Source of the DNA: Rhodospirillaceae bacterium
Lineage (GTDB): Bacteria > Pseudomonadota > Alphaproteobacteria > Rhodospirillales > JABHCV01
Reading direction: 5' to 3'
Assembly (NCBI GenBank): GCA_018671895.1
Contig: JABHGV010000034.1
Span: forward strand, 1 to 60,230
DNA length: 60,230 nucleotides
Every line of letters begins with the position of its first letter. The first letter of the stretch is position 1. The notes beneath the pieces are model-generated. The model ran no database searches. It was not told the DNA's origin and was given only the letters and a program-made list of their open reading frames with translations. Both the position numbers and the translations under genes were made by a program. This document shows, in pieces, positions 1 through 60,230 of this stretch.

Positions 1-113
1 AACAGGCAAAACAGACTCGTTTTTCCCAGCTCCGTCCTAATTCCATTGCCCCCTTAAAGGGGCTGTGGCAGAAGGGATATACATTATGGAACCCCGATAG
101 ACGGAAAATATCA

Positions 114-1115
114 ATGATCTTCAAGAACGCCCTGTTGGCCATAGCCATTGTCGCATTTGTCGCGATACCTGTTCACACTGAGGCAAAATCGACGAAAGCC
201 CCACCAGCCGCTGCATCGCAGGACTTCAAGGACTGGCTGGTCAAGCTTCGGGCCGAGGCCGCATCGAAGGGAATTCGCGAGGAAATTCTAAAGTCCGCCC
301 TGGATAACATCAAACCCATCAACCGGGTTGTTGAGCTGGACCGTAAACAGCCGGAATTCACCCTGACGTTCAATCAGTATCTGACCCGTGTCGTGCCCAA
401 CGGGCGGGTTAATAAGGGTAAGAAAAAACTGGCGGAAAACCGGAAGTTACTGGAGACCATCGGCAAAAAATACGGGATTCAGCCACGCTTTATTGTTGCC
501 TTTTGGGGGATCGAGACGGATTTCGGGCGTATCACCGGCGGTTTTCCGCTGATCCCGGCACTGGCGACGCTGGCCCATGACGGTCGACGCAGCGCCTACT
601 TTCGCAAGGAACTACTGAACGCCCTGACCATTCTCAATCAGAATCACATTAAGCCGAAGGACATGGTCGGTTCGTGGGCCGGCGCCATGGGACAGTGTCA
701 GTTCATGCCGTCTTCGTTCCTGAACTTCGCCGTCGATTACACCGGCGACGGTCGCAAGGATATCTGGACGACACCGGGCGACGTTTTTGCCTCGGCCGCC
801 AATTACCTGTCTAAATCAGGCTGGAAGGGCGATCAGACCTGGGGCCGTGCGGTTACCCTGCCAAAGGGGTTTGATACCAGCGTTGCCAGCCTGAAGGTGA
901 AGAAAGCCCTGTCAGAGTGGCAGGCGCTTGGCGTTCGTCGCACTGACGGCAGCAATCTTCCCGAACGTGACCTCAAGGCATCGCTGGTGATTGCCGATAA
1001 AAAGGGGAAATCACCGTATCTCGTTTACAACAACTATCGCACGATCCTGAAATGGAACCGCTCGACGTACTTCGCCGTCGCCGTTGGCACGCTCGCCGAT
1101 CGCATCGGAAATTAG
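114..1115 (+). CDS. Lytic murein transglycosylase (MltB/SLT_2 type)
   Basis: A 333-residue exported enzyme predicted to cleave the MurNAc-GlcNAc bond of peptidoglycan in the periplasm. A hydrophobic N-terminal segment (about residues 5-22) fits a signal peptide. The SLT_2 domain fills most of the rest. The catalytic Glu is E134 in the motif FWGIETDFG, and the motif GAMGQCQFMPSS, typical of MltB relatives, follows near residue 190. There is no lipobox cysteine, so this is a soluble or N-terminally anchored form, and no C-terminal peptidoglycan-binding repeat is seen. It stands just upstream of rlpA and a D,D-carboxypeptidase, which makes a small cell-wall cluster. Family assignment is firm; the exact paralogue name is not. 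Confidence 0.9.
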   Translation: MIFKNALLAIAIVAFVAIPVHTEAKSTKAPPAAASQDFKDWLVKLRAEAASKGIREEILKSALDNIKPINRVVELDRKQPEFTLTFNQYLTRVVPNGRVNKGKKKLAENRKLLETIGKKYGIQPRFIVAFWGIETDFGRITGGFPLIPALATLAHDGRRSAYFRKELLNALTILNQNHIKPKDMVGSWAGAMGQCQFMPSSFLNFAVDYTGDGRKDIWTTPGDVFASAANYLSKSGWKGDQTWGRAVTLPKGFDTSVASLKVKKALSEWQALGVRRTDGSNLPERDLKASLVIADKKGKSPYLVYNNYRTILKWNRSTYFAVAVGTLADRIGN

Positions 1116-1201
1116 CGTCGTAACACTATCTTCATCATGTCAGGGCACGGTGTTTTGTGTAATATATTGGCGGATTCTCTAGCCAGGGGCATACGTTAGC
1201 C

Positions 1202-2206
1202 GTGAACTTGAAGCTCAAACATCTTGGAACCCTTCGTTTCGGGCGATTGCTAGGCCATTTTGCGGTCTTGTTGACTGCGGCATCCGTGCTGTCTGCTTGC
1301 GCCGAAACCCAGTTTCTGGCCTCGACCTTCAAGCGGGTCGGTAAAAGCAACCAGGGCACCATTGGTAATTACAAGATCGGCAACCCTTATCAAATCAAGG
1401 GCGTCTGGTATTACCCGTCCGAAGATTTCGATTATGACGAAACCGGTATTGCCTCGTGGTACGGATCAAAATTTCATGGCCACAAGACGGCGAACGGCGA
1501 AACCTATGATATGAACGGGGTCAGCGCCGCTCACAAAACCCTGCCGCTGCCGACCATTGTGCGTGTCACCAATCTTGAAAATGGTCGCTCGTTGAAACTG
1601 CGCATTAATGATCGTGGACCCTATGCGCACGGTCGTATCATTGATCTGTCGCGTCGGGCTTCTCAGTTATTGGGATTCCAGAAACAGGGGACGGCCCGTG
1701 TTCGGGTGGCCGTGTTGTCCGATGAAAGCCGCACATTGGCGGCGCGCATGAAAGGCCAGACCGAGCTTGCCAATCTGGGCTCGCCGATCACCGTCAATAA
1801 GTTGCCTAAACCCAAGGTCAGCGCCGAAACACTGCCTACTATTGAAGGGGCTAAGAACACCTCGTCGGTGTCCTATTCCATGCCCAACGACAAGAACGAA
1901 ACGAAAAAGGGCGAGCCGCAACTTGCATCTGTACCGGCGGAGATATCTGAAACGGTCAGCATTCAGCCGGTTTCAGACACTAAAATCTTCGTTCAGGCCG
2001 GGGCTTTTTCGTATTTCGACAATGCCAATCGGGTACGTGCCCGGTTAAGTGAATTGGGGAATGTGACGATTTCATCGGTACTTGTCGGTGATCGTGACCT
2101 GTTTAGGGTCCGTGTCGGGCCCATGACCAACATTACCGATGCCGACCAGATGCTTGAGCAAGTCATCGGTGCCGGGTATACAAATGCCAGAACAATCATC
2201 GACTGA
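1202..2206 (+). CDS. rlpA: Septal-ring lytic transglycosylase RlpA
   Basis: A 334-residue outer-membrane lipoprotein that acts on peptidoglycan lacking stem peptides at the septum. The signal peptide ends in a lipobox LSAC with Cys33. The double-psi beta-barrel domain follows, with motifs GIASWYG and NDRGPY; the Asp of the latter is the expected catalytic residue. A C-terminal SPOR domain (about residues 258-334, starting IFVQAGAF) would target it to denuded septal peptidoglycan. The start codon is GTG. It is followed by a dacA-like gene, a common alphaproteobacterial pairing that leads into tmk-holB-metG. Confidence 0.93.
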   Translation: MNLKLKHLGTLRFGRLLGHFAVLLTAASVLSACAETQFLASTFKRVGKSNQGTIGNYKIGNPYQIKGVWYYPSEDFDYDETGIASWYGSKFHGHKTANGETYDMNGVSAAHKTLPLPTIVRVTNLENGRSLKLRINDRGPYAHGRIIDLSRRASQLLGFQKQGTARVRVAVLSDESRTLAARMKGQTELANLGSPITVNKLPKPKVSAETLPTIEGAKNTSSVSYSMPNDKNETKKGEPQLASVPAEISETVSIQPVSDTKIFVQAGAFSYFDNANRVRARLSELGNVTISSVLVGDRDLFRVRVGPMTNITDADQMLEQVIGAGYTNARTIID

Positions 2207-2302
2207 CCTTGATTGATCTTAAACCCGTCATTATTTGGCCTGATTGCGTCGCTACACATGCTTTGAGAATTCTTTGATTTAATAACGAAGCTTTGCCCTG
2301 AA

Positions 2303-3481
2303 ATGATTTCATACCAGATCTTGCAGATTCCCTTTCGCCGACTAGGCTGTGCAGCAGTTCTGGCATTGTCTGTTGTTGCTTTTGCAACCCCGGCCAAAGC
2401 CATCGAAACCATTGCCAAGGAAGCAATCCTGATTGACGCCGAAACCGGCGCGGTGTTGTTCGATAAAAACGCCTCCACGCCGATGGCACCGGCATCCATG
2501 AGCAAGCTAATGACCATTTACATGGTGCTGGAGCGCCTGCGCGATGGTCGCCTGTCGCTGGATGACACCTTCAAGGTCAGTGAGAACGCCTGGCGCAAGG
2601 GTGGGGCGAAAAGTGGTTCGTCGACCATGTTCCTGGAACCAGGCAAGCGTGTCCGCGTTGAAGATTTGCTGCGCGGTATCATTATTCAGTCTGGCAACGA
2701 TGCCTGCATCGTTATCGCCGAAGGCCTGTCGGGCAGTGAAGGGGCCTTTGCCGATGAAATGAACGAACGCGCACAGCAGATGGGGATGTATGAATCGACC
2801 TTCATCAACGCCACCGGCTGGCCCGACCCGGATCACAAAATGTCGCCGAAGGATTTGGCACTCCTTGCAAAGCGGACAATTCTGGATTTCCCGGAATTCT
2901 ATTCCTATTACTCTGAAACCAGCTTTACCTATAACGGCATCAAGCAAAACAACCGCAACCCGCTGCTTTACAAAGGCATGGGGGCCGATGGCCTGAAAAC
3001 GGGCCATACGAATTCTTCCGGCTATGGACTCGTAGCCTCGGCAACCCGCGGTGACCGTCGCCTGATTTTGGTGGTCAATGGCTTGCCGACGAAAAAAGAT
3101 CGTGCCCGGGTTCCGGAACGTCTGATCGAGTGGGGCTTTCGCGAATTCAACAATTACGACCTTCTGAAAGCCGGTGAGGTTATCGAAGAAGCGCAGGTCT
3201 GGTTGGGCGATAAACCGACGGTGCCGTTGATTGTTGTCGATGATTTGACGCTTACTTTGCCGAAGAAATCCCGGCGTGGCATGAAGGTCAAAGTCACCTA
3301 TGACGGCCCCATTCCGGCACCGATTAAAAAGGGTGACCGGCTGGCGACCTTGAGCATTATTACCGCCGACAAAGACCCCGTCGATATCCCGCTGATTGCT
3401 GCTGATGATGTCAATCAACTGGGACTTCTTGGTCGCCTTGGCGCGGCGTTCCAGTATATTCTTCTAGGTGGTTCTATATAA
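2303..3481 (+). CDS. dacA: D-alanyl-D-alanine carboxypeptidase (PBP5/6 family, DacA-like)
   Basis: A 392-residue periplasmic serine peptidase that trims the terminal D-Ala from peptidoglycan pentapeptides. A signal peptide ends near residue 33 (ATPAKA). All three penicillin-binding motifs are present: SxxK as SMSK at residues 65-68, SxN as SGN near 139, and KTG as KTGHT near 236. The C-terminal quarter matches the all-beta PBP5 C-terminal domain, and the last hydrophobic segment (FQYILLGG) resembles the amphipathic membrane anchor. It lies 96 bases downstream of rlpA and 72 bases before tmk. Confidence 0.94.
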   Translation: MISYQILQIPFRRLGCAAVLALSVVAFATPAKAIETIAKEAILIDAETGAVLFDKNASTPMAPASMSKLMTIYMVLERLRDGRLSLDDTFKVSENAWRKGGAKSGSSTMFLEPGKRVRVEDLLRGIIIQSGNDACIVIAEGLSGSEGAFADEMNERAQQMGMYESTFINATGWPDPDHKMSPKDLALLAKRTILDFPEFYSYYSETSFTYNGIKQNNRNPLLYKGMGADGLKTGHTNSSGYGLVASATRGDRRLILVVNGLPTKKDRARVPERLIEWGFREFNNYDLLKAGEVIEEAQVWLGDKPTVPLIVVDDLTLTLPKKSRRGMKVKVTYDGPIPAPIKKGDRLATLSIITADKDPVDIPLIAADDVNQLGLLGRLGAAFQYILLGGSI

Positions 3482-3553
3482 CCGTATCGAACAAGAGGCT
3501 GAAGGCTCCTTGGCGTAAGCATCTATCGCGCTCAACCTTTCAAGGGAATTGCG

Positions 3554-4186
3554 TTGTCTAAATTCATTACGTTCGAAGGCGGCGAGGGCACTGGCAAGTC
3601 GACGCAGGTCAAACTGTTGGCCGAGGCACTGACCAAGGCCGATATCGATAGTGTTTCGACCCGCGAGCCGGGCGGCGCGCCGGGTGCCGAAGATATCCGC
3701 AATTTACTGGTCAATGGTGATGTCGACCGCTGGTCACCGATGAGCGAGGCGTTGCTGAATTATGCGGCGCGGGCAGAACATCTGGAACACACTGTGGTTC
3801 CGGCGCTGGAGTCAGGGAAATGGGTGATATCGGATCGCTTTGTCGATTCAACCACCGCCTATCAAGGCTATGGACATGGTCTCGACCTGGATATTCTCGC
3901 CGAATTGAACCAGGTCGTGCTGGGCGGATTCAAACCTGACCTGACGCTGGTTTTTGACCTTGATCTGAAAGTCGGCCTCGATCGCGCCAGTTCCCGTGGT
4001 GACGGCGAAGACCGATACGAGCGCATGGGCCATGACTTCCATGAACGCCTTCGTCAGGGATTCCTTGATATCGCCGCAGGCGACCCGGAACGGTGCGTCG
4101 TGATCGATGCCTCGGTTGATATCGACACCATCGCCACAGCCGTTCGCAAGGCCGTTTCCGATCATTTCGGGGTCTCCTTGTCATGA
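3554..4186 (+). CDS. tmk: Thymidylate kinase
   Basis: Phosphorylates dTMP to dTDP with ATP for DNA synthesis. The protein has 210 residues, the usual family length. The P-loop GGEGTGKS lies at residues 9-16, and the DR motif is in ISDRFVDST near residue 97, followed by the lid region RxxxRG/DGEDRYE near 150. The start is TTG with an AAGGGA-like ribosome site a few bases before it; no in-frame ATG fits better. The stop overlaps the holB start by 4 bases (ATGA), so the two are translationally coupled, which is the normal tmk-holB arrangement. Confidence 0.95.
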   Translation: MSKFITFEGGEGTGKSTQVKLLAEALTKADIDSVSTREPGGAPGAEDIRNLLVNGDVDRWSPMSEALLNYAARAEHLEHTVVPALESGKWVISDRFVDSTTAYQGYGHGLDLDILAELNQVVLGGFKPDLTLVFDLDLKVGLDRASSRGDGEDRYERMGHDFHERLRQGFLDIAAGDPERCVVIDASVDIDTIATAVRKAVSDHFGVSLS

Positions 4187-5238
4187 GCCCCGCAAAATCC
4201 TCGATTGTCGAAGACGAAGACGGCCCGTTGCCGGCGCGCGCCAATCCTGATTTACAAGGCCATGACGCGGCTGAGAAGTCCCTGTTGGATGCATTCAATA
4301 GCGGCAAGCTCGCCCACGCATGGCTGCTGACCGGGCCTAAGGGTATCGGCAAGGCGACACTGGCCTATCGGTTTGCCCGCCATGTTCTCAGCACAGGAGA
4401 TGGGGAAGGGGGCTTGTTTGGTGATGCCGCCCCGGTTGATTCAATGTACGTCTCGCCCGACGATCCGGTTTTCTTGCGTATATCTGCCGGGGGTCACGCC
4501 GACCTGAAAGTCATCGAGCGTGCTTACGACGAAAAAAGGGGCAAGTGGCGCACGGAAATCGTCGTCGACGATGTTCGCTCACTCGGCCGTTTCCTGTCGC
4601 TGACATCTGCCGAAGGCGGCTGGCGGGTGGTAGTTATCGACAGTGCCGACGAAATGAACCGCAATGCCGCCAATGCCGTTCTTAAAGTTCTGGAAGAACC
4701 GCCGAAAAGGGCATTGTTGCTACTGGTCAGCCACAATCCGGGCCGTCTGTTGCCGACCATTCGGTCGCGCTGCCGCAAGCTGACGTTAAAGCCGTTGGCT
4801 GAGAGCGCCGTTGTCAAATTGTTGCTGGGTGAAAACCCTGAAATGCCGATGTCTGATGCAGAAGAACTGGCGCGACTATCAGATGGCAGTATCGGGCGCG
4901 CACTGAATTTGGAACAAGTCGGCGGATTGGCGCTTTATCACGAGATGACGGCTATTCTCGAACGACTGCCTGTACTGGATATCGGGGCCGTTCATGCATT
5001 GGCCGGAAAACTTGGCAAGGCCGGGGCGGATGATGCTTTTCATACATTTACCGAATTGTTGACCAGCTGGATCAGCAAGCATATTCGCGATCTGTCGACA
5101 AGGGCTGCTAATGGCGATCTTGAAAGCTGGCTTCAGGTGTGGGACAAGGTCAACCACCTGCTGGAAAGAACCGACGCCGTCAACCTGGACCGCAGGCAAA
5201 CACTGATCACCATCTTTACCATTCTGGAAACTGCTTAA
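4183..5238 (+). CDS. holB: DNA polymerase III delta-prime subunit
   Basis: A 351-residue component of the DNA polymerase III clamp loader. It has an AAA+ fold with Walker A GPKGIGKA near residue 50, the DEMNRNAANAVLKVLEEPP segment typical of delta-prime near residue 155, and the sensor region SHNPGRLLPTIRSRC, in which SRC matches the clamp-loader arginine-finger motif. The usual zinc-binding cysteine set of delta-prime is not evident, which is common in alphaproteobacteria. It overlaps tmk by 4 bases and ends directly against the metG start codon, so tmk-holB-metG form one transcription unit. Confidence 0.93.
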   Translation: MSPAKSSIVEDEDGPLPARANPDLQGHDAAEKSLLDAFNSGKLAHAWLLTGPKGIGKATLAYRFARHVLSTGDGEGGLFGDAAPVDSMYVSPDDPVFLRISAGGHADLKVIERAYDEKRGKWRTEIVVDDVRSLGRFLSLTSAEGGWRVVVIDSADEMNRNAANAVLKVLEEPPKRALLLLVSHNPGRLLPTIRSRCRKLTLKPLAESAVVKLLLGENPEMPMSDAEELARLSDGSIGRALNLEQVGGLALYHEMTAILERLPVLDIGAVHALAGKLGKAGADDAFHTFTELLTSWISKHIRDLSTRAANGDLESWLQVWDKVNHLLERTDAVNLDRRQTLITIFTILETA

Positions 5239-6792
5239 GTGCCCAAAACACCTTATTACCTGACGACGCCGATTTATTACGTCAACGACGCGCCCCATAT
5301 TGGCCATGCATATACGTCGCTGGCCTGTGATGTGCTGGCGCGTTTCAAGCGGCTGGATGGTTTCGATGTTAAGTTCCTGACCGGCACAGATGAACATGGT
5401 CAAAAGGTCGAAAAATCGGCTCAGGCAAAGGGCATCGATGCCCAGGCCTTTACCGACGAAGTGTCGCAAAAGTTCCGTGATCTGGCCGATCACATGAATT
5501 TCAGTCACGACGACTTCATCCGCACCACCGAAGAACGTCACAAGCTGTCTTGCACTGACCTGTGGAAGCGGATCGTTGATCGTGGAGACATCTATCTGGA
5601 CAGTTACGGCGGCTGGTATGCAATCCGCGACGAAGCCTTTTATGGGGAAGGCGAGCTTATCGACGGTCCCGACGGTAAAAAGGTTGCCCCCAGTGGTGCC
5701 GAGGTCGAATGGGTCGAAGAGCCGAGTTATTTCTTCAAATTGTCGGAGTGGGGCGATCGCCTGCTCGAATTCTATGAGAAAAACCCGGACTTCATCGCGC
5801 CGAAAAGCCGCCTGAATGAGGTTGTCAGCTTCGTGAAGGGCGGATTGCACGATTTGTCTGTATCGAGAACCACTTTCAACTGGGGCATTCCGGTGCCCGA
5901 CGATGACGAGCACATCATGTACGTGTGGCTCGATGCGTTGACCAACTACATCACCGCCCTTGGATTCCCGGAAACCGAAACCGGCGAATTCGCCACCTAT
6001 TGGCCCGCCGACTTGCACATGGTCGGCAAGGACATCCTGCGTTTTCACACAGTCTATTGGCCGGCGTTCCTGATGGCCGCCGGTATCGAACCGCCAAAAA
6101 GGGTATTTGCTCACGGCTGGTGGACCAACGAAGGCGAGAAGATTTCAAAGTCGCTGGGCAACGTTATCGACCCGATCGACCTTGTCGAAACCTACGGGCT
6201 TGATCAGGTCCGGTATTTCCTGCTGCGCGAAGTGCCATTTGGCAACGACGGTGATTTTTCCCGCCACGCCATGGTCAACCGCATGAATGGTGAGTTGGCA
6301 AACGACCTGGGCAATCTGGCCCAGCGGGTGCTTTCCATGGTCGCCAAAAACTGCGCCGCCGCTGTCCCCGTGCACGGTGAATTTACGGATGACGACAAGG
6401 CAATGCTGGATCAGGCGTCCGTGCTGGTCAATGGCTTGCGTAAATCCATGGATGAACAGGCTTTCCACGAAGGGCTGGAAACGGTGTGGAAGGCCATCCG
6501 CGCCGCCAATGGCTATGTCGATGCCCAGGCGCCGTGGACCCTTAAAAAGGAAGACCCGCCGCGCATGGCGACCGTACTTTACGTATTGTCGGAAACCATC
6601 CGCCAGATTGCCATTGTATTACAGCCGTTCATGCCCGACAGCATGGCGAACATGCTCGACCAGTTGGCCGTCAGTCCGGAACATCGGGATTTCTCGTTTC
6701 TGGGCCAGGGTCATCAACTGACTCCCGGAACAATTCTGCCAGCCCCCCAAGGGGTGTTTCCGCGCTTCGTCGAGGCGGATGCAGACGATTGA
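5239..6792 (+). CDS. metG: Methionyl-tRNA synthetase
   Basis: Charges tRNA-Met with methionine. The class I signatures are both present: HIGH as PHIGHAY near residue 15 and KMSKS as EKISKSLGN near residue 298. The 517-residue length and the lack of cysteines in the connective knuckle fit the short MetG form without zinc; no C-terminal dimerisation domain is present. The start is GTG immediately after the holB stop codon. In many relatives metG is followed directly by tatD; here a cytochrome c gene lies between them. Confidence 0.96.
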   Translation: MPKTPYYLTTPIYYVNDAPHIGHAYTSLACDVLARFKRLDGFDVKFLTGTDEHGQKVEKSAQAKGIDAQAFTDEVSQKFRDLADHMNFSHDDFIRTTEERHKLSCTDLWKRIVDRGDIYLDSYGGWYAIRDEAFYGEGELIDGPDGKKVAPSGAEVEWVEEPSYFFKLSEWGDRLLEFYEKNPDFIAPKSRLNEVVSFVKGGLHDLSVSRTTFNWGIPVPDDDEHIMYVWLDALTNYITALGFPETETGEFATYWPADLHMVGKDILRFHTVYWPAFLMAAGIEPPKRVFAHGWWTNEGEKISKSLGNVIDPIDLVETYGLDQVRYFLLREVPFGNDGDFSRHAMVNRMNGELANDLGNLAQRVLSMVAKNCAAAVPVHGEFTDDDKAMLDQASVLVNGLRKSMDEQAFHEGLETVWKAIRAANGYVDAQAPWTLKKEDPPRMATVLYVLSETIRQIAIVLQPFMPDSMANMLDQLAVSPEHRDFSFLGQGHQLTPGTILPAPQGVFPRFVEADADD

Positions 6793-6943
6793 TTTAATTA
6801 ATTTTTTGGTGACTTAACGGCAGTCAAATATCTTTTAGCCGGTGTCTGATAGCATTACGCCGATTATTACTTTTGTGTCCATTTTGGGCACGAAAAGGAC
6901 AGTTGTGATGCGTGTCATGACATTTGGAAACAGGGGAAGTGAA

Positions 6944-7687
6944 ATGACCATACGTAAAACGTTATCGATATTCCTGACTTCTGGCATATCGCTTGCTATC
7001 GCCTTGGCGTTTGTCGCCGGGACAGTCAGCATTTCCACGTCACCGGCCTGGGCAGAAGACGATGCCTCGATAGCCAGGGGCGGGAAGCTATATGACAAGT
7101 GGTATAAGGTTATCAAGGCCGATGGGCCAAAGGAAAACCATCCGGCATGGCCTGCATCCAATACCAAGAAAAAAGGCGGTGTTACACATCGCTGCAAATC
7201 CTGCCACGGCTGGGATGGGCTAGGTAAAGACGGTGCCTATGCGTCCGGATCTTACAAAACTGGAATCAAGGGTGTTAACGGCATGATCGGTGCCGATACG
7301 GCCAAGATTATCGCCGTTATGAAAGACAAGACCCACGGCTATGCCGGCAAAATGGATGACAAAGACTACATGGACCTGGCGATGTTTGTCTCCAAGGGTC
7401 AGGTCGATATGAAAAAGTATATCGACTATGGGGCAAAAAAATCAAAAGGTAACGCTGCCAAGGGCGCGGCTTACTACAATACTATCTGCGCTGGTTGCCA
7501 CGGCATGAAGGGCGAATTGCCGAAAGACATGCCCAAACCCCTCGGTGGGATTGGCAACCCTCAGGAGTTCATCCACAAGATCCTGAATGGACAACCCGGC
7601 GAACCGATGCCTGCTCTTCTTGCGCTTGATGTGAGCATTACGGCTGACATCCTCGCCCATATCGACACGTTGCCGAAGGAAAAGTAA
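6944..7687 (+). CDS. Di-haem c-type cytochrome, periplasmic
   Basis: A 247-residue protein with a signal peptide (cleavage expected after AWA, residue 37) and two haem c sites, CKSCH at 84-88 and CAGCH at 182-186. The halves look like two cytochrome c domains; GEPMPAL near 219-225 could supply an axial Met for the second haem. The ATG at 6944 was chosen because it follows GGGGAAG and gives a clean signal peptide; a GTG at 6842 would add 34 unlikely residues. The gene has its own terminator and separates metG from tatD. Electron partner unknown; possibly linked to oxidation of small organic or sulfur compounds, but nothing in the sequence decides this. Confidence 0.85.
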   Translation: MTIRKTLSIFLTSGISLAIALAFVAGTVSISTSPAWAEDDASIARGGKLYDKWYKVIKADGPKENHPAWPASNTKKKGGVTHRCKSCHGWDGLGKDGAYASGSYKTGIKGVNGMIGADTAKIIAVMKDKTHGYAGKMDDKDYMDLAMFVSKGQVDMKKYIDYGAKKSKGNAAKGAAYYNTICAGCHGMKGELPKDMPKPLGGIGNPQEFIHKILNGQPGEPMPALLALDVSITADILAHIDTLPKEK

Positions 7688-7720
7688 AAGCCGGAAAATA
7701 AGACCTGATTGAAACGGTTG

Positions 7721-7762
7721 CCGCCTCTATACAATGAAAAAAGTATGGGGGCGGTTGCTTTT
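7721..7762 (+). terminator. Rho-independent terminator after the cytochrome c gene
   Basis: A 12-bp stem (7721-7732 with 7743-7754, two G-U pairs) closes a 10-base A-rich loop and is followed by TTGCTTTTGG. It begins 33 bases after the cytochrome stop codon, so the cytochrome appears to be a separate transcription unit from tatD. Confidence 0.7.
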
Positions 7763-7825
7763 GGCCCCATTTGATTGAATAGTCTCGGCCATATGCCTGA
7801 GAATCTTTCAAACACTGAACCGACG

Positions 7826-8605
7826 ATGCTGGTCGACAGCCACTGCCATCTGGATTTCCCCGATTTCAACGATGATTTGGGGGCGGTGATGGACCGCGCC
7901 GCTGCCGCCGGGGTCGGTCATATGATGACCATCTGCACCCATATCAGTAAATTCGAGCAAGTTAAGGCTGTCGTCGAGGGCTACGACAACGTTTTCTGCA
8001 CCGTCGGCATTCATCCGCATAACGTTGAAAAAGAAGAAAAAATTACACCTGAGCGGCTGATTGAACTGGCGGGGCATGAAAAAGTCGTCGGTTTTGGTGA
8101 AACCGGGCTGGATTATTACTACGAGCATGCACCGCGCGACATTCAACAAGCCCAGTTCCGCGCCCATATCGCTGCGGCCCGGCAAACCGGACTGCCGCTG
8201 ATCATTCATACCCGCGACGCCGATGACGATATGGCTGAAATCCTGCGAGACGAGGCGGGGAAGGGTGCATTCCCCGGCTTGTTGCACTGTTTCAGCAGTT
8301 CCAGAAACCTGGCCGAAACGGCGCTGGAGCTGGGGTTATACATCTCGATTTCCGGCATTGTGACCTTCAAAAATGCCGAGGATTTACGCGATACGGTCCG
8401 CGATTTGCCTCTGGACCGGTTGCTGGTCGAGACCGATGCGCCCTATTTGGCACCGGTTCCCTATCGCGGCAAAAGAAACGAGCCCGCCTTCACCGCCGAT
8501 ACAGCGGCAAAAGTGGCTGAAATCAAGGGTATTTCGGCCTCTGAACTGGCACAGGTGACGACCAATAACTTCTTTACTCTGTTCACCAAGGCGGTTCGCA
8601 CATGA
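7826..8605 (+). CDS. tatD: TatD-family metal-dependent hydrolase (3'-5' DNase/RNase type)
   Basis: A 259-residue TIM-barrel amidohydrolase-type nuclease. The metal and catalytic residues of the family are visible: DSHCHLD at the N-terminus, GETGLD with the bridging Glu near residue 90, HTRDAD near 127, LHCFSS near 155 and ETDAPYLAP near 207. The start at MLVDSHCH is the family norm; upstream in-frame starts at 7793 (ATG) and 7775 (TTG) would add 11 or 17 residues and cannot be excluded. It overlaps the next gene by 4 bases (ATGA), and the tatD/MBL pair is a conserved neighbour of metG. Confidence 0.92.
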   Translation: MLVDSHCHLDFPDFNDDLGAVMDRAAAAGVGHMMTICTHISKFEQVKAVVEGYDNVFCTVGIHPHNVEKEEKITPERLIELAGHEKVVGFGETGLDYYYEHAPRDIQQAQFRAHIAAARQTGLPLIIHTRDADDDMAEILRDEAGKGAFPGLLHCFSSSRNLAETALELGLYISISGIVTFKNAEDLRDTVRDLPLDRLLVETDAPYLAPVPYRGKRNEPAFTADTAAKVAEIKGISASELAQVTTNNFFTLFTKAVRT

Positions 8606-9375
8606 AAGTCACCATCCTTGGCTGTGGCGGTTCCAGCGGCACTCCGGCCGTCGGTTATGGCTGGGGTGGATGCAACCCGGAAAACCCTAAAAACAGACGT
8701 TTACGACCGTCAATTCTGGTTGAACATGGCGATACGACCATCCTTGTCGATACATCGCCGGATTTACGCCAGCAACTGCTGAACGCCGATATTTCCAGGC
8801 TGGACGCTGTGTTGCTGACGCACTTTCATGCCGATCATCTGCACGGGATTGATGATTTGCGGCCCATTAACCGGGCGATGAACGCGACGCTAGACCTGTA
8901 TGCCGACGTCGCCACCATAGAGGCCGTCAATCAGCGCTTTGGCTATGTGTTCGAGCCCTTGGCCGAAAACGCCACCATGTATTACAAACCAACCCTGGTT
9001 CCGGAAACGATCGGTGATGGTGATCGGCTGTCCATTGGCGGCATCGATATCGATGTGTTCGTTCAGGAACATGGTTATTGCCAGACTCTGGGCTTCCGAT
9101 TTGGTGACATTGCTTACAGCACCGACGTCGTCGAATTACCCGATCATGCATTTCAGGTGCTGGACGGGGTCCATACTTGGATTATCGGAACACTTGTTGA
9201 TAAGCCCCATGAAACACATGCCCATGTCGACAAGGCGCTCCAATGGATAGAACGTGTCCGGCCGAAGAGGGCAGTGCTCACCCATCTTGGACTTGGGCTG
9301 GATTACGATGAATTGTCGGAGCGCCTGCCTGACAGCGTTGAAGCCGCATACGACGGGCTTATCCTCGCAACCTGA
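8602..9375 (+). CDS. MBL-fold metallohydrolase (PhnP/RNase Z-like)
   Basis: A 257-residue cytosolic metallo-beta-lactamase-fold phosphodiesterase-type protein. The zinc motif THFHADH is intact near residue 73, and the downstream acidic and His ligands (STDVVELPD, LTHLGLGLD) fit the PhnP-like branch. The N-terminus ILGCGGSSGTP and the GGCNPENPKNRR segment are hallmarks of the group often found after tatD. The physiological substrate is not known; cyclic phosphodiesters are likely from the family. Translationally coupled to tatD. Confidence 0.88.
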   Translation: MKVTILGCGGSSGTPAVGYGWGGCNPENPKNRRLRPSILVEHGDTTILVDTSPDLRQQLLNADISRLDAVLLTHFHADHLHGIDDLRPINRAMNATLDLYADVATIEAVNQRFGYVFEPLAENATMYYKPTLVPETIGDGDRLSIGGIDIDVFVQEHGYCQTLGFRFGDIAYSTDVVELPDHAFQVLDGVHTWIIGTLVDKPHETHAHVDKALQWIERVRPKRAVLTHLGLGLDYDELSERLPDSVEAAYDGLILAT

Positions 9376-9623
9376 TCCACGGCCTTCCTTGCGGCTTTGG
9401 TAGCGCTTTCCTTGTCCCTTATATTGAACCACTCTATATATCTAATGTATTGATATATAAATATAACATTTAATTTTCCATAATATACATTATGCGGTTT
9501 TTAATGTTACGAATACTTGGGGCACGGTAAAAATAATTATGAAATGATAGTAACAATCATCCTCCCCTGACCCGTTCATTGACGTATGATACAAGACATT
9601 TAAAACCAAGGACTCGATCCATC
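9376..9623. other. Intergenic region with an AT-rich core
   Basis: About 250 bases between the MBL gene and the isomerase gene. The section from about 9430 to 9545 is strikingly AT-rich compared with its neighbours, with several TATATA-like stretches. It probably holds the promoter of the downstream gene. No small open reading frame with a convincing start was seen. Confidence 0.5.
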
Positions 9624-10217
9624 ATGACAAAACAAATCGATTATTTCTTCTCGCTGGTCTCGCCGTGGACATATCTGGGCGACGCACAACTGGGCAATCT
9701 CGCCGCCAAACATGAAGCCAAGGTCATCTACAAGCCAATGCAACTTGGCAAAGTGTTTCCGGCGACCGGCGGACTGCCCCTGCCAAAACGTTCGCAACAA
9801 CGACAGGACTATCGACTTGTCGAACTGGAACGATACAGCAAGCGGTTGAACCTCCCTTTGAACCTGCACCCGGCCCATTTTCCGGCCGATGAAAGCAAGG
9901 CTGCGGGCATGGTCCTGACCTCCATCAAATTGGGGATCGAGCCTTGTGTGCTGGTCAACACCATTCTGACGGCCGTCTGGGCACGTGATTTGGACATATC
10001 CGATGACACCACCCTGCTCTCGCTGGCCAAGGAAATCGGCATGAACGGCGAAGAATTGCTGGCCGGGGCCGCCGATCCTGACACAATGGCCGTCTGGGAC
10101 GCCAACTCTGACGAAGCCATCGAGCGTGGAGTCTTCGGATCCCCCTTCTATTTCGTCGATGACGAGCCGTTCTGGGGGCAAGACCGCCTTGATCTGGTGG
10201 AAGACGCACTCGCCTGA
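9624..10217 (+). CDS. 2-hydroxychromene-2-carboxylate isomerase-like protein (DsbA/kappa-GST family)
   Basis: A 197-residue thioredoxin-fold protein. The N-terminal segment FSLVSPWTYLG carries the Ser that binds the glutathione thiol in HCCA isomerases in place of the DsbA CxxC, which is absent. The C-terminal part (ERGVFGSPFYFVDDEPFWGQDRLDLV) is the classic end of the family. The ATG at 9624 follows AAGGA and was preferred to a TTG at 9579. It overlaps mazG by one base. Glutathione-dependent isomerisation of an aromatic degradation intermediate is the family reaction, but no aromatic pathway genes are near, so the substrate is open. Confidence 0.87.
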   Translation: MTKQIDYFFSLVSPWTYLGDAQLGNLAAKHEAKVIYKPMQLGKVFPATGGLPLPKRSQQRQDYRLVELERYSKRLNLPLNLHPAHFPADESKAAGMVLTSIKLGIEPCVLVNTILTAVWARDLDISDDTTLLSLAKEIGMNGEELLAGAADPDTMAVWDANSDEAIERGVFGSPFYFVDDEPFWGQDRLDLVEDALA

Positions 10218-11023
10218 TGGACACCTCCAAGCCTGGCAATATCGAGCACCTGATAGAAATCATGGCACTGCTGCGTGACCCGGAAAAGGGCTGTCCGTGG
10301 GACGTTGAGCAGACTTTTGCTTCCATCGCCCCGCATACCATCGAAGAAGCCTACGAAGTCGCAGATGCCATCGAACAGAACGATATGGCGGCCCTTACCG
10401 ACGAGCTGGGCGATTTACTGCTGCAAGTGGTGTTTCACGCCCGCATGGCCGAAGAAGACGGCATTTTCAGCTTCGATGATGTCGCCGGTGCCATCTGTGA
10501 CAAGCTTGTCCGCCGCCACCCGCATGTATTTTCCGATACCGAGATCAAGACCGCCGAGGCCCAGACATCGGCCTGGGAAGAGCAGAAAGCCCAGGAACGT
10601 CAGGCCAAAAGCGGTAATGACACCCCGCCCAGCGCGCTGGATGGCGTCACCATTGGCCTGCCCGCCCTGATGCGCGCCCTGAAATTGCAGAAACGTGCGG
10701 CGCGGGTCGGTTTTGACTGGCACGAAGCCGCAGATGTGCTGGATAAATTTGCCGAAGAAATTGCGGAAATGGAGGACGAAATGGAAAACAACGGTTCGCC
10801 AGAGCGACTTGAAGACGAGCTTGGTGACCTGTTGTTCACATGCGTCAATCTGGCCCGCAAACTAGGCATCGATCCGGAAGTCGCCCTGCGCAAGGGTAAC
10901 GCCAAGTTTGAACGCCGTTTCAAGGGCGTCGAAGCCCTGCTGGCAAAGGATGGCAAGACACCGGTTGAGTCTGATCTCGAAGAAATGGATGCGCTGTGGG
11001 CAATAGCCAAGAAGCAAGTCTAG
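10217..11023 (+). CDS. mazG: Nucleoside triphosphate pyrophosphohydrolase MazG
   Basis: Hydrolyses (d)NTPs to NMP and pyrophosphate. The protein has 268 residues with two tandem MazG domains, each with the EExxD-type magnesium site: EEAYE...DELGDLLLQVVFH in the first (about residues 35-75) and ERLEDELGDLLFTCVNLARK in the second (about 195-215). The opening MALLRDPEKGCPWD is diagnostic. It starts inside the stop of the isomerase gene (one-base overlap). mazG near hflX-hfq-ntr is a usual alphaproteobacterial neighbourhood. Confidence 0.95.
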   Translation: MDTSKPGNIEHLIEIMALLRDPEKGCPWDVEQTFASIAPHTIEEAYEVADAIEQNDMAALTDELGDLLLQVVFHARMAEEDGIFSFDDVAGAICDKLVRRHPHVFSDTEIKTAEAQTSAWEEQKAQERQAKSGNDTPPSALDGVTIGLPALMRALKLQKRAARVGFDWHEAADVLDKFAEEIAEMEDEMENNGSPERLEDELGDLLFTCVNLARKLGIDPEVALRKGNAKFERRFKGVEALLAKDGKTPVESDLEEMDALWAIAKKQV

Positions 11024-11057
11024 TAAGGCCCCTTCCCCGTCGTTTAAGATACCCGCC

Positions 11058-11669
11058 ATGATGTATGCCCGTTTGAAATCCCTGTTGTTGATTATCGTGC
11101 TCGCCGCCGGTGTTAGTGGATGCTACATCCCGGCCAGCTTCGATGCCGAAATCAATATTGATCGCGGTGGATACTACAAATTCAAGTTCGACGGATACCT
11201 GGCCCACGTCACCCTGTTCAATCAGGTTCAAAGCGGCAAGATGACGGCAGAGGAAGAAGCCAAAAAGGCGAAAGTTCTGGAGAAGGATTTCCTGCGTGAT
11301 TCATCGACCAAAGAATTCAAATACTTCAAGCAGGGTCACTTCAAGGTGGTCTGGGAAAAAGAAGGCGACTTGCTGAAATCACGTATGGTTTCATTCGCCC
11401 GGCGCAACGAGAACATGTTCTCGCTGGGCTATAACAAGAACAGCAGTGTCGTCAGTGTGATGGGAACCCCCATATCCAAGATCAACGCCAAACGCCTGCT
11501 TGATGCAGGTCTTCGCGTGCAGGGGCAAGTCCGGGTGATCACCAACGCCAACGTCAAAAGCCACAATGCGCAAACGATCAAAAAAGGCAAAGGCCGCGAA
11601 AAGACCTACATCTGGAATATCAAATCGCCCATGGATGATTCTCCTAAACTCCAGTTCATATTGCGCTGA
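11058..11669 (+). CDS. Unknown lipoprotein
   Basis: A 203-residue protein I do not recognise. It has an N-terminal signal with a lipobox VSGC, Cys22, so it is probably lipidated and anchored facing the periplasm. The mature part is rich in Lys, Tyr and Phe, opens with a beta-like stretch (FDAEINIDRGGYYKFKFDGYLAHV) and has a Lys/Glu-rich helix near residues 58-75. No catalytic motif or cysteine pair is visible. It follows mazG by 34 bases and is convergent with the dehydrogenase gene. A bona fide gene given its strong signal sequence and uninterrupted length. Confidence 0.75.
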   Translation: MMYARLKSLLLIIVLAAGVSGCYIPASFDAEINIDRGGYYKFKFDGYLAHVTLFNQVQSGKMTAEEEAKKAKVLEKDFLRDSSTKEFKYFKQGHFKVVWEKEGDLLKSRMVSFARRNENMFSLGYNKNSSVVSVMGTPISKINAKRLLDAGLRVQGQVRVITNANVKSHNAQTIKKGKGREKTYIWNIKSPMDDSPKLQFILR

Positions 11670-11707
11670 AACAACGAGCGTCACCCAAAGGGTGCACAAG
11701 CAAAATG

Positions 11708-11730
11708 GCGATTACTTTTTAAGTAATCGC
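11708..11730. terminator. Palindrome between convergent genes, candidate bidirectional terminator
   Basis: A perfect 10-bp stem (11708-11717 with 11721-11730) encloses a 3-base TTT loop and overlaps the last codons of the minus-strand dehydrogenase gene. A second short hairpin (CACCC/GGGTG) lies just before it near 11681-11694. There is no T-tract, so a terminating role is inferred only from position. Confidence 0.4.
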
Positions 11731-12584
11731 AGCAAGCTTGACGTATCCCAGCGGCCACCGCCCATTTCCGATACCTGATCGTAGAAACCGGCCACAGTTT
11801 CGGTAACTGGCAACTTGGCGCCGTTGTTTTTTGATTCAGCTATGCAGATGCCCAAATCCTTGCGCATCCAATCAACGGCGAAACCGAATTCGAATTCATC
11901 TTTGACCATGGTGTAGCCACGGTTTTCCATCTGCCACGACTGGGCCGCGCCCTTGGAGATCACATCGACGACCAGTTTGGCGTCCAGACCGGCGGCCTCG
12001 GCAAAGTTCAGGCCTTCGGACAGGCCCTGAACAAGACCTGCAATGCAAATCTGGTTGACCATTTTAGTGAGCTGCCCGGCCCCGGCGTCGCCCATCAGGG
12101 TGACTGCCTTGCCATAAATTTCCATGACTGGTGCGGTCTCGTCGAATTTTTCCTTATCGCCGCCCAGCATGATCGTCAGTTGGGCGTTTTCGGCCCCGGC
12201 TTGACCACCCGATACCGGGCCATCGAGGAAACCCTTGTCCTGGGATTTGGCGGCGGCATAAATTTCTCGTGCTACATCAGCCGATGCCGTCGTGTGATCG
12301 ACAAAAACAGCGCCTTCGTCCATACCTGCCAGAATGCCGTCATCACCGAAAGTCACACTGCGCAGATCATCATCATTGCCGACACAGGCAAAGATAATAT
12401 CGGCACCGGCGGATGCCTTGGCCGGTGTGTCGGCAAAGTTGCCGCCATGTTCCTTGGCCCAGGCTTCAGCCTTGGCGGTGGTGCGGTTATAGACGGTGAC
12501 TTCGTGCCCGGCTTTTGCCAGATGTCCAGCCATGGGATAACCCATGACACCGAGTCCGATGAAGGCGAGTTTTTGCTTAGACAT
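11712..12584 (-). CDS. Beta-hydroxyacid dehydrogenase (3-hydroxyisobutyrate dehydrogenase / tartronate semialdehyde reductase family)
   Basis: A 290-residue NAD(P)-dependent oxidoreductase. The Rossmann motif GLGVMGYPMAGHLAKAGH is at residues 8-25; the substrate loop DGPVSGGQAGA lies near 121 and the catalytic Lys is in TKMVNQ near 173. The Arg of YNRT just after the glycine motif favours NADPH, but this is not certain. Substrate choice (3-hydroxyisobutyrate, tartronate semialdehyde, succinic semialdehyde) cannot be read from the sequence, and no pathway partners are next to it. Confidence 0.9.
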   Translation of the reverse strand: MSKQKLAFIGLGVMGYPMAGHLAKAGHEVTVYNRTTAKAEAWAKEHGGNFADTPAKASAGADIIFACVGNDDDLRSVTFGDDGILAGMDEGAVFVDHTTASADVAREIYAAAKSQDKGFLDGPVSGGQAGAENAQLTIMLGGDKEKFDETAPVMEIYGKAVTLMGDAGAGQLTKMVNQICIAGLVQGLSEGLNFAEAAGLDAKLVVDVISKGAAQSWQMENRGYTMVKDEFEFGFAVDWMRKDLGICIAESKNNGAKLPVTETVAGFYDQVSEMGGGRWDTSSLLRLLKK

Positions 12585-12665
12585 GATGATATTAGCTCCT
12601 TGAAAATAGGTGGGTATTATGTCCCCTGGACGAGCGTCCGAAAACCGGTTTTTCGTATCATGAGA

Positions 12666-13478
12666 TCAGGTATCGGCGAGCATCGAAGTTATTGTTTCCC
12701 ATGATGCCCTCCCCGGGGCCATCAAAAGGATTTCATTGGTTTTCATGGTTTCATCAGGGGTCAAGCCCGGCGTATATGCGGCGTCACTTTTGACCAGTCG
12801 CGAATAGCCTCCGGCCTCTGAATGGATCAGCACACCGGCGGCGTGATCCCACGGTTTCAGCCGAAAGGCGAAACGTGCGTAGTGTAAGCCTCCCAACGAC
12901 AGGTCCATGTAATCTCGACCGACACAGTTGACGCGTCTTATCGCCCCTACCTTTTGGGATGCAAGCCTTTGGGCGACGCGCGGGCTAAGCGATCCAACCA
13001 TTTCTTCAATTGGTGGCGGGGCTGGCAACGTCAGTCTGCGATCACCTGACCATGCCCCCTTGCCCAATTCTGCGTGGATCGTCTCGCCGGTGATCGGGTC
13101 ATGAATCCAGCCGGTTTTCGTTACCCCGCCTTCAACATAGGCAACAATAACCACGAACGGGGCTTGGCCCCGACTGAAGTTGCCGGTGCCGTCCACCGGG
13201 TCGATGATCCACACCGGGGCGTCGCCCTGAATTTGCTTGATAACATCGGGGTCGGCATCTGCGTTTTCTTCGCCGACAACGCAGGATCCGGGCACCAGTT
13301 CAAGCAGGTGTTCGCTTAAATATCGCTCAGCATTCAGGTCGGCGATGGTGACCAGATCGCCGGGACCTTTTTCGCGAATATCATCACCGCTGAGATGCTG
13401 AAACCGGGGCATGATTTCATCAACTGCGGCCGCCTCGATAATGTCGATGACCCGTTTGTTATCAGGAAAGCTATTCAT
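12666..13478 (-). CDS. Inositol monophosphatase family protein
   Basis: A 270-residue magnesium-dependent phosphatase of the IMPase/CysQ fold. The metal-binding motifs are GEENAD near residue 70, IDPVDGTGNF near 90 and the C-terminal PWDHAAGVLIHSEAGG near 210. Start at the ATG at 13478; upstream in-frame codons reach into the divergent promoter region and were rejected. The substrate could be inositol phosphate, histidinol phosphate or 3'-phosphoadenosine 5'-phosphate; the sequence does not decide. Divergent from the MBL gene that starts at 13550. Confidence 0.88.
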   Translation of the reverse strand: MNSFPDNKRVIDIIEAAAVDEIMPRFQHLSGDDIREKGPGDLVTIADLNAERYLSEHLLELVPGSCVVGEENADADPDVIKQIQGDAPVWIIDPVDGTGNFSRGQAPFVVIVAYVEGGVTKTGWIHDPITGETIHAELGKGAWSGDRRLTLPAPPPIEEMVGSLSPRVAQRLASQKVGAIRRVNCVGRDYMDLSLGGLHYARFAFRLKPWDHAAGVLIHSEAGGYSRLVKSDAAYTPGLTPDETMKTNEILLMAPGRASWETITSMLADT

Positions 13479-13549
13479 TGATTGATTGTTCTTTCGTCTC
13501 TTCCTGAACAGTGAGATAACCATGATAAACCATAGACAGGAGAAAAAGC

Positions 13550-14476
13550 TTGAGACATTTGAAGACCGTTGTTGCACTGGCTCTTGTGATTGCTTTCGCC
13601 CCCCCAGCCCTTGCAGAAGAACCGCCGTTGAAAGTCGTTCCCGTCGCCAAGGATGTCTATGCCCTGGTCGGCGAAGCGCTGCAACGTTCGCCCAAAAACC
13701 TTGGCAACAACGCCACATTCGGCGTCGTCGTTACACCGGCGGGTGTTGTACTGGTTGATCCGGGCGGCAGCCTTAAGGGTGCGAAAATGATCGCCGCTGC
13801 CATCAAGACCGTTACCGATAAACCGGTGGTGGCCGTAATCAATACCGGCGGTCAGGATCATCGCTGGTTCGGCAATGATTACTTCATGAAACGCGGCGCC
13901 AAGGTCTATGCGGCCAATAACGCTGTCGAAGATCAGAAAGAACGGGTGTCGGACCAATTAACCGGCCTGGAAGCGCTGATCGGCGCAGACAATGTTGTCG
14001 GAACAGTTCCTGTCCATGCCGACAATACCTTCGATGACAGTATGGAACTGGATGTCGGTGGCGTTCATTTCCTCATTGCAAACCCTGCGACTGCCCATTC
14101 AGCCGGTGACAGCTACGTCTGGCTGGCCGATCGCAAGGTCGTTTTCAGCGGCGATATCGCCTATGTCGACCGGATGCTGGTAATCAATCCTGAATCCAGC
14201 CTGTTGGGATGGATCGAGGCATTCGAGGCGGTTGCTGCCCTGAAACCAAAGGTTCTGGTTCCCGGTCATGGCAGGCCGGACGATATCAAACGCGCCCAAT
14301 TCGAGACTTATGAGTATCTCGTCAATCTGCGCGACCGTACGCAGGAATACATCGATGGCGGCGGCGATGCCCAAGGCTCGGTCGATATTGATCAGGAACG
14401 CTTCAAGGTCATTCCGCTGTTCGATCAAGCTGGCCGACGCAATGCGCAGGCGGCATACGTTGAGATGGAGTTTTAG
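13550..14476 (+). CDS. Secreted MBL-fold protein with an altered zinc motif
   Basis: A 308-residue periplasmic protein with a signal peptide (cleavage after ALA, residue 22) and a metallo-beta-lactamase fold. It resembles the SoxH/quinoprotein-associated MBL group. The usual THxHxDHxxGN zinc motif is replaced by NTGGQDHRWFGN (98-109), which loses two His ligands and one position. The other signature parts are kept: AHSAGDSYVW near 183, FSGDIAYVDRM near 199 and VLVPGHGRP near 235. The start codon is TTG. It may bind one metal or none. No sox or PQQ dehydrogenase genes are adjacent. Fold is sure; activity is not. Confidence 0.8.
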   Translation: MRHLKTVVALALVIAFAPPALAEEPPLKVVPVAKDVYALVGEALQRSPKNLGNNATFGVVVTPAGVVLVDPGGSLKGAKMIAAAIKTVTDKPVVAVINTGGQDHRWFGNDYFMKRGAKVYAANNAVEDQKERVSDQLTGLEALIGADNVVGTVPVHADNTFDDSMELDVGGVHFLIANPATAHSAGDSYVWLADRKVVFSGDIAYVDRMLVINPESSLLGWIEAFEAVAALKPKVLVPGHGRPDDIKRAQFETYEYLVNLRDRTQEYIDGGGDAQGSVDIDQERFKVIPLFDQAGRRNAQAAYVEMEF

Positions 14477-14491
14477 AGAAAACTCCATCTC
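14462..14491 (+). terminator. Strong hairpin spanning the MBL stop codon
   Basis: A perfect 13-bp stem (14462-14474 with 14479-14491) with a 4-base loop covers the stop codon of the MBL gene. There is no T-run after it, so it may act as a transcript-end stabiliser or a Rho-assisted terminator rather than a classic intrinsic terminator. Confidence 0.5.
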
Positions 14492-14583
14492 TTGCCCCTC
14501 AAGCGCCGGGCGGGGCTACTCGCCCCTTGGCTTATTGGGCTTCTGGAAGTCAAAACACGATTGGTGAACTGAGACGGGAGTAG

Positions 14584-14613
14584 AAAAAATTAGTTCCTGT
14601 TTCCTTTTGGAAC
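14584..14613 (-). terminator. Candidate terminator after hflX
   Basis: On the minus strand, a short stem GTTCC/GGAAC (14609-14613 with 14593-14597) is followed by TAATTTTTTC. It lies 37 bases beyond the hflX stop codon. The stem is only 5 bp, so confidence is moderate. Confidence 0.45.
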
Positions 14614-14649
14614 GTGGCTTCCAGAGTCCGCACCGCCCACAGGGCGCGC

Positions 14650-15960
14650 TTACGAGACCAGATTTTTCATAAATCTGGCGGCGTTGATGTCGTCGAGCCT
14701 GACCTTCAGGTGAATTCCCTGTTCGTCGTCGGTGCGCTCGATAACCTCGCCGTGATTGTACAACCAGCTTAAGCCCGCACCGTCATCGGATGACAATTCA
14801 ACATCGTGGATTGTCATATTTGCCGACAACAGCTGATCGAGCGCCTCCAGCAGGGCATCGCATCCCTCCCCTGTTTCCGCCGACAGGGCAACGGTCAGAT
14901 CATTGGCGTTCTTTGATCGCTGGACCAGGGCCAGACGATCCCCATCATCCAGCAAATCAATCTTGTTCATCGCCTCGAGGGTATTGGTGCGCACATCGTC
15001 ATCAATGTCCAATTGCGACATTACCGTTTCGACGTCTGATTTCTGTGCCCCGCAGTCTGGATGCGAGCTGTCGCGCACATGCACAATGATATTGGCCTCG
15101 GTCACTTCTTCCAGTGTGGCGTGAAAGGCGTTGACCAGTTCATGCGGCAGATCAGAGATAAAGCCGACCGTATCGGACAATATTACCGAACGACCGCTGG
15201 CCAGTTCAATGCCACGCATGGTCGGGTCCAGGGTCGCGAATAACTGATCGCGCGCCGCAACCTTGGCCTTGGTCAGCCTGTTAAACAGTGTTGATTTACC
15301 GGCGTTGGTATACCCGACAAGCGCGATGATCGGATACGGCACTTTGCGCCGCGCCTTACGATGCAATTCGCGGGTTCGTTTGACGTCTTTAAGCTGGCGT
15401 CGAAGATGAGTAATGCGCTGGTCGATTTGTCGCCGGTCAGTCTCGATCTGGGTTTCACCGGGACCGCCCATAAAACCTGCACCGCCCCGTTGACGTTCCA
15501 GGTGGGTCCAGCTTCGGACCAATCGCGACCGCAGATACGTCTGGGCCGCAAGATCAACCTGCAGGCGGCCTTCACGGGTCCGCGCCCGGGCACCGAAAAT
15601 CTCAAGGATAAGCCCGGTTCGGTCGATCACCTTGCAGCCCAGTTCAGTCTCAAGATTACGCTGCTGAATGGGGCTAAGCGCCGTGTCGACAACAACAACA
15701 TCAATACCGGCCGAGCCGTTGTTTCCCGATATCAAGCCGGCAAAGCTATCGAGCACACCCTTGCCAAGAAACGTCGCCGGGCGCACCCGGTTGACGGTGG
15801 AAATGACACCCTCGACAACGTCGACGCCAATGGACGTCGCCAAGGCGGTGATTTCCTCGAGACGTGCTTCAGGCTCGCGAATGCCGCGAATGCCGGTTTT
15901 CAGATGTGGGTGGATAACCAGACAACGTTCGACTTCGTCGCCTTCGTTGTCAGTTCTCAA
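14650..15960 (-). CDS. hflX: Ribosome-associated GTPase HflX
   Basis: A 436-residue GTPase that splits or rescues ribosomes, notably under stress. The N-terminal HflX domain (about 20-190) includes GGPGETQIETDRR. The G domain has G1 GYTNAGKSTLFN near residue 213, G3 DTVGFI near 258 and G4 NKID near 335. The start is TTG at 15960, preceded by GGAG on the minus strand. It lies 15 bases after hfq, the classic hfq-hflX pair. Confidence 0.94.
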   Translation of the reverse strand: MRTDNEGDEVERCLVIHPHLKTGIRGIREPEARLEEITALATSIGVDVVEGVISTVNRVRPATFLGKGVLDSFAGLISGNNGSAGIDVVVVDTALSPIQQRNLETELGCKVIDRTGLILEIFGARARTREGRLQVDLAAQTYLRSRLVRSWTHLERQRGGAGFMGGPGETQIETDRRQIDQRITHLRRQLKDVKRTRELHRKARRKVPYPIIALVGYTNAGKSTLFNRLTKAKVAARDQLFATLDPTMRGIELASGRSVILSDTVGFISDLPHELVNAFHATLEEVTEANIIVHVRDSSHPDCGAQKSDVETVMSQLDIDDDVRTNTLEAMNKIDLLDDGDRLALVQRSKNANDLTVALSAETGEGCDALLEALDQLLSANMTIHDVELSSDDGAGLSWLYNHGEVIERTDDEQGIHLKVRLDDINAARFMKNLVS

Positions 15961-15975
15961 ACCCGGTTCTCCGGA

Positions 15976-16227
15976 TTACTCTTCAGCGTCATCCTTTTCC
16001 GGCTCGAATAACTGAACCGGCTCTCCTGGCATGATCGTAGAGATGGCATGTTTATAGACAAGCTGCGTGTGCCCATCCCGGCGCAACAGCACCGAGAAAT
16101 TATCGAACCAGGTAACGATGCCTTGTAATTTAACGCCATTGACGAGAAAGACCGTTACGGCCGTTTTGTTCTTTCGTATGTGATTCAGCAATACGTCCTG
16201 AACGCTCTGTGTTTTATCGGGCGACAT
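15976..16227 (-). CDS. hfq: RNA chaperone Hfq
   Basis: An 83-residue Sm-like protein that forms hexamers and pairs small RNAs with mRNAs. The Sm1 segment ([23 protein letters not shown]) and the Sm2 motif YKHAIST are intact. I chose the ATG at 16227 because a G-rich ribosome site (GGGGGGG) stands 4 bases ahead and this gives the usual family length; an ATG at 16257 would add ten unlikely residues. The C-terminal tail is short and acidic (EKDDAEE), as usual in alphaproteobacteria. Confidence 0.96.
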
Positions 16228-16330
16228 ATTATCCCCCCCGTTGTCATTGGAACCCATTTTCAGGTTCGGTTTTGTTTCCCTGTTGTACTATTTCCAGTCT
16301 GACGCCCCTTTGCCAGCGGAAACAATAATC

Positions 16331-16978
16331 CTACAACTGTTTTACCAACTTGCATAGTGCCCGACAATCGGCGACATGATGAACCGGCGGATGATCCGCG
16401 AATTCCCCCGGCGCCGGAGCCTCCCGGCGCAGCAAAACCCCCGTCAGCCCTGCGTTACAGGCACATTCCATATCAATATCGGCATCGCCGACAAACAACA
16501 CATCGGTGTTTGCATCAATGCCACTGTCCGACAACGCCATTTCAACAGGTAACACAGACGGTTTATCTGTCTTGGCATCCAGCGCCCCGACCAATTTGCC
16601 AAAATGGCGATCCCAGCCCAAATGAGTTGATTCACGGCGCAGGTATTCACCCCGTTTGTTGCTGACGACGCCCATATAAATACCGTGTCCTGATAACTCG
16701 TCGAGCATTTCAGCGACGCCTTCAATGGGTGTCAGTTTCTTTATGTGAATATCATCGAAGCGCCCGTAGAACGTATCGGCGGCCTTGTTCCAGTCATCGC
16801 CAAAGATACCGGGGAAACTGTCACGCAGGGATTTGCGTACCCTGGTCCGGGTTTCATCAATACTCCACAGGGGCTTGTCAAATGCCTCGAAGGTAAAGTT
16901 CAGGGCCTCGTGAATAACAAGCCAACTGTCGATCAGGGTGTTGTCCCAATCGAACAGGATCGCCTTCGGATGGCTCAT
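16331..16978 (-). CDS. HAD-superfamily phosphatase (phosphoglycolate-phosphatase-like)
   Basis: A 215-residue HAD hydrolase. Motif I is FDWDNTLIDS at residues 8-17 with the nucleophile and acid Asp, motif II is in GVVSNKRG near 108 and motif IV is FVGDADIDMECA near 168. A helical cap lies between motif I and II. It starts within the end of dat (4-base overlap), so the two are co-translated. The substrate is unknown; small phosphorylated metabolites such as phosphoglycolate are typical. Confidence 0.88.
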   Translation of the reverse strand: MSHPKAILFDWDNTLIDSWLVIHEALNFTFEAFDKPLWSIDETRTRVRKSLRDSFPGIFGDDWNKAADTFYGRFDDIHIKKLTPIEGVAEMLDELSGHGIYMGVVSNKRGEYLRRESTHLGWDRHFGKLVGALDAKTDKPSVLPVEMALSDSGIDANTDVLFVGDADIDMECACNAGLTGVLLRREAPAPGEFADHPPVHHVADCRALCKLVKQL

Positions 16979-17853
16979 ACGGCTGCCTGATCGTTCATGT
17001 GTTCGGCGTAATAGTCGAGCAACCGGGCGACCAGTGGGCCGGGCTTCCCGCCGCTGACTTTATCGCCATCAATCCGCGCCACCGGTTTGACAAATGACGT
17101 GGTCGACGTGATGAAGGCTTCGGCAGCAGCTTTGGCGTCTTCAACGGAAAATGCCTTTTCAACGAAATCGATGCCTTGCTCGTCGGCAATTTTCAACACC
17201 GTCTTGCGGGTGATGCCGTTAAGAATGGCGTTATCGGCATGGCGCGTCATCAAGGTGCCGTCAGCAGCAACGATCCAGGCATTCGACGATGTGCCTTCGG
17301 TAATCAGGCCATCATCATCAACGAACCACGCTTCGTATGCTCCGGCCTGGACCGCCTGTTCCTTGCCAAGACAGTTGGCGAGCAACGATATGGATTTAAT
17401 ATCGCGGCGTTTCCAACGGATTTCCGGAATGGTGATCACATCGACGCCCTTGCTCGCCTGTGCGGCATCGAAAGGCGGCATGGACCGGGCGGTCAGAATC
17501 AGTGAACTTTCTGAATATGCCGGAAACGCGTGATTTCTGGGGGCAACGCCACGGGAAATCTGCAAATAGATAATGCCGTCGTTGATCCGGTTGCGCCCGA
17601 TGACCTGTCGCATGACGATGGACAGGCAACGCGCCGACATCGGCCAGTCGATTTCAAGCTCGCTTAAGGAACGCTCGAGCCGTTCCATGTGGGCTGCTTC
17701 ATCAACCAGACTGCCGCGATGAATGGCGATGACTTCGTAAACGCCATCAGAAAACTGATAACCCCTGTCTTCGATATGAACAGCAGCGGCATTGTGCGGC
17801 AGATAGCTACCGTTGACGTATGCGATACGGGACAAGGGTCCAAACTCACTCAT
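16975..17853 (-). CDS. dat: D-amino-acid aminotransferase (class IV PLP enzyme)
   Basis: A 292-residue class IV aminotransferase, most like D-alanine aminotransferase, which moves amino groups between D-amino acids and 2-oxoacids. The fold signatures are AYVNGSYLPHNAA at the N-terminus, the ring-opening FSDGVYEVI, the PLP Lys in RRDIKSISLL near residue 148, and EGTSSNAWIV near 182. A branched-chain aminotransferase role is possible but less likely given length and motifs. The first 18 coding bases have a perfect complement about 245 bases upstream in the leader (see the nested inverted repeat). It leads the dat-HAD pair. Confidence 0.87.
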   Translation of the reverse strand: MSEFGPLSRIAYVNGSYLPHNAAAVHIEDRGYQFSDGVYEVIAIHRGSLVDEAAHMERLERSLSELEIDWPMSARCLSIVMRQVIGRNRINDGIIYLQISRGVAPRNHAFPAYSESSLILTARSMPPFDAAQASKGVDVITIPEIRWKRRDIKSISLLANCLGKEQAVQAGAYEAWFVDDDGLITEGTSSNAWIVAADGTLMTRHADNAILNGITRKTVLKIADEQGIDFVEKAFSVEDAKAAAEAFITSTTSFVKPVARIDGDKVSGGKPGPLVARLLDYYAEHMNDQAAV

Positions 17854-18100
17854 TCTGCGGCTTTAGCGGGAGCCATTATTTTGCCGGACAAGGAGCGAAG
17901 TCCGCCGTGATGCCATCATCACAAGGGTTTCGGGACAACGTCCGGTGAAATAAGAGCCCCGTCCCGAAGGGATTTGGCATAAATACCGCGATCTTGCGTC
18001 ATTATGCCCTTGAATATGTCTACATGTCCTTCGGTCAAATTCCTAATATCGCGGTATTTCTGCTCAAACCAAAGCTCACAAAATGAGTGAGTTTGGACCC
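17836..18100. repeat. Nested inverted repeats enclosing the dat leader and start codon
   Basis: Outer arms of 19 bp, perfect: 17836-17854 (which is the dat start region on the minus strand) and 18082-18100. Inner arms of 12 bp, perfect: 17981-17992 and 18048-18059. Further small hairpins lie inside: 17885-17889 with 17900-17904, 17907-17912 with 17917-17922, and 17933-17936 with 17940-17943. On the minus strand this is the 5' leader of dat, beginning 5 bases after the trkA stop. The upstream arm could pair with the dat ribosome-entry region. Alternatively it is an inverted duplication scar or a small palindromic repeat element. Confidence 0.7.
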
Positions 18101-18105
18101 TAACC

Positions 18106-19482
18106 CTAGAAATACTCAAGCTGCACGGAAAACATTTTTTCGACCTTCGACACTGCCTCGGCGGCAGCGAACAGGACGATACGGTCCCCGGCCTCGACGA
18201 TTGTATTGCCGCGCGGAACGATAATCTCGGTGCCGCGCACGATGGCACCCAACAGCACACCCGTCGGCAAGTTGACTTCTTTTAGCGGCGTGTTGATCAA
18301 CGGCGATGTTTCCAGCGCTTCCGCTTCGATCAATTCGCCGAAGCCTTCTCGCAAGGTATGAACCGAGTGAATGCGTCCGCGTCGGACATGCTGCAGAATG
18401 GTCGAAACCGTTATGTTTCGGGGGCTGACAACGACATCAATTCCCAAGGGCGCGACCAGCGACTGGTAAGACGCCTTGTTCATCAGGGTAATGGCGCGCC
18501 CGGAGCCATGCGACTTGGCCAACAATGATGACAAGATGTTGGTTTCATCATCGTTGGTAACGGCGACCACCGTTTCGGTGGCGGCCACGTTGGCTTCTTC
18601 AAGGATTTCCGGGTCCAGCACATCACCGTTAAGAACGATGGTGTTGTCGAGAATACCGGCGATCTCTTCGGCCCGCTCTTTGTTGCCTTCGATGATCTTG
18701 GTTTTCACCCAGGGGTGTTCCGCCTCTACCTGTTGGGCCAGGAACAGGCCGATGTTACCGCCGCCGAAGATCAGCAGACGACGGGCTTCTGTTTCTTCAT
18801 GGCCGAATGCTGCCATGGCACGGGGCAGATGTTCGGTATCGACGACGAAATAGACCTCGTCACCGGGAATCATATGGTCGTTGCCGGTCGGAACGATGGC
18901 CTCGCCGTCTCGCAACAGCCCGACGATGACGATATTCAGGTCCGGGAACAGTTGCGTCAGTTGGCGCAATGGTGTGTGAACCAACGGACAATCATCGCCA
19001 CAACGCACGCCCAGCAGCCGCACCTTGTCCTCGACCAGCGGGATCATCTCGAATGCTCCCGGCACCTGCAAACGACGGGTGACGGCACGCGCTATCTCGA
19101 TCTCTGGTGAAATAATGACATCGATGGGCATGTGTTCGCGCGAGAACAGGTTTGCCCAGATCGGCTGCAAATAACTTTGATGGCGAATGCGTGCAATTTT
19201 GGTCGGCACCCCAAACAGCGAATGGGCGATCTGACAGGCCACCATGTTGACCTCATCGGTATAGGTAACAGCGATGATCATGTCAGCGTCGGCAATGCCG
19301 GCTTGCTCCAGAATATCGGGTCTGGATGCATGGCCAACGATACCGCGGACATCAATGGAGTCGCTGATCTGACGGATCAGGTCATTGGATTTATCGACGA
19401 TAGTGACGTCATTGCTTTCCATCGACAAATGACGGGCGATGTTGGAGCCGACCTGTCCGGCACCACAGATTATAACCTTCAT
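18106..19482 (-). CDS. trkA: Trk potassium-uptake regulatory subunit TrkA
   Basis: A 458-residue peripheral membrane protein that gates the Trk K+ channel in response to NAD(H)/nucleotides. It has two tandem RCK_N Rossmann domains (GAGQVGSNIARHLS at residue 6 and GGGNIGLFLAQQVE near 239), each followed by an RCK_C domain. The partner trkH/trkG is not in this window. Position right after ntrX is the conserved alphaproteobacterial order. Its stop lies 21 bases... of clear space before the next minus-strand element, the dat leader. Confidence 0.95.
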   Translation of the reverse strand: MKVIICGAGQVGSNIARHLSMESNDVTIVDKSNDLIRQISDSIDVRGIVGHASRPDILEQAGIADADMIIAVTYTDEVNMVACQIAHSLFGVPTKIARIRHQSYLQPIWANLFSREHMPIDVIISPEIEIARAVTRRLQVPGAFEMIPLVEDKVRLLGVRCGDDCPLVHTPLRQLTQLFPDLNIVIVGLLRDGEAIVPTGNDHMIPGDEVYFVVDTEHLPRAMAAFGHEETEARRLLIFGGGNIGLFLAQQVEAEHPWVKTKIIEGNKERAEEIAGILDNTIVLNGDVLDPEILEEANVAATETVVAVTNDDETNILSSLLAKSHGSGRAITLMNKASYQSLVAPLGIDVVVSPRNITVSTILQHVRRGRIHSVHTLREGFGELIEAEALETSPLINTPLKEVNLPTGVLLGAIVRGTEIIVPRGNTIVEAGDRIVLFAAAEAVSKVEKMFSVQLEYF

Positions 19483-19503
19483 GAGCCCTCACCCTTATGC
19501 GCT

Positions 19504-20916
19504 TCAATCATCCATCGCATCCTCTTTTATACGGCCACTCGACTGAATGCCTAATGACTTCAGTTTCCTGTGCAAGGCAGACCGCTCCATACCGACAAAG
19601 GCTGCCGTTCGCGAGATATTGCCACCAAACCGGGTGACCTGTGAATGCAAGTATTCACGTTCAAATACCTGACGCGCTTTTTTCAGAGGTAACCCCATGA
19701 TTTCACTGGAATTTACGCTTCCTTCAACATCACCCCCGGCACTGCCGTCAATGTCGCCTGGCAGCATTTCCGGGCCAATCGGGTCACCGGCGTCGCCGGG
19801 CGCCATAATCAATACGCGCTCGATAATATTTTTCAGTTCCCGCACATTGCCGGGCCAGCCATAAGATTGCAGGGCTGCAATAGCAGCAGGCGTCAATCCC
19901 CGTGTCGCGCGTCCAGAGGCTATGGCGGCGTGCTTGATAAACATATCGACCAAGTCCGGAATGTCATCAATACGGTCTTTCAACGGAGGAATATCAATGG
20001 GCACGACACTCAAACGGTAGAATAGGTCTTCGCGGAAATTTCCGGCACTGATTTCATCGTTCAGATCCCGGCTGGAAGACGCAACCACCCTGACATCGAC
20101 TTCGATCCTGGTCGTTCCCCCTACCCGCTCGAAAATCTGTTCTTGCAAGACACGTACGATCTTGCCCTGGGTTTCCATCGGCATGTCGGCAATTTCATCG
20201 AGAAACAGTGTTCCCTTATGAGCCATCTCGAAGGTGCCCGTTTTCATCGCATCGCCAGACGCGTCATCGTTTTCCGTGCCGAATAATTCGATCTCTACCC
20301 GGTCAGGCTCAAGCGAAGCGCAATTCAAAACCACGAACGGACCCGACGAACGATCGGACAAATTGTGCATCATGCGGGCCGCGACTTCCTTGCCGGAACC
20401 GGCCGGGCCTGAAATCAGAACACGGGAATTCGATGGTGCGACCTTGTCAATGGCCTGACGAACCTGATTGATAGCTGACGACTTGCCGACAAGATCATTA
20501 CCGGTACCGGTTCTGGCCCTAAGGTCTTCGTTTTCACGGCGGAGCCGGGAATCTTCATGTGCCAGCTTAACAACCAGCAACAGCCGGTCTGAATTAAAAG
20601 GCTTCTCGATAAAGTCATAGGCACCCAGATTAATCGCCGTGACGGCGGTCTCGACAGTGCCGTGGCCGCTCATCATGACAACCGGTGTCCCGGTGTAATC
20701 AGACTGGATTTTTTCCAGTATCTGCATGCCGTCCAGTTCGCTGTCATGCAACCAGATATCGAGCAGCACCAGACTGGGCCGATGGGTAGCGATCTGGGCC
20801 AGTGCCTCGTCGCTGTTGGCGGCTTCAAGGGTTCGATAGCCTTCATCGCCAAGCACACCGGCGACCAGCGCGCGGATATCGGCCTCGTCATCAACGATCA
20901 GAATTTCAAGAGCCAT
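19504..20916 (-). CDS. ntrX: NtrX, response regulator of the NtrYX two-component system
   Basis: A 470-residue regulator: receiver domain (1-125, phospho-acceptor Asp in VLLDIWLHDSELDG), AAA+ domain with Walker A SGPAGSGKE near residue 168 and Walker B TLFLDEIADMP near 233, and a C-terminal Fis-type helix-turn-helix (NISRTAAFVGMERSALHRKL). The GAFTGA loop that contacts sigma-54 is missing: the segment after ELFG reads TENDDASGDAMKTGTFE. So it probably regulates through sigma-70 promoters or as a repressor, as reported for other alphaproteobacterial NtrX. It starts within the end of ntrY (11-base overlap). Confidence 0.94.
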   Translation of the reverse strand: MALEILIVDDEADIRALVAGVLGDEGYRTLEAANSDEALAQIATHRPSLVLLDIWLHDSELDGMQILEKIQSDYTGTPVVMMSGHGTVETAVTAINLGAYDFIEKPFNSDRLLLVVKLAHEDSRLRRENEDLRARTGTGNDLVGKSSAINQVRQAIDKVAPSNSRVLISGPAGSGKEVAARMMHNLSDRSSGPFVVLNCASLEPDRVEIELFGTENDDASGDAMKTGTFEMAHKGTLFLDEIADMPMETQGKIVRVLQEQIFERVGGTTRIEVDVRVVASSSRDLNDEISAGNFREDLFYRLSVVPIDIPPLKDRIDDIPDLVDMFIKHAAIASGRATRGLTPAAIAALQSYGWPGNVRELKNIIERVLIMAPGDAGDPIGPEMLPGDIDGSAGGDVEGSVNSSEIMGLPLKKARQVFEREYLHSQVTRFGGNISRTAAFVGMERSALHRKLKSLGIQSSGRIKEDAMDD

Positions 20917-23167
20917 GAATCAATTCCTCGCCGATGTTTTCTTCTGGCAAATCAACAAGATGGAAGACCAGCGTAATGATTGCTCCGCCTTTACCCCTGT
21001 CATCCATGATAATTTCGCCATTGTGGTCTTCCATGATTTTTTTGACGATAGCCAGCCCCAGTCCGGTGCCGCCTTCACGGCTTGTCACATAGGGCTCTGT
21101 CAGTCTGTTTCGCTGCTCGTCTGGCAGGCCAATACCGTTGTCTTCGATTACGATACGAATTACAGCACCGCCATCGGATTGCACCTCTTCGGACAAGCTG
21201 CACGTAATGGACCCTTTGAATGATGAACTATCCGCATGCTGCATGCGGGCGGTTACGGACTCCGCAGCATTCTTCATCAGATTGGTCAGGGCCTGACTGA
21301 TTTGCCGGTTGTCACAGTTCATCCGGATATCGCTTTCGGGCAATGTTGTTGCGTATTCGATATCCGGCTGGCGATGGCGTTCCATCATCACCGCTTTCAT
21401 ACAGATATCTGACAGATTTTCATCTTCCAGAGATGCCTGGGGCATCCGTGCGAAGGATGAGAACTCATCGACCATACGGCCGATATCCTCGACCTGGCGA
21501 ACAATGGTCTCGGTACAGGCGGCGAAGGTTTCCGGGTCATCCGTAATCTGTTTCAGGTACTTGCGTTTCAGCCGTTCTGCCGACAACTGAATGGGGGTCA
21601 ACGGGTTCTTGATTTCATGGGCAATGCGCCGGGCAACATCGGCCCAGGCAGCCTTGCGTTGAGCCGACAAAAGCTCGGTGACATCATCGAAAGTCACTAC
21701 GAAGCCGAGAATTTCATCGGCCATTCTTTCGGCGGCAATGTTTACATGCAACGTGTGCGGCTGTCCGGAACGGGTGATCTGGATTTCATCGGAATGCAGA
21801 CGATCGGGGCGGGCGACACATTTATCAAGCAATGCCGCCATTTCCGGCACGACAATGCCCAGATACTCGCCGGCAGATTTTTCAAGATCATGACCAAGGA
21901 ATTCCGAGGCGGTCCTGTTTGGCAAGTGAATCTTGCCCGTATCATCAAGGCCGATAACACCCGCTGAAACACCGCTGAGAACCGTTTCTGTAAAGCGACG
22001 GCGTTCATCGATCAGGCGGTTGGCTTCCATCAGGCCCAGTTGCTGCTCTTCCATGGTGCTGGTCATGCGGTTAAAGGCACGGCCCAGCATCCCCAGCTCG
22101 TCAGTACCGGTGGTTTCACCAACACGTACCCCCAAATCACCCTTGCGAACCCGTTCCGAAGCGGTAATCAGGCCACTGATTGGGCGCGACAATTGTCCTG
22201 CCAGGGTTAGGCCGATCCACATGGCGGCGAGCAAAAGCAGTAAAGCGACAACGCCGTAAATCATTACGAACGTCACCTGAAGACCGCCTTGTTCCTTCTC
22301 GAGTTGCTTATATTTCAACACCGCGCCGCGGGTATTATCAATATGATCTAGGACTTGCGGGTCAACGAAGCGTCCAATCAGCAAATAGGCATCAACGAAA
22401 CGGTTCAGTCGAACAACGGCACGCACCCTGTCATCGGTTTCCGTGGTCATGACAACGACCTTGCCAAGCGAAGCCTCGGTCAAGATTTCAGGCGGCACCA
22501 GCTCGAACTCCAATGACTGGCTAAAAGGTGTGCGGGCAAGAACCTTGCCGGTGCTGTCGATCACAAGTGCTTCCAGGAAGGACCTGATCCCTGCCTGTTT
22601 GGATAAGTAGTTGTTAAACCCGCGCGGGTTTTTCGTTAATTCCGAGGCCACGGCGTTCAAATCGTTGGCCGTCGCCAATGCATCGGCACGGATATTTTGC
22701 TGATGCTCGTGAAGATATGATACGGCAACCGCGTTGGATGCTTCCAGGGCCGTGCGGACACGTTCACTAAACCATGTCTGAATGCCAAAATTCAGGAACA
22801 GGACAGAAAATACGGCGACCAGAATTGCCGGCGTCGCCGCAACCAGTGCGAACATCACCACCAGGCGCGTATGCAGGCCCGACCCGGCCTGCCCACGCCG
22901 GCGTTCGCTCCAGATCATCACCAGACGACGGGCGACGACGACGACCAGCATCAACAGTAATATGGCATCAAGGTACAAGAGTATCAGCACCGTATCGGGG
23001 TCCGGATCCGGTGTACCCTGCCATCCGGTCATAGTCGAAACGGTTGCAATGCCTGACAAAACGGCAGCACCGGCCAATGCGAAAGCGAACTTTCGGCCAA
23101 CACTGTTGCGCCGCCACCATAGTCTGAGGTTGAGAAGCAAGGAATCGCGAGCAGGCATTTCAGCCAT
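20906..23167 (-). CDS. ntrY: NtrY, membrane sensor histidine kinase
   Basis: A 753-residue inner-membrane sensor kinase that phosphorylates NtrX and responds to nitrogen/redox state. Several transmembrane helices lie in the first 130 residues (around 25-50, 60-85 and 105-130) and another near 300-320. A HAMP domain (LSRPISGLITASERVRKGDLG) follows near 330-380, then a PAS domain, the HisKA site ARRIAHEIKNPLTPIQ near 505, and the HATPase domain with ENGIGLP-type N box and GGTGLGLAIVKK near 715. Overlaps ntrX and abuts ntrC by one base. Confidence 0.95.
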   Translation of the reverse strand: MAEMPARDSLLLNLRLWWRRNSVGRKFAFALAGAAVLSGIATVSTMTGWQGTPDPDPDTVLILLYLDAILLLMLVVVVARRLVMIWSERRRGQAGSGLHTRLVVMFALVAATPAILVAVFSVLFLNFGIQTWFSERVRTALEASNAVAVSYLHEHQQNIRADALATANDLNAVASELTKNPRGFNNYLSKQAGIRSFLEALVIDSTGKVLARTPFSQSLEFELVPPEILTEASLGKVVVMTTETDDRVRAVVRLNRFVDAYLLIGRFVDPQVLDHIDNTRGAVLKYKQLEKEQGGLQVTFVMIYGVVALLLLLAAMWIGLTLAGQLSRPISGLITASERVRKGDLGVRVGETTGTDELGMLGRAFNRMTSTMEEQQLGLMEANRLIDERRRFTETVLSGVSAGVIGLDDTGKIHLPNRTASEFLGHDLEKSAGEYLGIVVPEMAALLDKCVARPDRLHSDEIQITRSGQPHTLHVNIAAERMADEILGFVVTFDDVTELLSAQRKAAWADVARRIAHEIKNPLTPIQLSAERLKRKYLKQITDDPETFAACTETIVRQVEDIGRMVDEFSSFARMPQASLEDENLSDICMKAVMMERHRQPDIEYATTLPESDIRMNCDNRQISQALTNLMKNAAESVTARMQHADSSSFKGSITCSLSEEVQSDGGAVIRIVIEDNGIGLPDEQRNRLTEPYVTSREGGTGLGLAIVKKIMEDHNGEIIMDDRGKGGAIITLVFHLVDLPEENIGEELIHGS

Positions 23168-24615
23168 TATTTAGCCCCCCTGATCACCGGAATATCCAAA
23201 TCACGGATCTTCTTGCGCAAGGTATTGCGATTGAGCCCCAGAACATCGGCCGCCTTGACCTGATTGCCCCGGGTCGCCTGCAACGTCAAGGCTATCAACG
23301 GTTTTTCGATTTCCCTCAATATTCTGTCATACAGGCCGCTTGCTGGCAGGCTGTCGCCGTGTGCTGAAAAATATGTGTTCAGGTGCTGCTCAATACTTCC
23401 CGACAAGCTTTCCCCGCCGCCGCCATCACCGGATGATGGCATGGTCGTGTCGGCCAATTCTGCTTCGATAACATCGATACCGATCAGCTCTTCTGAATAC
23501 AGTGCGGACAGACGCTGCACCATATTTTCCAGCTCGCGCACGTTGCCCGGCCAGCGATAGGCCTTGATCCGCTCCATTGCAGCGGGATCGATGGATTTTC
23601 GCGGCAACCCCCGAGACGTCGCCTGATTGAGGAAATGCCGAACCAGTTCGGGGATATCTTCCGAACGGGCGCGCAGCGGTGGCAGTCGGATCGGCACCAC
23701 GTTCAAGCGGAAATAAAGATCCTCGCGAAACAGTCCCTGCCTGATTAGTTGCGTCAGGTCGTGGTGGGTCGCAGTGATAATGCGCACATTGGTCTTGATC
23801 GGCGTGCGCCCGCCAACGGTTGTGTATTCGCCTTCCTGCAGGACACGCAACAAACGGGTCTGAGCTTCCGGCGGCATATCGCCAATTTCATCAAGGAACA
23901 GCGTGCCGCCCTCGGCTTGCTCGAACCGCCCCGTGCTGCGCTGAATGGCACCGGTAAAGGCTCCTTTTTCGTGGCCAAACAGCTCACTTTCAATCAGATC
24001 GCGCGGTATTGCCGCCATATTGATGGCGACGAACGGGTTGTTACGGTACTTGCCGTAATCATGCAGGGCGCGCGCGACAAGCTCCTTGCCGGTTCCCGAT
24101 TCACCGGTAATCAGCACCGACAGGTCCGTTCCCATCAAACGCGCCAGTGTCCGGTAAATTTCCTGCATCGCCTGTGAACGGCCAATTAATGGCAGATTTT
24201 CGGCGTCTTCGGCATCACTGGCAGCGGCTTCATCACCAGCCGGACTGCCAGAAGATTCCAGCGCCCTTTCAATGATCCGCAATAATTCATTCAAATCGAA
24301 GGGTTTGGGCAAATACTCAAAAGCGCCCCGTTCCGTCGCCTTGACAGCCGTCAGCAAGGTGCTTTGGGCGCTCATGACAATAATTTTCAGTTCCGGGCGG
24401 ATCTTGCGAATGCGGGGAATTAAATCAAGGCCGCTTTCATCGGGCATCACCACATCGGTAAGAACCAGATCCCCCTGCCCGTCGCTGACCCATCCCCACA
24501 GGGTCGAGGCATTGGCCGCAGCCCGGACTTCATACCCGGCGCGGCCTAGGGCCTGCACCAAAACGGTGCGAATGGCGGCATCATCATCGGCGACCAGAAC
24601 GGTGCGTCCGCTCAT
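23167..24615 (-). CDS. ntrC: NtrC, nitrogen-regulation response regulator, sigma-54 activator
   Basis: A 482-residue enhancer-binding protein. Receiver domain at 1-120 with the phospho-acceptor Asp in [13 protein letters not shown] (near 54); AAA+ domain with Walker [10 protein letters not shown] near 170, intact sigma-54 contact loop GAFTGA near 214, and Walker [13 protein letters not shown] near 236; C-terminal Fis-type helix-turn-helix [20 protein letters not shown]. Phosphorylated by NtrB when nitrogen is limiting. One-base overlaps with ntrB and ntrY point to a single operon dusB-ntrB-ntrC-ntrY-ntrX. Confidence 0.97.
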
Positions 24616-25748
24616 CAGCTATCATCCTTTTCATTGTTGTCGTGCACCAGTTCCGTGGCCTCTGTCGCCATCGGCAGCATGACATTGAATACGGTGCGCC
24701 CTTGCAGGTTCTCACATTCGATAATGCCGCCATGATCGCCAATGATCTTGGCAACTAATGCCAACCCCAACCCAGAGCCCTTCGGTTTGGTGCTAACGAA
24801 CGGATCGAACAAAAAATTGCTAATGTCTTCGGGAATTCCCTCGCCATTGTCCTGAACGCAGACCATCAATGGCAGATGAACGCGGGAGTCACTGCCCGGC
24901 AGGGCGAAACGGACACCATGACGATAGGTCGTCGACAAGACAATCTCGCCGCCTTTGTCGGGGCATGCCTCGGCGGCATTCTTGACCAGATTGAGAAACA
25001 CCTGCACCAACTGGTCGCGCTCGCCATACACGGGCGGCAGGGATGGGTCGAAATTATCGACGATACGAACATGCCGAGCGAAGCCGTTTTCGGCCAGTTT
25101 GCGGACCCGGTCCAGCACCTGATGGATATTGACAGGGCCACGTTGCAGCGGGCCGCTGTCAGAAAAGATGTCCATTCGGTCGACCAGGGCGACGATACGG
25201 TCGGCTTCATCGCGGATCAGGCGGGTCAGTTCCTTGTCCCCGGCATCGGCATTGGCTTCCAGAAGCTGGGCAGCACCGCGAATGCCGGATAACGGGTTTT
25301 TGACCTCGTGGGCCAGCATCGCCGCCATTGCCGATACGGACCGCGCCGCGCCCCGGTGGGTCAATTGGCGGTCGATGGTGTCGGCAATGGATCTTTCCTG
25401 CATGGCCAGAACCACAGCGCCGGGATCATCGGGCAAGGGATTGGCGTGAATATTGACGAAATGAGACCCAAGCCGCGGGGTCAGCAAAGACACGCCGTAT
25501 TCAGACACCGGCGTTCCATCTTTGCGAACCTGATCGATCAGCGACAATATCGGGCTATCGGACGGGATCAGCTTGTTGATCGACAAACCGTTCAGGTACG
25601 CAGCACTTCCTTTGAGGAACTGTTCGCCAGAATTGTTGACGTGAATGATGTCATTTTCGGCGTTAACGACGACCACAGCAGTGGCCAGCGCATTGAGAAT
25701 TTGCTCCGTATCCATGGGCAATGGCATGTTCGGTGCGGGCATATTCAT
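24615..25748 (-). CDS. ntrB: NtrB, nitrogen-regulation sensor histidine kinase
   Basis: A 377-residue soluble kinase/phosphatase for NtrC, controlled by PII. A PAS domain covers about residues 12-110, the phospho-His is in [18 protein letters not shown] near 147, and the HATPase boxes are [12 protein letters not shown] (N), [11 protein letters not shown] (G1) and [12 protein letters not shown] (G2). No membrane segment. Starts one base into the dusB stop, the standard nifR3-ntrBC arrangement. Confidence 0.96.
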
Positions 25749-26734
25749 CAGGCCGCCCTTTGGTCGATCAGCGGTTGATAGAAATCACGGATCAGCGCCA
25801 TCACAGTGGACCCTTCTTCGCACGCATTTACTTCAGCCCGAAACTCAGCAGAACCGTGTAAGCCTTTGGAATACCACCCAATATGTTTGCGCGCGATGCG
25901 GACTCCGGCGTGCTCTCCGTAATGCGTCAAAATGCCGTCATAATGCTCGAGCAGGATGGCCAATTGCTCCGATAATAGCGGATCAGGAAGCCGTTCGCCG
26001 GTCTTCAGATACTCAATAACCTGACCCGGGAACCAGGGCCTGCCATAGGTCCCGCGCCCGATCATGACGCCATCGGCACCGGAATCGGCAATCAACTGGC
26101 TGGCGTCCTCGATGCTGGTGACATCGCCATTGCCGATAACGGGAATGGATACGGCGCGTTTGACCTCGCCAATGAAGGCCCAGTCGGCTTTGCCCTTGTA
26201 GAACTGGTTGCGCGTACGGCCATGCACGGTGACGGCCTGAATACCGCAATCTTCGGCGATTTGTGCAAGTTTCGGGGCGTTCCGGTTGTCCATATCCCAT
26301 CCGGTCCTCATTTTCAGGGTAACCGGCAGATCGACGGCCTTGACCACCGCCGCCATTATCTTCCCGGCCTTCACTTCGTCGCGCATCAAGGCGGACCCGG
26401 CGTCGTCCTTGACCACCTTTTTCACCGGACAGCCCATATTGATGTCGATCAGGGCGGCGCCCCGGTCCTGGTTAAGCTTTGCCGCCTCGGCAATATCGCC
26501 CGCGTCACATCCCGCCAATTGCACCGACAACGGGTGCTCTTCGGCGCAACTGGTAGACATTTTCATGGTCTTCTTGGCGGCCCGGATCATCGCCTTGCTG
26601 GCAATCATTTCCGATACCACAAGCCCTGCCCCGCAACGCTTGACCAGCCGACGAAACGGCATGTCGCTGACCCCGGACATGGGAGCCAGAATGACAGGAT
26701 CATCAAGGGTTATATCGCCGATGCGAATACTCAT
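25748..26734 (-). CDS. dusB: tRNA-dihydrouridine synthase DusB (NifR3)
   Basis: A 328-residue FMN-dependent reductase that makes dihydrouridine in tRNA. The TIM barrel begins [13 protein letters not shown], and the catalytic Cys lies in [13 protein letters not shown] near residue 100. FMN-phosphate residues are in GNGDVTS near 198 and [11 protein letters not shown] near 224. Its place as first gene of the ntrBC operon is the reason for the old name NifR3. It has a long leader with a possible sigma-54-like site (see 26789-26818). Confidence 0.95.
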
Positions 26735-26788
26735 GAGGGGGCCGAGCTTATCAATTATCGTGGAAAAGTTGCCTATTTATTGGGCAAA

Positions 26789-26818
26789 CGTGTCCCGAAT
26801 GCAACACTTTTTCCAATA
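26789..26818 (-). promoter_or_regulatory. Possible sigma-54-type promoter ahead of dusB-ntrBCYX
   Basis: On the minus strand TTGG (GG at 26813-26814) is followed after ten bases by GC (26801-26802) within TTGCAT, matching the GG-N10-GC spacing of -24/-12 promoters. The CAC usually next to the -24 GG is AAA here, so the match is partial. The predicted start would give a leader of about 55 bases to dusB. Confidence 0.3.
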
Positions 26819-26837
26819 GTCGCTTAATTTCAGGGCG

Positions 26838-27650
26838 TTAGCTCATCAACACATCGGTGACGAACTTCACCCCCGGATAGCCAAGCGACAACAACAGATA
26901 GGCCACCAGAACGAAGCGCGTGACCATTCGCCCGCGCACTCCGCTTTTGAAATGAGCGGCCAGCAGTACCGCGACGACGGCAAAGGTCGTCAATGACAGA
27001 ATCGTTTTATGGTCCCAATGCAACAAGGTCCCGGTTTCCTGCTGTTGGGTCGCCATACCGGTGGCCAGCCCCAGCGCCAGCACGATTTCACCAATGACCA
27101 GCAGGCGCACCATCAGGCTCTCACTTTCCACCACCGAAGGTAATGAACGGCTGAGGGTCGTCGGGCGCTTGGTTTTCAGGGCGCGTTCCTGCAGGAATGC
27201 CGCCAGTGCGGCGACGGCGGCCAAAGTAATCAGGGCATAGGTCGCCACCGAAACGGCAATATGCGCTTCGATCCAGCCTTCGGGGGCACCTTCGGTCAAT
27301 GGCCGCACCGAAGGTGCCTGTTGCCAGAAAATGGCGAACACCGCCAGCAAGGCCATGTAGGGTGTAACAAGTGGCGTCAGTCGCCAGGCACCGTCATTAA
27401 GCAAGACGACAATGGCAAAGCCGAGCATGGTGGCGGCGATGGTCACCCACAACGTCATCGACAGACCGGTCTGCCAGGTGCCTGATAATTGCACGGCGAC
27501 CCAACTGCACGGCCCGGCTACTGCGACGGCCAGCGCCATCCAGAAAATACCATCGCGGGATTTATCGGCGTTGCGACCGACCCCGGCGATAAACACCGAT
27601 GGCAACAGGGCGGCAAAGGCTGACAGGCCAAAAAGGAGTTCTTGCTTCAT
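26838..27650 (-). CDS. CcsA/YpjD-family inner-membrane protein
   Basis: A 270-residue protein with about eight hydrophobic segments, related to the haem-handling domain of CcsA/ResC-type cytochrome c assembly proteins. The conserved region WDHKTILSL near residue 209, followed by the C-terminal GYPGVKF, is typical. It lacks the full WWD motif of true haem-delivery proteins, so a direct cytochrome c maturation role is not certain. It sits between dusB and ispDF, with divergent orientation to ispDF. Confidence 0.82.
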   Translation of the reverse strand: MKQELLFGLSAFAALLPSVFIAGVGRNADKSRDGIFWMALAVAVAGPCSWVAVQLSGTWQTGLSMTLWVTIAATMLGFAIVVLLNDGAWRLTPLVTPYMALLAVFAIFWQQAPSVRPLTEGAPEGWIEAHIAVSVATYALITLAAVAALAAFLQERALKTKRPTTLSRSLPSVVESESLMVRLLVIGEIVLALGLATGMATQQQETGTLLHWDHKTILSLTTFAVVAVLLAAHFKSGVRGRMVTRFVLVAYLLLSLGYPGVKFVTDVLMS

Positions 27651-27715
27651 TGTATGCGTAGAGCCTTGTTATAAGTACAGCATAGCAAACTTAAGCGATT
27701 TGCCGGGGGAATGAA

Positions 27716-28864
27716 ATGAGCGGATGCATCGCTCTTGTTGTTGGGGCAGGACGGGGACACAGGTTCGGCGGAGAACTGCCGAAACAGTATGCCCGTGTCG
27801 GCGGAAAATCGGTAATTGGCTTGTCTTTACAAGCCTTTGCCGGTCATCCGGGCATTGATGCCGTGCGCGCCGTCATTCACCCAGACGACCGGCACCTCTA
27901 TGATGAAGCCACTCAAAGTGTGTCCGATGGGCTGCTTGAGCCGGTCAACGGCGGTGCCAGCAGACAAGAATCCGTGCGTTTGGGACTGGAAAGTCTGTCC
28001 GATAGTTCTCCTGACATGGTCCTGATTCACGATGCGGCGCGCCCCTTTGTCGACTCTGACGTCATCGACAGGGTTATTGCCTCGCTGCAAACGGCGAACG
28101 GCGCCATTCCCGCCCTGCCCGTTAACGACACCTTGAAGCGCGGGGCTAAGCGCACCATTACCACGACCGTCGACCGGGCCGATTTATGGCGGGCGCAAAC
28201 GCCGCAGGGTTTCCGGTATTCGGAAATTCTGAAAGCGCATGGCGATAGCGCCAGCCTGGAACTGACCGATGATGCTTCTGTTGCCGAACACGCCGGGATA
28301 GCCGTCGAACTGGTCGATGGTAGTGAAAACAACGTCAAGTTGACGACCCAGGACGATTTGGTCCGGGCCGAACGCCTGCTTGGCGGAGGAGAAACCCGGA
28401 CCGGCTTCGGGTTTGATGTACATCGGTTTACCGATGGCGACTCTGTCACGCTGTGTGGCGTCAATATTCCCCACAGCGCTTCACTGGATGGTCATTCCGA
28501 CGCCGATGTCGGGCTGCATGCACTGACCGACGCTCTGCTCGGTTGCGTCGGCGAAGGCGATATCGGCAGCCACTTCCCGCCCAGCGAGGCTGAATGGCGT
28601 GGGGCATCATCCGATGTGTTCCTGAAAAAGGCCGTCGATATTGTCGCCTCGAAGGGCGGCGTGATCGTCAATGTCGACGTCACGCTGATTTGTGAAGAAC
28701 CCAAGGTCGGTCCCCACAGGTCGGCCATGCGCGACAGCATCGCCGCCATACTTGGGGTCGAAGTGGGCAGAGTCAGCGTTAAGGCGACGACCACCGAACG
28801 GCTTGGCTTTACCGGACGCAAAGAAGGTATCGCCGCTCAATCTGTTGCCACGGTTCGAGTATAA
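27716..28864 (+). CDS. ispDF: Bifunctional IspD/IspF isoprenoid-pathway enzyme
   Basis: A 382-residue fusion catalysing two MEP-pathway steps: formation of CDP-methylerythritol (IspD part, about residues 1-222, with VGAGRGHRFGGELPKQY as the nucleotide loop) and cyclisation to methylerythritol cyclodiphosphate (IspF part, about 224-382, with metal ligands in GFDVHRF and HSDADVGLHALTDALLG). The fusion is common in alphaproteobacteria. A response-regulator gene starts 5 bases after it. Confidence 0.96.
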   Translation: MSGCIALVVGAGRGHRFGGELPKQYARVGGKSVIGLSLQAFAGHPGIDAVRAVIHPDDRHLYDEATQSVSDGLLEPVNGGASRQESVRLGLESLSDSSPDMVLIHDAARPFVDSDVIDRVIASLQTANGAIPALPVNDTLKRGAKRTITTTVDRADLWRAQTPQGFRYSEILKAHGDSASLELTDDASVAEHAGIAVELVDGSENNVKLTTQDDLVRAERLLGGGETRTGFGFDVHRFTDGDSVTLCGVNIPHSASLDGHSDADVGLHALTDALLGCVGEGDIGSHFPPSEAEWRGASSDVFLKKAVDIVASKGGVIVNVDVTLICEEPKVGPHRSAMRDSIAAILGVEVGRVSVKATTTERLGFTGRKEGIAAQSVATVRV

Positions 28865-28868
28865 GCAC

Positions 28869-29795
28869 ATGAAAAAAATCAATTTATCCCGCATCAACGT
28901 TTTACTTTGCGACCCAGACCACGCTTATCGATCATCCATCTACGGGATGCTCAGGGGTATTGAAATAGAAAACATTAGCCAGGTTGCCAACCTGACAGAA
29001 GTCCAGCAAAAAATGGCAATCAGCATGCCTGATTTATTGATTACGGAAAGTAATATTCCCAATGGCGATGTCTGTAAATTCATCCATCGGCTGCGCCATA
29101 ACAATGAAGACGCAGACCCGTTCCTGCCGATCATTACATTAACCGCCGAACCGACGCCCGAGATTGTCCGCGCCATCGTTAATTCCGGTTCCGATGATTT
29201 ATTGACCAAGCCCATGTCGGCGGCACAATTAAGCGAGCGCATCATAGGCATCATCCAGGCCCGCAAACCGTTTGTCGTCACCAGCGATTATATTGGCCCG
29301 ACACGGCGCAAAAGTTCGGACCGGGAAAGCAACGTGCCGTTGATCGATGTCCCCAACAACCTTCAGGACAAGGCCACTGGTGTCAGCTCCGGCAAGAATT
29401 ACCAACAGGCCGTTGACGATATGGTCAACGAGATCAATTTACAAAAACTGGACCGTTATGCTTTTCAGATTGGGTATCTGACGGAACGCATTGTCCCTGC
29501 CCTGCGGGTCAACGAGGTCACCGACGAGATACGCGACCATGTAAAACGCATGGGTTACGTCGCCTCTGACGCCATGCGGCGTCTTGGCGGCACTAAATAC
29601 GATCATGTCTCGAACCTGTGTCAGGCGTTGATCAAGGTTACGACGGACATCCATCGTGATCTGGAAAATACTTCTGAAAAGAATATCAGCCTGCTCGAGC
29701 AGGTGTCGGCAGCCATTCAGATCGGTTTCGAGAGTGGAACGGCGCAAACTGCGCAAAAGATCGTCGACTCCCTGGGCGGCTCCGACAACGCGTAA
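28869..29795 (+). CDS. Receiver-domain protein with Glu in place of the phospho-acceptor Asp
   Basis: A 308-residue protein: a CheY-like receiver (about 8-132), a linker, and a mostly helical C-terminal part (about 170-305). The acidic pair is in LLCDPDHA (14-17 region), the Thr in ITLTAE and the Lys in LLTKPM are kept, but the phospho-acceptor position reads TESNIP with Glu60 (codon 29046-29048), which may mimic the phosphorylated state. No DNA-binding or enzyme output motif is evident. The ATG at 28869, 5 bases after ispDF, replaces upstream in-frame starts lying inside ispDF. I cannot name its function; the C-terminus may be a helical interaction domain. Confidence 0.8.
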   Translation: MKKINLSRINVLLCDPDHAYRSSIYGMLRGIEIENISQVANLTEVQQKMAISMPDLLITESNIPNGDVCKFIHRLRHNNEDADPFLPIITLTAEPTPEIVRAIVNSGSDDLLTKPMSAAQLSERIIGIIQARKPFVVTSDYIGPTRRKSSDRESNVPLIDVPNNLQDKATGVSSGKNYQQAVDDMVNEINLQKLDRYAFQIGYLTERIVPALRVNEVTDEIRDHVKRMGYVASDAMRRLGGTKYDHVSNLCQALIKVTTDIHRDLENTSEKNISLLEQVSAAIQIGFESGTAQTAQKIVDSLGGSDNA

Positions 29796-29855
29796 ACCTT
29801 TCCCGGTTCCTTGCCATTTTTACGCATTTTACCGTAGCATGGTCTCAGGAGTATT

Positions 29856-30104
29856 ATGGGCATGCCTACTAAAGCAAAATCATCGGCGTCATCGGTACAA
29901 ATTCGTTGGCTACAGCGCGGAACCACTCAGCCTGGTGGCAAGCTGCCTTTGTTCGATGACAAGGGCCGCAAGATCAGTGAACGCACCGTTCAGAGCTGTA
30001 TCGACAAAGGTTGGGCCGAGCCCTGGTTCAACAATCCGCTAAAGCCCGACTGGCGTGTTTGCAAAATCACAGATGCAGGTCGGGAGATTATCAACGGCGC
30101 CTAA
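29856..30104 (+). CDS. Small basic protein, unknown
   Basis: An 82-residue Lys/Arg-rich protein that I do not recognise. The middle and end (ISERTVQSCIDKGWAEPW and RVCKITDAGREII) look like a winged-helix or similar nucleic-acid-binding fold, since ITDAGRE resembles the wing/C-terminal helix of several regulators. Start at ATG 29856 with ATG 29862 as alternative; an AGGAG site precedes them. It stands between the receiver protein and the STAS protein on the same strand. Function is inference only. Confidence 0.65.
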   Translation: MGMPTKAKSSASSVQIRWLQRGTTQPGGKLPLFDDKGRKISERTVQSCIDKGWAEPWFNNPLKPDWRVCKITDAGREIINGA

Positions 30105-30216
30105 CTACGATTGCAGTAAATAGTTCTGGCAGCGTATCGAATTTCAATTGATCAACTTCGTTCGCTTAAACTTGATCGTCGCGCCGACACTAAATTGACT
30201 GGTACAGGATAAAAAT

Positions 30217-30552
30217 TTGAAGCACGAAATTTCAGAAGATGACGGTTGTATCATCGTCTCATTATCCGGCGATATCGATTTGGAGTTTTCAGGCGACGTC
30301 CGCGCCCTGCTACTCGAAAATCTTGTCAAAGCCCGTTGTATGATCGTTGACTTAAGCGGTGTCCACCTGATCGACAGTTCCGGCATTGCCAGCCTTCTTG
30401 AGGCATTTCAAACGGCCCACAAAAGGGGCAAGGGCTTTATTGTTGCTGCCGTCAGAGACGAGGTCATGCGGGTCTTCAAATTGGCCCGGCTGGAAACCGT
30501 GTTCGAACTTGTCGACAGTGTCGATGCTGCAAAGAAAAACTGCCCTTCATAA
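30217..30552 (+). CDS. STAS-domain anti-anti-sigma-factor-like protein
   Basis: A 111-residue single STAS domain. The phosphorylatable Ser motif is HLIDSSGIASL near residue 48, and GDIDLEFSGDVRALL matches the first part of the fold. In partner-switching systems such a protein releases a sigma factor or other target when dephosphorylated. No Rsb/Spo-type serine kinase or PP2C phosphatase is next to it. Start is TTG after AGGA. It could also be an MlaB-like STAS protein of a lipid transporter, and a MlaF-like ATPase lies 2.6 kb away, but on the other strand. Confidence 0.8.
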   Translation: MKHEISEDDGCIIVSLSGDIDLEFSGDVRALLLENLVKARCMIVDLSGVHLIDSSGIASLLEAFQTAHKRGKGFIVAAVRDEVMRVFKLARLETVFELVDSVDAAKKNCPS

Positions 30553-30564
30553 TCGCTAAATATC

Positions 30565-30798
30565 TCAACCCCCTTTGATGGGCGGAAAGACCGTTAATAC
30601 GTCACCGTCCTTGATGATGCATTCGCCCCGTTCTGCCATCGGGACAGATGCCTCACCCAACAGCGTCAGATAAGCCTCGGCATCACCGATATTCAAATTG
30701 TTCAGGGCATCTGCAACGCTTGCGCCGTCATCAAGGGTCAGCGTCCGTTCGCTGTTTCCCGATGCCCCGATCGCAAACAGACGGACCTTGATGTCCAT
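30565..30798 (-). CDS. MoaD/ThiS-like ubiquitin-fold sulfur-carrier protein
   Basis: A 77-residue beta-grasp protein ending in Gly-Gly (FPPIKGG), as needed for adenylation and thiocarboxylate formation. Such proteins supply sulfur for the pyranopterin of molybdenum/tungsten cofactor. It overlaps the end of the aldehyde:ferredoxin oxidoreductase gene by one base, so it is very probably dedicated to that enzyme's tungstopterin cofactor, a pairing known from other AOR loci. Confidence 0.87.
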   Translation of the reverse strand: MDIKVRLFAIGASGNSERTLTLDDGASVADALNNLNIGDAEAYLTLLGEASVPMAERGECIIKDGDVLTVFPPIKGG

Positions 30799-32624
30799 TA
30801 TTCGCTATCCAGCCCTAACCGTTGCAGGGTTTCTGCACTGGGCGCGCCAGTATCTGTCCAGCCGCGCAGGAGATAATATTCAGGCAGCATTTTATCCAGT
30901 TCGGCGACGCGTCCCTTGCCGGCACCACTCGCGGCGGGCTCCTTGAGCATCCGTTCGGGCAGTGTGTCATCGGCCATGCCAAGATTGGCGGACATATTGA
31001 ATTGCCGCTCAAGATTCCAGATGCGCTCGCCCATCACCGACAGGCCTTCGGCCGTCCAGTCCCCCTCACAGGCAGCCGATAGCAACTCGGCGATATCATC
31101 AAGCTCATAGCCGGGGAACAGGCACAAGCCGCTGGAATCAACAGCGGCGATTTTGTCTTGAGAGTCCTTGACGACGGCAGCCTTTCCATCAGGACGAACA
31201 TGTTCGAAATCATCACCATAGGGACTGGCCCTGAGGTGGCACGCGCCCCGATTGGATGTCGCATACGCCAGCCCCATCCCCTGCATGGCGCGACCGTCAT
31301 AACCGGGTATTTCCTGGCCCTTTACGGTCATCGAGAATTCCGGATGTCCGTACTTTTCACACAACAGTTTCGAGCCCAACCCCAGTTCCACGCCGAAGCC
31401 TTCACCTATGGCCGTCAAGTTGACCATGCTGACCAGCGCCTCGGCAGAGCCAAAAGCCAATTCAATGCCGTCGGTATCGTCCGTGCTTATCGCTCCGACA
31501 TCGAATAATTCCATTGCTGCCGACAGGGTCGCACCGAACGAAATGGGATCCATGCCGTGTTCGTTACAAACATAATTGGCATATGTCGCAGCCTCCATAT
31601 CATCGACGCCAACCATGGGCCCAAGGGCATAGCCGGATTCATACTCCAGCCCGCCAGAGACCAGCGGGAAATCCTTTTTATCGGCAACACTGAAATGGTT
31701 CGGATCCATTTGTGAAACCCGTCCACAGCCAATAGTGCAGGCAAAACACGCCTTGTTGCCCTTCAGATTGGGTTTGCCGTCACTCATTCGACGGGCCTGC
31801 TGGGCGGCGACGTTGATGCCGTCGATACCATCAAACGAGACGATGCGGTTATTGTTCGTCGGTAAACTTCCGTAAGCGTTGGTGACATCCATCATCGGCA
31901 TTGTGCCATTACGCCCCATACGCCCGGCAGACGGGCTTTCGGTGACGCGCTTGTTGCTAACGGCAACGACTTTACTGAATGCATCTGCATCCCTGACCTT
32001 GACCCCGCCGGTTCCGTGAACGGCGACAGCTTTGAGGTTTTTCGATCCCATCACCGCACCGACACCGGAACGCCCGGCAGCACGGTCCAGGTCATTAACA
32101 ACGGCGGCGTATCGCACCATATTTTCTCCGGCCTTGCCGATACTGGCGATACGCAGGTTCGGGTTCTGTATCGCTGAGCGGATCGCCGGTTCTGTCTGCC
32201 ACACAGACATTCCCCACAATTCAGCAGCATCAATCAGGCGTGCAGTATCGTCTTCAATCAACAGATAAACCGGGGTGTCGGCCCGACCGGTGACAATAAT
32301 CATGTCCCAACCGGCATTTTTCAGTTCCGCACCGAAGAAACCGCCGGAATTTGAGCACGCAATCGCCCCGGTCAGCGCCCCCTTGGTAATGACCGAATAA
32401 CGCCCGCCGGTCGAGGCCGACGTCCCAGTCAAGGGGCCAGTGGCAAATATCAGGTTGTTTTCAGGTGACAGAGCGTCGGCGTCAGGCGCACCTTCCGCCA
32501 TTAAATATTTCATGGCGAGACCGCGCTGCCCCAGATAGTCGGCAGCCCAGTCCATATTCAGTTTATCGGATTTGCATTTGCCAGCTGACAGGTCGACACG
32601 CAGAATTTTCCGTTGCCAGGCCAT
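30798..32624 (-). CDS. Aldehyde:ferredoxin oxidoreductase family tungstoenzyme
   Basis: A 608-residue enzyme expected to bind tungsten bis-pyranopterin and one [4Fe-4S] cluster. The cluster cysteines are CFACTIGC (C293, C296, C300) and a distal Cys in GLCLFPG near residue 500. The N-terminal region RGLAMKYLM and GPLTGTSASTGGRY matches domain 1. The family oxidises aldehydes to acids with ferredoxin, or works in reverse. An aerobic-looking alphaproteobacterium carrying AOR is less common, so the enzyme may act in aromatic or short-chain aldehyde use. Neighbours: coiled-coil gene 15 bases upstream, MoaD-like gene downstream. Confidence 0.92.
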   Translation of the reverse strand: MAWQRKILRVDLSAGKCKSDKLNMDWAADYLGQRGLAMKYLMAEGAPDADALSPENNLIFATGPLTGTSASTGGRYSVITKGALTGAIACSNSGGFFGAELKNAGWDMIIVTGRADTPVYLLIEDDTARLIDAAELWGMSVWQTEPAIRSAIQNPNLRIASIGKAGENMVRYAAVVNDLDRAAGRSGVGAVMGSKNLKAVAVHGTGGVKVRDADAFSKVVAVSNKRVTESPSAGRMGRNGTMPMMDVTNAYGSLPTNNNRIVSFDGIDGINVAAQQARRMSDGKPNLKGNKACFACTIGCGRVSQMDPNHFSVADKKDFPLVSGGLEYESGYALGPMVGVDDMEAATYANYVCNEHGMDPISFGATLSAAMELFDVGAISTDDTDGIELAFGSAEALVSMVNLTAIGEGFGVELGLGSKLLCEKYGHPEFSMTVKGQEIPGYDGRAMQGMGLAYATSNRGACHLRASPYGDDFEHVRPDGKAAVVKDSQDKIAAVDSSGLCLFPGYELDDIAELLSAACEGDWTAEGLSVMGERIWNLERQFNMSANLGMADDTLPERMLKEPAASGAGKGRVAELDKMLPEYYLLRGWTDTGAPSAETLQRLGLDSE

Positions 32625-32638
32625 TGCGCTTAAGCCCC

Positions 32639-33046
32639 CTAGTCCAGCTTCCCTGGAGCCAGAGTCTGATTGAACTCGGCGAGTTGATCATCGAGTTCAT
32701 TAACATTGGCGGCTTCGCTCATTTCGTAAACACGTGCCGCCAGTTCCATGCTGGATGCATTTTCAGTCGCCGCCTTCAATGTTGCCTGCATGTGTGTCTG
32801 CACCTCGTTGAATTTGCCCTTCATTTGCTGCAACTGGGCCATTGCCTTTTCCTGGCTCATGGCAAGCGCTTCTTCGAGCTTCCAGATCTGCTCGGTCAGC
32901 TGAACCATCTGTTCAGCCTCTACCATCTGAGCATCCATATTGTCCTGGTAAGCCTTTACCATTTCCTGATTTTCCTGATGCAGCTGTTCAATCGTCTGCT
33001 CGGCAATTTTCAGGGTGGCTTTCAATTCATCGTTAGAATCATTCAT
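32639..33046 (-). CDS. Coiled-coil protein upstream of the AOR gene
   Basis: A 135-residue protein, nearly all helical, rich in Gln, Glu, Met and Ala. Heptad-like spacing from about residue 10 to 90 (IAEQTIEQLHQENQEMV and onward) suggests a long coiled coil; the last 30 residues are acidic and less regular. No signal peptide, membrane segment or cysteine. The stop lies 15 bases before the AOR start on the same strand, so the two are probably cotranscribed. I do not recognise a family. Confidence 0.7.
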   Translation of the reverse strand: MNDSNDELKATLKIAEQTIEQLHQENQEMVKAYQDNMDAQMVEAEQMVQLTEQIWKLEEALAMSQEKAMAQLQQMKGKFNEVQTHMQATLKAATENASSMELAARVYEMSEAANVNELDDQLAEFNQTLAPGKLD

Positions 33047-33198
33047 CTTTTCAACGCACCGTTAATTTTTACGCTAGATAACACATATGAATACTATGCG
33101 AACTACAGATAGGTTGCGAGTCCTCTTGAACAAGAGATCATAGTAATAATGCTAACCCATTCCATTCTGCCGTATTAAGTACAGCAGGCCTCCTCATA

Positions 33199-34026
33199 CT
33201 AGCCCCCGGAAGACTTATTACCCTGATGAAGCGTCGGCATCAAATCGAAATAGGGTCGGATTTTAGATGATTCTGATTGCTTGAATTCATCCAGCGAGCC
33301 GTCGAAGAAAACCTTGCCTTCGTGCATCATCACGGTACGAGGGCGAAGTCGACTAAGTAGGTCCTTGTCATGGGTGATAATCAGCGTTGTCCGGCTGTGA
33401 CCGGCATCCCTTAATTCATCGTGAGTGGCGACGATCAGGTCATGCACCTGGGCGGCGCTGGTCGGGTCCAGCCCGGTGGTTGGCTCGTCATAAAAGATGA
33501 CTTTCGGATTCATAGCCAACGCCCTAGCCAGCCCCAGCCGCTTGGCCATTCCGCCTGACATGTTGTGGACGTCAAGGTTCAGGAAATCACCGTCGGATGG
33601 CAAGGCAACCGCATCCAGAACCTTGCGGGCAATCGGTTCGATCTCGTCGTCTTCAAGGTTCTTCACTTCGCTTAGCCACAGCGCAATATTGTCGTAGACG
33701 CTGCCTGAAAACAGGGCGTTGTTCTGAAACACCACGCCCCAATGCATATGAATATGGGCCAGTTGGTTATCATCCAAATCCGCCAAATCGACAAGGGGTT
33801 GGCCTTTCTGGTCGTGGTCGGCGACCCTGACGCATCCCCGGTCTGGGTCCAAAAGCCCCAAAATATGATTGAGCAACACCGTTTTGCCGCAACCGGAACC
33901 GCCGACAATGGCGACGATGGCGTTGCACTTTATCTCAAGGTCGACACCATTCAAGACATGGTTGTCGTTGAAGGATTTATGCAGCCCTTCGATGAAGATT
34001 TCTGTGGATGAGGCTTTCGCGTTCAT
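33199..34026 (-). CDS. ABC-transporter ATPase, MlaF-like
   Basis: A 275-residue ATPase. Walker A is GGSGCGKT near residue 42, the signature loop is MSGGMAKRLGLARAL (the MlaF/Ttg2A variant with SGGM) near 160, and Walker B is VIFYDEPTTGLD near 181. MlaF works with the permease MlaE and substrate-binding MlaD in phospholipid transport to or from the outer membrane, but no mlaE, mlaD or mlaB lies beside it. Either it serves a complex encoded elsewhere or it is a related transporter ATPase. Confidence 0.85.
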   Translation of the reverse strand: MNAKASSTEIFIEGLHKSFNDNHVLNGVDLEIKCNAIVAIVGGSGCGKTVLLNHILGLLDPDRGCVRVADHDQKGQPLVDLADLDDNQLAHIHMHWGVVFQNNALFSGSVYDNIALWLSEVKNLEDDEIEPIARKVLDAVALPSDGDFLNLDVHNMSGGMAKRLGLARALAMNPKVIFYDEPTTGLDPTSAAQVHDLIVATHDELRDAGHSRTTLIITHDKDLLSRLRPRTVMMHEGKVFFDGSLDEFKQSESSKIRPYFDLMPTLHQGNKSSGG

Positions 34027-34084
34027 GCATTTACATTACAGGAATGCACTCTCCATCGGTAGGAGAACCCAAGAAATGAAAGAG

Positions 34085-37000
34085 TCAGGAAACGATATCT
34101 ATATCCGACGTGATGTTTGACGTTACGACCGTTGAATCTATTGTCGCGATATAGGTCAGTTCATTCGCACTGACGTTATTCAATGTTGTGCCGTTTTCCT
34201 CGAACAGAAAAACACCGCCGCCATACCCGGAACCTGCATTCGTGGTGCTGTAAGCAATAAGTCCATCGGACTCAGCATCCGTAGAAATACCAATTCCGTT
34301 GATAAAGTTTGCAATGATCGTGGGAACGCCGCTTTGCGCCATCAGGCCTGCGAAATTTGACACGCCGTCGGTTATGAACAGGGCCTCGTGCGTGTCGTTT
34401 GTGAAATCGGCTATGCCGTTCGTTGCCGCCCAGGTTATGGTTCCGTCCGCCGCCCCGCCGCTGTCATCAATGATGGCAGCAAGGCTGCCAGCGATGCCAA
34501 TGCTGTCCTGGCCCTCTGTGTATCCATAAATCATGTCGCGGCCCGTAAGACTGTCCGTCACAGTCGCACCATCAAATTTCGTTGCATATCGAAGAGTCTG
34601 CCCGGCAGATGTTCCGGCCAGATAAAAATTATCGCCGCTCGTACCACCGGTTATTGTCGCAGATGTTGTCCCGTTAATTGTGATGCTGTCACTGTCGGCT
34701 CCGCCGGTAATCGTTTCGGTATTGGAAACCGTTACAGAATTGGGACCGTCGGTCAGTTTCAGGGTATCCGTCCCGTCACCCAAATCGACACTATCGCCTG
34801 ACAGCGCCGTCGTCGTCGTAACAGTATCGTTGCCCGTACCACCGGTAATGGTTTCCGTGTTCGATACGGCAATAAAATTGGTGGCGTCGGCAAGGGTCAG
34901 GCTGTCGGTGCCACCGCCAAGGTCTACATGCGTTGACGTGGCTTTATCTGACAGCGTAACGTCTTCGTTGGCCACAGTACCGGTCAGGGTTGTTGTGCCA
35001 GTAGCGTTGCCATCAGCGTCGAAACGCTGGGCATAGACCCCTGACAGATTTCCGTCCTGAAGATCTGATTGCCATGTTGTAATGAAGCCGCCGTCTTCAG
35101 TGACGGTTACATCGGGCCATGTTTGATCATTGGCCAGATATGAGTTGATCCTGAATTCGGTACCGACCTTGCCCCCGGTACTGTCGAAGATTTGCGCCGT
35201 GTTATCGAAATCGTTCCCGTTGACGCCATCGTGCCAGGTCGCAATAAAACCACCATTTTCCAGTGCCGCCATGCGTGGCGCTCCCTGCTCGCCGTAGGTC
35301 GCTGTACTAAGCTGGAACTCAACACCAACAAAGGCACCGGCTTCTGTCATGATTTGCCCATAGACACCGCCCTGATTTCCATCCTGACTAACAGATTGCC
35401 AAGCGACGACAATGTTGTCGTTCGATAGCTGAATAACGTTTGGAAAGTGCTGACTGCTGGTTACATAGGTATTAACCTGGAATTCTCCGCCGATCTTGCT
35501 TGCCGTGCTGTTATAAATCTGGCCAATGATTTCGGCCGTCCCGTTGCCGCCCGTTTGTCCGTCACTGGTCCAGAAAGAAGCGAAGCCACCATTGTCCAAA
35601 GCAACCAGGGTTGGTTGGTATTGGGTGCTTGCAGTGGTCGTGCTGATATGGAATTCACTGCCAATTTTTTCCCCGGCGACATTCATGCGCTGACCATAAA
35701 TGCCATAAGTTGCGGCTGCGTCCTGTCCCAGAGACTGCCATGCATAGACCAGGTCGCCGCTGGTCAGCTGAATGATCGTCACATGTGCCTGTTCGCTGGC
35801 AGTGTAGGTGTTGAGTACAATTTCGTCGGTCACTGCCGTACCGTTTGCATCAAAAAAACGGGTCATAGCAGCCCAGCCGCCATCGGATACATCTTGTTGA
35901 TAGGAATGCCAGCCAACGGCGAAACCACCGTCGGCCAGTGCGATTGTATTATCGCTATTGTAGTATGTATTACTCTGGATGCCGGTTGTTTCGGAGTTGA
36001 TCTGGAATTCCAATCCCAACGGATTGCCTGCGCTATCGTAGAGTTTGCCTAATATTCCAGAGGAATCAGCATCTACGCCTCTGTAAGTGATCAAGAACCC
36101 ACCGTCTGCAAGGGACAGTGCCTGCGGAAATTCCTGCTCGCCGTTGGTCACCGTATTGACCAGAAACTCTCCGTCTCCGCGCGACAGGGTCAGGGTGGTG
36201 TCGTCGAATTCCAGCTTCTCAACATTTACTAAGGTATCAACACCGTCATCGCCGCTGGTTGCGGGCGCCGTGTCGATGACGGTTGCGCCACCGACAACCG
36301 GGTCAAGCGCCAGGCTATAGCCCGCAAGATTTCCTGCGAACACGACCGTATCCGTTCCGGCACCCCCATCAATGATGTCGTTATCGGACGTCGACACAAG
36401 CACATCGTCAGCTGAAGTGCCAATAATGGAATTTACACCAGTTTCTGGTGGTTCTGTCTTTGGTGGTGTCGGGGGTGGCTCATCATCATCGTCATCTTTC
36501 GGGTCGGAACGCTTGTTTGGATCGGTGCTGAAATCGTAGGGGTTGCCCTCTGTTTCTGGATCATTAAAACCGCCATCATCGGGGCCGCCAAACAAATCAT
36601 CACCGGGTCCACCGAACAAACCGTCATCACCGTCACCGTCGCTGCCGAAGAACGTGTTGCCGTCTTCGCCGACTCCGAACAGCCCGCCGCCGTCATCGGG
36701 GCCACCATCAGGGCTGCCATCTGGCCCAGCATCAGGACCGCCGTCCGGGCCACCATCCGGTGGGCCGCCCTGCTCACCCTCTCCGGGTGCCGGACCGCCG
36801 TCCGGACCACCAAAAGAACCAAAAGCTTGTGTCTGGGCGGCAAGATCATTGGCTGCTGCCTGCGCTTGTTGTTGTGCCGCCTGGGCTTCGGCTTGCGCCG
36901 TTTCGGCTACGGCTTGTGCCGCTTCGGCTTCGGCGGCTTGTGCTTGTGCTTCGACTGCGGCAGCCTCGGCCTCGGCTGCTGCTGCCTCAGCCGCCGCTGC

Positions 37001-38176
37001 GGCTTCTTCGGCAGCGGCGATGGCTTCCGGCGTTCCTTCGGCTTCGGCTGCTGCTGCTGCTGCTTCGGCTGCAGCGGCGGCGGCTTCTGCCTCGGCGGCT
37101 GCGGCGGCGGCTTCTGCCTCGGCTGCTTCGGCCTCGGCTGTTGCCGCTTCGGCCTCGGCTTCCGCCTCGTCGGCTTTTTCGGCGTCTTCCGCGGCTTTTT
37201 CCGTCGCCCGGCTGGACGCTGCTGTGGACAGGGTGGTCAGGGTCGCACCGAAATTCTCTTGAATTTGTTGCTCGTTAAACACCACCGGTGGCGGCGGTGC
37301 CTGAAGAGAACTGGTCATCTGCACCGTCGCGCCGACCTGACTGAGGGTTACCGTGCCGCCCTGATTGGTGACTGCCAACTGGCCGACGAAGGAATTGCCA
37401 AAGGCATCGATTTCCGGCAGCAGCGAAATGGTGTTTTCGGCGCCTTCCTGCGCCGCGCGTCCGGCGACCTTGGTGCCGCGAATACCGATGGTGGCGACCG
37501 GTGTCGTCACGGTCATGGAATCGGGTCCGGTCTTGGCGATCTGGCCGCTGACGAACGAAAACACGCCCTGTACCAGATTGGCGTTAAACGCTCCTTCCTG
37601 GGTGCCCGGATCATAAACCATCTCGTCGATGACCATGCGGCCGTCTTCGCCCAGCGAGAAGGTTGTTTCATCGACGAAGGTAATGCCGATGGCGGCGCCC
37701 TTGCCGGTCTCAATCGTGTCGCCTTCGAAAATGCTGTCGCCCTTGCTCAAGGTTACACGGGTGCCGTCGGTGTGGATTGCTTCGACCAGCCCGTCGGTGG
37801 CCTCGACCTTGCCGATGGGCTCGTTGCCGGTTTCCGTCTGGGCGATCTGAACGGGGCCACCCATATTTTGTGCAACAACGCCCGGCGCAATCGGACCGGC
37901 GAGCTTTTGCGCCAGTTCAGCTGAAATCACCGCGCCTTGGTCGGTCATCAGATCGGGCGGGTTTTCCAGGGTGTAAAAGTCGCGGATCAGAATTTGCGTG
38001 CCGTCTGCACCGGTCAGCAACAGGTCGGGGCCTTGGGGCGAGAAATCGGCTTTCAGCAGCCATGCATCGCCAGGCACCACAAGCGCCGCACCATCGACGG
38101 CCTGAAGGACCAGAACGGAGCTTTGCTCGTTGCCTTGCGGGCCTTCAAACGACTGGCGAAACGCTGCCTGCTCCAA
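34085..38176 (-). CDS. Large FecR/RTX-like exported protein with seven propeller-type repeats
   Basis: A 1363-residue, acidic, low-Cys protein. Order: N-terminal region without signal peptide; FecR-type domain (about 120-290, with TTPVATIGIRGTK); Ala/Glu-rich helical tract (325-455); Gly/Pro/Asp-rich linker (455-580); one RTX-like stretch (IIDGGAGTDT near 601); seven repeats of about 55 residues (671-1060), each with a core like FQVNTY...GGF..W.S...G.YGQ.; then two copies of a VSNTETITGG unit (1104-1158) and a Gly/Asn/Thr-rich C-terminus. The lack of a signal peptide and the acidic, hydrophobic tail suggest type I secretion, as in LapA-like adhesins. Start TTG with AGGGGAA ahead. A surface adhesin or secreted binder is likely; no type I exporter is adjacent. 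Confidence 0.85.
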   Translation of the reverse strand: MEQAAFRQSFEGPQGNEQSSVLVLQAVDGAALVVPGDAWLLKADFSPQGPDLLLTGADGTQILIRDFYTLENPPDLMTDQGAVISAELAQKLAGPIAPGVVAQNMGGPVQIAQTETGNEPIGKVEATDGLVEAIHTDGTRVTLSKGDSIFEGDTIETGKGAAIGITFVDETTFSLGEDGRMVIDEMVYDPGTQEGAFNANLVQGVFSFVSGQIAKTGPDSMTVTTPVATIGIRGTKVAGRAAQEGAENTISLLPEIDAFGNSFVGQLAVTNQGGTVTLSQVGATVQMTSSLQAPPPPVVFNEQQIQENFGATLTTLSTAASSRATEKAAEDAEKADEAEAEAEAATAEAEAAEAEAAAAAAEAEAAAAAAEAAAAAAEAEGTPEAIAAAEEAAAAAEAAAAEAEAAAVEAQAQAAEAEAAQAVAETAQAEAQAAQQQAQAAANDLAAQTQAFGSFGGPDGGPAPGEGEQGGPPDGGPDGGPDAGPDGSPDGGPDDGGGLFGVGEDGNTFFGSDGDGDDGLFGGPGDDLFGGPDDGGFNDPETEGNPYDFSTDPNKRSDPKDDDDDEPPPTPPKTEPPETGVNSIIGTSADDVLVSTSDNDIIDGGAGTDTVVFAGNLAGYSLALDPVVGGATVIDTAPATSGDDGVDTLVNVEKLEFDDTTLTLSRGDGEFLVNTVTNGEQEFPQALSLADGGFLITYRGVDADSSGILGKLYDSAGNPLGLEFQINSETTGIQSNTYYNSDNTIALADGGFAVGWHSYQQDVSDGGWAAMTRFFDANGTAVTDEIVLNTYTASEQAHVTIIQLTSGDLVYAWQSLGQDAAATYGIYGQRMNVAGEKIGSEFHISTTTASTQYQPTLVALDNGGFASFWTSDGQTGGNGTAEIIGQIYNSTASKIGGEFQVNTYVTSSQHFPNVIQLSNDNIVVAWQSVSQDGNQGGVYGQIMTEAGAFVGVEFQLSTATYGEQGAPRMAALENGGFIATWHDGVNGNDFDNTAQIFDSTGGKVGTEFRINSYLANDQTWPDVTVTEDGGFITTWQSDLQDGNLSGVYAQRFDADGNATGTTTLTGTVANEDVTLSDKATSTHVDLGGGTDSLTLADATNFIAVSNTETITGGTGNDTVTTTTALSGDSVDLGDGTDTLKLTDGPNSVTVSNTETITGGADSDSITINGTTSATITGGTSGDNFYLAGTSAGQTLRYATKFDGATVTDSLTGRDMIYGYTEGQDSIGIAGSLAAIIDDSGGAADGTITWAATNGIADFTNDTHEALFITDGVSNFAGLMAQSGVPTIIANFINGIGISTDAESDGLIAYSTTNAGSGYGGGVFLFEENGTTLNNVSANELTYIATIDSTVVTSNITSDIDIVS

Positions 38177-38514
38177 ATTAATTCCCCTGATTTAACATAA
38201 AAAGAACCCTAATCATTTTTCAGATTCCCACAGACCTCTAAACAATTGGTAACCAAAGGTAGCTGTGAATCAATTCTGCAGCAAGCAAGCCCTTTGAAGG
38301 CCTTAGCGACTCAATATTTAATTTGAACGATTAAAAAGGGGGAAGAGACTACGGATTTTTCTATAGGATAAAACAATGCAAATCGAGATATCTATAGTTA
38401 ATGCCTATAGTACGATAGAGAAATATTCTTAGTATCGCATATGGTCTTATGCCTACTGTTGATCAGGCAGTTCATAAATTTTGTATAAATTTTTATGTGT
38501 GAGGAGGCTAGATC
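38177..38514. other. AT-rich intergenic region between divergent units
   Basis: A 338-base gap between the large FecR/RTX gene (minus) and the thiocyanate-hydrolase-like operon (plus). It is AT-rich and must hold promoters for both. It contains three copies of the palindrome CTATAG (38361, 38392 and 38405). No coding potential with a ribosome site was seen. Confidence 0.6.
38459..38489 (+). promoter_or_regulatory. Possible sigma-70 promoter of the scnB operon
   Basis: TTGATC (38459-38464) and an extended -10 TGTATAAAT (TATAAA at 38484-38489) are separated by 19 bases, slightly long. The site lies 25 bases upstream of the scnB-like start codon, leaving a short leader. Confidence 0.3.
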
Positions 38515-38907
38515 GTGACGTCACATGACACACCGAAGCAGCCACTGGATGTGCCAGCACCGGATACATTTAATCACGACCGATTCAAGAAATCGATGCG
38601 TATCGTCCACGACCTGGGTGGCCAGGATGGCGGGCCGATTACGCAGGAGGAAAGAACCTCGGAACAGTGGGAGGTCAACACATTTGCGATCTGCGAGTGT
38701 CTTTCCTGGCGCGGTGTCTGGACCAACGTGGAGAAACTTCGCCGAGCCACCGACCTGGGGGAAAAGTACCTCGCGGTGCCTTACTCCGGACGCTGGCTGC
38801 TCGCCGCTACGCGGGCGCTAGTTGACAGACAGCACATCACACTGACCGAGTTGACTGAAAAGACCGAAGAGGTGAAAAAACGCTATGAGCAAAAGTCGCC
38901 ACGCTGA
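38515..38907 (+). CDS. scnB: Thiocyanate hydrolase beta subunit-like protein (N-terminal half of nitrile hydratase beta)
   Basis: A 130-residue protein matching the beta subunit of thiocyanate hydrolase. Shared features known from that family: HDLGG (32-36), the block WEVNTFAICECLSWRGVWT (about 60-78) and VPYSGRWLLAATRALVD (about 97-113). In the enzyme (SCN- + 2 H2O to COS + NH3) beta and alpha together equal one nitrile hydratase beta chain and hold the metal-bearing gamma chain. Start is GTG with a perfect AGGAGG. It overlaps scnA by 23 bases. The catalytic gamma gene (scnC) is not in the operon. Homology is strong; activity is open. Confidence 0.85.
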   Translation: MTSHDTPKQPLDVPAPDTFNHDRFKKSMRIVHDLGGQDGGPITQEERTSEQWEVNTFAICECLSWRGVWTNVEKLRRATDLGEKYLAVPYSGRWLLAATRALVDRQHITLTELTEKTEEVKKRYEQKSPR

Positions 38908-39307
38908 GTTAGACGACGCAGGTTTGGGCAAGGCGGCCGGTTCGCCGATGTTCAATCATCCGCGGATTGCCGAAATCGCCAAGGGCGTGGGTGATCCGCA
39001 GTGCTACCAGGGTATGGCTGGCACACCCAGATTCAAGGAGGGGGACCACCTACGAGTCAAGGACAGCCCCGACCTCTTTTATAACCAGACCCCTGGATAC
39101 CTGCGTGGGGTCGCTGGAACCGTTATGGAGCTGGTCTACGAAAGTCCCGCTCCTGAGGACGAAGCCTGGGGACATATCGACAAGGTCGAGTGGTTCTACG
39201 CCTTGTGTTTTCGCCATGAAGACATCTGGGATGATGATTCGTCCGACGGGAATCCTGATGACACGATACATGCCCAGGTTTCCGAACGTTGGCTGGAACC
39301 TGTGTAG
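38885..39307 (+). CDS. scnA: Thiocyanate hydrolase alpha subunit-like protein (C-terminal half of nitrile hydratase beta)
   Basis: A 140-residue protein matching the alpha subunit of thiocyanate hydrolase: GVGDPQCYQGMAG (about 36-48), RFKEGDHLRVKDSPDLFY (about 51-68), the SH3-like GYLRGVAGTV and LVYESPAPEDEA (about 73-97), and VEWFYALCFRHEDIW. These are the nitrile hydratase beta C-terminal SH3-type motifs. It has no metal-binding CxxCSC motif, as expected for this subunit. Order beta-then-alpha agrees with the known scn operon. Translationally coupled to scnB. Confidence 0.85.
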   Translation: MSKSRHAELDDAGLGKAAGSPMFNHPRIAEIAKGVGDPQCYQGMAGTPRFKEGDHLRVKDSPDLFYNQTPGYLRGVAGTVMELVYESPAPEDEAWGHIDKVEWFYALCFRHEDIWDDDSSDGNPDDTIHAQVSERWLEPV

Positions 39308-39346
39308 GGTCCGGTTGTTCAGCGCGCTAGAGAAGCTAAGGACGGA

Positions 39347-39376
39347 ATGGACAGGCAAACGGCAGAACCACGGTAA
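39347..39376 (+). other. Nine-codon open frame with ribosome site in the scnA-DGC spacer
   Basis: An AAGGA site stands 4 bases before an ATG that opens nine codons (MDRQTAEPR) and stops. It lies where the gamma-subunit gene might be expected to begin. It may be a deletion remnant, a tiny leader peptide or chance. Confidence 0.25.
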
Positions 39377-39406
39377 TCGAAATTGTTATTACGGGAGTGT
39401 CATATA

Positions 39407-39883
39407 ATGGCGCGACAAATCGCAGATATCCCCTTGGTCTTCAGCTGCTCGGGTTGTTCCAGCGCTGCCCAAACGACCAACACGCTGGCCTTGCTCCTGG
39501 ATCGGGACGGTGAAGCACAAATGTCCTGCATCGCCGGCGTGGGCGGCGATATACCCAAATTTGTACGTGAGGTCACCTCTGGTCGGCCGATCCTTGGACT
39601 GGATGGCTGTCCGTTGACCTGTGTCCACAACACCCTAAAACGACATGGTGTCGAGCCTGATCGCTACGTGCAATTGCAGAGCCACGGGATAAAAAAGCGT
39701 TACGGACAGGACGCCGAAGCCGAAGACGTGGAGCGGCTCTATCCTAAGATCGTTGAACTGGCCCGGGAGCTTCGCTCGGATACGCTCTCGCCGCAAGGTG
39801 ACGACCCAGAGGCTGTCCATGATAATCAATTGAGAAATTCTTCCTTGGAGGATCAAAAGCTATCCGTCAGGGGAATCCGATGA
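39407..39883 (+). CDS. DGC-family putative zinc-binding protein
   Basis: A 158-residue cysteine-rich protein of the DGC (putative zinc-binding) family. Signature cysteines: CSGCSSAAQ (about 12-20), SCIAGVGGD (about 41-49) and LDGCPLTCV (about 67-75). The last 50 residues are polar and acidic. The family's function is not established; clustered cysteines suggest metal or persulfide binding. The ATG at 39407 follows GGGAG; a farther TTG was rejected. It overlaps the ThDP enzyme gene by 4 bases, so it is coupled to it and may act on the same substrate. Confidence 0.82.
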   Translation: MARQIADIPLVFSCSGCSSAAQTTNTLALLLDRDGEAQMSCIAGVGGDIPKFVREVTSGRPILGLDGCPLTCVHNTLKRHGVEPDRYVQLQSHGIKKRYGQDAEAEDVERLYPKIVELARELRSDTLSPQGDDPEAVHDNQLRNSSLEDQKLSVRGIR

Positions 39884-41643
39884 AATCCGCTACAGCAGAA
39901 CAGCAGGATGTTGTTTCCGTCGAAGGAGAGCTCGGCGACCATCCGCGTAGGATGAAGGGCCAGGAATTCCTGGCGGAGTTACTGCGCCAATCGGGTACGA
40001 AGGCGATATTCTTCGTGCCGACATTCCTTTACCCGACGCTCGTAGAGTTGGCGGAAGATTCCATCAAGCGCGTGCTGTGCCACTCGGAGAAGGCGGCGGC
40101 CTATATGGCCGACGGTTACGCGCAGGCGTCGGGCAAACCGGCAGTCGTGACCACACAGGGCGGTCCCGGTGCGACGAACCTGTACGCCGGCCTGGTTGAT
40201 GCATGGCAGAGCAACACGCCGGTGCTGGCAGTGACGCCGGCTCTTCCCAGTTCGCGCTACCATGGCAATTCCTATCAGGAGGCTTATGTAGACTTCCGGC
40301 CGGTGACCAAGTACGACGCCGAGGTACGGTCGATCGACAGGATGGCGGAGTTCTTCGGCAAGGCCTACCGAGAGATGACCACAGGGGCACCGCGGCCGGT
40401 GCATTTGTATCTCGATGGTGCGTTGGAATCTGCGGAGGCGGAGTTCGACTTCCGGTACTTGGATAAGCGTTACTTTTCCTATCCCGCATTCCGTCCACGA
40501 GCCGATGACGAACTGGTGGAGCAGGCTGTTCGGGAGCTTCACCAAGCTCAGAGCCCGGTGATAGTCTGCGGTCGCGGTACAGTCGTTTCAGGCGCCTGGG
40601 AAGAGATCACGGCACTGGCCGAGCGGCTGGACGTGCCGGTCACCACGACCTTGGGCGGAAAAGGCAGTATCGACGAGCGGCATTCCCTGGCGCTGGGCGT
40701 GACGGGGGCCTACCGGCGACCGACGACCGACCATGTACTCGAAAAAGCCGATCTGGTGCTCAATGTAGGCGGCCATCAGGGCGGGGCGACGACGAACATG
40801 AAGAAGCTGCCAAAGCCAGGGGTACGCGTCATCCATATTGATATCAATCCGGCTCAACCCGGCGCGAACTATCCCAATGTCCTGCCGCTGGTAGGTGATG
40901 CGCGCACAGTGCTGCGACAGATGCTGGACGTCGCGCAATTGGAAGAACAAGGTACGCACAGCGCTTGGGTGGCCGAAGCCCATGACGGGTTGCGTGCGTG
41001 GCGCGAAAGCGAGCGCGTGCATATAGAGGGAAATGCGGTCCCGATCCGACCGGAACAGTTGATGAGTGACCTGGTGAAAGCGTGTCCGGAGAATACCCTT
41101 TACGTCACGGACACGGGCTACGCCGGGACCTGGGCCGGTGCCTTCATGGATCTTCCGGCGGGGAAAAACTTCCTGCACTGCGAGGGCAGTCTGGGCTGGG
41201 CGTTCCCGGCAGCCATGGGGGCCAAGACGGCGGTGCCCGAGCGGACGGTGGTAACAATTACGGGCGACGGTGGATTTTTCTACCACCTCACAGAGCTAGA
41301 GACCGCAGTGCGCAACGGAATCAATCTGGTTACGGTGGTCCTGAACAATCAGGCTATGGCGTTTCAGACACACCTGCTGCGTTCCCTCTGGGCGGGGTCT
41401 CGCGATCTGGACAAGCTATCGGAGTTCGGCATGACGAATTTCGCCGATGTTGCCCGGGGGATGGGTGCATGGGGCGTCCAGGTTACTAACCCCAAAGACA
41501 TCGCAGAAGCCGTGCGCCAAGCGATTGAACTGGACGTGCCGGCCGTAGTGGATGTGCTCATCGATCCGTCTGCTGTGGCGCCCGTGGCGGTCATGGCTGG
41601 TCAGGGAAGTCGCAGTAATGTGCGCCCTGCATCAGCCAAGTAG
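39880..41643 (+). CDS. Thiamine-diphosphate-dependent enzyme, acetolactate-synthase-like
   Basis: A 587-residue ThDP enzyme with the three-domain layout of acetolactate synthase and related decarboxylases/lyases. The cofactor-activating Glu is E70 in CHSEKAAAYMADGYA; GGPGATNLYAG follows near 94; the ThDP/Mg motif GDGGFF...NN is at about 465-490 (TITGDGGFF and VLNNQAM). Specific substrate residues of true acetolactate synthase cannot be confirmed, and no small regulatory subunit is near, so branched-chain amino-acid synthesis is unlikely. It might act on a C1-C3 product linked to the scnBA proteins. Last gene of the operon. Confidence 0.85.
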   Translation: MKSATAEQQDVVSVEGELGDHPRRMKGQEFLAELLRQSGTKAIFFVPTFLYPTLVELAEDSIKRVLCHSEKAAAYMADGYAQASGKPAVVTTQGGPGATNLYAGLVDAWQSNTPVLAVTPALPSSRYHGNSYQEAYVDFRPVTKYDAEVRSIDRMAEFFGKAYREMTTGAPRPVHLYLDGALESAEAEFDFRYLDKRYFSYPAFRPRADDELVEQAVRELHQAQSPVIVCGRGTVVSGAWEEITALAERLDVPVTTTLGGKGSIDERHSLALGVTGAYRRPTTDHVLEKADLVLNVGGHQGGATTNMKKLPKPGVRVIHIDINPAQPGANYPNVLPLVGDARTVLRQMLDVAQLEEQGTHSAWVAEAHDGLRAWRESERVHIEGNAVPIRPEQLMSDLVKACPENTLYVTDTGYAGTWAGAFMDLPAGKNFLHCEGSLGWAFPAAMGAKTAVPERTVVTITGDGGFFYHLTELETAVRNGINLVTVVLNNQAMAFQTHLLRSLWAGSRDLDKLSEFGMTNFADVARGMGAWGVQVTNPKDIAEAVRQAIELDVPAVVDVLIDPSAVAPVAVMAGQGSRSNVRPASAK

Positions 41644-41700
41644 AAACGCCTTTGCAAACCAATTTCACCCCATAACCACTGGCTGCCAAACGCTTACTAT

Positions 41701-41735
41701 TAAAAAAAGGGCTCTCCGGTTAAGGAAAGCCCTTC
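41701..41735. terminator. Bidirectional terminator between the ThDP gene and tRNA-Pro
   Basis: A 7-bp stem AAGGGCT/AGCCCTT (41707-41713 with 41728-41734). On the minus strand it is followed by TTTTTTT, giving a good intrinsic terminator for tRNA-Pro; on the plus strand it is followed by CTTTAT and may also end the ThDP operon. Confidence 0.75.
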
Positions 41736-41741
41736 TTTATA

Positions 41742-41818
41742 TGGTCGGAGCGGCGGGATTCGAACCCACGACCCCTACACCCCCAGTGTAGTGCGCTACC
41801 AGACTGCGCTACGCTCCG
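41742..41818 (-). tRNA. tRNA-Pro (anticodon GGG)
   Basis: Minus-strand cloverleaf: acceptor stem CGGAGCG/CGCTCCG (41812-41818 with 41746-41752), anticodon stem CTACA/TGTAG around the loop CTGGGGG with anticodon GGG, T-loop GGTTCGAATCC, discriminator A and an encoded CCA end (41742-41744). It lies downstream of merR-ihfA, a conserved alphaproteobacterial position. Its 3' end faces the scnBA operon. Confidence 0.95.
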
Positions 41819-41839
41819 ATAGGTCAGTTTCGGGTATAC

Positions 41840-41860
41840 CGAATTACCTTTGGTAATTCG
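41840..41860. repeat. Short palindrome upstream of tRNA-Pro
   Basis: A perfect 9-bp stem (41840-41848 with 41852-41860) with a 3-base loop, 22 bases ahead of tRNA-Pro on the minus strand. Possibly part of the tRNA promoter region or a processing site; no clear role. Confidence 0.4.
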
Positions 41861-41893
41861 TCAGCCCGGTAAAACTGCCCGACTTTAAATATC

Positions 41894-41955
41894 GATTGGA
41901 TTTACAGAATTTCTCAAAATTCACAAAAGAAGGTTTGAGAAATTCTGATCCAATC
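41894..41955. repeat. Long imperfect hairpin between merR and tRNA-Pro
   Basis: Arms 41894-41918 and 41934-41955 pair over 22 bp with one 3-base bulge (TTA) and a 15-base loop. On the minus strand it lies 37 bases beyond the merR stop, so it may stabilise or terminate the ihfA-merR transcript. There is no T-run. Confidence 0.6.
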
Positions 41956-41992
41956 TAGATTTGGCCGCACTATAGGCGACGGGAAAAGTTAT

Positions 41993-42364
41993 TCAAGCCT
42001 TGAGAATATCGCGCAGGTCTTGAAGTTCCCGGGCGATTGACGTCAGCTCCTTGCGCTGTTTTTCATCCATTCCCGAGGCCTCGGGTTGTGCCGCCTCGAC
42101 AGGTTTGGGCAGGTCATCGGCGCTGCCTTCTCGCAGCAGCTTTTGTGCACCCTTGATGGTGTAGCCATTGTCGTGCAGCAGGCTTTGAATACGGCGAATC
42201 AAATCGATATCTTCGGGGCGATAATAACGTCGCCCGCCGCCGCGCTTCATCGGCTTGATATCGGGAAACTTGGTTTCCCAGAATCGCAATACATGTTGTG
42301 GAAGGTCGAGGTCTTTGGCGACTTCGCTGATGGTTCTAAAGGCCGAGGCAGACTTTTCAGTCAT
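41993..42364 (-). CDS. MerR-family transcriptional regulator
   Basis: A 123-residue regulator with an N-terminal winged helix-turn-helix ([31 protein letters not shown] and [13 protein letters not shown]) and a C-terminal helix. No effector-binding cysteines or metal site. The FWETKFP variant is the form found after ihfA in alphaproteobacteria; its role there is not well defined. It follows ihfA by 15 bases. Confidence 0.93.
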
Positions 42365-42379
42365 GGTCTTGGGACCGCG

Positions 42380-42694
42380 CTATTCTGATGAGCCGGGAAT
42401 TCGCTTTTCGTTAATGCTGTTTTTCAGAACCTGTGAAGGACGAAAGACCAGCACCTTGCGCGGCAGAATAGGAACTTCCTCGCCGGTTTTGGGATTACGG
42501 CCAATACGTTCGCCCTTTTGACGAATGGAAAAACTGCCGAAGGAAGAAATCTTCACGGTCTGACCGCTGGCCAGAGCATCCGACATGTGTGTCAGAACCG
42601 ATTCCAGCAAATCAGTTGATTCACTGCGCGACAAACCGACTCCCTGATAAACGGATTCACCCAGTTGTGCTCTCGTTACAGTCCGTCCAGCCAT
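42380..42694 (-). CDS. ihfA: Integration host factor alpha subunit
   Basis: A 104-residue DNA-bending protein of the HU/IHF family. Helical dimerisation part at 1-45, beta-arm with [24 protein letters not shown] (about 50-75) including the intercalating Pro-bearing arm region. Works as a heterodimer with IhfB and supports sigma-54 promoters such as those of NtrC. Position after fabH is conserved. Confidence 0.93.
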
Positions 42695-42780
42695 GTTCTG
42701 ATCACCCCTTATATAAGCAATGAATGAAGCGTATCGCCCTCAAAGAAATCCGTCAATATCAAAGGTTTAGAATCGACTTC

Positions 42781-43743
42781 TTACATACGAACCAGAGCCG
42801 AGCCCCAGGTGAAGCCGCCGCCCATGGCTTCCATCAGAATCAGCTGTCCAGGTTTGATGCGGCCATCCTTGACGGCAACATCCAGAGCCAGAGGAATGGA
42901 GGCCGCAGATGTGTTGGCGTGGCGGTCAACGGTAATAACGACGCGGTCTTCGCCAAGTTTTAGTTTACGCGCCGTGCCCGACAGGATACGTAGATTCGCC
43001 TGATGCGGGACCAGCCAGTCGATATCGTCACGGCTCAAATTATTCGCCGCCAGCGCTTCATCAGCCACCGCCGCCAGATTGACAACGGCATGGCGGAAAA
43101 CCTCTTTTCCCGACATGCGTATGTTACCGACGGTGCCGGTCGTCGACGGGCCGCCATCAACGTATAGCAAATCGTTATAGCGCCCATCGGAATGCAGATG
43201 GGTCGACAGAATGACTGACGTATCATCGATGGCGCGATCCAAAAGAACCGCAGCACCGCCATCGCCGAACAACACGCAAGTTCCCCGGTCTTCCCAATCC
43301 AGAATGCGTGAGAAAATTTCAGCGCCAATCACCAGCACTTTTTCGGCCTGTCCGGTGCGAATGAAATTATCACCGACGGCGAGCGCATAGATAAATCCGG
43401 AACAGACCGCCTGAACATCGAAGGCCGCGCCCTTCTCCATTCCCAGCATGGCTTGCACTTTCGTCGCGGTCGACGGAAAGGTCTGGTCTGGCGTCGTCGT
43501 CGCCAGCACGATCATATCGATATCTGATACTTCAGCCCCGGCATGCTTCAGGGCATCAAGGGCGGCCTTGTAGGCAATATCGGAAGTATATTCTCCGTCC
43601 GCCGCAATATGACGCTGGCGGATGCCGGTACGCTCGACAATCCATTCATCGGTAGTATCGACAATGGTTGATAACTCCGCGTTGGTCATCACGCGTTCGG
43701 GCAACCAAGACCCGCAACCAACGATCCGTGAACGAATGCTCAT
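42781..43743 (-). CDS. fabH: 3-oxoacyl-ACP synthase III
   Basis: A 320-residue enzyme that starts fatty-acid synthesis from acetyl-CoA and malonyl-ACP. The Cys-His-Asn triad is seen in AVCSGFIYA (near 112), VPHQANLRI (near 243) and [11 protein letters not shown] (near 273). It overlaps plsX by 4 bases. plsX-fabH coupling links phospholipid and fatty-acid synthesis. Confidence 0.97.
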
Positions 43744-44783
43744 GATGTTTTGTTTGCACCAGGCTCTTCAGTATCAAGGTGCGACAGGTCTTCCTTGATA
43801 ACGTCATTCAGGCCGTCATTGACCAATTCAGCAGCAACACCAAGGGCATTGGAAAATCCCAGGGCATCCGTGCCACCGTGACTTTTCACGCAAATACCGT
43901 TGAGGCCTAAGAACATGGCGCCGTTGTAACGGCTCGGGTCAAGACGCATGCGAAGTTTATTCAATGCCGGTTTCGCCAACAAGCCACCGGCCATCGATAT
44001 CGGCGTGCTGTGCAGGGCATCCTTCAAGAACGAGCCGAACATACGGGCCGTTCCTTCGGCCGTTTTCAGCGCGATATTACCGGTGAAGCCATCGGTCACA
44101 ATCACATCGACGGTACCCTTGGCGATATCATCGCCTTCAACGAAGCCATGAAAGCGGATTGGAAGGTCAATGTTTTGCAGGATATTAAAGGTCTGCTTGA
44201 CGGAATCGTGTCCTTTGAGTTCTTCCGAACCAATATTCAGAATACCGATGGACGGCTGTTTGATATGGAAGACGTTTCTCGCGAAGACTTCGCCCATGAC
44301 GGCGAATTGTACCAGGTTATCTGAATTGCAAACGACGTTGGCGCCCAGGTCGAGCATCAGGCTTTCGCCGCGCATCGTCGGGAAGAAACTGGCAATGGCC
44401 GGACGGTCAATGCCGGGCAGTGTCTTCAGCACGAATTTGGCCATCGCCATCAGCGCACCGGTGTTCCCTGCCGATACAACCCCGGCGGCCTCGCCCTGGC
44501 CAACGGCATTAATGGCCAGACGCATGCTTGAATTGCGGCCCGAACGAAGAGCGATACCGGGTTTTTCGTCGTTACTGACGACGTCATCTGTATGACGGAT
44601 TTCACAAACCTTGCGCGCCGTCCCGTGTTTATCAAGCAGCGGCTTCAGAATTTGTTCATTGCCGTACAGCAGATAATCGACCTGCGGCAGTTTATCGCGC
44701 GCCAGCACGATCCCTTCAATGACGACTTCGGGCGCGTTGTCGCCACCCATGGCGTCTACTGATAACGTCAAGCGCGTATTCAA
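43740..44783 (-). CDS. plsX: Phosphate acyltransferase PlsX
   Basis: A 347-residue enzyme forming acyl-phosphate from acyl-ACP for phospholipid synthesis. Signatures: [18 protein letters not shown] at the N-terminus, [10 protein letters not shown] near 104, and [15 protein letters not shown] near 228. It lies between rpmF and fabH as in most proteobacteria, with a 45-base gap to rpmF. Confidence 0.97.
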
Positions 44784-44828
44784 GGAATGATGTGTCCTTA
44801 GCTGCGGAAAGCCTGGCGGACAGGCGTC

Positions 44829-45014
44829 CTAGGCGGCGTCGTCAGCTTCCACGACATCACGGCCGTTGTACTGTCCACAGGACGCACAAACGTGGTGAGG
44901 GCGTTTCAGTTCGCCACATGCCGAACATTCTTCATACGAAGCTGCAGCCAACGAATCATGGGAACGGCGCATGCCGCGGCGCGACTTGGAAATTTTCTTT
45001 TTAGGAACAGCCAT
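44829..45014 (-). CDS. rpmF: 50S ribosomal protein L32
   Basis: A 61-residue basic ribosomal protein. It opens [20 protein letters not shown] and carries the zinc ribbon CSACG...CASCG (about 32-52), so it is the zinc-binding form. Downstream of DUF177 and upstream of plsX, as usual. Confidence 0.97.
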
Positions 45015-45099
45015 TTTTCAAATCTTTCTATCTCAAAGTTCCCCCTCGGGAAGCGTGCTTGATAAACAATAAAACCCTCGGGGGCAAGGTTATTAGGGT

Positions 45100-45660
45100 T
45101 TATTTTTTCAATGTTTCAAGGACCGCGAACGGGCTTTCAGGACCATCATCGTCATCGTCATCATTTTTACTGCCTTCAAACTCGGCTCCGGCAACGCGCG
45201 GAAACGGGTTCATCTCCAAAGATAGCTGCTCAGCCACGACCTCGCCGACGTCCAGACACCCCTCGATTAGCGGCTCTGGAGGCTCTTTTTGCATGCCAGC
45301 GCCGTCTTCGTCCGGCTCGCTCTCGCTGCCATACCATGCCTCTGTCTTTTCGCTAAATATACGCTCGAATGTCGCCTCAATCTGACTTTCAACGGGCTTT
45401 AAGGTCACCACGCAAGCCTGCGTTAATTGGGCTTTGAATGAGCCTGAAAGCCTTATTTGCCCCTTTTTCGAAGGACTAATGACGGCATCGACGGTCAATT
45501 CGCTCAAATCCAGCAGGTCAAATCGTTTCGCCAAAGCCGCCCTTTCATCCATGTTGGCCTCGGTCTGCATGGTGAAATCAACGGTGCCGAGCCGTTCGCA
45601 ATCGAACAAACGGCTGAATTCTCGCGTTTCAGACATGGTTTCAGACATGGTTTCCGTCAT
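45100..45660 (-). CDS. DUF177/YceD-family protein
   Basis: A 186-residue protein of the YceD (DUF177) family, linked to 23S rRNA processing or ribosome assembly. The family core around VTLKPVESQIEATFERIFSE is present, and the C-terminus is acidic (KNDDDDDDGPESPF). The first codons sit on a 12-base tandem repeat that gives three closely spaced in-frame ATGs (MTETMSETMSET), so the start is uncertain. It overlaps the chaperone gene by 4 bases and precedes rpmF. Confidence 0.88.
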   Translation of the reverse strand: MTETMSETMSETREFSRLFDCERLGTVDFTMQTEANMDERAALAKRFDLLDLSELTVDAVISPSKKGQIRLSGSFKAQLTQACVVTLKPVESQIEATFERIFSEKTEAWYGSESEPDEDGAGMQKEPPEPLIEGCLDVGEVVAEQLSLEMNPFPRVAGAEFEGSKNDDDDDDGPESPFAVLETLKK

Positions 45661-46205
45661 GTTTCTTCTCCGGGGATAGCGGCAAGATCGACCTCGCCTG
45701 CCAGCAGTCGTGAAATATCCATGGCATCAATCGCTTGCCAGGATTGGCGCATGTAATTTGCCATGCGCGTCAGTTTGGCGGCCTCGATCTGCTCGCCATT
45801 ATCAAGGTTGCGCTGCAGGGCAGCAATCAAGTCGCTGTCGTTATCTTCTGACATGGCCTCGTCATAGGCTTTTACCCTGCCATAAAAGGCACCGATCATT
45901 TTCTTGATGCGGCGGCTGATCCCCATATCACCAACGCCCATTTCACGCAGATTCATATCGATATCGGCGAACATATGGTCGAACAGCGCCTGACTAAGCG
46001 CGCGGGCGGCCTCTGATTCGTCCTTCAGTCGCCGCATGACCAGAACCGCATGCACCGTGATCATGTCGAGGCGTCCCTCGGTAGTGTCAGCAACACCGCA
46101 ATGCAGGTAAAATGCCGGGTCGCGGGACCTTAAAACCAGCCGTTTATACAAACCGGCGACGGCTTTTTGTTCCTGGGTAGAGCCGAAAAATTTCGAAAAA
46201 ATCAT
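45657..46205 (-). CDS. Ubiquinol-cytochrome c chaperone family protein (CBP3-like)
   Basis: A 182-residue helical protein of the CBP3/UQCC1 family, which helps assemble cytochrome b of the bc1 complex. Characteristic stretches: YLHCGVADTTEGRLDMITVHAVLV and the FADIDMNLREMGVGDMGISRRIKKM region. The ATG at 46205 was chosen over a TTG at 46220. Divergent from bamE; coupled to the DUF177 gene. Confidence 0.88.
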   Translation of the reverse strand: MIFSKFFGSTQEQKAVAGLYKRLVLRSRDPAFYLHCGVADTTEGRLDMITVHAVLVMRRLKDESEAARALSQALFDHMFADIDMNLREMGVGDMGISRRIKKMIGAFYGRVKAYDEAMSEDNDSDLIAALQRNLDNGEQIEAAKLTRMANYMRQSWQAIDAMDISRLLAGEVDLAAIPGEET

Positions 46206-46302
46206 TTTTTTGGTCCGCAAAAACAGCGAATGGGGTACAAGCAGCGACGTCGTGATACTATATCACGTCTACACATTGTTAATTTTTGGTCGGCTAGTAA
46301 TC

Positions 46303-46764
46303 ATGTCGAGGGTCATGCAATCAAGCGTTTTCTTAAAACGGACGGCCACAGTCCTGGGCATTGCTGTCCTTGGCGGGGCTTTACTTGCCTGCGCGCCCCG
46401 GCTGGACTCACGCGGCAACAAGCCAGACCCTGATCGGCTGGCTGAAATTGTCCCCGGCGAAGTATCGCGCGAGGAAGTCTCGGAAATTCTTGGCTCCCCT
46501 TCCAGTGTCGCGGTTTTCGACCAGGAAACATGGTTTTATATCAGCCAGCGTACCGAAACCCTGGCGTTTCTGGAGCCTGAACTGAAAGAACGGGAAATCA
46601 TCATCCTGCGCTTCGATGACAAGGGTATCCTAGCTGCTGTCGAAACCCGCTCGGCGGAAGATGGAAAAGATGTCCTGCCGGTCGATCGCAAAACCCCAAC
46701 CGCCGGTAACGAAATCAACTTCTTCGAGCAAATCTTCGGCAACCTGGGAAGATTTAATAAATAG
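46303..46764 (+). CDS. bamE: Outer-membrane assembly lipoprotein BamE
   Basis: A 153-residue lipoprotein of the BAM complex. The signal peptide ends in lipobox LLAC with Cys30. The SmpA/OmlA domain shows LAEIVPGEVSREEVSEILGSPSS and WFYISQR. Start taken at ATG 46303; ATG 46315 is an alternative, and a longer frame from 46210 runs over the divergent promoter. CBP3-bamE divergence is a common alphaproteobacterial layout. Confidence 0.92.
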   Translation: MSRVMQSSVFLKRTATVLGIAVLGGALLACAPRLDSRGNKPDPDRLAEIVPGEVSREEVSEILGSPSSVAVFDQETWFYISQRTETLAFLEPELKEREIIILRFDDKGILAAVETRSAEDGKDVLPVDRKTPTAGNEINFFEQIFGNLGRFNK

Positions 46765-46812
46765 CTCTTGATTAGCGCACCCTTCCGATGGCGCATTCTC
46801 TGGAAGTCCGAC

Positions 46813-46858
46813 TTTAAAAAGGAAACAGGAGCCAGGCTTTGAAAAACCTGACTCCTGT
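46813..46858 (-). terminator. Terminator after hppA
   Basis: On the minus strand a 12-bp stem with one mismatch (46847-46858 with 46825-46836) and a 10-base loop is followed by TTTCCTTTTT. It lies about 80 bases past the hppA stop. A second small hairpin (GAGGC/GCCTC) sits nearer the stop at about 46902-46917. Confidence 0.7.
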
Positions 46859-46939
46859 CACCAAACTAGTTTTGACTTTCAGAGGCCCCAAAAAGCCATG
46901 AGGCGAAGAGCCTCGTCCGGCGATTGAGGGGCAATAATC

Positions 46940-49036
46940 CTAAGCCATGATTGCCAGTAGCAAGATCGCCATGATGTTGATGATCTTAATCATCGGGTTG
47001 ATGGCGGGGCCAGCGGTGTCCTTGTAAGGATCGCCGACCGTATCACCGGTCACCGCGGCCTTGTGGGCATCAGAGCCCTTGCCGCCATGATTGCCGTCTT
47101 CGATGTACTTTTTGGCGTTGTCCCAGGCACCACCACCCGATGTCATCGACAGTGCGACGAACAACCCGGTAACGATGGTTCCCAGAAGCATCGCGCCCAG
47201 CGTCGAGAACGCGGCTTCCTGTCCGGCAATCGGCGAGATGACAAAATACACAATCCACGGAGCCAGAACCGGCAGCAATGACGGCAGGATCATTTCACGG
47301 ATCGCGGTTTTCGTCAGCATATCGACACAGGTGCCGTATTCGGGCTTGCCGGTGCCTTCCATGATGCCGGGGATTTCCTTGAACTGACGACGGATCTCGA
47401 CAACCAGTTCACCACCGGCGCGGCCGACAGCCATCATCCCCATGGACCCGAACAGGAACGGCAGCATGCCGCCGATGAACAGGCCAACGACCACAAACGG
47501 GTCTTGCAGGGTGAAGGTGACGTTAAGGTCCGGGAAATAGTGCCCGAGGTCTTCCGTGTAGGCAGCAAACAGAACCAGAGCGGCAAGACCAGCTGACCCA
47601 ATGGCATAGCCCTTGGTCACGGCCTTGGTGGTGTTGCCGACGGCGTCCAACGCATCGGTCGTGTTGCGTACATCTTCCGGCAATTCCGCCATTTCGGCGA
47701 TGCCACCGGCGTTATCGGTCACCGGACCAAAAGCATCCAGTGCCACGACGATACCGGTCAGGGCCAGCATGGTGGTTGCTGCAATGGCCAGACCGAACAA
47801 ACCGGCAGTCATATAAGAAACCAGAATGCCCGCACAGATAACAATCACCGGCATTGCCGTTGCTTCCATGGAGATGGCCAGACCCTGAATGATGTTGGTC
47901 GCATCACCGGTGATCGAAGCCTTGGCAAGACTTTGCACAGGACGGTGTTCGGTGCCGGTGTAGTATTCGGTGATCCAAACGATCAGGCCGGTCACGACCA
48001 AACCGGTCACGGCACACACAAACAGGTCCATGCCGGTAAATGTTACGTCACGGGTTGTTGTGAAGCTGGCATCGAAGCCAAACATCTGGCTGATGACGAC
48101 GGCGATCAAAACCGCCGAAATTACGGCTGATGCAATCAGTCCCTTGTACAGGGCCCCCATGATGTTGTTGCTGGCACCCAGCTTGACGAACCATGTGGAA
48201 ACGACAGAGCCCAGAATACAGACCGCGCCAATGACCAGCGGAAACGCCATCATCGCTTCCTGGGTATGCCCGGTGAAGAATATCGCGGCCAGAATCATCG
48301 TTGCCACGATGGTCACCGCATAGGTTTCAAATAAATCGGCTGCCATACCGGCACAGTCGCCAACGTTGTCGCCGACGTTATCGGCGATGACGCCCGGGTT
48401 GCGGGGATCGTCTTCGGGGATACCGGCTTCGATCTTGCCAACCAGGTCAGCGCCGACATCGGCACCCTTGGTGAAAATACCACCGCCCAGACGGGCGAAG
48501 ATGGAAATCAGGGAAGCACCAAAGCCCAAGGCAACGAGCGCTTCAAGCAAGTGACGCATGCCGTCGGGGGTGTCGGCAAGGCCAACAGAGCGCAGATACA
48601 CGTAGTACATGGAGATACCGAGCAACGACAAACCGACAACCAACATGCCGGTAATGGCCCCCGATTTAAAAGCGATGTCCAGACCACCGGCCAGACCGAC
48701 CGAACGGGCGGCTTCGGCGGTGCGCACATTGGCGCGGACAGAAACATTCATGCCGATATATCCAGCAATACCTGACAGGATTGCACCGATGAAGTAGCCA
48801 ACGGCAACATCAAGCCCAAGCTTCATGCCCAACAGAATGCCAATAACGACGCCAACCACGGCGATTGCTGTGTATTGACGATTAAGATAGGCACGAGCCC
48901 CTTCCTGAATGGCAGCGGCGATTTCCTGCATCCGATCGTTTCCGGCCGGAGCCGCCAAAACGGCACGAATGGCATAGACACCATAAAGCAGTGCGATCAC
49001 ACCACCTGCAATAACCAGCATGTACAAATTCGACAT
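46940..49036 (-). CDS. hppA: K+-insensitive proton-pumping inorganic pyrophosphatase
   Basis: A 698-residue integral membrane protein with about 16 helices that couples pyrophosphate hydrolysis to H+ export. The substrate motif [21 protein letters not shown] lies near 195-215 and the second acidic site [19 protein letters not shown] near 222-240. The motif [10 protein letters not shown] near 470 has Lys where K+-dependent pumps have Ala, so this is the K+-independent class. Such pumps are typical of Rhodospirillales and help under energy limitation. Single gene with its own terminator. Confidence 0.96.
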
Positions 49037-49187
49037 AATGTTTGGAAACCCCCTATGTGAGACTCAAATTTTCTCGATAGTGCAAAGGAATTGGACGACG
49101 AGAATCGCCCGAAGATGACAGAAATCTAATATAAAAGCAATGTTGGATGAGCAACCGTTTTCATCAGATTTTCGAAGCGGACCGGGA

Positions 49188-49646
49188 TTATTGTTCATTC
49201 ATGGATTCGACCACAACCTTGTGAAGAATATCGGGTCCGGCAATCTTGTCGCCGATCAATTTCATGCGTCCACTGAGTATTTCTGCGTTTAACTTGCGTT
49301 GCTTGCTGATGACCCTCGGGATAAAGGCATACAAATCACGCAGGAATCCATCGCTCAGGCGCGGCAGAATTTTGGTTATCTTTTCCTCGTTTTCCGTGCC
49401 CTTAACCTGCAACTTGACGCCAATAACCACAGTGGCGATGACCTCGTTTCCAGAGAAAACAGGAATGATCAGCGAATCCAGAGGAATGTCGATGGGCGGG
49501 ACTTCTGGCTCCGCTTCTTTTTCTGCTTCCGCCGTTTCATCGACAGGAGCAAAGGGCCCGACCTCCATCCATTTCATGACACTGATGGTGCCACCTGACA
49601 GCATCAGCAGAACGGCGAAGGCAATAACGATTTTTTTAATGTCCAT
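49188..49646 (-). CDS. FliL-like membrane-anchored protein
   Basis: A 152-residue protein with one N-terminal membrane segment (about 5-25), an acidic linker rich in Glu and Pro (35-50), and a C-terminal domain like FliL: IPLDSLIIPVF, a beta segment (VIATVVIGVKLQVKG), then an amphipathic helix (EEKITKILPRLSDGFLRDLY). It is not next to flagellar genes, so a direct flagellar role is uncertain; relatives stand after thiL in other alphaproteobacteria. Its start lies 72 bases after thiL. Confidence 0.7.
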   Translation of the reverse strand: MDIKKIVIAFAVLLMLSGGTISVMKWMEVGPFAPVDETAEAEKEAEPEVPPIDIPLDSLIIPVFSGNEVIATVVIGVKLQVKGTENEEKITKILPRLSDGFLRDLYAFIPRVISKQRKLNAEILSGRMKLIGDKIAGPDILHKVVVESMNEQ

Positions 49647-49718
49647 GGATTAATCACGGCTCCAACATGACAGACGATTAATTACAGGGACTGTATCGCG
49701 TCAGCGGCTCGGGCGGAA

Positions 49719-50705
49719 TTAAAAATGCCGGAAACCGGAAATCCCGTCGGCAGATATTTCATCCCCATCCGCATCAATCAACTTGATGCCCTCGCTTTCA
49801 TGCATTTCTCCGATGACGGTAACGTCAACGTTTGCCTTATTGGCTGCTTCCTCAACGACAATCCTGTTCGCTGCTGGTGCCGTGAACAACAGTTCATAAT
49901 CTTCACCGCCGCCAAGAACATCAACCATGTTCCCGCCGGATGCCTTCATTACCGTATCCGTGATCGGTATCCGCTTTATTTCAATGCGAGCGCCAAGTCC
50001 TGAATGACGGCATATATGGCCCAGGTCCTGAACTAGCCCGTCAGAAATATCTATTGCCGAATGAGCCAACCCGCCCAGACCGCGCGCCAGATCAATGCGC
50101 GGTTGCGGGCGGTAATGTCGCTGCACAAGGATTTCAGCCTCGGCCTCGCTCAACCCCTCGACCTCGCCCCGCAGGACCCGAAGCCCCATTGCCGAGGCCC
50201 CAATATCGCCCGAAACAAAAACAAGATCTCCGGGCTTGGCCCCCGAACGGCGCAGTTCCCGGCCCGGCTCAACCCGACCGAATGCTGTTATGCACATGCT
50301 TAAAGGCCCCGACGTCGACACAGTATCGCCACCGATCAGGGCGATGCTGAACATCTGTTGTTCGACGCCCAGGGCTTGAGAAAAACCATCAAGCCAGTCA
50401 TCGCCGGGATGTTGGGGCAACGCCAATGACAAGGTGTAGGCAAATGGCTCCGCCGCCATTGCCGCCAGATCGGACAAATTAGAGCGTAGCGCCTTGGCGG
50501 CGATGTAAGCCGCGGGGGTATCGTCAAGAAAATGAACGCCGGACACCAGCATATCGGTGGTCACGACAATGTTTCGGGCATCTGCAACATCAAGTACGGC
50601 GGCATCATCGGTTAACCCGAATGCGCCGTCATATGATGTCGACAACGGCGCGAACCAGGTTTCGATCAGCTCGAACTCTCCGGCACCGTCATCTTTGTCG
50701 GACAT
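49719..50705 (-). CDS. thiL: Thiamine-monophosphate kinase
   Basis: A 328-residue PurM-like kinase making thiamine diphosphate from thiamine phosphate. It has the opening acid cluster GLTDDAAVLDV near 30, VVTTDMLVSGVHFLDD near 48, SDLAAMAAEP near 76, and ALIGGDTVST near 123. Just after nusB, with a 3-base gap; nusB-thiL is a frequent pair. Product feeds ThDP enzymes such as the one at 39880. Confidence 0.95.
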   Translation of the reverse strand: MSDKDDGAGEFELIETWFAPLSTSYDGAFGLTDDAAVLDVADARNIVVTTDMLVSGVHFLDDTPAAYIAAKALRSNLSDLAAMAAEPFAYTLSLALPQHPGDDWLDGFSQALGVEQQMFSIALIGGDTVSTSGPLSMCITAFGRVEPGRELRRSGAKPGDLVFVSGDIGASAMGLRVLRGEVEGLSEAEAEILVQRHYRPQPRIDLARGLGGLAHSAIDISDGLVQDLGHICRHSGLGARIEIKRIPITDTVMKASGGNMVDVLGGGEDYELLFTAPAANRIVVEEAANKANVDVTVIGEMHESEGIKLIDADGDEISADGISGFRHF

Positions 50706-50708
50706 GGG

Positions 50709-51209
50709 TTAGCCCTCGTTGGCTTGTTTCATTTCCGGAGCGCGCAGCGCATGGGCGAGTTTATCGAGCACGCCATTGACCATGCCCGGTTGAGACTTCT
50801 CGTAAAATGCCTTGGCGACATCGACATATTCACTGATCACGACCTTGGCCGGAACATCGGACTTTACCAGCAACTCGTAGGTGCCGGCCCTGATGATGAC
50901 GCGCAACAGCACTTCCAGCCGCTCGACCGTCCAGTCACTGCTCAGTGCCGGGCCGATCATGCCATCGATATCGTCTTTGCGCTCACTAACGCCACGCACC
51001 AGTTCGGCCAATTGCCCGGCGTCTGTTTCGGCCAACGTCGACAGGTCTTCATCCCCGGGCTCGGCCTCTGGCTCGCCGTCTTTCGGCTTCCAACGGTTCC
51101 TTAAGAATTCATCGAGAACGGAATCGGCTGCAACACCGGTCAGTTCCATCTCATAGAGCGCCTGTACGGCAGCAAGTCTGGTGGCGCTACGGGTGTTTTG
51201 ATCGTTCAT
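50709..51209 (-). CDS. nusB: Transcription antitermination factor NusB
   Basis: A 166-residue helical protein that binds boxA RNA with NusE for rRNA antitermination. It shows the N-terminal Arg-rich start RSATRLAAVQALYEMEL and the C-terminal VVISEYVDVAKAFYEKSQPGMVNGVLDKLA. ATG 51209 was chosen because AGGTGAG stands 8 bases ahead; a GTG at 51218 directly after ribH would add 3 residues. The usual ribH-nusB-thiL order. Confidence 0.95.
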   Translation of the reverse strand: MNDQNTRSATRLAAVQALYEMELTGVAADSVLDEFLRNRWKPKDGEPEAEPGDEDLSTLAETDAGQLAELVRGVSERKDDIDGMIGPALSSDWTVERLEVLLRVIIRAGTYELLVKSDVPAKVVISEYVDVAKAFYEKSQPGMVNGVLDKLAHALRAPEMKQANEG

Positions 51210-51218
51210 CGGGAACAC

Positions 51219-51683
51219 TCACCTAGGGACAAGACGTAGCTCTTTCTTGACTTCCATCATCCGCATGCAGGCCTTTGCAGCAACACCGCCCTTGTCACCT
51301 TGTTCAGGGTCCGAGCGATAACGTGCTTGTTCCTGATTTTCACAGGTCAGAATGCCATAACCAAGCGCAATGCTGTAATCCATGGTCAGGTCCATCAGGG
51401 CGCGGGCAGATTCCTCGCAAACGTAATCATAATGGCTGGTTTCGCCTCGAATAACGCAACCCAGGGCCACGAACCCTGAATAACGATTCATGGCCGATCC
51501 AATTTCCATGGATCGGATAGCGAACCGAATGGCCTGGGGAACCTCGAAGGCTCCTGGAACGGCAAGCCGTTCATGGACCAATTCGGCCTTATCAAGGACG
51601 GCGACGGCACCTTTGTACAAATCGTCGCCGATATCTTCGTAAAAACGACCCTCGACGATCAGGATGCTGGGGGATTCACTCAT
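51219..51683 (-). CDS. ribH: 6,7-dimethyl-8-ribityllumazine synthase
   Basis: A 154-residue enzyme joining dihydroxybutanone phosphate and the ribitylaminopyrimidine to lumazine. Family marks: VPGAFEVPQAIRFA near 42, ALGCVIRGETSHYDYVCEESARAL near 73 with the catalytic His, and the C-terminal ENQEQARYRSD. Between ribBX and nusB. Confidence 0.96.
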   Translation of the reverse strand: MSESPSILIVEGRFYEDIGDDLYKGAVAVLDKAELVHERLAVPGAFEVPQAIRFAIRSMEIGSAMNRYSGFVALGCVIRGETSHYDYVCEESARALMDLTMDYSIALGYGILTCENQEQARYRSDPEQGDKGGVAAKACMRMMEVKKELRLVPR

Positions 51684-51688
51684 AACCT

Positions 51689-52804
51689 TTAGCTTTCAGA
51701 TTTAATCGGGCGTTGTTCGACGACGCTCAGGCCGTAGCCTTCAAGCCCGACGATGGTTTTTTGTGTGTTCGACAGAAGGATCATATCTTTTACGCCGAGA
51801 TCGAGCAAAATTTGCGCACCGACACCATAGTCGCGCAGCTCGCCGGACTTCTGTACATCTTCACCAATCTTGTGACGGACCATGTCCGACACTCCGGTAC
51901 GAGACGGCTCACGGATCAGCACGATGACACCCCTGCCCTCAGCTCCGATCTGATCCATGGCCCTGGATAACTCCCCTGCCTTGCCCGACGACGCATCGCC
52001 AAGCACATCGTCAAGCGCATTCAGGGTATGCATGCGCACTGGTACAGGTTTGCCATCCTGAATATCGCCTTTAATCAGCGCCACATGTTCGGCATAGGCG
52101 ATGCGATTGACATAAACGGCCATTTTGAACTCGCCGCCGTGGACGCTCTCGAACGGCGCTTCGACAACCCGTTCGATCAGGCTGTCGTTCTTAAGGCGAT
52201 AGGCAATCAGGTCGGCAATGGTGCCAATATTCAATTCATGCTTTTGGGCGAATTCAATCAGGTCCGGCAACCGTGCCATGGTGCCGTCTTCATTCATGAT
52301 TTCACAGATCACGCCCGATGGGTTCAAACCGGCCATCCGCGAGACATCGACAGCGGCTTCGGTATGTCCGGCCCGAACCAGAACGCCGCCATCGCGCGCT
52401 TCCAACGGGAAGATATGCCCGGGACTGGCAATGTCGTCCTTGCCCTTGGTCGGATCAGTGGCAGCGGCAATGGTGCGCGCCCTGTCGGATGCCGAAATAC
52501 CGGTGGTTACGCCCTCGCGTGCCTCGATCGACACGGTAAACGCCGTTTGATGACGGGAATCATTGTGCTGTGCCATCAGCGGCAGGCCCAGCTCTTCGAC
52601 CCGTTCCGGGGTCAGCGTCAGGCAGATCAGTCCACGGCCATATTTAGCCATGAAGTTAATCGCGTCAGGCGTTGCCATTTGCGCCGGAATAACCAGATCG
52701 CCCTCGTTCTCGCGTTCCTCGTCATCGACAAGGATGAACATGCGTCCGTTACGGGCGTCTTCGATAATGTCCTCGATAGAGGATAGATGTTTGCTGTGTG
52801 GCAC
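51689..52804 (-). CDS. ribB: 3,4-dihydroxy-2-butanone 4-phosphate synthase with a degenerate GTP cyclohydrolase II domain (RibBX type)
   Basis: A 371-residue protein. The N-terminal DHBP-synthase domain (about 1-205) is intact: DDEERENEGDLV near 26-37 and the segment TGISASDRARTI near 110. The C-terminal part is homologous to GTP cyclohydrolase II, but the three zinc cysteines and the CDC motif are absent (the region reads VRMHTLNALDDVLGD), so it cannot perform that step. This is the RibBX pattern known in proteobacteria; a separate ribA should exist elsewhere. Start is GTG, 19 bases after ribE. Confidence 0.92.
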   Translation of the reverse strand: MPHSKHLSSIEDIIEDARNGRMFILVDDEERENEGDLVIPAQMATPDAINFMAKYGRGLICLTLTPERVEELGLPLMAQHNDSRHQTAFTVSIEAREGVTTGISASDRARTIAAATDPTKGKDDIASPGHIFPLEARDGGVLVRAGHTEAAVDVSRMAGLNPSGVICEIMNEDGTMARLPDLIEFAQKHELNIGTIADLIAYRLKNDSLIERVVEAPFESVHGGEFKMAVYVNRIAYAEHVALIKGDIQDGKPVPVRMHTLNALDDVLGDASSGKAGELSRAMDQIGAEGRGVIVLIREPSRTGVSDMVRHKIGEDVQKSGELRDYGVGAQILLDLGVKDMILLSNTQKTIVGLEGYGLSVVEQRPIKSES

Positions 52805-52823
52805 TTAATTTGGGTCTTTCGGA

Positions 52824-53423
52824 CTATTTCTTTTCAAGAAGCCGCGCAACATAGCGTGCAAGCATGTCGATTTCTACATTAACAACGTCATCGGAGGAAA
52901 GTTTTCCAAGGGTCGTTGATTGTTGAGTATGGGCAATAAGGTTGATGCCGAATTCACATCCTTGCCCGGAATCGGTCACTTCGTTGACGGTCAACGATAC
53001 TCCGTCAATGGTGATTGAGCCCTTCGGCGCGATAAAAGCCGACAATTCGTCGGGCGCATTGAAGGTAATGCGCAGGGAATCCCCCTCGGGCACAACGCCT
53101 GAAACCCGCGCCGTGCCATCGACATGACCCGAAACGATATGGCCACCAAGTTCATCGCCAGCCGTCAATGCGCGCTCCAGATTAATCGCGGTGCCGACCT
53201 GCCAACCGCCAAGCACTGTTTTCGACAGGCTTTCACCTGAAACCTCAATGGCGAACAAGCCCGGCGATGTCTCGACAACCGTCATACAGGCCCCGGAACA
53301 GCAGACCGACGCGCCGATATCTATACTGGCGGTGTCATAGGACGTGGCGATTTCCATGCGCGTATCGCCCACGGTCTTAATACTGCGCACTTCGCCAATA
53401 TCGGTAATGATTCCGGTAAACAT
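52824..53423 (-). CDS. ribE: Riboflavin synthase alpha chain
   Basis: A 199-residue enzyme that dismutates two lumazines to riboflavin. The two tandem lumazine-binding domains open MFTGIITDIGEV and GGHIVSGHVDGTA. It carries the usual SIDGVSLTVNEV motif near 136. Five bases after ribD. Confidence 0.96.
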   Translation of the reverse strand: MFTGIITDIGEVRSIKTVGDTRMEIATSYDTASIDIGASVCCSGACMTVVETSPGLFAIEVSGESLSKTVLGGWQVGTAINLERALTAGDELGGHIVSGHVDGTARVSGVVPEGDSLRITFNAPDELSAFIAPKGSITIDGVSLTVNEVTDSGQGCEFGINLIAHTQQSTTLGKLSSDDVVNVEIDMLARYVARLLEKK

Positions 53424-53428
53424 CAGGT

Positions 53429-54562
53429 TTAAGTCTTCTTTCCGTCGTCGCGTTGGTAGGTTTCGTACAGGTCACGGCCGACAAGCTCAAGGCCGGATCG
53501 CACATATGCCGGGGCTTTACCAAGTTTTTCAACACCAAACGCTGCCGCGGATGGAATGCCATCGCCACCAATCAACATCGGTGCGTGATACCAGGCCAGA
53601 TGATCGACGAGGTCAGCGTGCAAAAATTCTCCGGCCAATTTGCCGCCGCCTTCGATCAAAACACGGGTCAGGCCACGCTCGCCGATGGCTTGGGCGATGG
53701 CTTCCGGGCGCGGACGACCGGCACTCGAAGCCTCGACACGAACAATATGAACATTCTTTTTTATCAATGCATTGGCAGTGTTTTCATCGGCATCGGTTGA
53801 GCACACAATCCATGTCGGAACCTTCCCCGCCGTCTCGACCAAAGTGCTGGACAATGGCAATCTGAGCGAAGAGTCCGCAACAATGCGAACCGGTGAGTAC
53901 GCATCCATTCCGCCAAGCCGGCAGGTCAGGCTTGGGTTGTCTGACAGGGCCGTGCCGATGCCGACCATGATTGCATCATGACGGGCGCGGAGCATATGCG
54001 CCGTCAACCGGGACTCTTCGCCAGTAATCCATTGGCTGTCGCCACTGCGGGTGGCAATACGGCCATCCAGACTGGTCGCTGCCTTCAAGGTAAAAGACGG
54101 GCGGCCCTTGCCGACACGGGTAATGAAACCAGCATTCAGGGCCAGGGCTTCGTCTTTTAGAACTCCTTCGGTGATCTTGATACCAGCGGCCTTGAGCATT
54201 TTGGCCCCTTTACCCGAGACCCGGGAGTCAGGGTCGGTACATGCGATGACGACACGCGCAACGCGTGAATCAATTAATACCTGAGCACAGGGCGGCGTTT
54301 TGCCCTGGTGGGAACAGGGCTCGAAGGTGACATAGGCGGTTCCGCCCCGAGCCTTGTCGCCAGCCCGTTGCAAAGCAACCGTTTCCCCATGCGGTCGCCC
54401 GCCAACCGCCGTCCATCCTCGCCCGGCCACATGACCATCGGAATCAACGACGACACAACCAACCGACGGATTGGGCGCGGTCATGCCGATACCGCGACGG
54501 GCCAGCGTCAGGGCCGTCCGCATATGGTCGATGTCCGTTTGGTGTTGTTTGTTGCCCGTCAT
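53429..54562 (-). CDS. ribD: Bifunctional riboflavin deaminase/reductase RibD
   Basis: A 377-residue two-domain enzyme for the second and third steps from GTP. Deaminase domain (about 10-150): zinc site GRPHGETVAL and PCSHQGKTPPC. Reductase domain (about 155-365): TLKAATSLDGRIAT and the GGGKLAGEFL motif near 326. The ATG at 54562 is the conserved start; longer upstream frames run into the nrdR gap. Second step of the rib cluster after nrdR. Confidence 0.95.
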   Translation of the reverse strand: MTGNKQHQTDIDHMRTALTLARRGIGMTAPNPSVGCVVVDSDGHVAGRGWTAVGGRPHGETVALQRAGDKARGGTAYVTFEPCSHQGKTPPCAQVLIDSRVARVVIACTDPDSRVSGKGAKMLKAAGIKITEGVLKDEALALNAGFITRVGKGRPSFTLKAATSLDGRIATRSGDSQWITGEESRLTAHMLRARHDAIMVGIGTALSDNPSLTCRLGGMDAYSPVRIVADSSLRLPLSSTLVETAGKVPTWIVCSTDADENTANALIKKNVHIVRVEASSAGRPRPEAIAQAIGERGLTRVLIEGGGKLAGEFLHADLVDHLAWYHAPMLIGGDGIPSAAAFGVEKLGKAPAYVRSGLELVGRDLYETYQRDDGKKT

Positions 54563-54590
54563 TGATGACCTGCCCAGGGCCGAATATCCG

Positions 54591-55055
54591 TTATGCGCCG
54601 TTCTCGTCGCCGCCCAGTTCACCGATAAAGTCTTCAAAGTCGCTGGCCTCGCGGAAGTTCTTGTAAACAGAGGCAAAACGCACGTAAGCAACCATGTCCA
54701 GATCAAGCAGGTTATCCATGATCATCTCGCCGATGACCTTGGTCGGAATCTCGCTCTCACCAAGGGTTTCAAGGCGTCGCTGGATACCGTTTACGATCAA
54801 TTCAATACGATCCTGATCGACAGGACGTTTGCGCAGGGCGATCTTCAGGGAACGCACCACCTTGTCGCGATCAAACGGAACCTTTTCATTGTCCTTCTTG
54901 ACCACCAGCAGCTCGCGCAACTGCACCCGCTCGAACGTTGTGAAGCGCGAACTGCACGACGGGCAATAACGCCGCCTGCGAATGGTTGCGTTATCTTCGG
55001 TCGGCCGGGAGTCCTTGACCTGGGTATCCCCGTTTCCACAAAACGGACAGCGCAT
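54591..55055 (-). CDS. nrdR: Transcriptional repressor NrdR
   Basis: A 154-residue regulator of ribonucleotide reductase genes. N-terminal zinc ribbon [13 protein letters not shown]...YCPSCSSRF (1-40), followed by an ATP-cone domain ([18 protein letters not shown]). Between glyA and ribD, which is the common alphaproteobacterial order. Confidence 0.96.
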
Positions 55056-55067
55056 GAAAAGTCTCCT

Positions 55068-56369
55068 CTAGATGTCTTGGTAAATTGGGAATTTACGACA
55101 AAGTTCCACGACCTGTTCGGCGGCTGCCGCCTCGGCCGTTGAATTGTCGTCCGGATTTGCGGCAAGACCGTCAAGCACATCGCCGATCAGATTGCCAACG
55201 GTGCGGAATTCATCGACTCCGAAACCGCGCGTCGTCGCCGCAGGCGAGCCCAGCCGTACGCCCGATGTCACCATCGGCTTTTCCGGATCGAACGGAATAC
55301 CGTTCTTGTTGCAAGTCATGCGGGCCCGATCAAGGCTCTGTTCCGCATCACGCCCGGTCAGTCCCTTGGGCCGTAAATCGACCAGCATCAGGTGCGTGTC
55401 GGTGCCGCCCGATACAATATCCAGTCCCCGATCGACCAATGTTTCGGCCAGCACCTTGGCGTTGGTTGCAACATTGGTGATGTAATCTTTGTAATCCGGT
55501 TGTAAGGCCTCGCCGAAAGCGACCGCCTTGGCGGCAATCACATGCATCAACGGTCCGCCCTGAAGCCCCGGAAAAACAGCGGAATTGATCTTCTTGGCGA
55601 TGTCTTCGTTATTGGTCAGCACCATGCCGCCACGCGGTCCGCGCAGGGTCTTGTGCGTGGTCGTGGTGACGACATCGGCAATGCCAATCGGGCTTGGGTG
55701 CGCACCTGTTGCGACCAATCCGGCAAAATGCGCCATATCGACCATGAACAGCGCCCCGACTTCGTCGGCAATGGCCCGGAAACGGTCAAAATCGATGACC
55801 CTGGGGTAAGCCGAACCACCGGCGATGATCAGCTCTGGCTTGTGTTCACGGGCCAGCTTCTCGACTTCATCGAAATCAATCAGTGCGTCTTCCTTGCGCA
55901 CACCGTACTGAACGGCATCGAACCACTTACCCGACTGTGCCGGCGGTGCGCCGTGGGTCAAGTGCCCCCCTGCGGCCAGCGACATCCCCATAATACGGGC
56001 ACCGGGCTTCAGCAGCGCCAGCATCACAGCCCCATTGGCTTGCGCACCGGAATGGGGCTGAACATTGACGAATTCACAGCCAAACAGCTTTTTCGCCCTC
56101 TCGATGGCCAGACTTTCAGCAACATCGACGTATTCACAACCGCCGTAATAGCGACGTCCCGGATAGCCTTCGGCATATTTGTTGGTCATCACCGAGCCTT
56201 GGGCCTGCATGACGGCGCGCGATACGATGTTTTCAGACGCGATCAGTTCGATCTGATCTTGTTCACGACGCAATTCATCGGTGATCGACGCCAACAGTTC
56301 CGGGTCCCGGTCGGCCAGCGACTGGGTAAAGAATTTTTCGTGTGCGGTGGACGGATAATTCCCTGACAT
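55068..56369 (-). CDS. glyA: Serine hydroxymethyltransferase
   Basis: A 433-residue PLP enzyme converting serine to glycine and one-carbon units. The PLP Lys lies in [15 protein letters not shown] near 230; [15 protein letters not shown] and [12 protein letters not shown] are the substrate motifs. The ATG at 56369 (MSGNYPST) was chosen; a longer frame to 56438 overlaps the rpiB end. Stands 12 bases ahead of nrdR. Confidence 0.96.
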
Positions 56370-56388
56370 ATCAGTAGATTCCTTGATT

Positions 56389-56826
56389 TTAAGGGTTCGA
56401 CAGTTTTTCAACGCGCCGTTCATGACGGCCGCCTTCAAATTCGGTCTCCAGGAACACTTTCAGGCAATCCCTGGCAAGATCGATACCGGTCATACGGCCA
56501 CCGAAAGCGATGACGTTAGCGTTATTATGCTGACGGGACAGTTTCGCCCCAAGGGCATCATGAATAAGGGCGCAGCGGACTTCAGCAATACGGTTTGCGG
56601 CGATGGAAATACCGATACCACTGCCACATACCAGAACCCCGCGCGTCGCCTGACCATCGCGGATGGCATGGCCCAGGGCATAACCGAAATCGGGATAATC
56701 GACAGACTCAGTCCCAGACCCCAGGTCGAGGATCTCAAATCCCAGTTCCTTGATGGTCTCGATCAGGGCCAGTTTAAGGTCATAGCCGCCATGGTCACAG
56801 GCGACTGCAATAGTTTCAGAGGACAT
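56389..56826 (-). CDS. rpiB: Ribose-5-phosphate isomerase B
   Basis: A 145-residue isomerase interconverting ribose 5-phosphate and ribulose 5-phosphate, a precursor of riboflavin's dihydroxybutanone unit. Marks: [10 protein letters not shown] near 8, [14 protein letters not shown] near 66 with the catalytic Cys. First gene of the run rpiB-glyA-nrdR-rib. The 131-base upstream gap has a promoter-like TTGGCA on the minus strand (around 56914). Confidence 0.95.
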
Positions 56827-56957
56827 GCTTAATCTTCTTCTTAGAAATCATATAAACGAGGAGTACTCCCAGACTTGACACTAGATACCATATATCGCGA
56901 TGGCATGCCAAGACGCCACAACCTGTCGGGGACTCAAAAACCGGTTTTTTTAAGGGG
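56827..56957. other. Short gap upstream of rpiB
   Basis: Contains a palindrome AAAACCGGTTTT (56937-56948) near the end of the small upstream gene, and a TTGGCA-like element on the minus strand followed by a TA-rich patch, which could be the rpiB promoter. The same palindrome occurs at 12641-12652. Confidence 0.35.
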
Positions 56958-57161
56958 TCAACCGCCGAGTTTCTTGTTGATGACGTAGAAAAGCTTCTGT
57001 GCCGCAACCCGTTTCAGGGTCGCCTCGCCGCGAGCCCTGTCGCCGACCATGGTCACTTCAATGCCGGTAATGGGATCGATGGCGACCACGCGCACCGAAC
57101 GGCTGTTGGTATAATGCAGCTCGTACAGGACTTCTCGTCTTTTGGAATTTCGATTCGCCAT
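56958..57161 (-). CDS. Small conserved protein, unknown
   Basis: A 67-residue basic protein: MANRNSKRREVLYELHY at the start, then a beta-rich middle (RSVRVVAIDPITGIEVTMVGD) and a Lys/Arg-rich helical end (ATLKRVAAQKLFYVINKKL). Single domain, no cysteine. It is divergent from hemB. I recognise it only as a small alphaproteobacterial family without known function. The ATG at 57161 gives a natural start; a longer frame runs into the hemB start. Confidence 0.7.
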   Translation of the reverse strand: MANRNSKRREVLYELHYTNSRSVRVVAIDPITGIEVTMVGDRARGEATLKRVAAQKLFYVINKKLGG

Positions 57162-57234
57162 TTTCCCATTATATGCATTTCGGCTGGATTTGAACGTCAC
57201 AAACGATATGCTGCGCGGACTGGGAACTTCTTGA

Positions 57235-58260
<1,026 letters not shown>

Positions 58261-58273
58261 TCGAAGCTTAAGT

Positions 58274-58762
58274 CTATTCTTCTTTGACCATGTCGAGCAG
58301 ATTGCCGACATCGAGAACGACCAAGAGTTTGTCGTCCAGACGATAAACGCCGCTGGCAAATTCCCGCCACAGAGGATCAAGCGTGCTGGGGCTGTTTTCG
58401 TAGTATTCCTTGGACAGGCCGATAACGTCGCCGACCTTGTCAACCAACAGGGTATAGAGTTCGTTCTGCTGTTCGATGGTGACGCCCATGCTGACGCCGT
58501 CATCATCGCGCTTATCAAGGCCCAGACGCACACGCACATCAACGACGGTGACAATGCGGCCACGCAGATTGATGGAGCCTTTGACTTCGGGCGGTGCCAG
58601 CGGGACCGACGCGATACGGTCGGGAACCAAAATGTCCTGAACCTGCAGGACCGGAATACCGAACATCTGACCCTTGATGTAAAACGTGACGAAACTTTCG
58701 AGATCTTTGCTGGCAATCGCATCGATCTCGTGGTGGTCCGTTGTCGCAAGGGCCTGATTCAT
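58274..58762 (-). CDS. cheW: Chemotaxis scaffold protein CheW
   Basis: A 162-residue single-domain CheW that couples receptors to CheA. Typical stretches: FVTFYIKGQMFGIPVLQVQDIL, SINLRGRIVTVVDVRVRLGL near 84 and LLVDKVGDVIGL near 112. The only chemotaxis gene in the window, so it may be an auxiliary copy. Confidence 0.93.
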   Translation of the reverse strand: MNQALATTDHHEIDAIASKDLESFVTFYIKGQMFGIPVLQVQDILVPDRIASVPLAPPEVKGSINLRGRIVTVVDVRVRLGLDKRDDDGVSMGVTIEQQNELYTLLVDKVGDVIGLSKEYYENSPSTLDPLWREFASGVYRLDDKLLVVLDVGNLLDMVKEE

Positions 58763-58935
58763 GGAACTCTCCGCTTCGGTAAATATCTTAAATCACTGAA
58801 CAAAATCATACACTCAGAGTTCTATATAGTCACGATTTCGGTCAGTACTCAAAAAAAAACATCATTTATGCCCTCTTGAACATCATAATCTGCAAGGTCA
58901 TCATTTGATGATGAGATTCTTCAGGAGGAGATGAC

Positions 58936-59559
58936 ATGCAGAAAACAGCGCATATCCTTGGTTTATTCGTGCTTCTGGGGCTTGCCGCCTGCACGCCGAC
59001 GGTCATTTCTGACGCTGCACAGGCGGCTTTCGAAGACCGCATCACCGAAGATCAGGTCACTGATTTGAAAATTGCCAGCAACCTGTTGGGGCGATTGGCG
59101 AAAAAAGACAAAAACCTGGCACTCGATATCGGCGTCGATGTGTGGGAACAGCGAATGCTGCTGACCGGTACCCTTGATGACGGAGCTACTATCGACACCG
59201 TCGTCGAGATGGCCCGGGCCGATGGCCGCCTGAAGATCATCTACAATGAAATCAGACTGGTATCGACGTCGGAGCGCGCTGCGCGGCGCGAACAATCCGA
59301 AACCAGCGACAGTGGCGCGAAAACCGGCCTCAAACAGACCGTCAGTGACTACTGGATCGAAACCAAAATCAAAGGCCAGTTACTGACAGCCAAGGATGTC
59401 CGCTCGGTCAATTACCGTTGGCGTTCGGTCAAGAACACGGTTTACCTGATTGGACGTGCCCGCTCAGCCGAAGAACTGGACAGTGTGCTGACCTTCATCC
59501 GCGATACGAAAGGCGTCGGCAACGTCAAACACTTCGTCGAGATCAAACCGGTTAGCTAG
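58936..59559 (+). CDS. BON-domain lipoprotein
   Basis: A 207-residue lipoprotein with lipobox GLAAC (Cys19) and two BON-like domains (about 65-115 and 140-200; the second has VNYRWRSVKNTVYLIGRARSAEEL). BON proteins associate with the outer membrane and help keep envelope stability (OsmY/DolP-like). Start ATG has an AGGAGGAG site just ahead. Divergent from cheW, convergent with the TRAP gene. Confidence 0.87.
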   Translation: MQKTAHILGLFVLLGLAACTPTVISDAAQAAFEDRITEDQVTDLKIASNLLGRLAKKDKNLALDIGVDVWEQRMLLTGTLDDGATIDTVVEMARADGRLKIIYNEIRLVSTSERAARREQSETSDSGAKTGLKQTVSDYWIETKIKGQLLTAKDVRSVNYRWRSVKNTVYLIGRARSAEELDSVLTFIRDTKGVGNVKHFVEIKPVS

Positions 59560-59624
59560 ACGGTCCCAATATCTTGATTGCTGTCTCATGCAATCCCGTC
59601 AAGTTGTCCCTCAGGCGGTTGATA

Positions 59625-60230
59625 TCAGTAGGTGACAATTTCGGGACCCATGAACAGTGTCGGCATCCATGTGGATATCCACGGAATGTATGTGACCATA
59701 ATCAGGAAAACGAACATGATGGCGACAAATGGCATTGCCGCCTTGACCACATTCATCACCGACATCTGTGCCACCCCTGCTGTGACAAACAGGTTTAAGC
59801 CTACCGGTGGTGTAATCATGCCGATCTCCATATTAACGACCATGATGACGCCTAAGTGAATGGGGTCGATACCCAACTGCATGGCGATTGGGAAAACCAA
59901 CGGCGCGACGATGACCAGCAATCCTGACGGTTCCATGAACTGGCCACCAATCAACAGGATAATGTTGACGATGACCAGGAACATAATGGGCCCGAAGCCT
60001 GCACTTAACATGGCTTCGGTGATCATCTGCGGAATGCGTTCTTCGGTCAGCACATGCTTCAGGATAAGGGCATTGGCGATGATAAACATCAGCATGATGG
60101 TCAACTTGCCTGCCTCGAACAGCGACTTTTTCGTGTCCGGGTGCCACAGCACGGCCATGACGCGTACCGGCAGGAATCCCTTGCGTTTCCCTTCCTTGCT
60201 AAACGGTCCCATATCGCGATAGACGAAGTT
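59625..60230 (-). CDS. TRAP transporter large permease (DctM-type), partial
   Basis: The C-terminal 200 or so residues of a gene whose 5' part lies beyond the window edge; the frame is open to the last base. Several hydrophobic helices (IMLMFIIANALILKHVL, FLVIVNIILLIGGQFMEPSG, MPFVAIMFVFLIMVTYIPW) and the motif MITPPVGLNLFV are typical of the large TRAP permease that imports organic acids driven by Na+. Substrate cannot be told. Confidence 0.9.
   Translation of the reverse strand, partial: NFVYRDMGPFSKEGKRKGFLPVRVMAVLWHPDTKKSLFEAGKLTIMLMFIIANALILKHVLTEERIPQMITEAMLSAGFGPIMFLVIVNIILLIGGQFMEPSGLLVIVAPLVFPIAMQLGIDPIHLGVIMVVNMEIGMITPPVGLNLFVTAGVAQMSVMNVVKAAMPFVAIMFVFLIMVTYIPWISTWMPTLFMGPEIVTY

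Follow-up and report, generated by a model that had tools for sequence, protein, structure and literature searches.

Thiocyanate hydrolase (SCNase) is a model for active sites that are built from cobalt and oxidised cysteines. In the 60,230-nucleotide stretch of Rhodospirillaceae DNA that we analysed (the window), genes resembling two of its subunits, beta and alpha, appear without the catalytic gamma subunit and are followed by genes for a DGC-family protein and a thiamine diphosphate (ThDP) enzyme. The question is therefore whether gamma is simply encoded elsewhere, or whether the beta/alpha scaffold has been reused in a different system together with the two added proteins. Both possibilities had been raised in the initial annotation.

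Composition of the four-gene module

The four genes, which we call the module, lie on the + strand between positions 38515 and 41643 in the order scnB', scnA', DGC gene and ThDP enzyme gene. The scnB' gene (38515-38907, GTG start, 130 aa) encodes a protein with the NHase_beta_N domain (PF21006, E 3e-18) whose best PDB match is SCNase beta (2dd4_B, E 1.1e-33). It overlaps by 23 bases with scnA' (38885-39307, 140 aa), whose product carries the NHase_beta_C domain (PF02211, E 1.1e-16) and matches SCNase alpha (2dd4_A, E 2.7e-38). These matches bear out the assignment as paralogues of SCNase beta and alpha. The beta-N-type and beta-C-type chains are separate proteins, ScnB' and ScnA' (B' and A'), as in thiocyanate hydrolase.

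The DGC gene (39407-39883, 158 aa counted from the ATG at 39407) begins 99 bases after the end of scnA'. A TTG at 39383 was listed as its start and is possible, but the ATG is more likely because both close homologues align from it. The cysteine-rich product belongs to PF08859 (E 4.4e-31, 107.5 bits versus a gathering threshold of 27). It found no match among the PDB sequences at E 1, and its AlphaFold2 model (mean pLDDT 78.1, 7 sequences) matched nothing in the PDB better than E 0.029. The protein has the invariant cysteines of the PF08859 family; however, it has an additional cysteine in the motif CSGC, where the motif is CSGA in each of four other relatives that were examined. Those four adjoin ArsR-like regulators and what we read as permeases, not scn genes.

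The DGC gene overlaps by 4 bases with the last gene (39880-41643, 587 aa), so the tight coupling of a DGC protein and an acetolactate-synthase-like enzyme described before holds. The enzyme has the three TPP_enzyme domains of this superfamily (PF02776, PF00205, PF02775), its best PDB match is the acetolactate synthase 6lpi_A (E 2.6e-59), and the Glu and the GDG...NN motif align to 6lpi. Nevertheless, it differs from the known enzymes, as its relatives outside the module reach at most about 40% identity among 297 genomes from the order and a plasmid collection, and these relatives gave no indication of a substrate. It was below the cut-off for all of the best 25 of 55 NCBIfam models, including the biosynthetic acetolactate synthase equivalog TIGR00118 (340.9 versus 538.35 bits). 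A tRNA-Pro gene flanks the operon, and a promoter and terminator scan stayed at chance level.

The ordinary SCNase operon and a common upstream element

The window does not contain a gamma gene, as the initial annotation had noted. The search of the full genome that it had proposed, for scnC or nitrile hydratase (NHase) alpha, gave a single NHase_alpha-family match on another contig, C4. There the gamma gene, with its CTLCSC cobalt claw, is part of a complete ordinary operon, scnB-scnA-scnC followed by an activator-like gene. As this operon is complete, B' and A' represent a second, gamma-less pair and not a broken operon. It is thus true that gamma is elsewhere, but the C4 gamma has its own beta, alpha and activator-like genes and therefore cannot simply be equated with the third gene that the module lacks. 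An assembly error hiding gamma was also rejected, because a complete scn operon exists elsewhere in the genome and the gamma-less order recurs in two other assemblies.

A P15K-like activator gene lies 3' of scnC in all three genomes that carry the module. The P15K-like protein of one of them (G006) scores just over the PF21006 cut-off (22.5 versus 21.5 bits). Activators in this family thus also resemble the beta-N domain, as B' does, but B' is far closer to SCNase beta and is paired with A'. We saw LysR genes linked to the scn genes, and this genome encodes a beta-carbonic anhydrase, the family to which COSase belongs; no such gene was found in G006 or in G264, a genome with SCNase and without the module.

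The C4 region corresponds well to the scn cluster known from Tb. thioparus and Tv. thiocyanodenitrificans, sharing with it cyanase, methyltransferase, the scn genes and the P15K-like gene, as well as an NMT1-type ABC transporter, DsrE, an SQR-like protein and cobalt uptake. The available excerpts of the paper describing that cluster do not mention a second beta/alpha pair, a DGC gene or a ThDP gene (PMC5328954).

The comparison of upstream regions revealed the palindromic element CTATAG-N7-CTATAG, a candidate LysR-type operator, at 38392-38410 (no strand assigned), 104 bases 5' of scnB'. Allowing up to one mismatch, the 2.5-Mb genome contains exactly two copies, neither of which has a mismatch; the second is C4:10303-10321, before the ordinary scnB. 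The element was chosen after the upstream regions had been compared. The scnB element is thus common to the module in this genome, and it is weak or absent at the other modules: that of L036 has a similar site with 3 mismatches and that of G006 has none of its own within 3 mismatches.

Conservation and descent of the B'/A' pair

The four-gene order is kept in two further genomes, L036 and G006, making three genomes in all, so the initial annotation's concern that the order might not be conserved did not hold, and a chance neighbourhood of four genes can be ruled out. In L036 and G006 the ordinary SCNase operon follows immediately downstream of the module, whereas in our genome the two are on different contigs. 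The initial annotation had also named an scnC just outside the module as a finding that would count against it; this applies in part to L036 and G006, where scnC does lie next door, but as a member of its own complete downstream operon. Among the three genomes the identities are 75-83% for B', 76-82% for A', 76-82% for the DGC protein and 80-85% for the ThDP enzyme. Purifying selection acts on each of the four genes (dN/dS of 0.09-0.21 by NG86 and 0.04-0.24 by YN00 in 12 gene-by-pair comparisons), which rules out a decaying duplicate.

A complete SCNase is encoded in all three genomes found with the module, and no A' without SCNase was seen in the samples searched. The other five genomes examined from the family of the host have neither module nor SCNase (at 50% identity) and, as already said, G264 has SCNase alone; the module is therefore dispensable. 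Searching the plasmid collection with A' gave two weak matches, and a sample drawn round G950, again of the same class, gave none in 289. We did not find a description of this four-gene operon in the literature searched.

The B'/A' pair forms its own clade, sister to the ordinary SCNase beta and alpha (support 99 each). NHase rows are separated from the SCNase and module rows with a support of 100, and so B'/A' group with SCNase by descent. The beta-N and beta-C domains of B'/A' also occur in the Co-type nitrile hydratases, which have an activator and self-subunit-swapping system. The identity between B'/A' and ordinary beta/alpha is 47-61% in the comparison of the three genomes; in the alignments it is 46-55% for B' against ordinary ScnB and 51-54% for A' against ordinary ScnA.

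Compared with the thiocyanate hydrolase of Thiobacillus thioparus THI115 (ScnB/ScnA/ScnC; 2dd4), B' and A' are related to beta and alpha over their full length, and the module keeps the beta-alpha order with overlapping genes. Nevertheless, the module does not have gamma, its pair forms a separate clade, DGC and ThDP genes are joined to it, and Gln stands at the claw-contacting Arg position of alpha and, on the alignment, Leu at that of beta. The Arg of the alpha HTR motif, which we take to contact the oxidised cysteines of the cobalt site, is Gln in all three A' and Arg in the 33 other distinct family rows. The position of NHase beta R52, presumably the second claw-contacting Arg, is Leu in 3/3 B' and Arg in 34 of the 35 others, a result that depends on the alignment register (KLRRA against RRRRQ). 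Since an Arg stands one residue past this Leu in B', the loss in B' is less secure. Read from these alignments, the claw-contacting Arg is lost in alpha' and apparently in beta' as well. Scaffold reuse, the second possibility raised at the outset, is thus supported by the order in three genomes, the sister clade, the Arg replacements and the purifying selection.

Possible roles of the module

We consider it reasonably likely that the module belongs to the thiocyanate-utilisation regulon as an accessory operon and that its scaffold no longer acts as an SCNase. Beta' and alpha' would still pair with each other but, if they met gamma, the Co(III)/oxidised-cysteine site would no longer be completed, leaving a scaffold or docking pair that does not hydrolyse. 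Such a pair may couple the DGC and ThDP proteins to SCNase or to its products, COS, ammonia and sulfide. The DGC protein probably handles metal or sulfur, and the ThDP enzyme probably acts on a 2-oxo acid or on a substrate derived from COS, although any single specific reaction that one might name for it is improbable. A bolder proposal, which we think unlikely, is that the repurposed scaffold, the DGC protein and the ThDP enzyme form an undescribed complex that processes what the hydrolysis of thiocyanate yields. COS, an activated analogue of CO2, might for instance be trapped by a carbanion on ThDP, and the sulfide could pass to the DGC protein.

The constant company of SCNase would also agree with a place-holder in maturation, where B'A' binds apo-ScnC without Arg anchors and is swapped for ScnB/A once the cysteines are oxidised. 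This idea is modelled on the self-subunit swapping of NHase. According to the available excerpts of PMC7193024, the driving force of the swapping comes from salt bridges that link the two beta arginines to the oxidised cysteines; a pair without the anchors would release holo-gamma. However, a P15K-like activator already accompanies scnC in all three genomes, G264 manages SCNase without B'A', and the idea does not account for the DGC and ThDP partners; we regard it as a rather poor prospect. The same two partners are unexplained if B'A' join ScnC in trans as a second thiocyanate- or nitrile-hydrolysing enzyme. The identity to ScnB and ScnA and the single gamma on offer in the genome speak for such an isoform, but the claw-contacting Arg of alpha, and apparently that of beta, is lost in all three pairs, and we consider this reading improbable. 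Finally, the DGC and ThDP genes may constitute a separate catabolic system that has no functional link to thiocyanate and is merely carried along with the scn genes by mobile or clustered DNA. The nearest outside ThDP relatives occur on contigs without NHase-beta-like genes or on Achromobacter plasmids, the distribution across the host family is patchy and a tRNA-Pro gene lies beside the operon. Nevertheless, the two unlinked operons of our genome have in common an otherwise unique promoter element, and A' was always accompanied by SCNase in the samples searched, so that mere co-travelling seems quite unlikely to us.

The accessory operon that we favour would be built on an old paralogue of two of the three SCNase subunits, with at least one site-gripping residue replaced, new partners and apparently the same regulator, and it thus allows the purpose of the beta/alpha scaffold to be examined in a natural experiment. 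If the ThDP enzyme captures COS, the breakdown of thiocyanate would be tied to carbon metabolism. The module points to a step of thiocyanate use that is missing from the described scn clusters.

The module and the ordinary thiocyanate hydrolase operon

The module consists of four ORFs on the forward strand of the window (38515-41643), and their names in the initial annotation, scnB', scnA', DGC protein and ThDP enzyme, were borne out by domain and PDB searches. The ATG at 39407 is the most likely start of the DGC gene. Regarding the NCBIfam models, scnB' and scnA' reached no cut-off, the DGC protein matched no model, and the ThDP enzyme was below the cut-off of all models among the 25 of 55 matches listed. 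The gene divergent from the module (34085-38176, reverse strand) encodes a FecR-domain protein of 1363 aa with a weak RTX repeat match, and a tRNA-Pro (ggg) gene just 3' of the module (41742-41818, reverse strand) could have served as an insertion target for incoming DNA.

The suggestion that the missing gamma gene might lie elsewhere in the genome was right as to its location, but the gene found there has partners of its own. The only nitrile hydratase (NHase) alpha-family match in the whole genome (G000; 2.50 Mb, 98.5% complete) is on another contig, C4, inside a complete thiocyanate hydrolase (SCNase) operon of its own, with scnB, scnA, scnC, a 140-aa gene and an ABC ATPase gene in that order. 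The product of this scnC scored 470.6 bits against the gamma chain of T. thioparus (2dd4_C) and 386.7 bits against TIGR03887 (cut-off 291.45), and its cobalt-site claw reads CTLCSC. The 140-aa gene, without Pfam match, occupies the position of the activator (P15K). C4 also carries genes for cyanase, a methyltransferase, parts of an NMT1-type ABC transporter, DsrE, an SQR-like flavoprotein, a LysR regulator, NicO and CbiM. This is the cluster known from Tb. thioparus and Tv. thiocyanodenitrificans, for which the accessible text of the source (PMC5328954) makes no mention of a DGC gene, a ThDP gene or another beta/alpha pair. Since the gamma gene stands in this complete operon, the module is a second, gamma-less pair.

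Distribution, descent and claw-contacting arginines

The expectation that the four-gene order is kept in other genomes held for two further carriers, G006, of the same order, and L036, a locus from a MAG titled Gammaproteobacteria bacterium FW104_bin.7. L036 was the one locus found when genome_contigs was scanned with A', a scan that reports close relatives only. In both carriers scnB-scnA-scnC-P15K-like-ABC directly follows the module, with a LysR gene separating the two blocks in L036, where a cyanase gene lies upstream. Among the three carriers the identities were 75-83% for B', 76-82% for A', 76-82% for DGC and 80-85% for ThDP, and against the ordinary subunits 47-58% for B' and 51-61% for A'.

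Some match to A' was found in 80 of the 297 genomes searched in the order, but A' itself is present in just 2 (G000 and G006) and ordinary scnA in 3 (these two and G264), the remaining matches listed being all at or below 39% identity. Within the window's family (6 genomes) only G000 had A' or scnA at 50% identity or more, one other genome having a 27% match; the family of G006 had one positive genome out of 3. The class (385 genomes) and phylum (398 genomes) samples, which overlap, yielded nothing beyond G000 at E 1e-20. G264 encodes scnA and, judged from ORFs, scnC, and neither the ThDP gene (E 1e-70) nor the DGC gene (E 1e-8) was found in its assembly (90% complete, 7% contamination), so the module is dispensable for SCNase.

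Three genomes of the order showed an unusual NHase split, in which beta-N is fused to an alpha subunit with a CTLCSC claw in single ORFs of 321-327 aa (L022 485-1462, with 1459-1800; L025 1827-2810; L026 489-1454), followed by a separate beta-C gene.

For each module gene and each pair of the three carriers, dN/dS was 0.09-0.21 (NG86) or 0.04-0.24 (YN00), calculated with an experimental implementation. The module pairs formed a clade with support 99 in an LG+G4 tree built from concatenated B and A chains (15 rows, 237 columns). Ordinary SCNase, T. thioparus included, likewise formed a clade with support 99, and the NHase rows split off with 100. On this tree the beta/alpha duplication predates the split of the sampled SCNases.

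In NHase, two conserved beta arginines (R52 and R157) are salt-bridged to the pair of oxidised cysteines and drive subunit swapping, according to the accessible part of PMC7193024. By count, R52 of 3qyh_B lies in DEFR; the second arginine, by motif, is R149 in HTR, which we infer to be R157 of that paper. We compared all beta-N/beta-C profile matches in L005, L007-L036 and L039 together with seed sequences, duplicates removed and the 91 places of the order-wide A' scan left out. The residue at the HTR position is Arg in 33 of 36 distinct rows and Gln in the other three, all module A', with no gap nearby in the A' alignment. At the R52 position Arg is found in 34 of 38 rows, Leu in the three module B' and Lys in L005_1824. 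This second loss is weaker than the A' result, because B' KLRRA stands opposite SCNase RRRRQ and a one-residue shift would give Arg back. Judged from these residues, an SCNase-like site is unlikely to form with the B'A' pair.

A shared promoter element

The pattern CTATAG-N7-CTATAG was derived from a 10-mer common to the compared upstream regions, and because it was picked after looking, no formal probability is attached to it. A search of G000 that allowed one mismatch found it just twice, each time as an exact match: before scnB' (window 38392-38410) and before scnB (C4:10303-10321). The reversed control pattern occurs at 6 places per strand. From the base composition of the window and C4 only, the numbers expected are about 0.11 for exact matches and 4.1 when up to one mismatch is tolerated. 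With two mismatches the window has one more place, at 43162 (0.30 expected in all). The window element sits between the FecR-domain protein gene and the module. The strongest argument for joint control is that in G000 the element is confined to the two operons, which lie on separate contigs.

Regarding the other genomes, the sole exact place in G006 lies between ThDP and scnB (C25:4626-4644), with a one-mismatch place on C105 and no element of the module's own within three mismatches. L036 has one site with a single mismatch that overlaps the LysR gene start, another with two mismatches between LysR and scnB, and a third with three mismatches ahead of the module (3 found vs 0.85 expected). The genome scan of G264 found no place. 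G000, L036 and G264 each have a LysR gene near scn (50-68% identical), and the scn stretch of G006 ends in a partial LysR gene.

Partner proteins and putative role

The alignment of the ThDP enzyme with acetolactate synthase covers the Glu and the GDG...NN motif. Its closest relatives outside the module, about 40% identical, are in five genomes of the order and on Achromobacter plasmids; in those five genomes the neighbourhoods look catabolic from their ORFs. The DGC protein has a predicted alpha/beta fold, with which a structure search gave no informative matches. Four other DGC relatives were found (31-34% identity; L078-L081, around 4700-5330 of each), and on our reading of the ORFs the genes adjoining them encode ArsR-like regulators and permease-like proteins. 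This recurrent neighbourhood may bear on the role of the DGC protein.

G000 encodes a member of the beta-carbonic-anhydrase family, to which COSase belongs; searches of G006 and G264 found none. This distribution decides neither for nor against a COS role of the module. The sole G000 gene of this family (L082 1459-2184, contig C62) lies beside ORFs resembling 2-oxoacid oxidoreductase subunits.

In the literature searched, mostly without subscription papers, 'thiocyanate hydrolase' and 'thiamine pyrophosphate' never occur together and, as far as its accessible text goes, no scnB'-scnA'-DGC-ThDP operon is described. We favour the reading that the module is an accessory of the thiocyanate regulon with a non-hydrolysing beta/alpha scaffold, which, because of its partner proteins, would act on the product side, on COS, sulfide or a 2-oxo acid.
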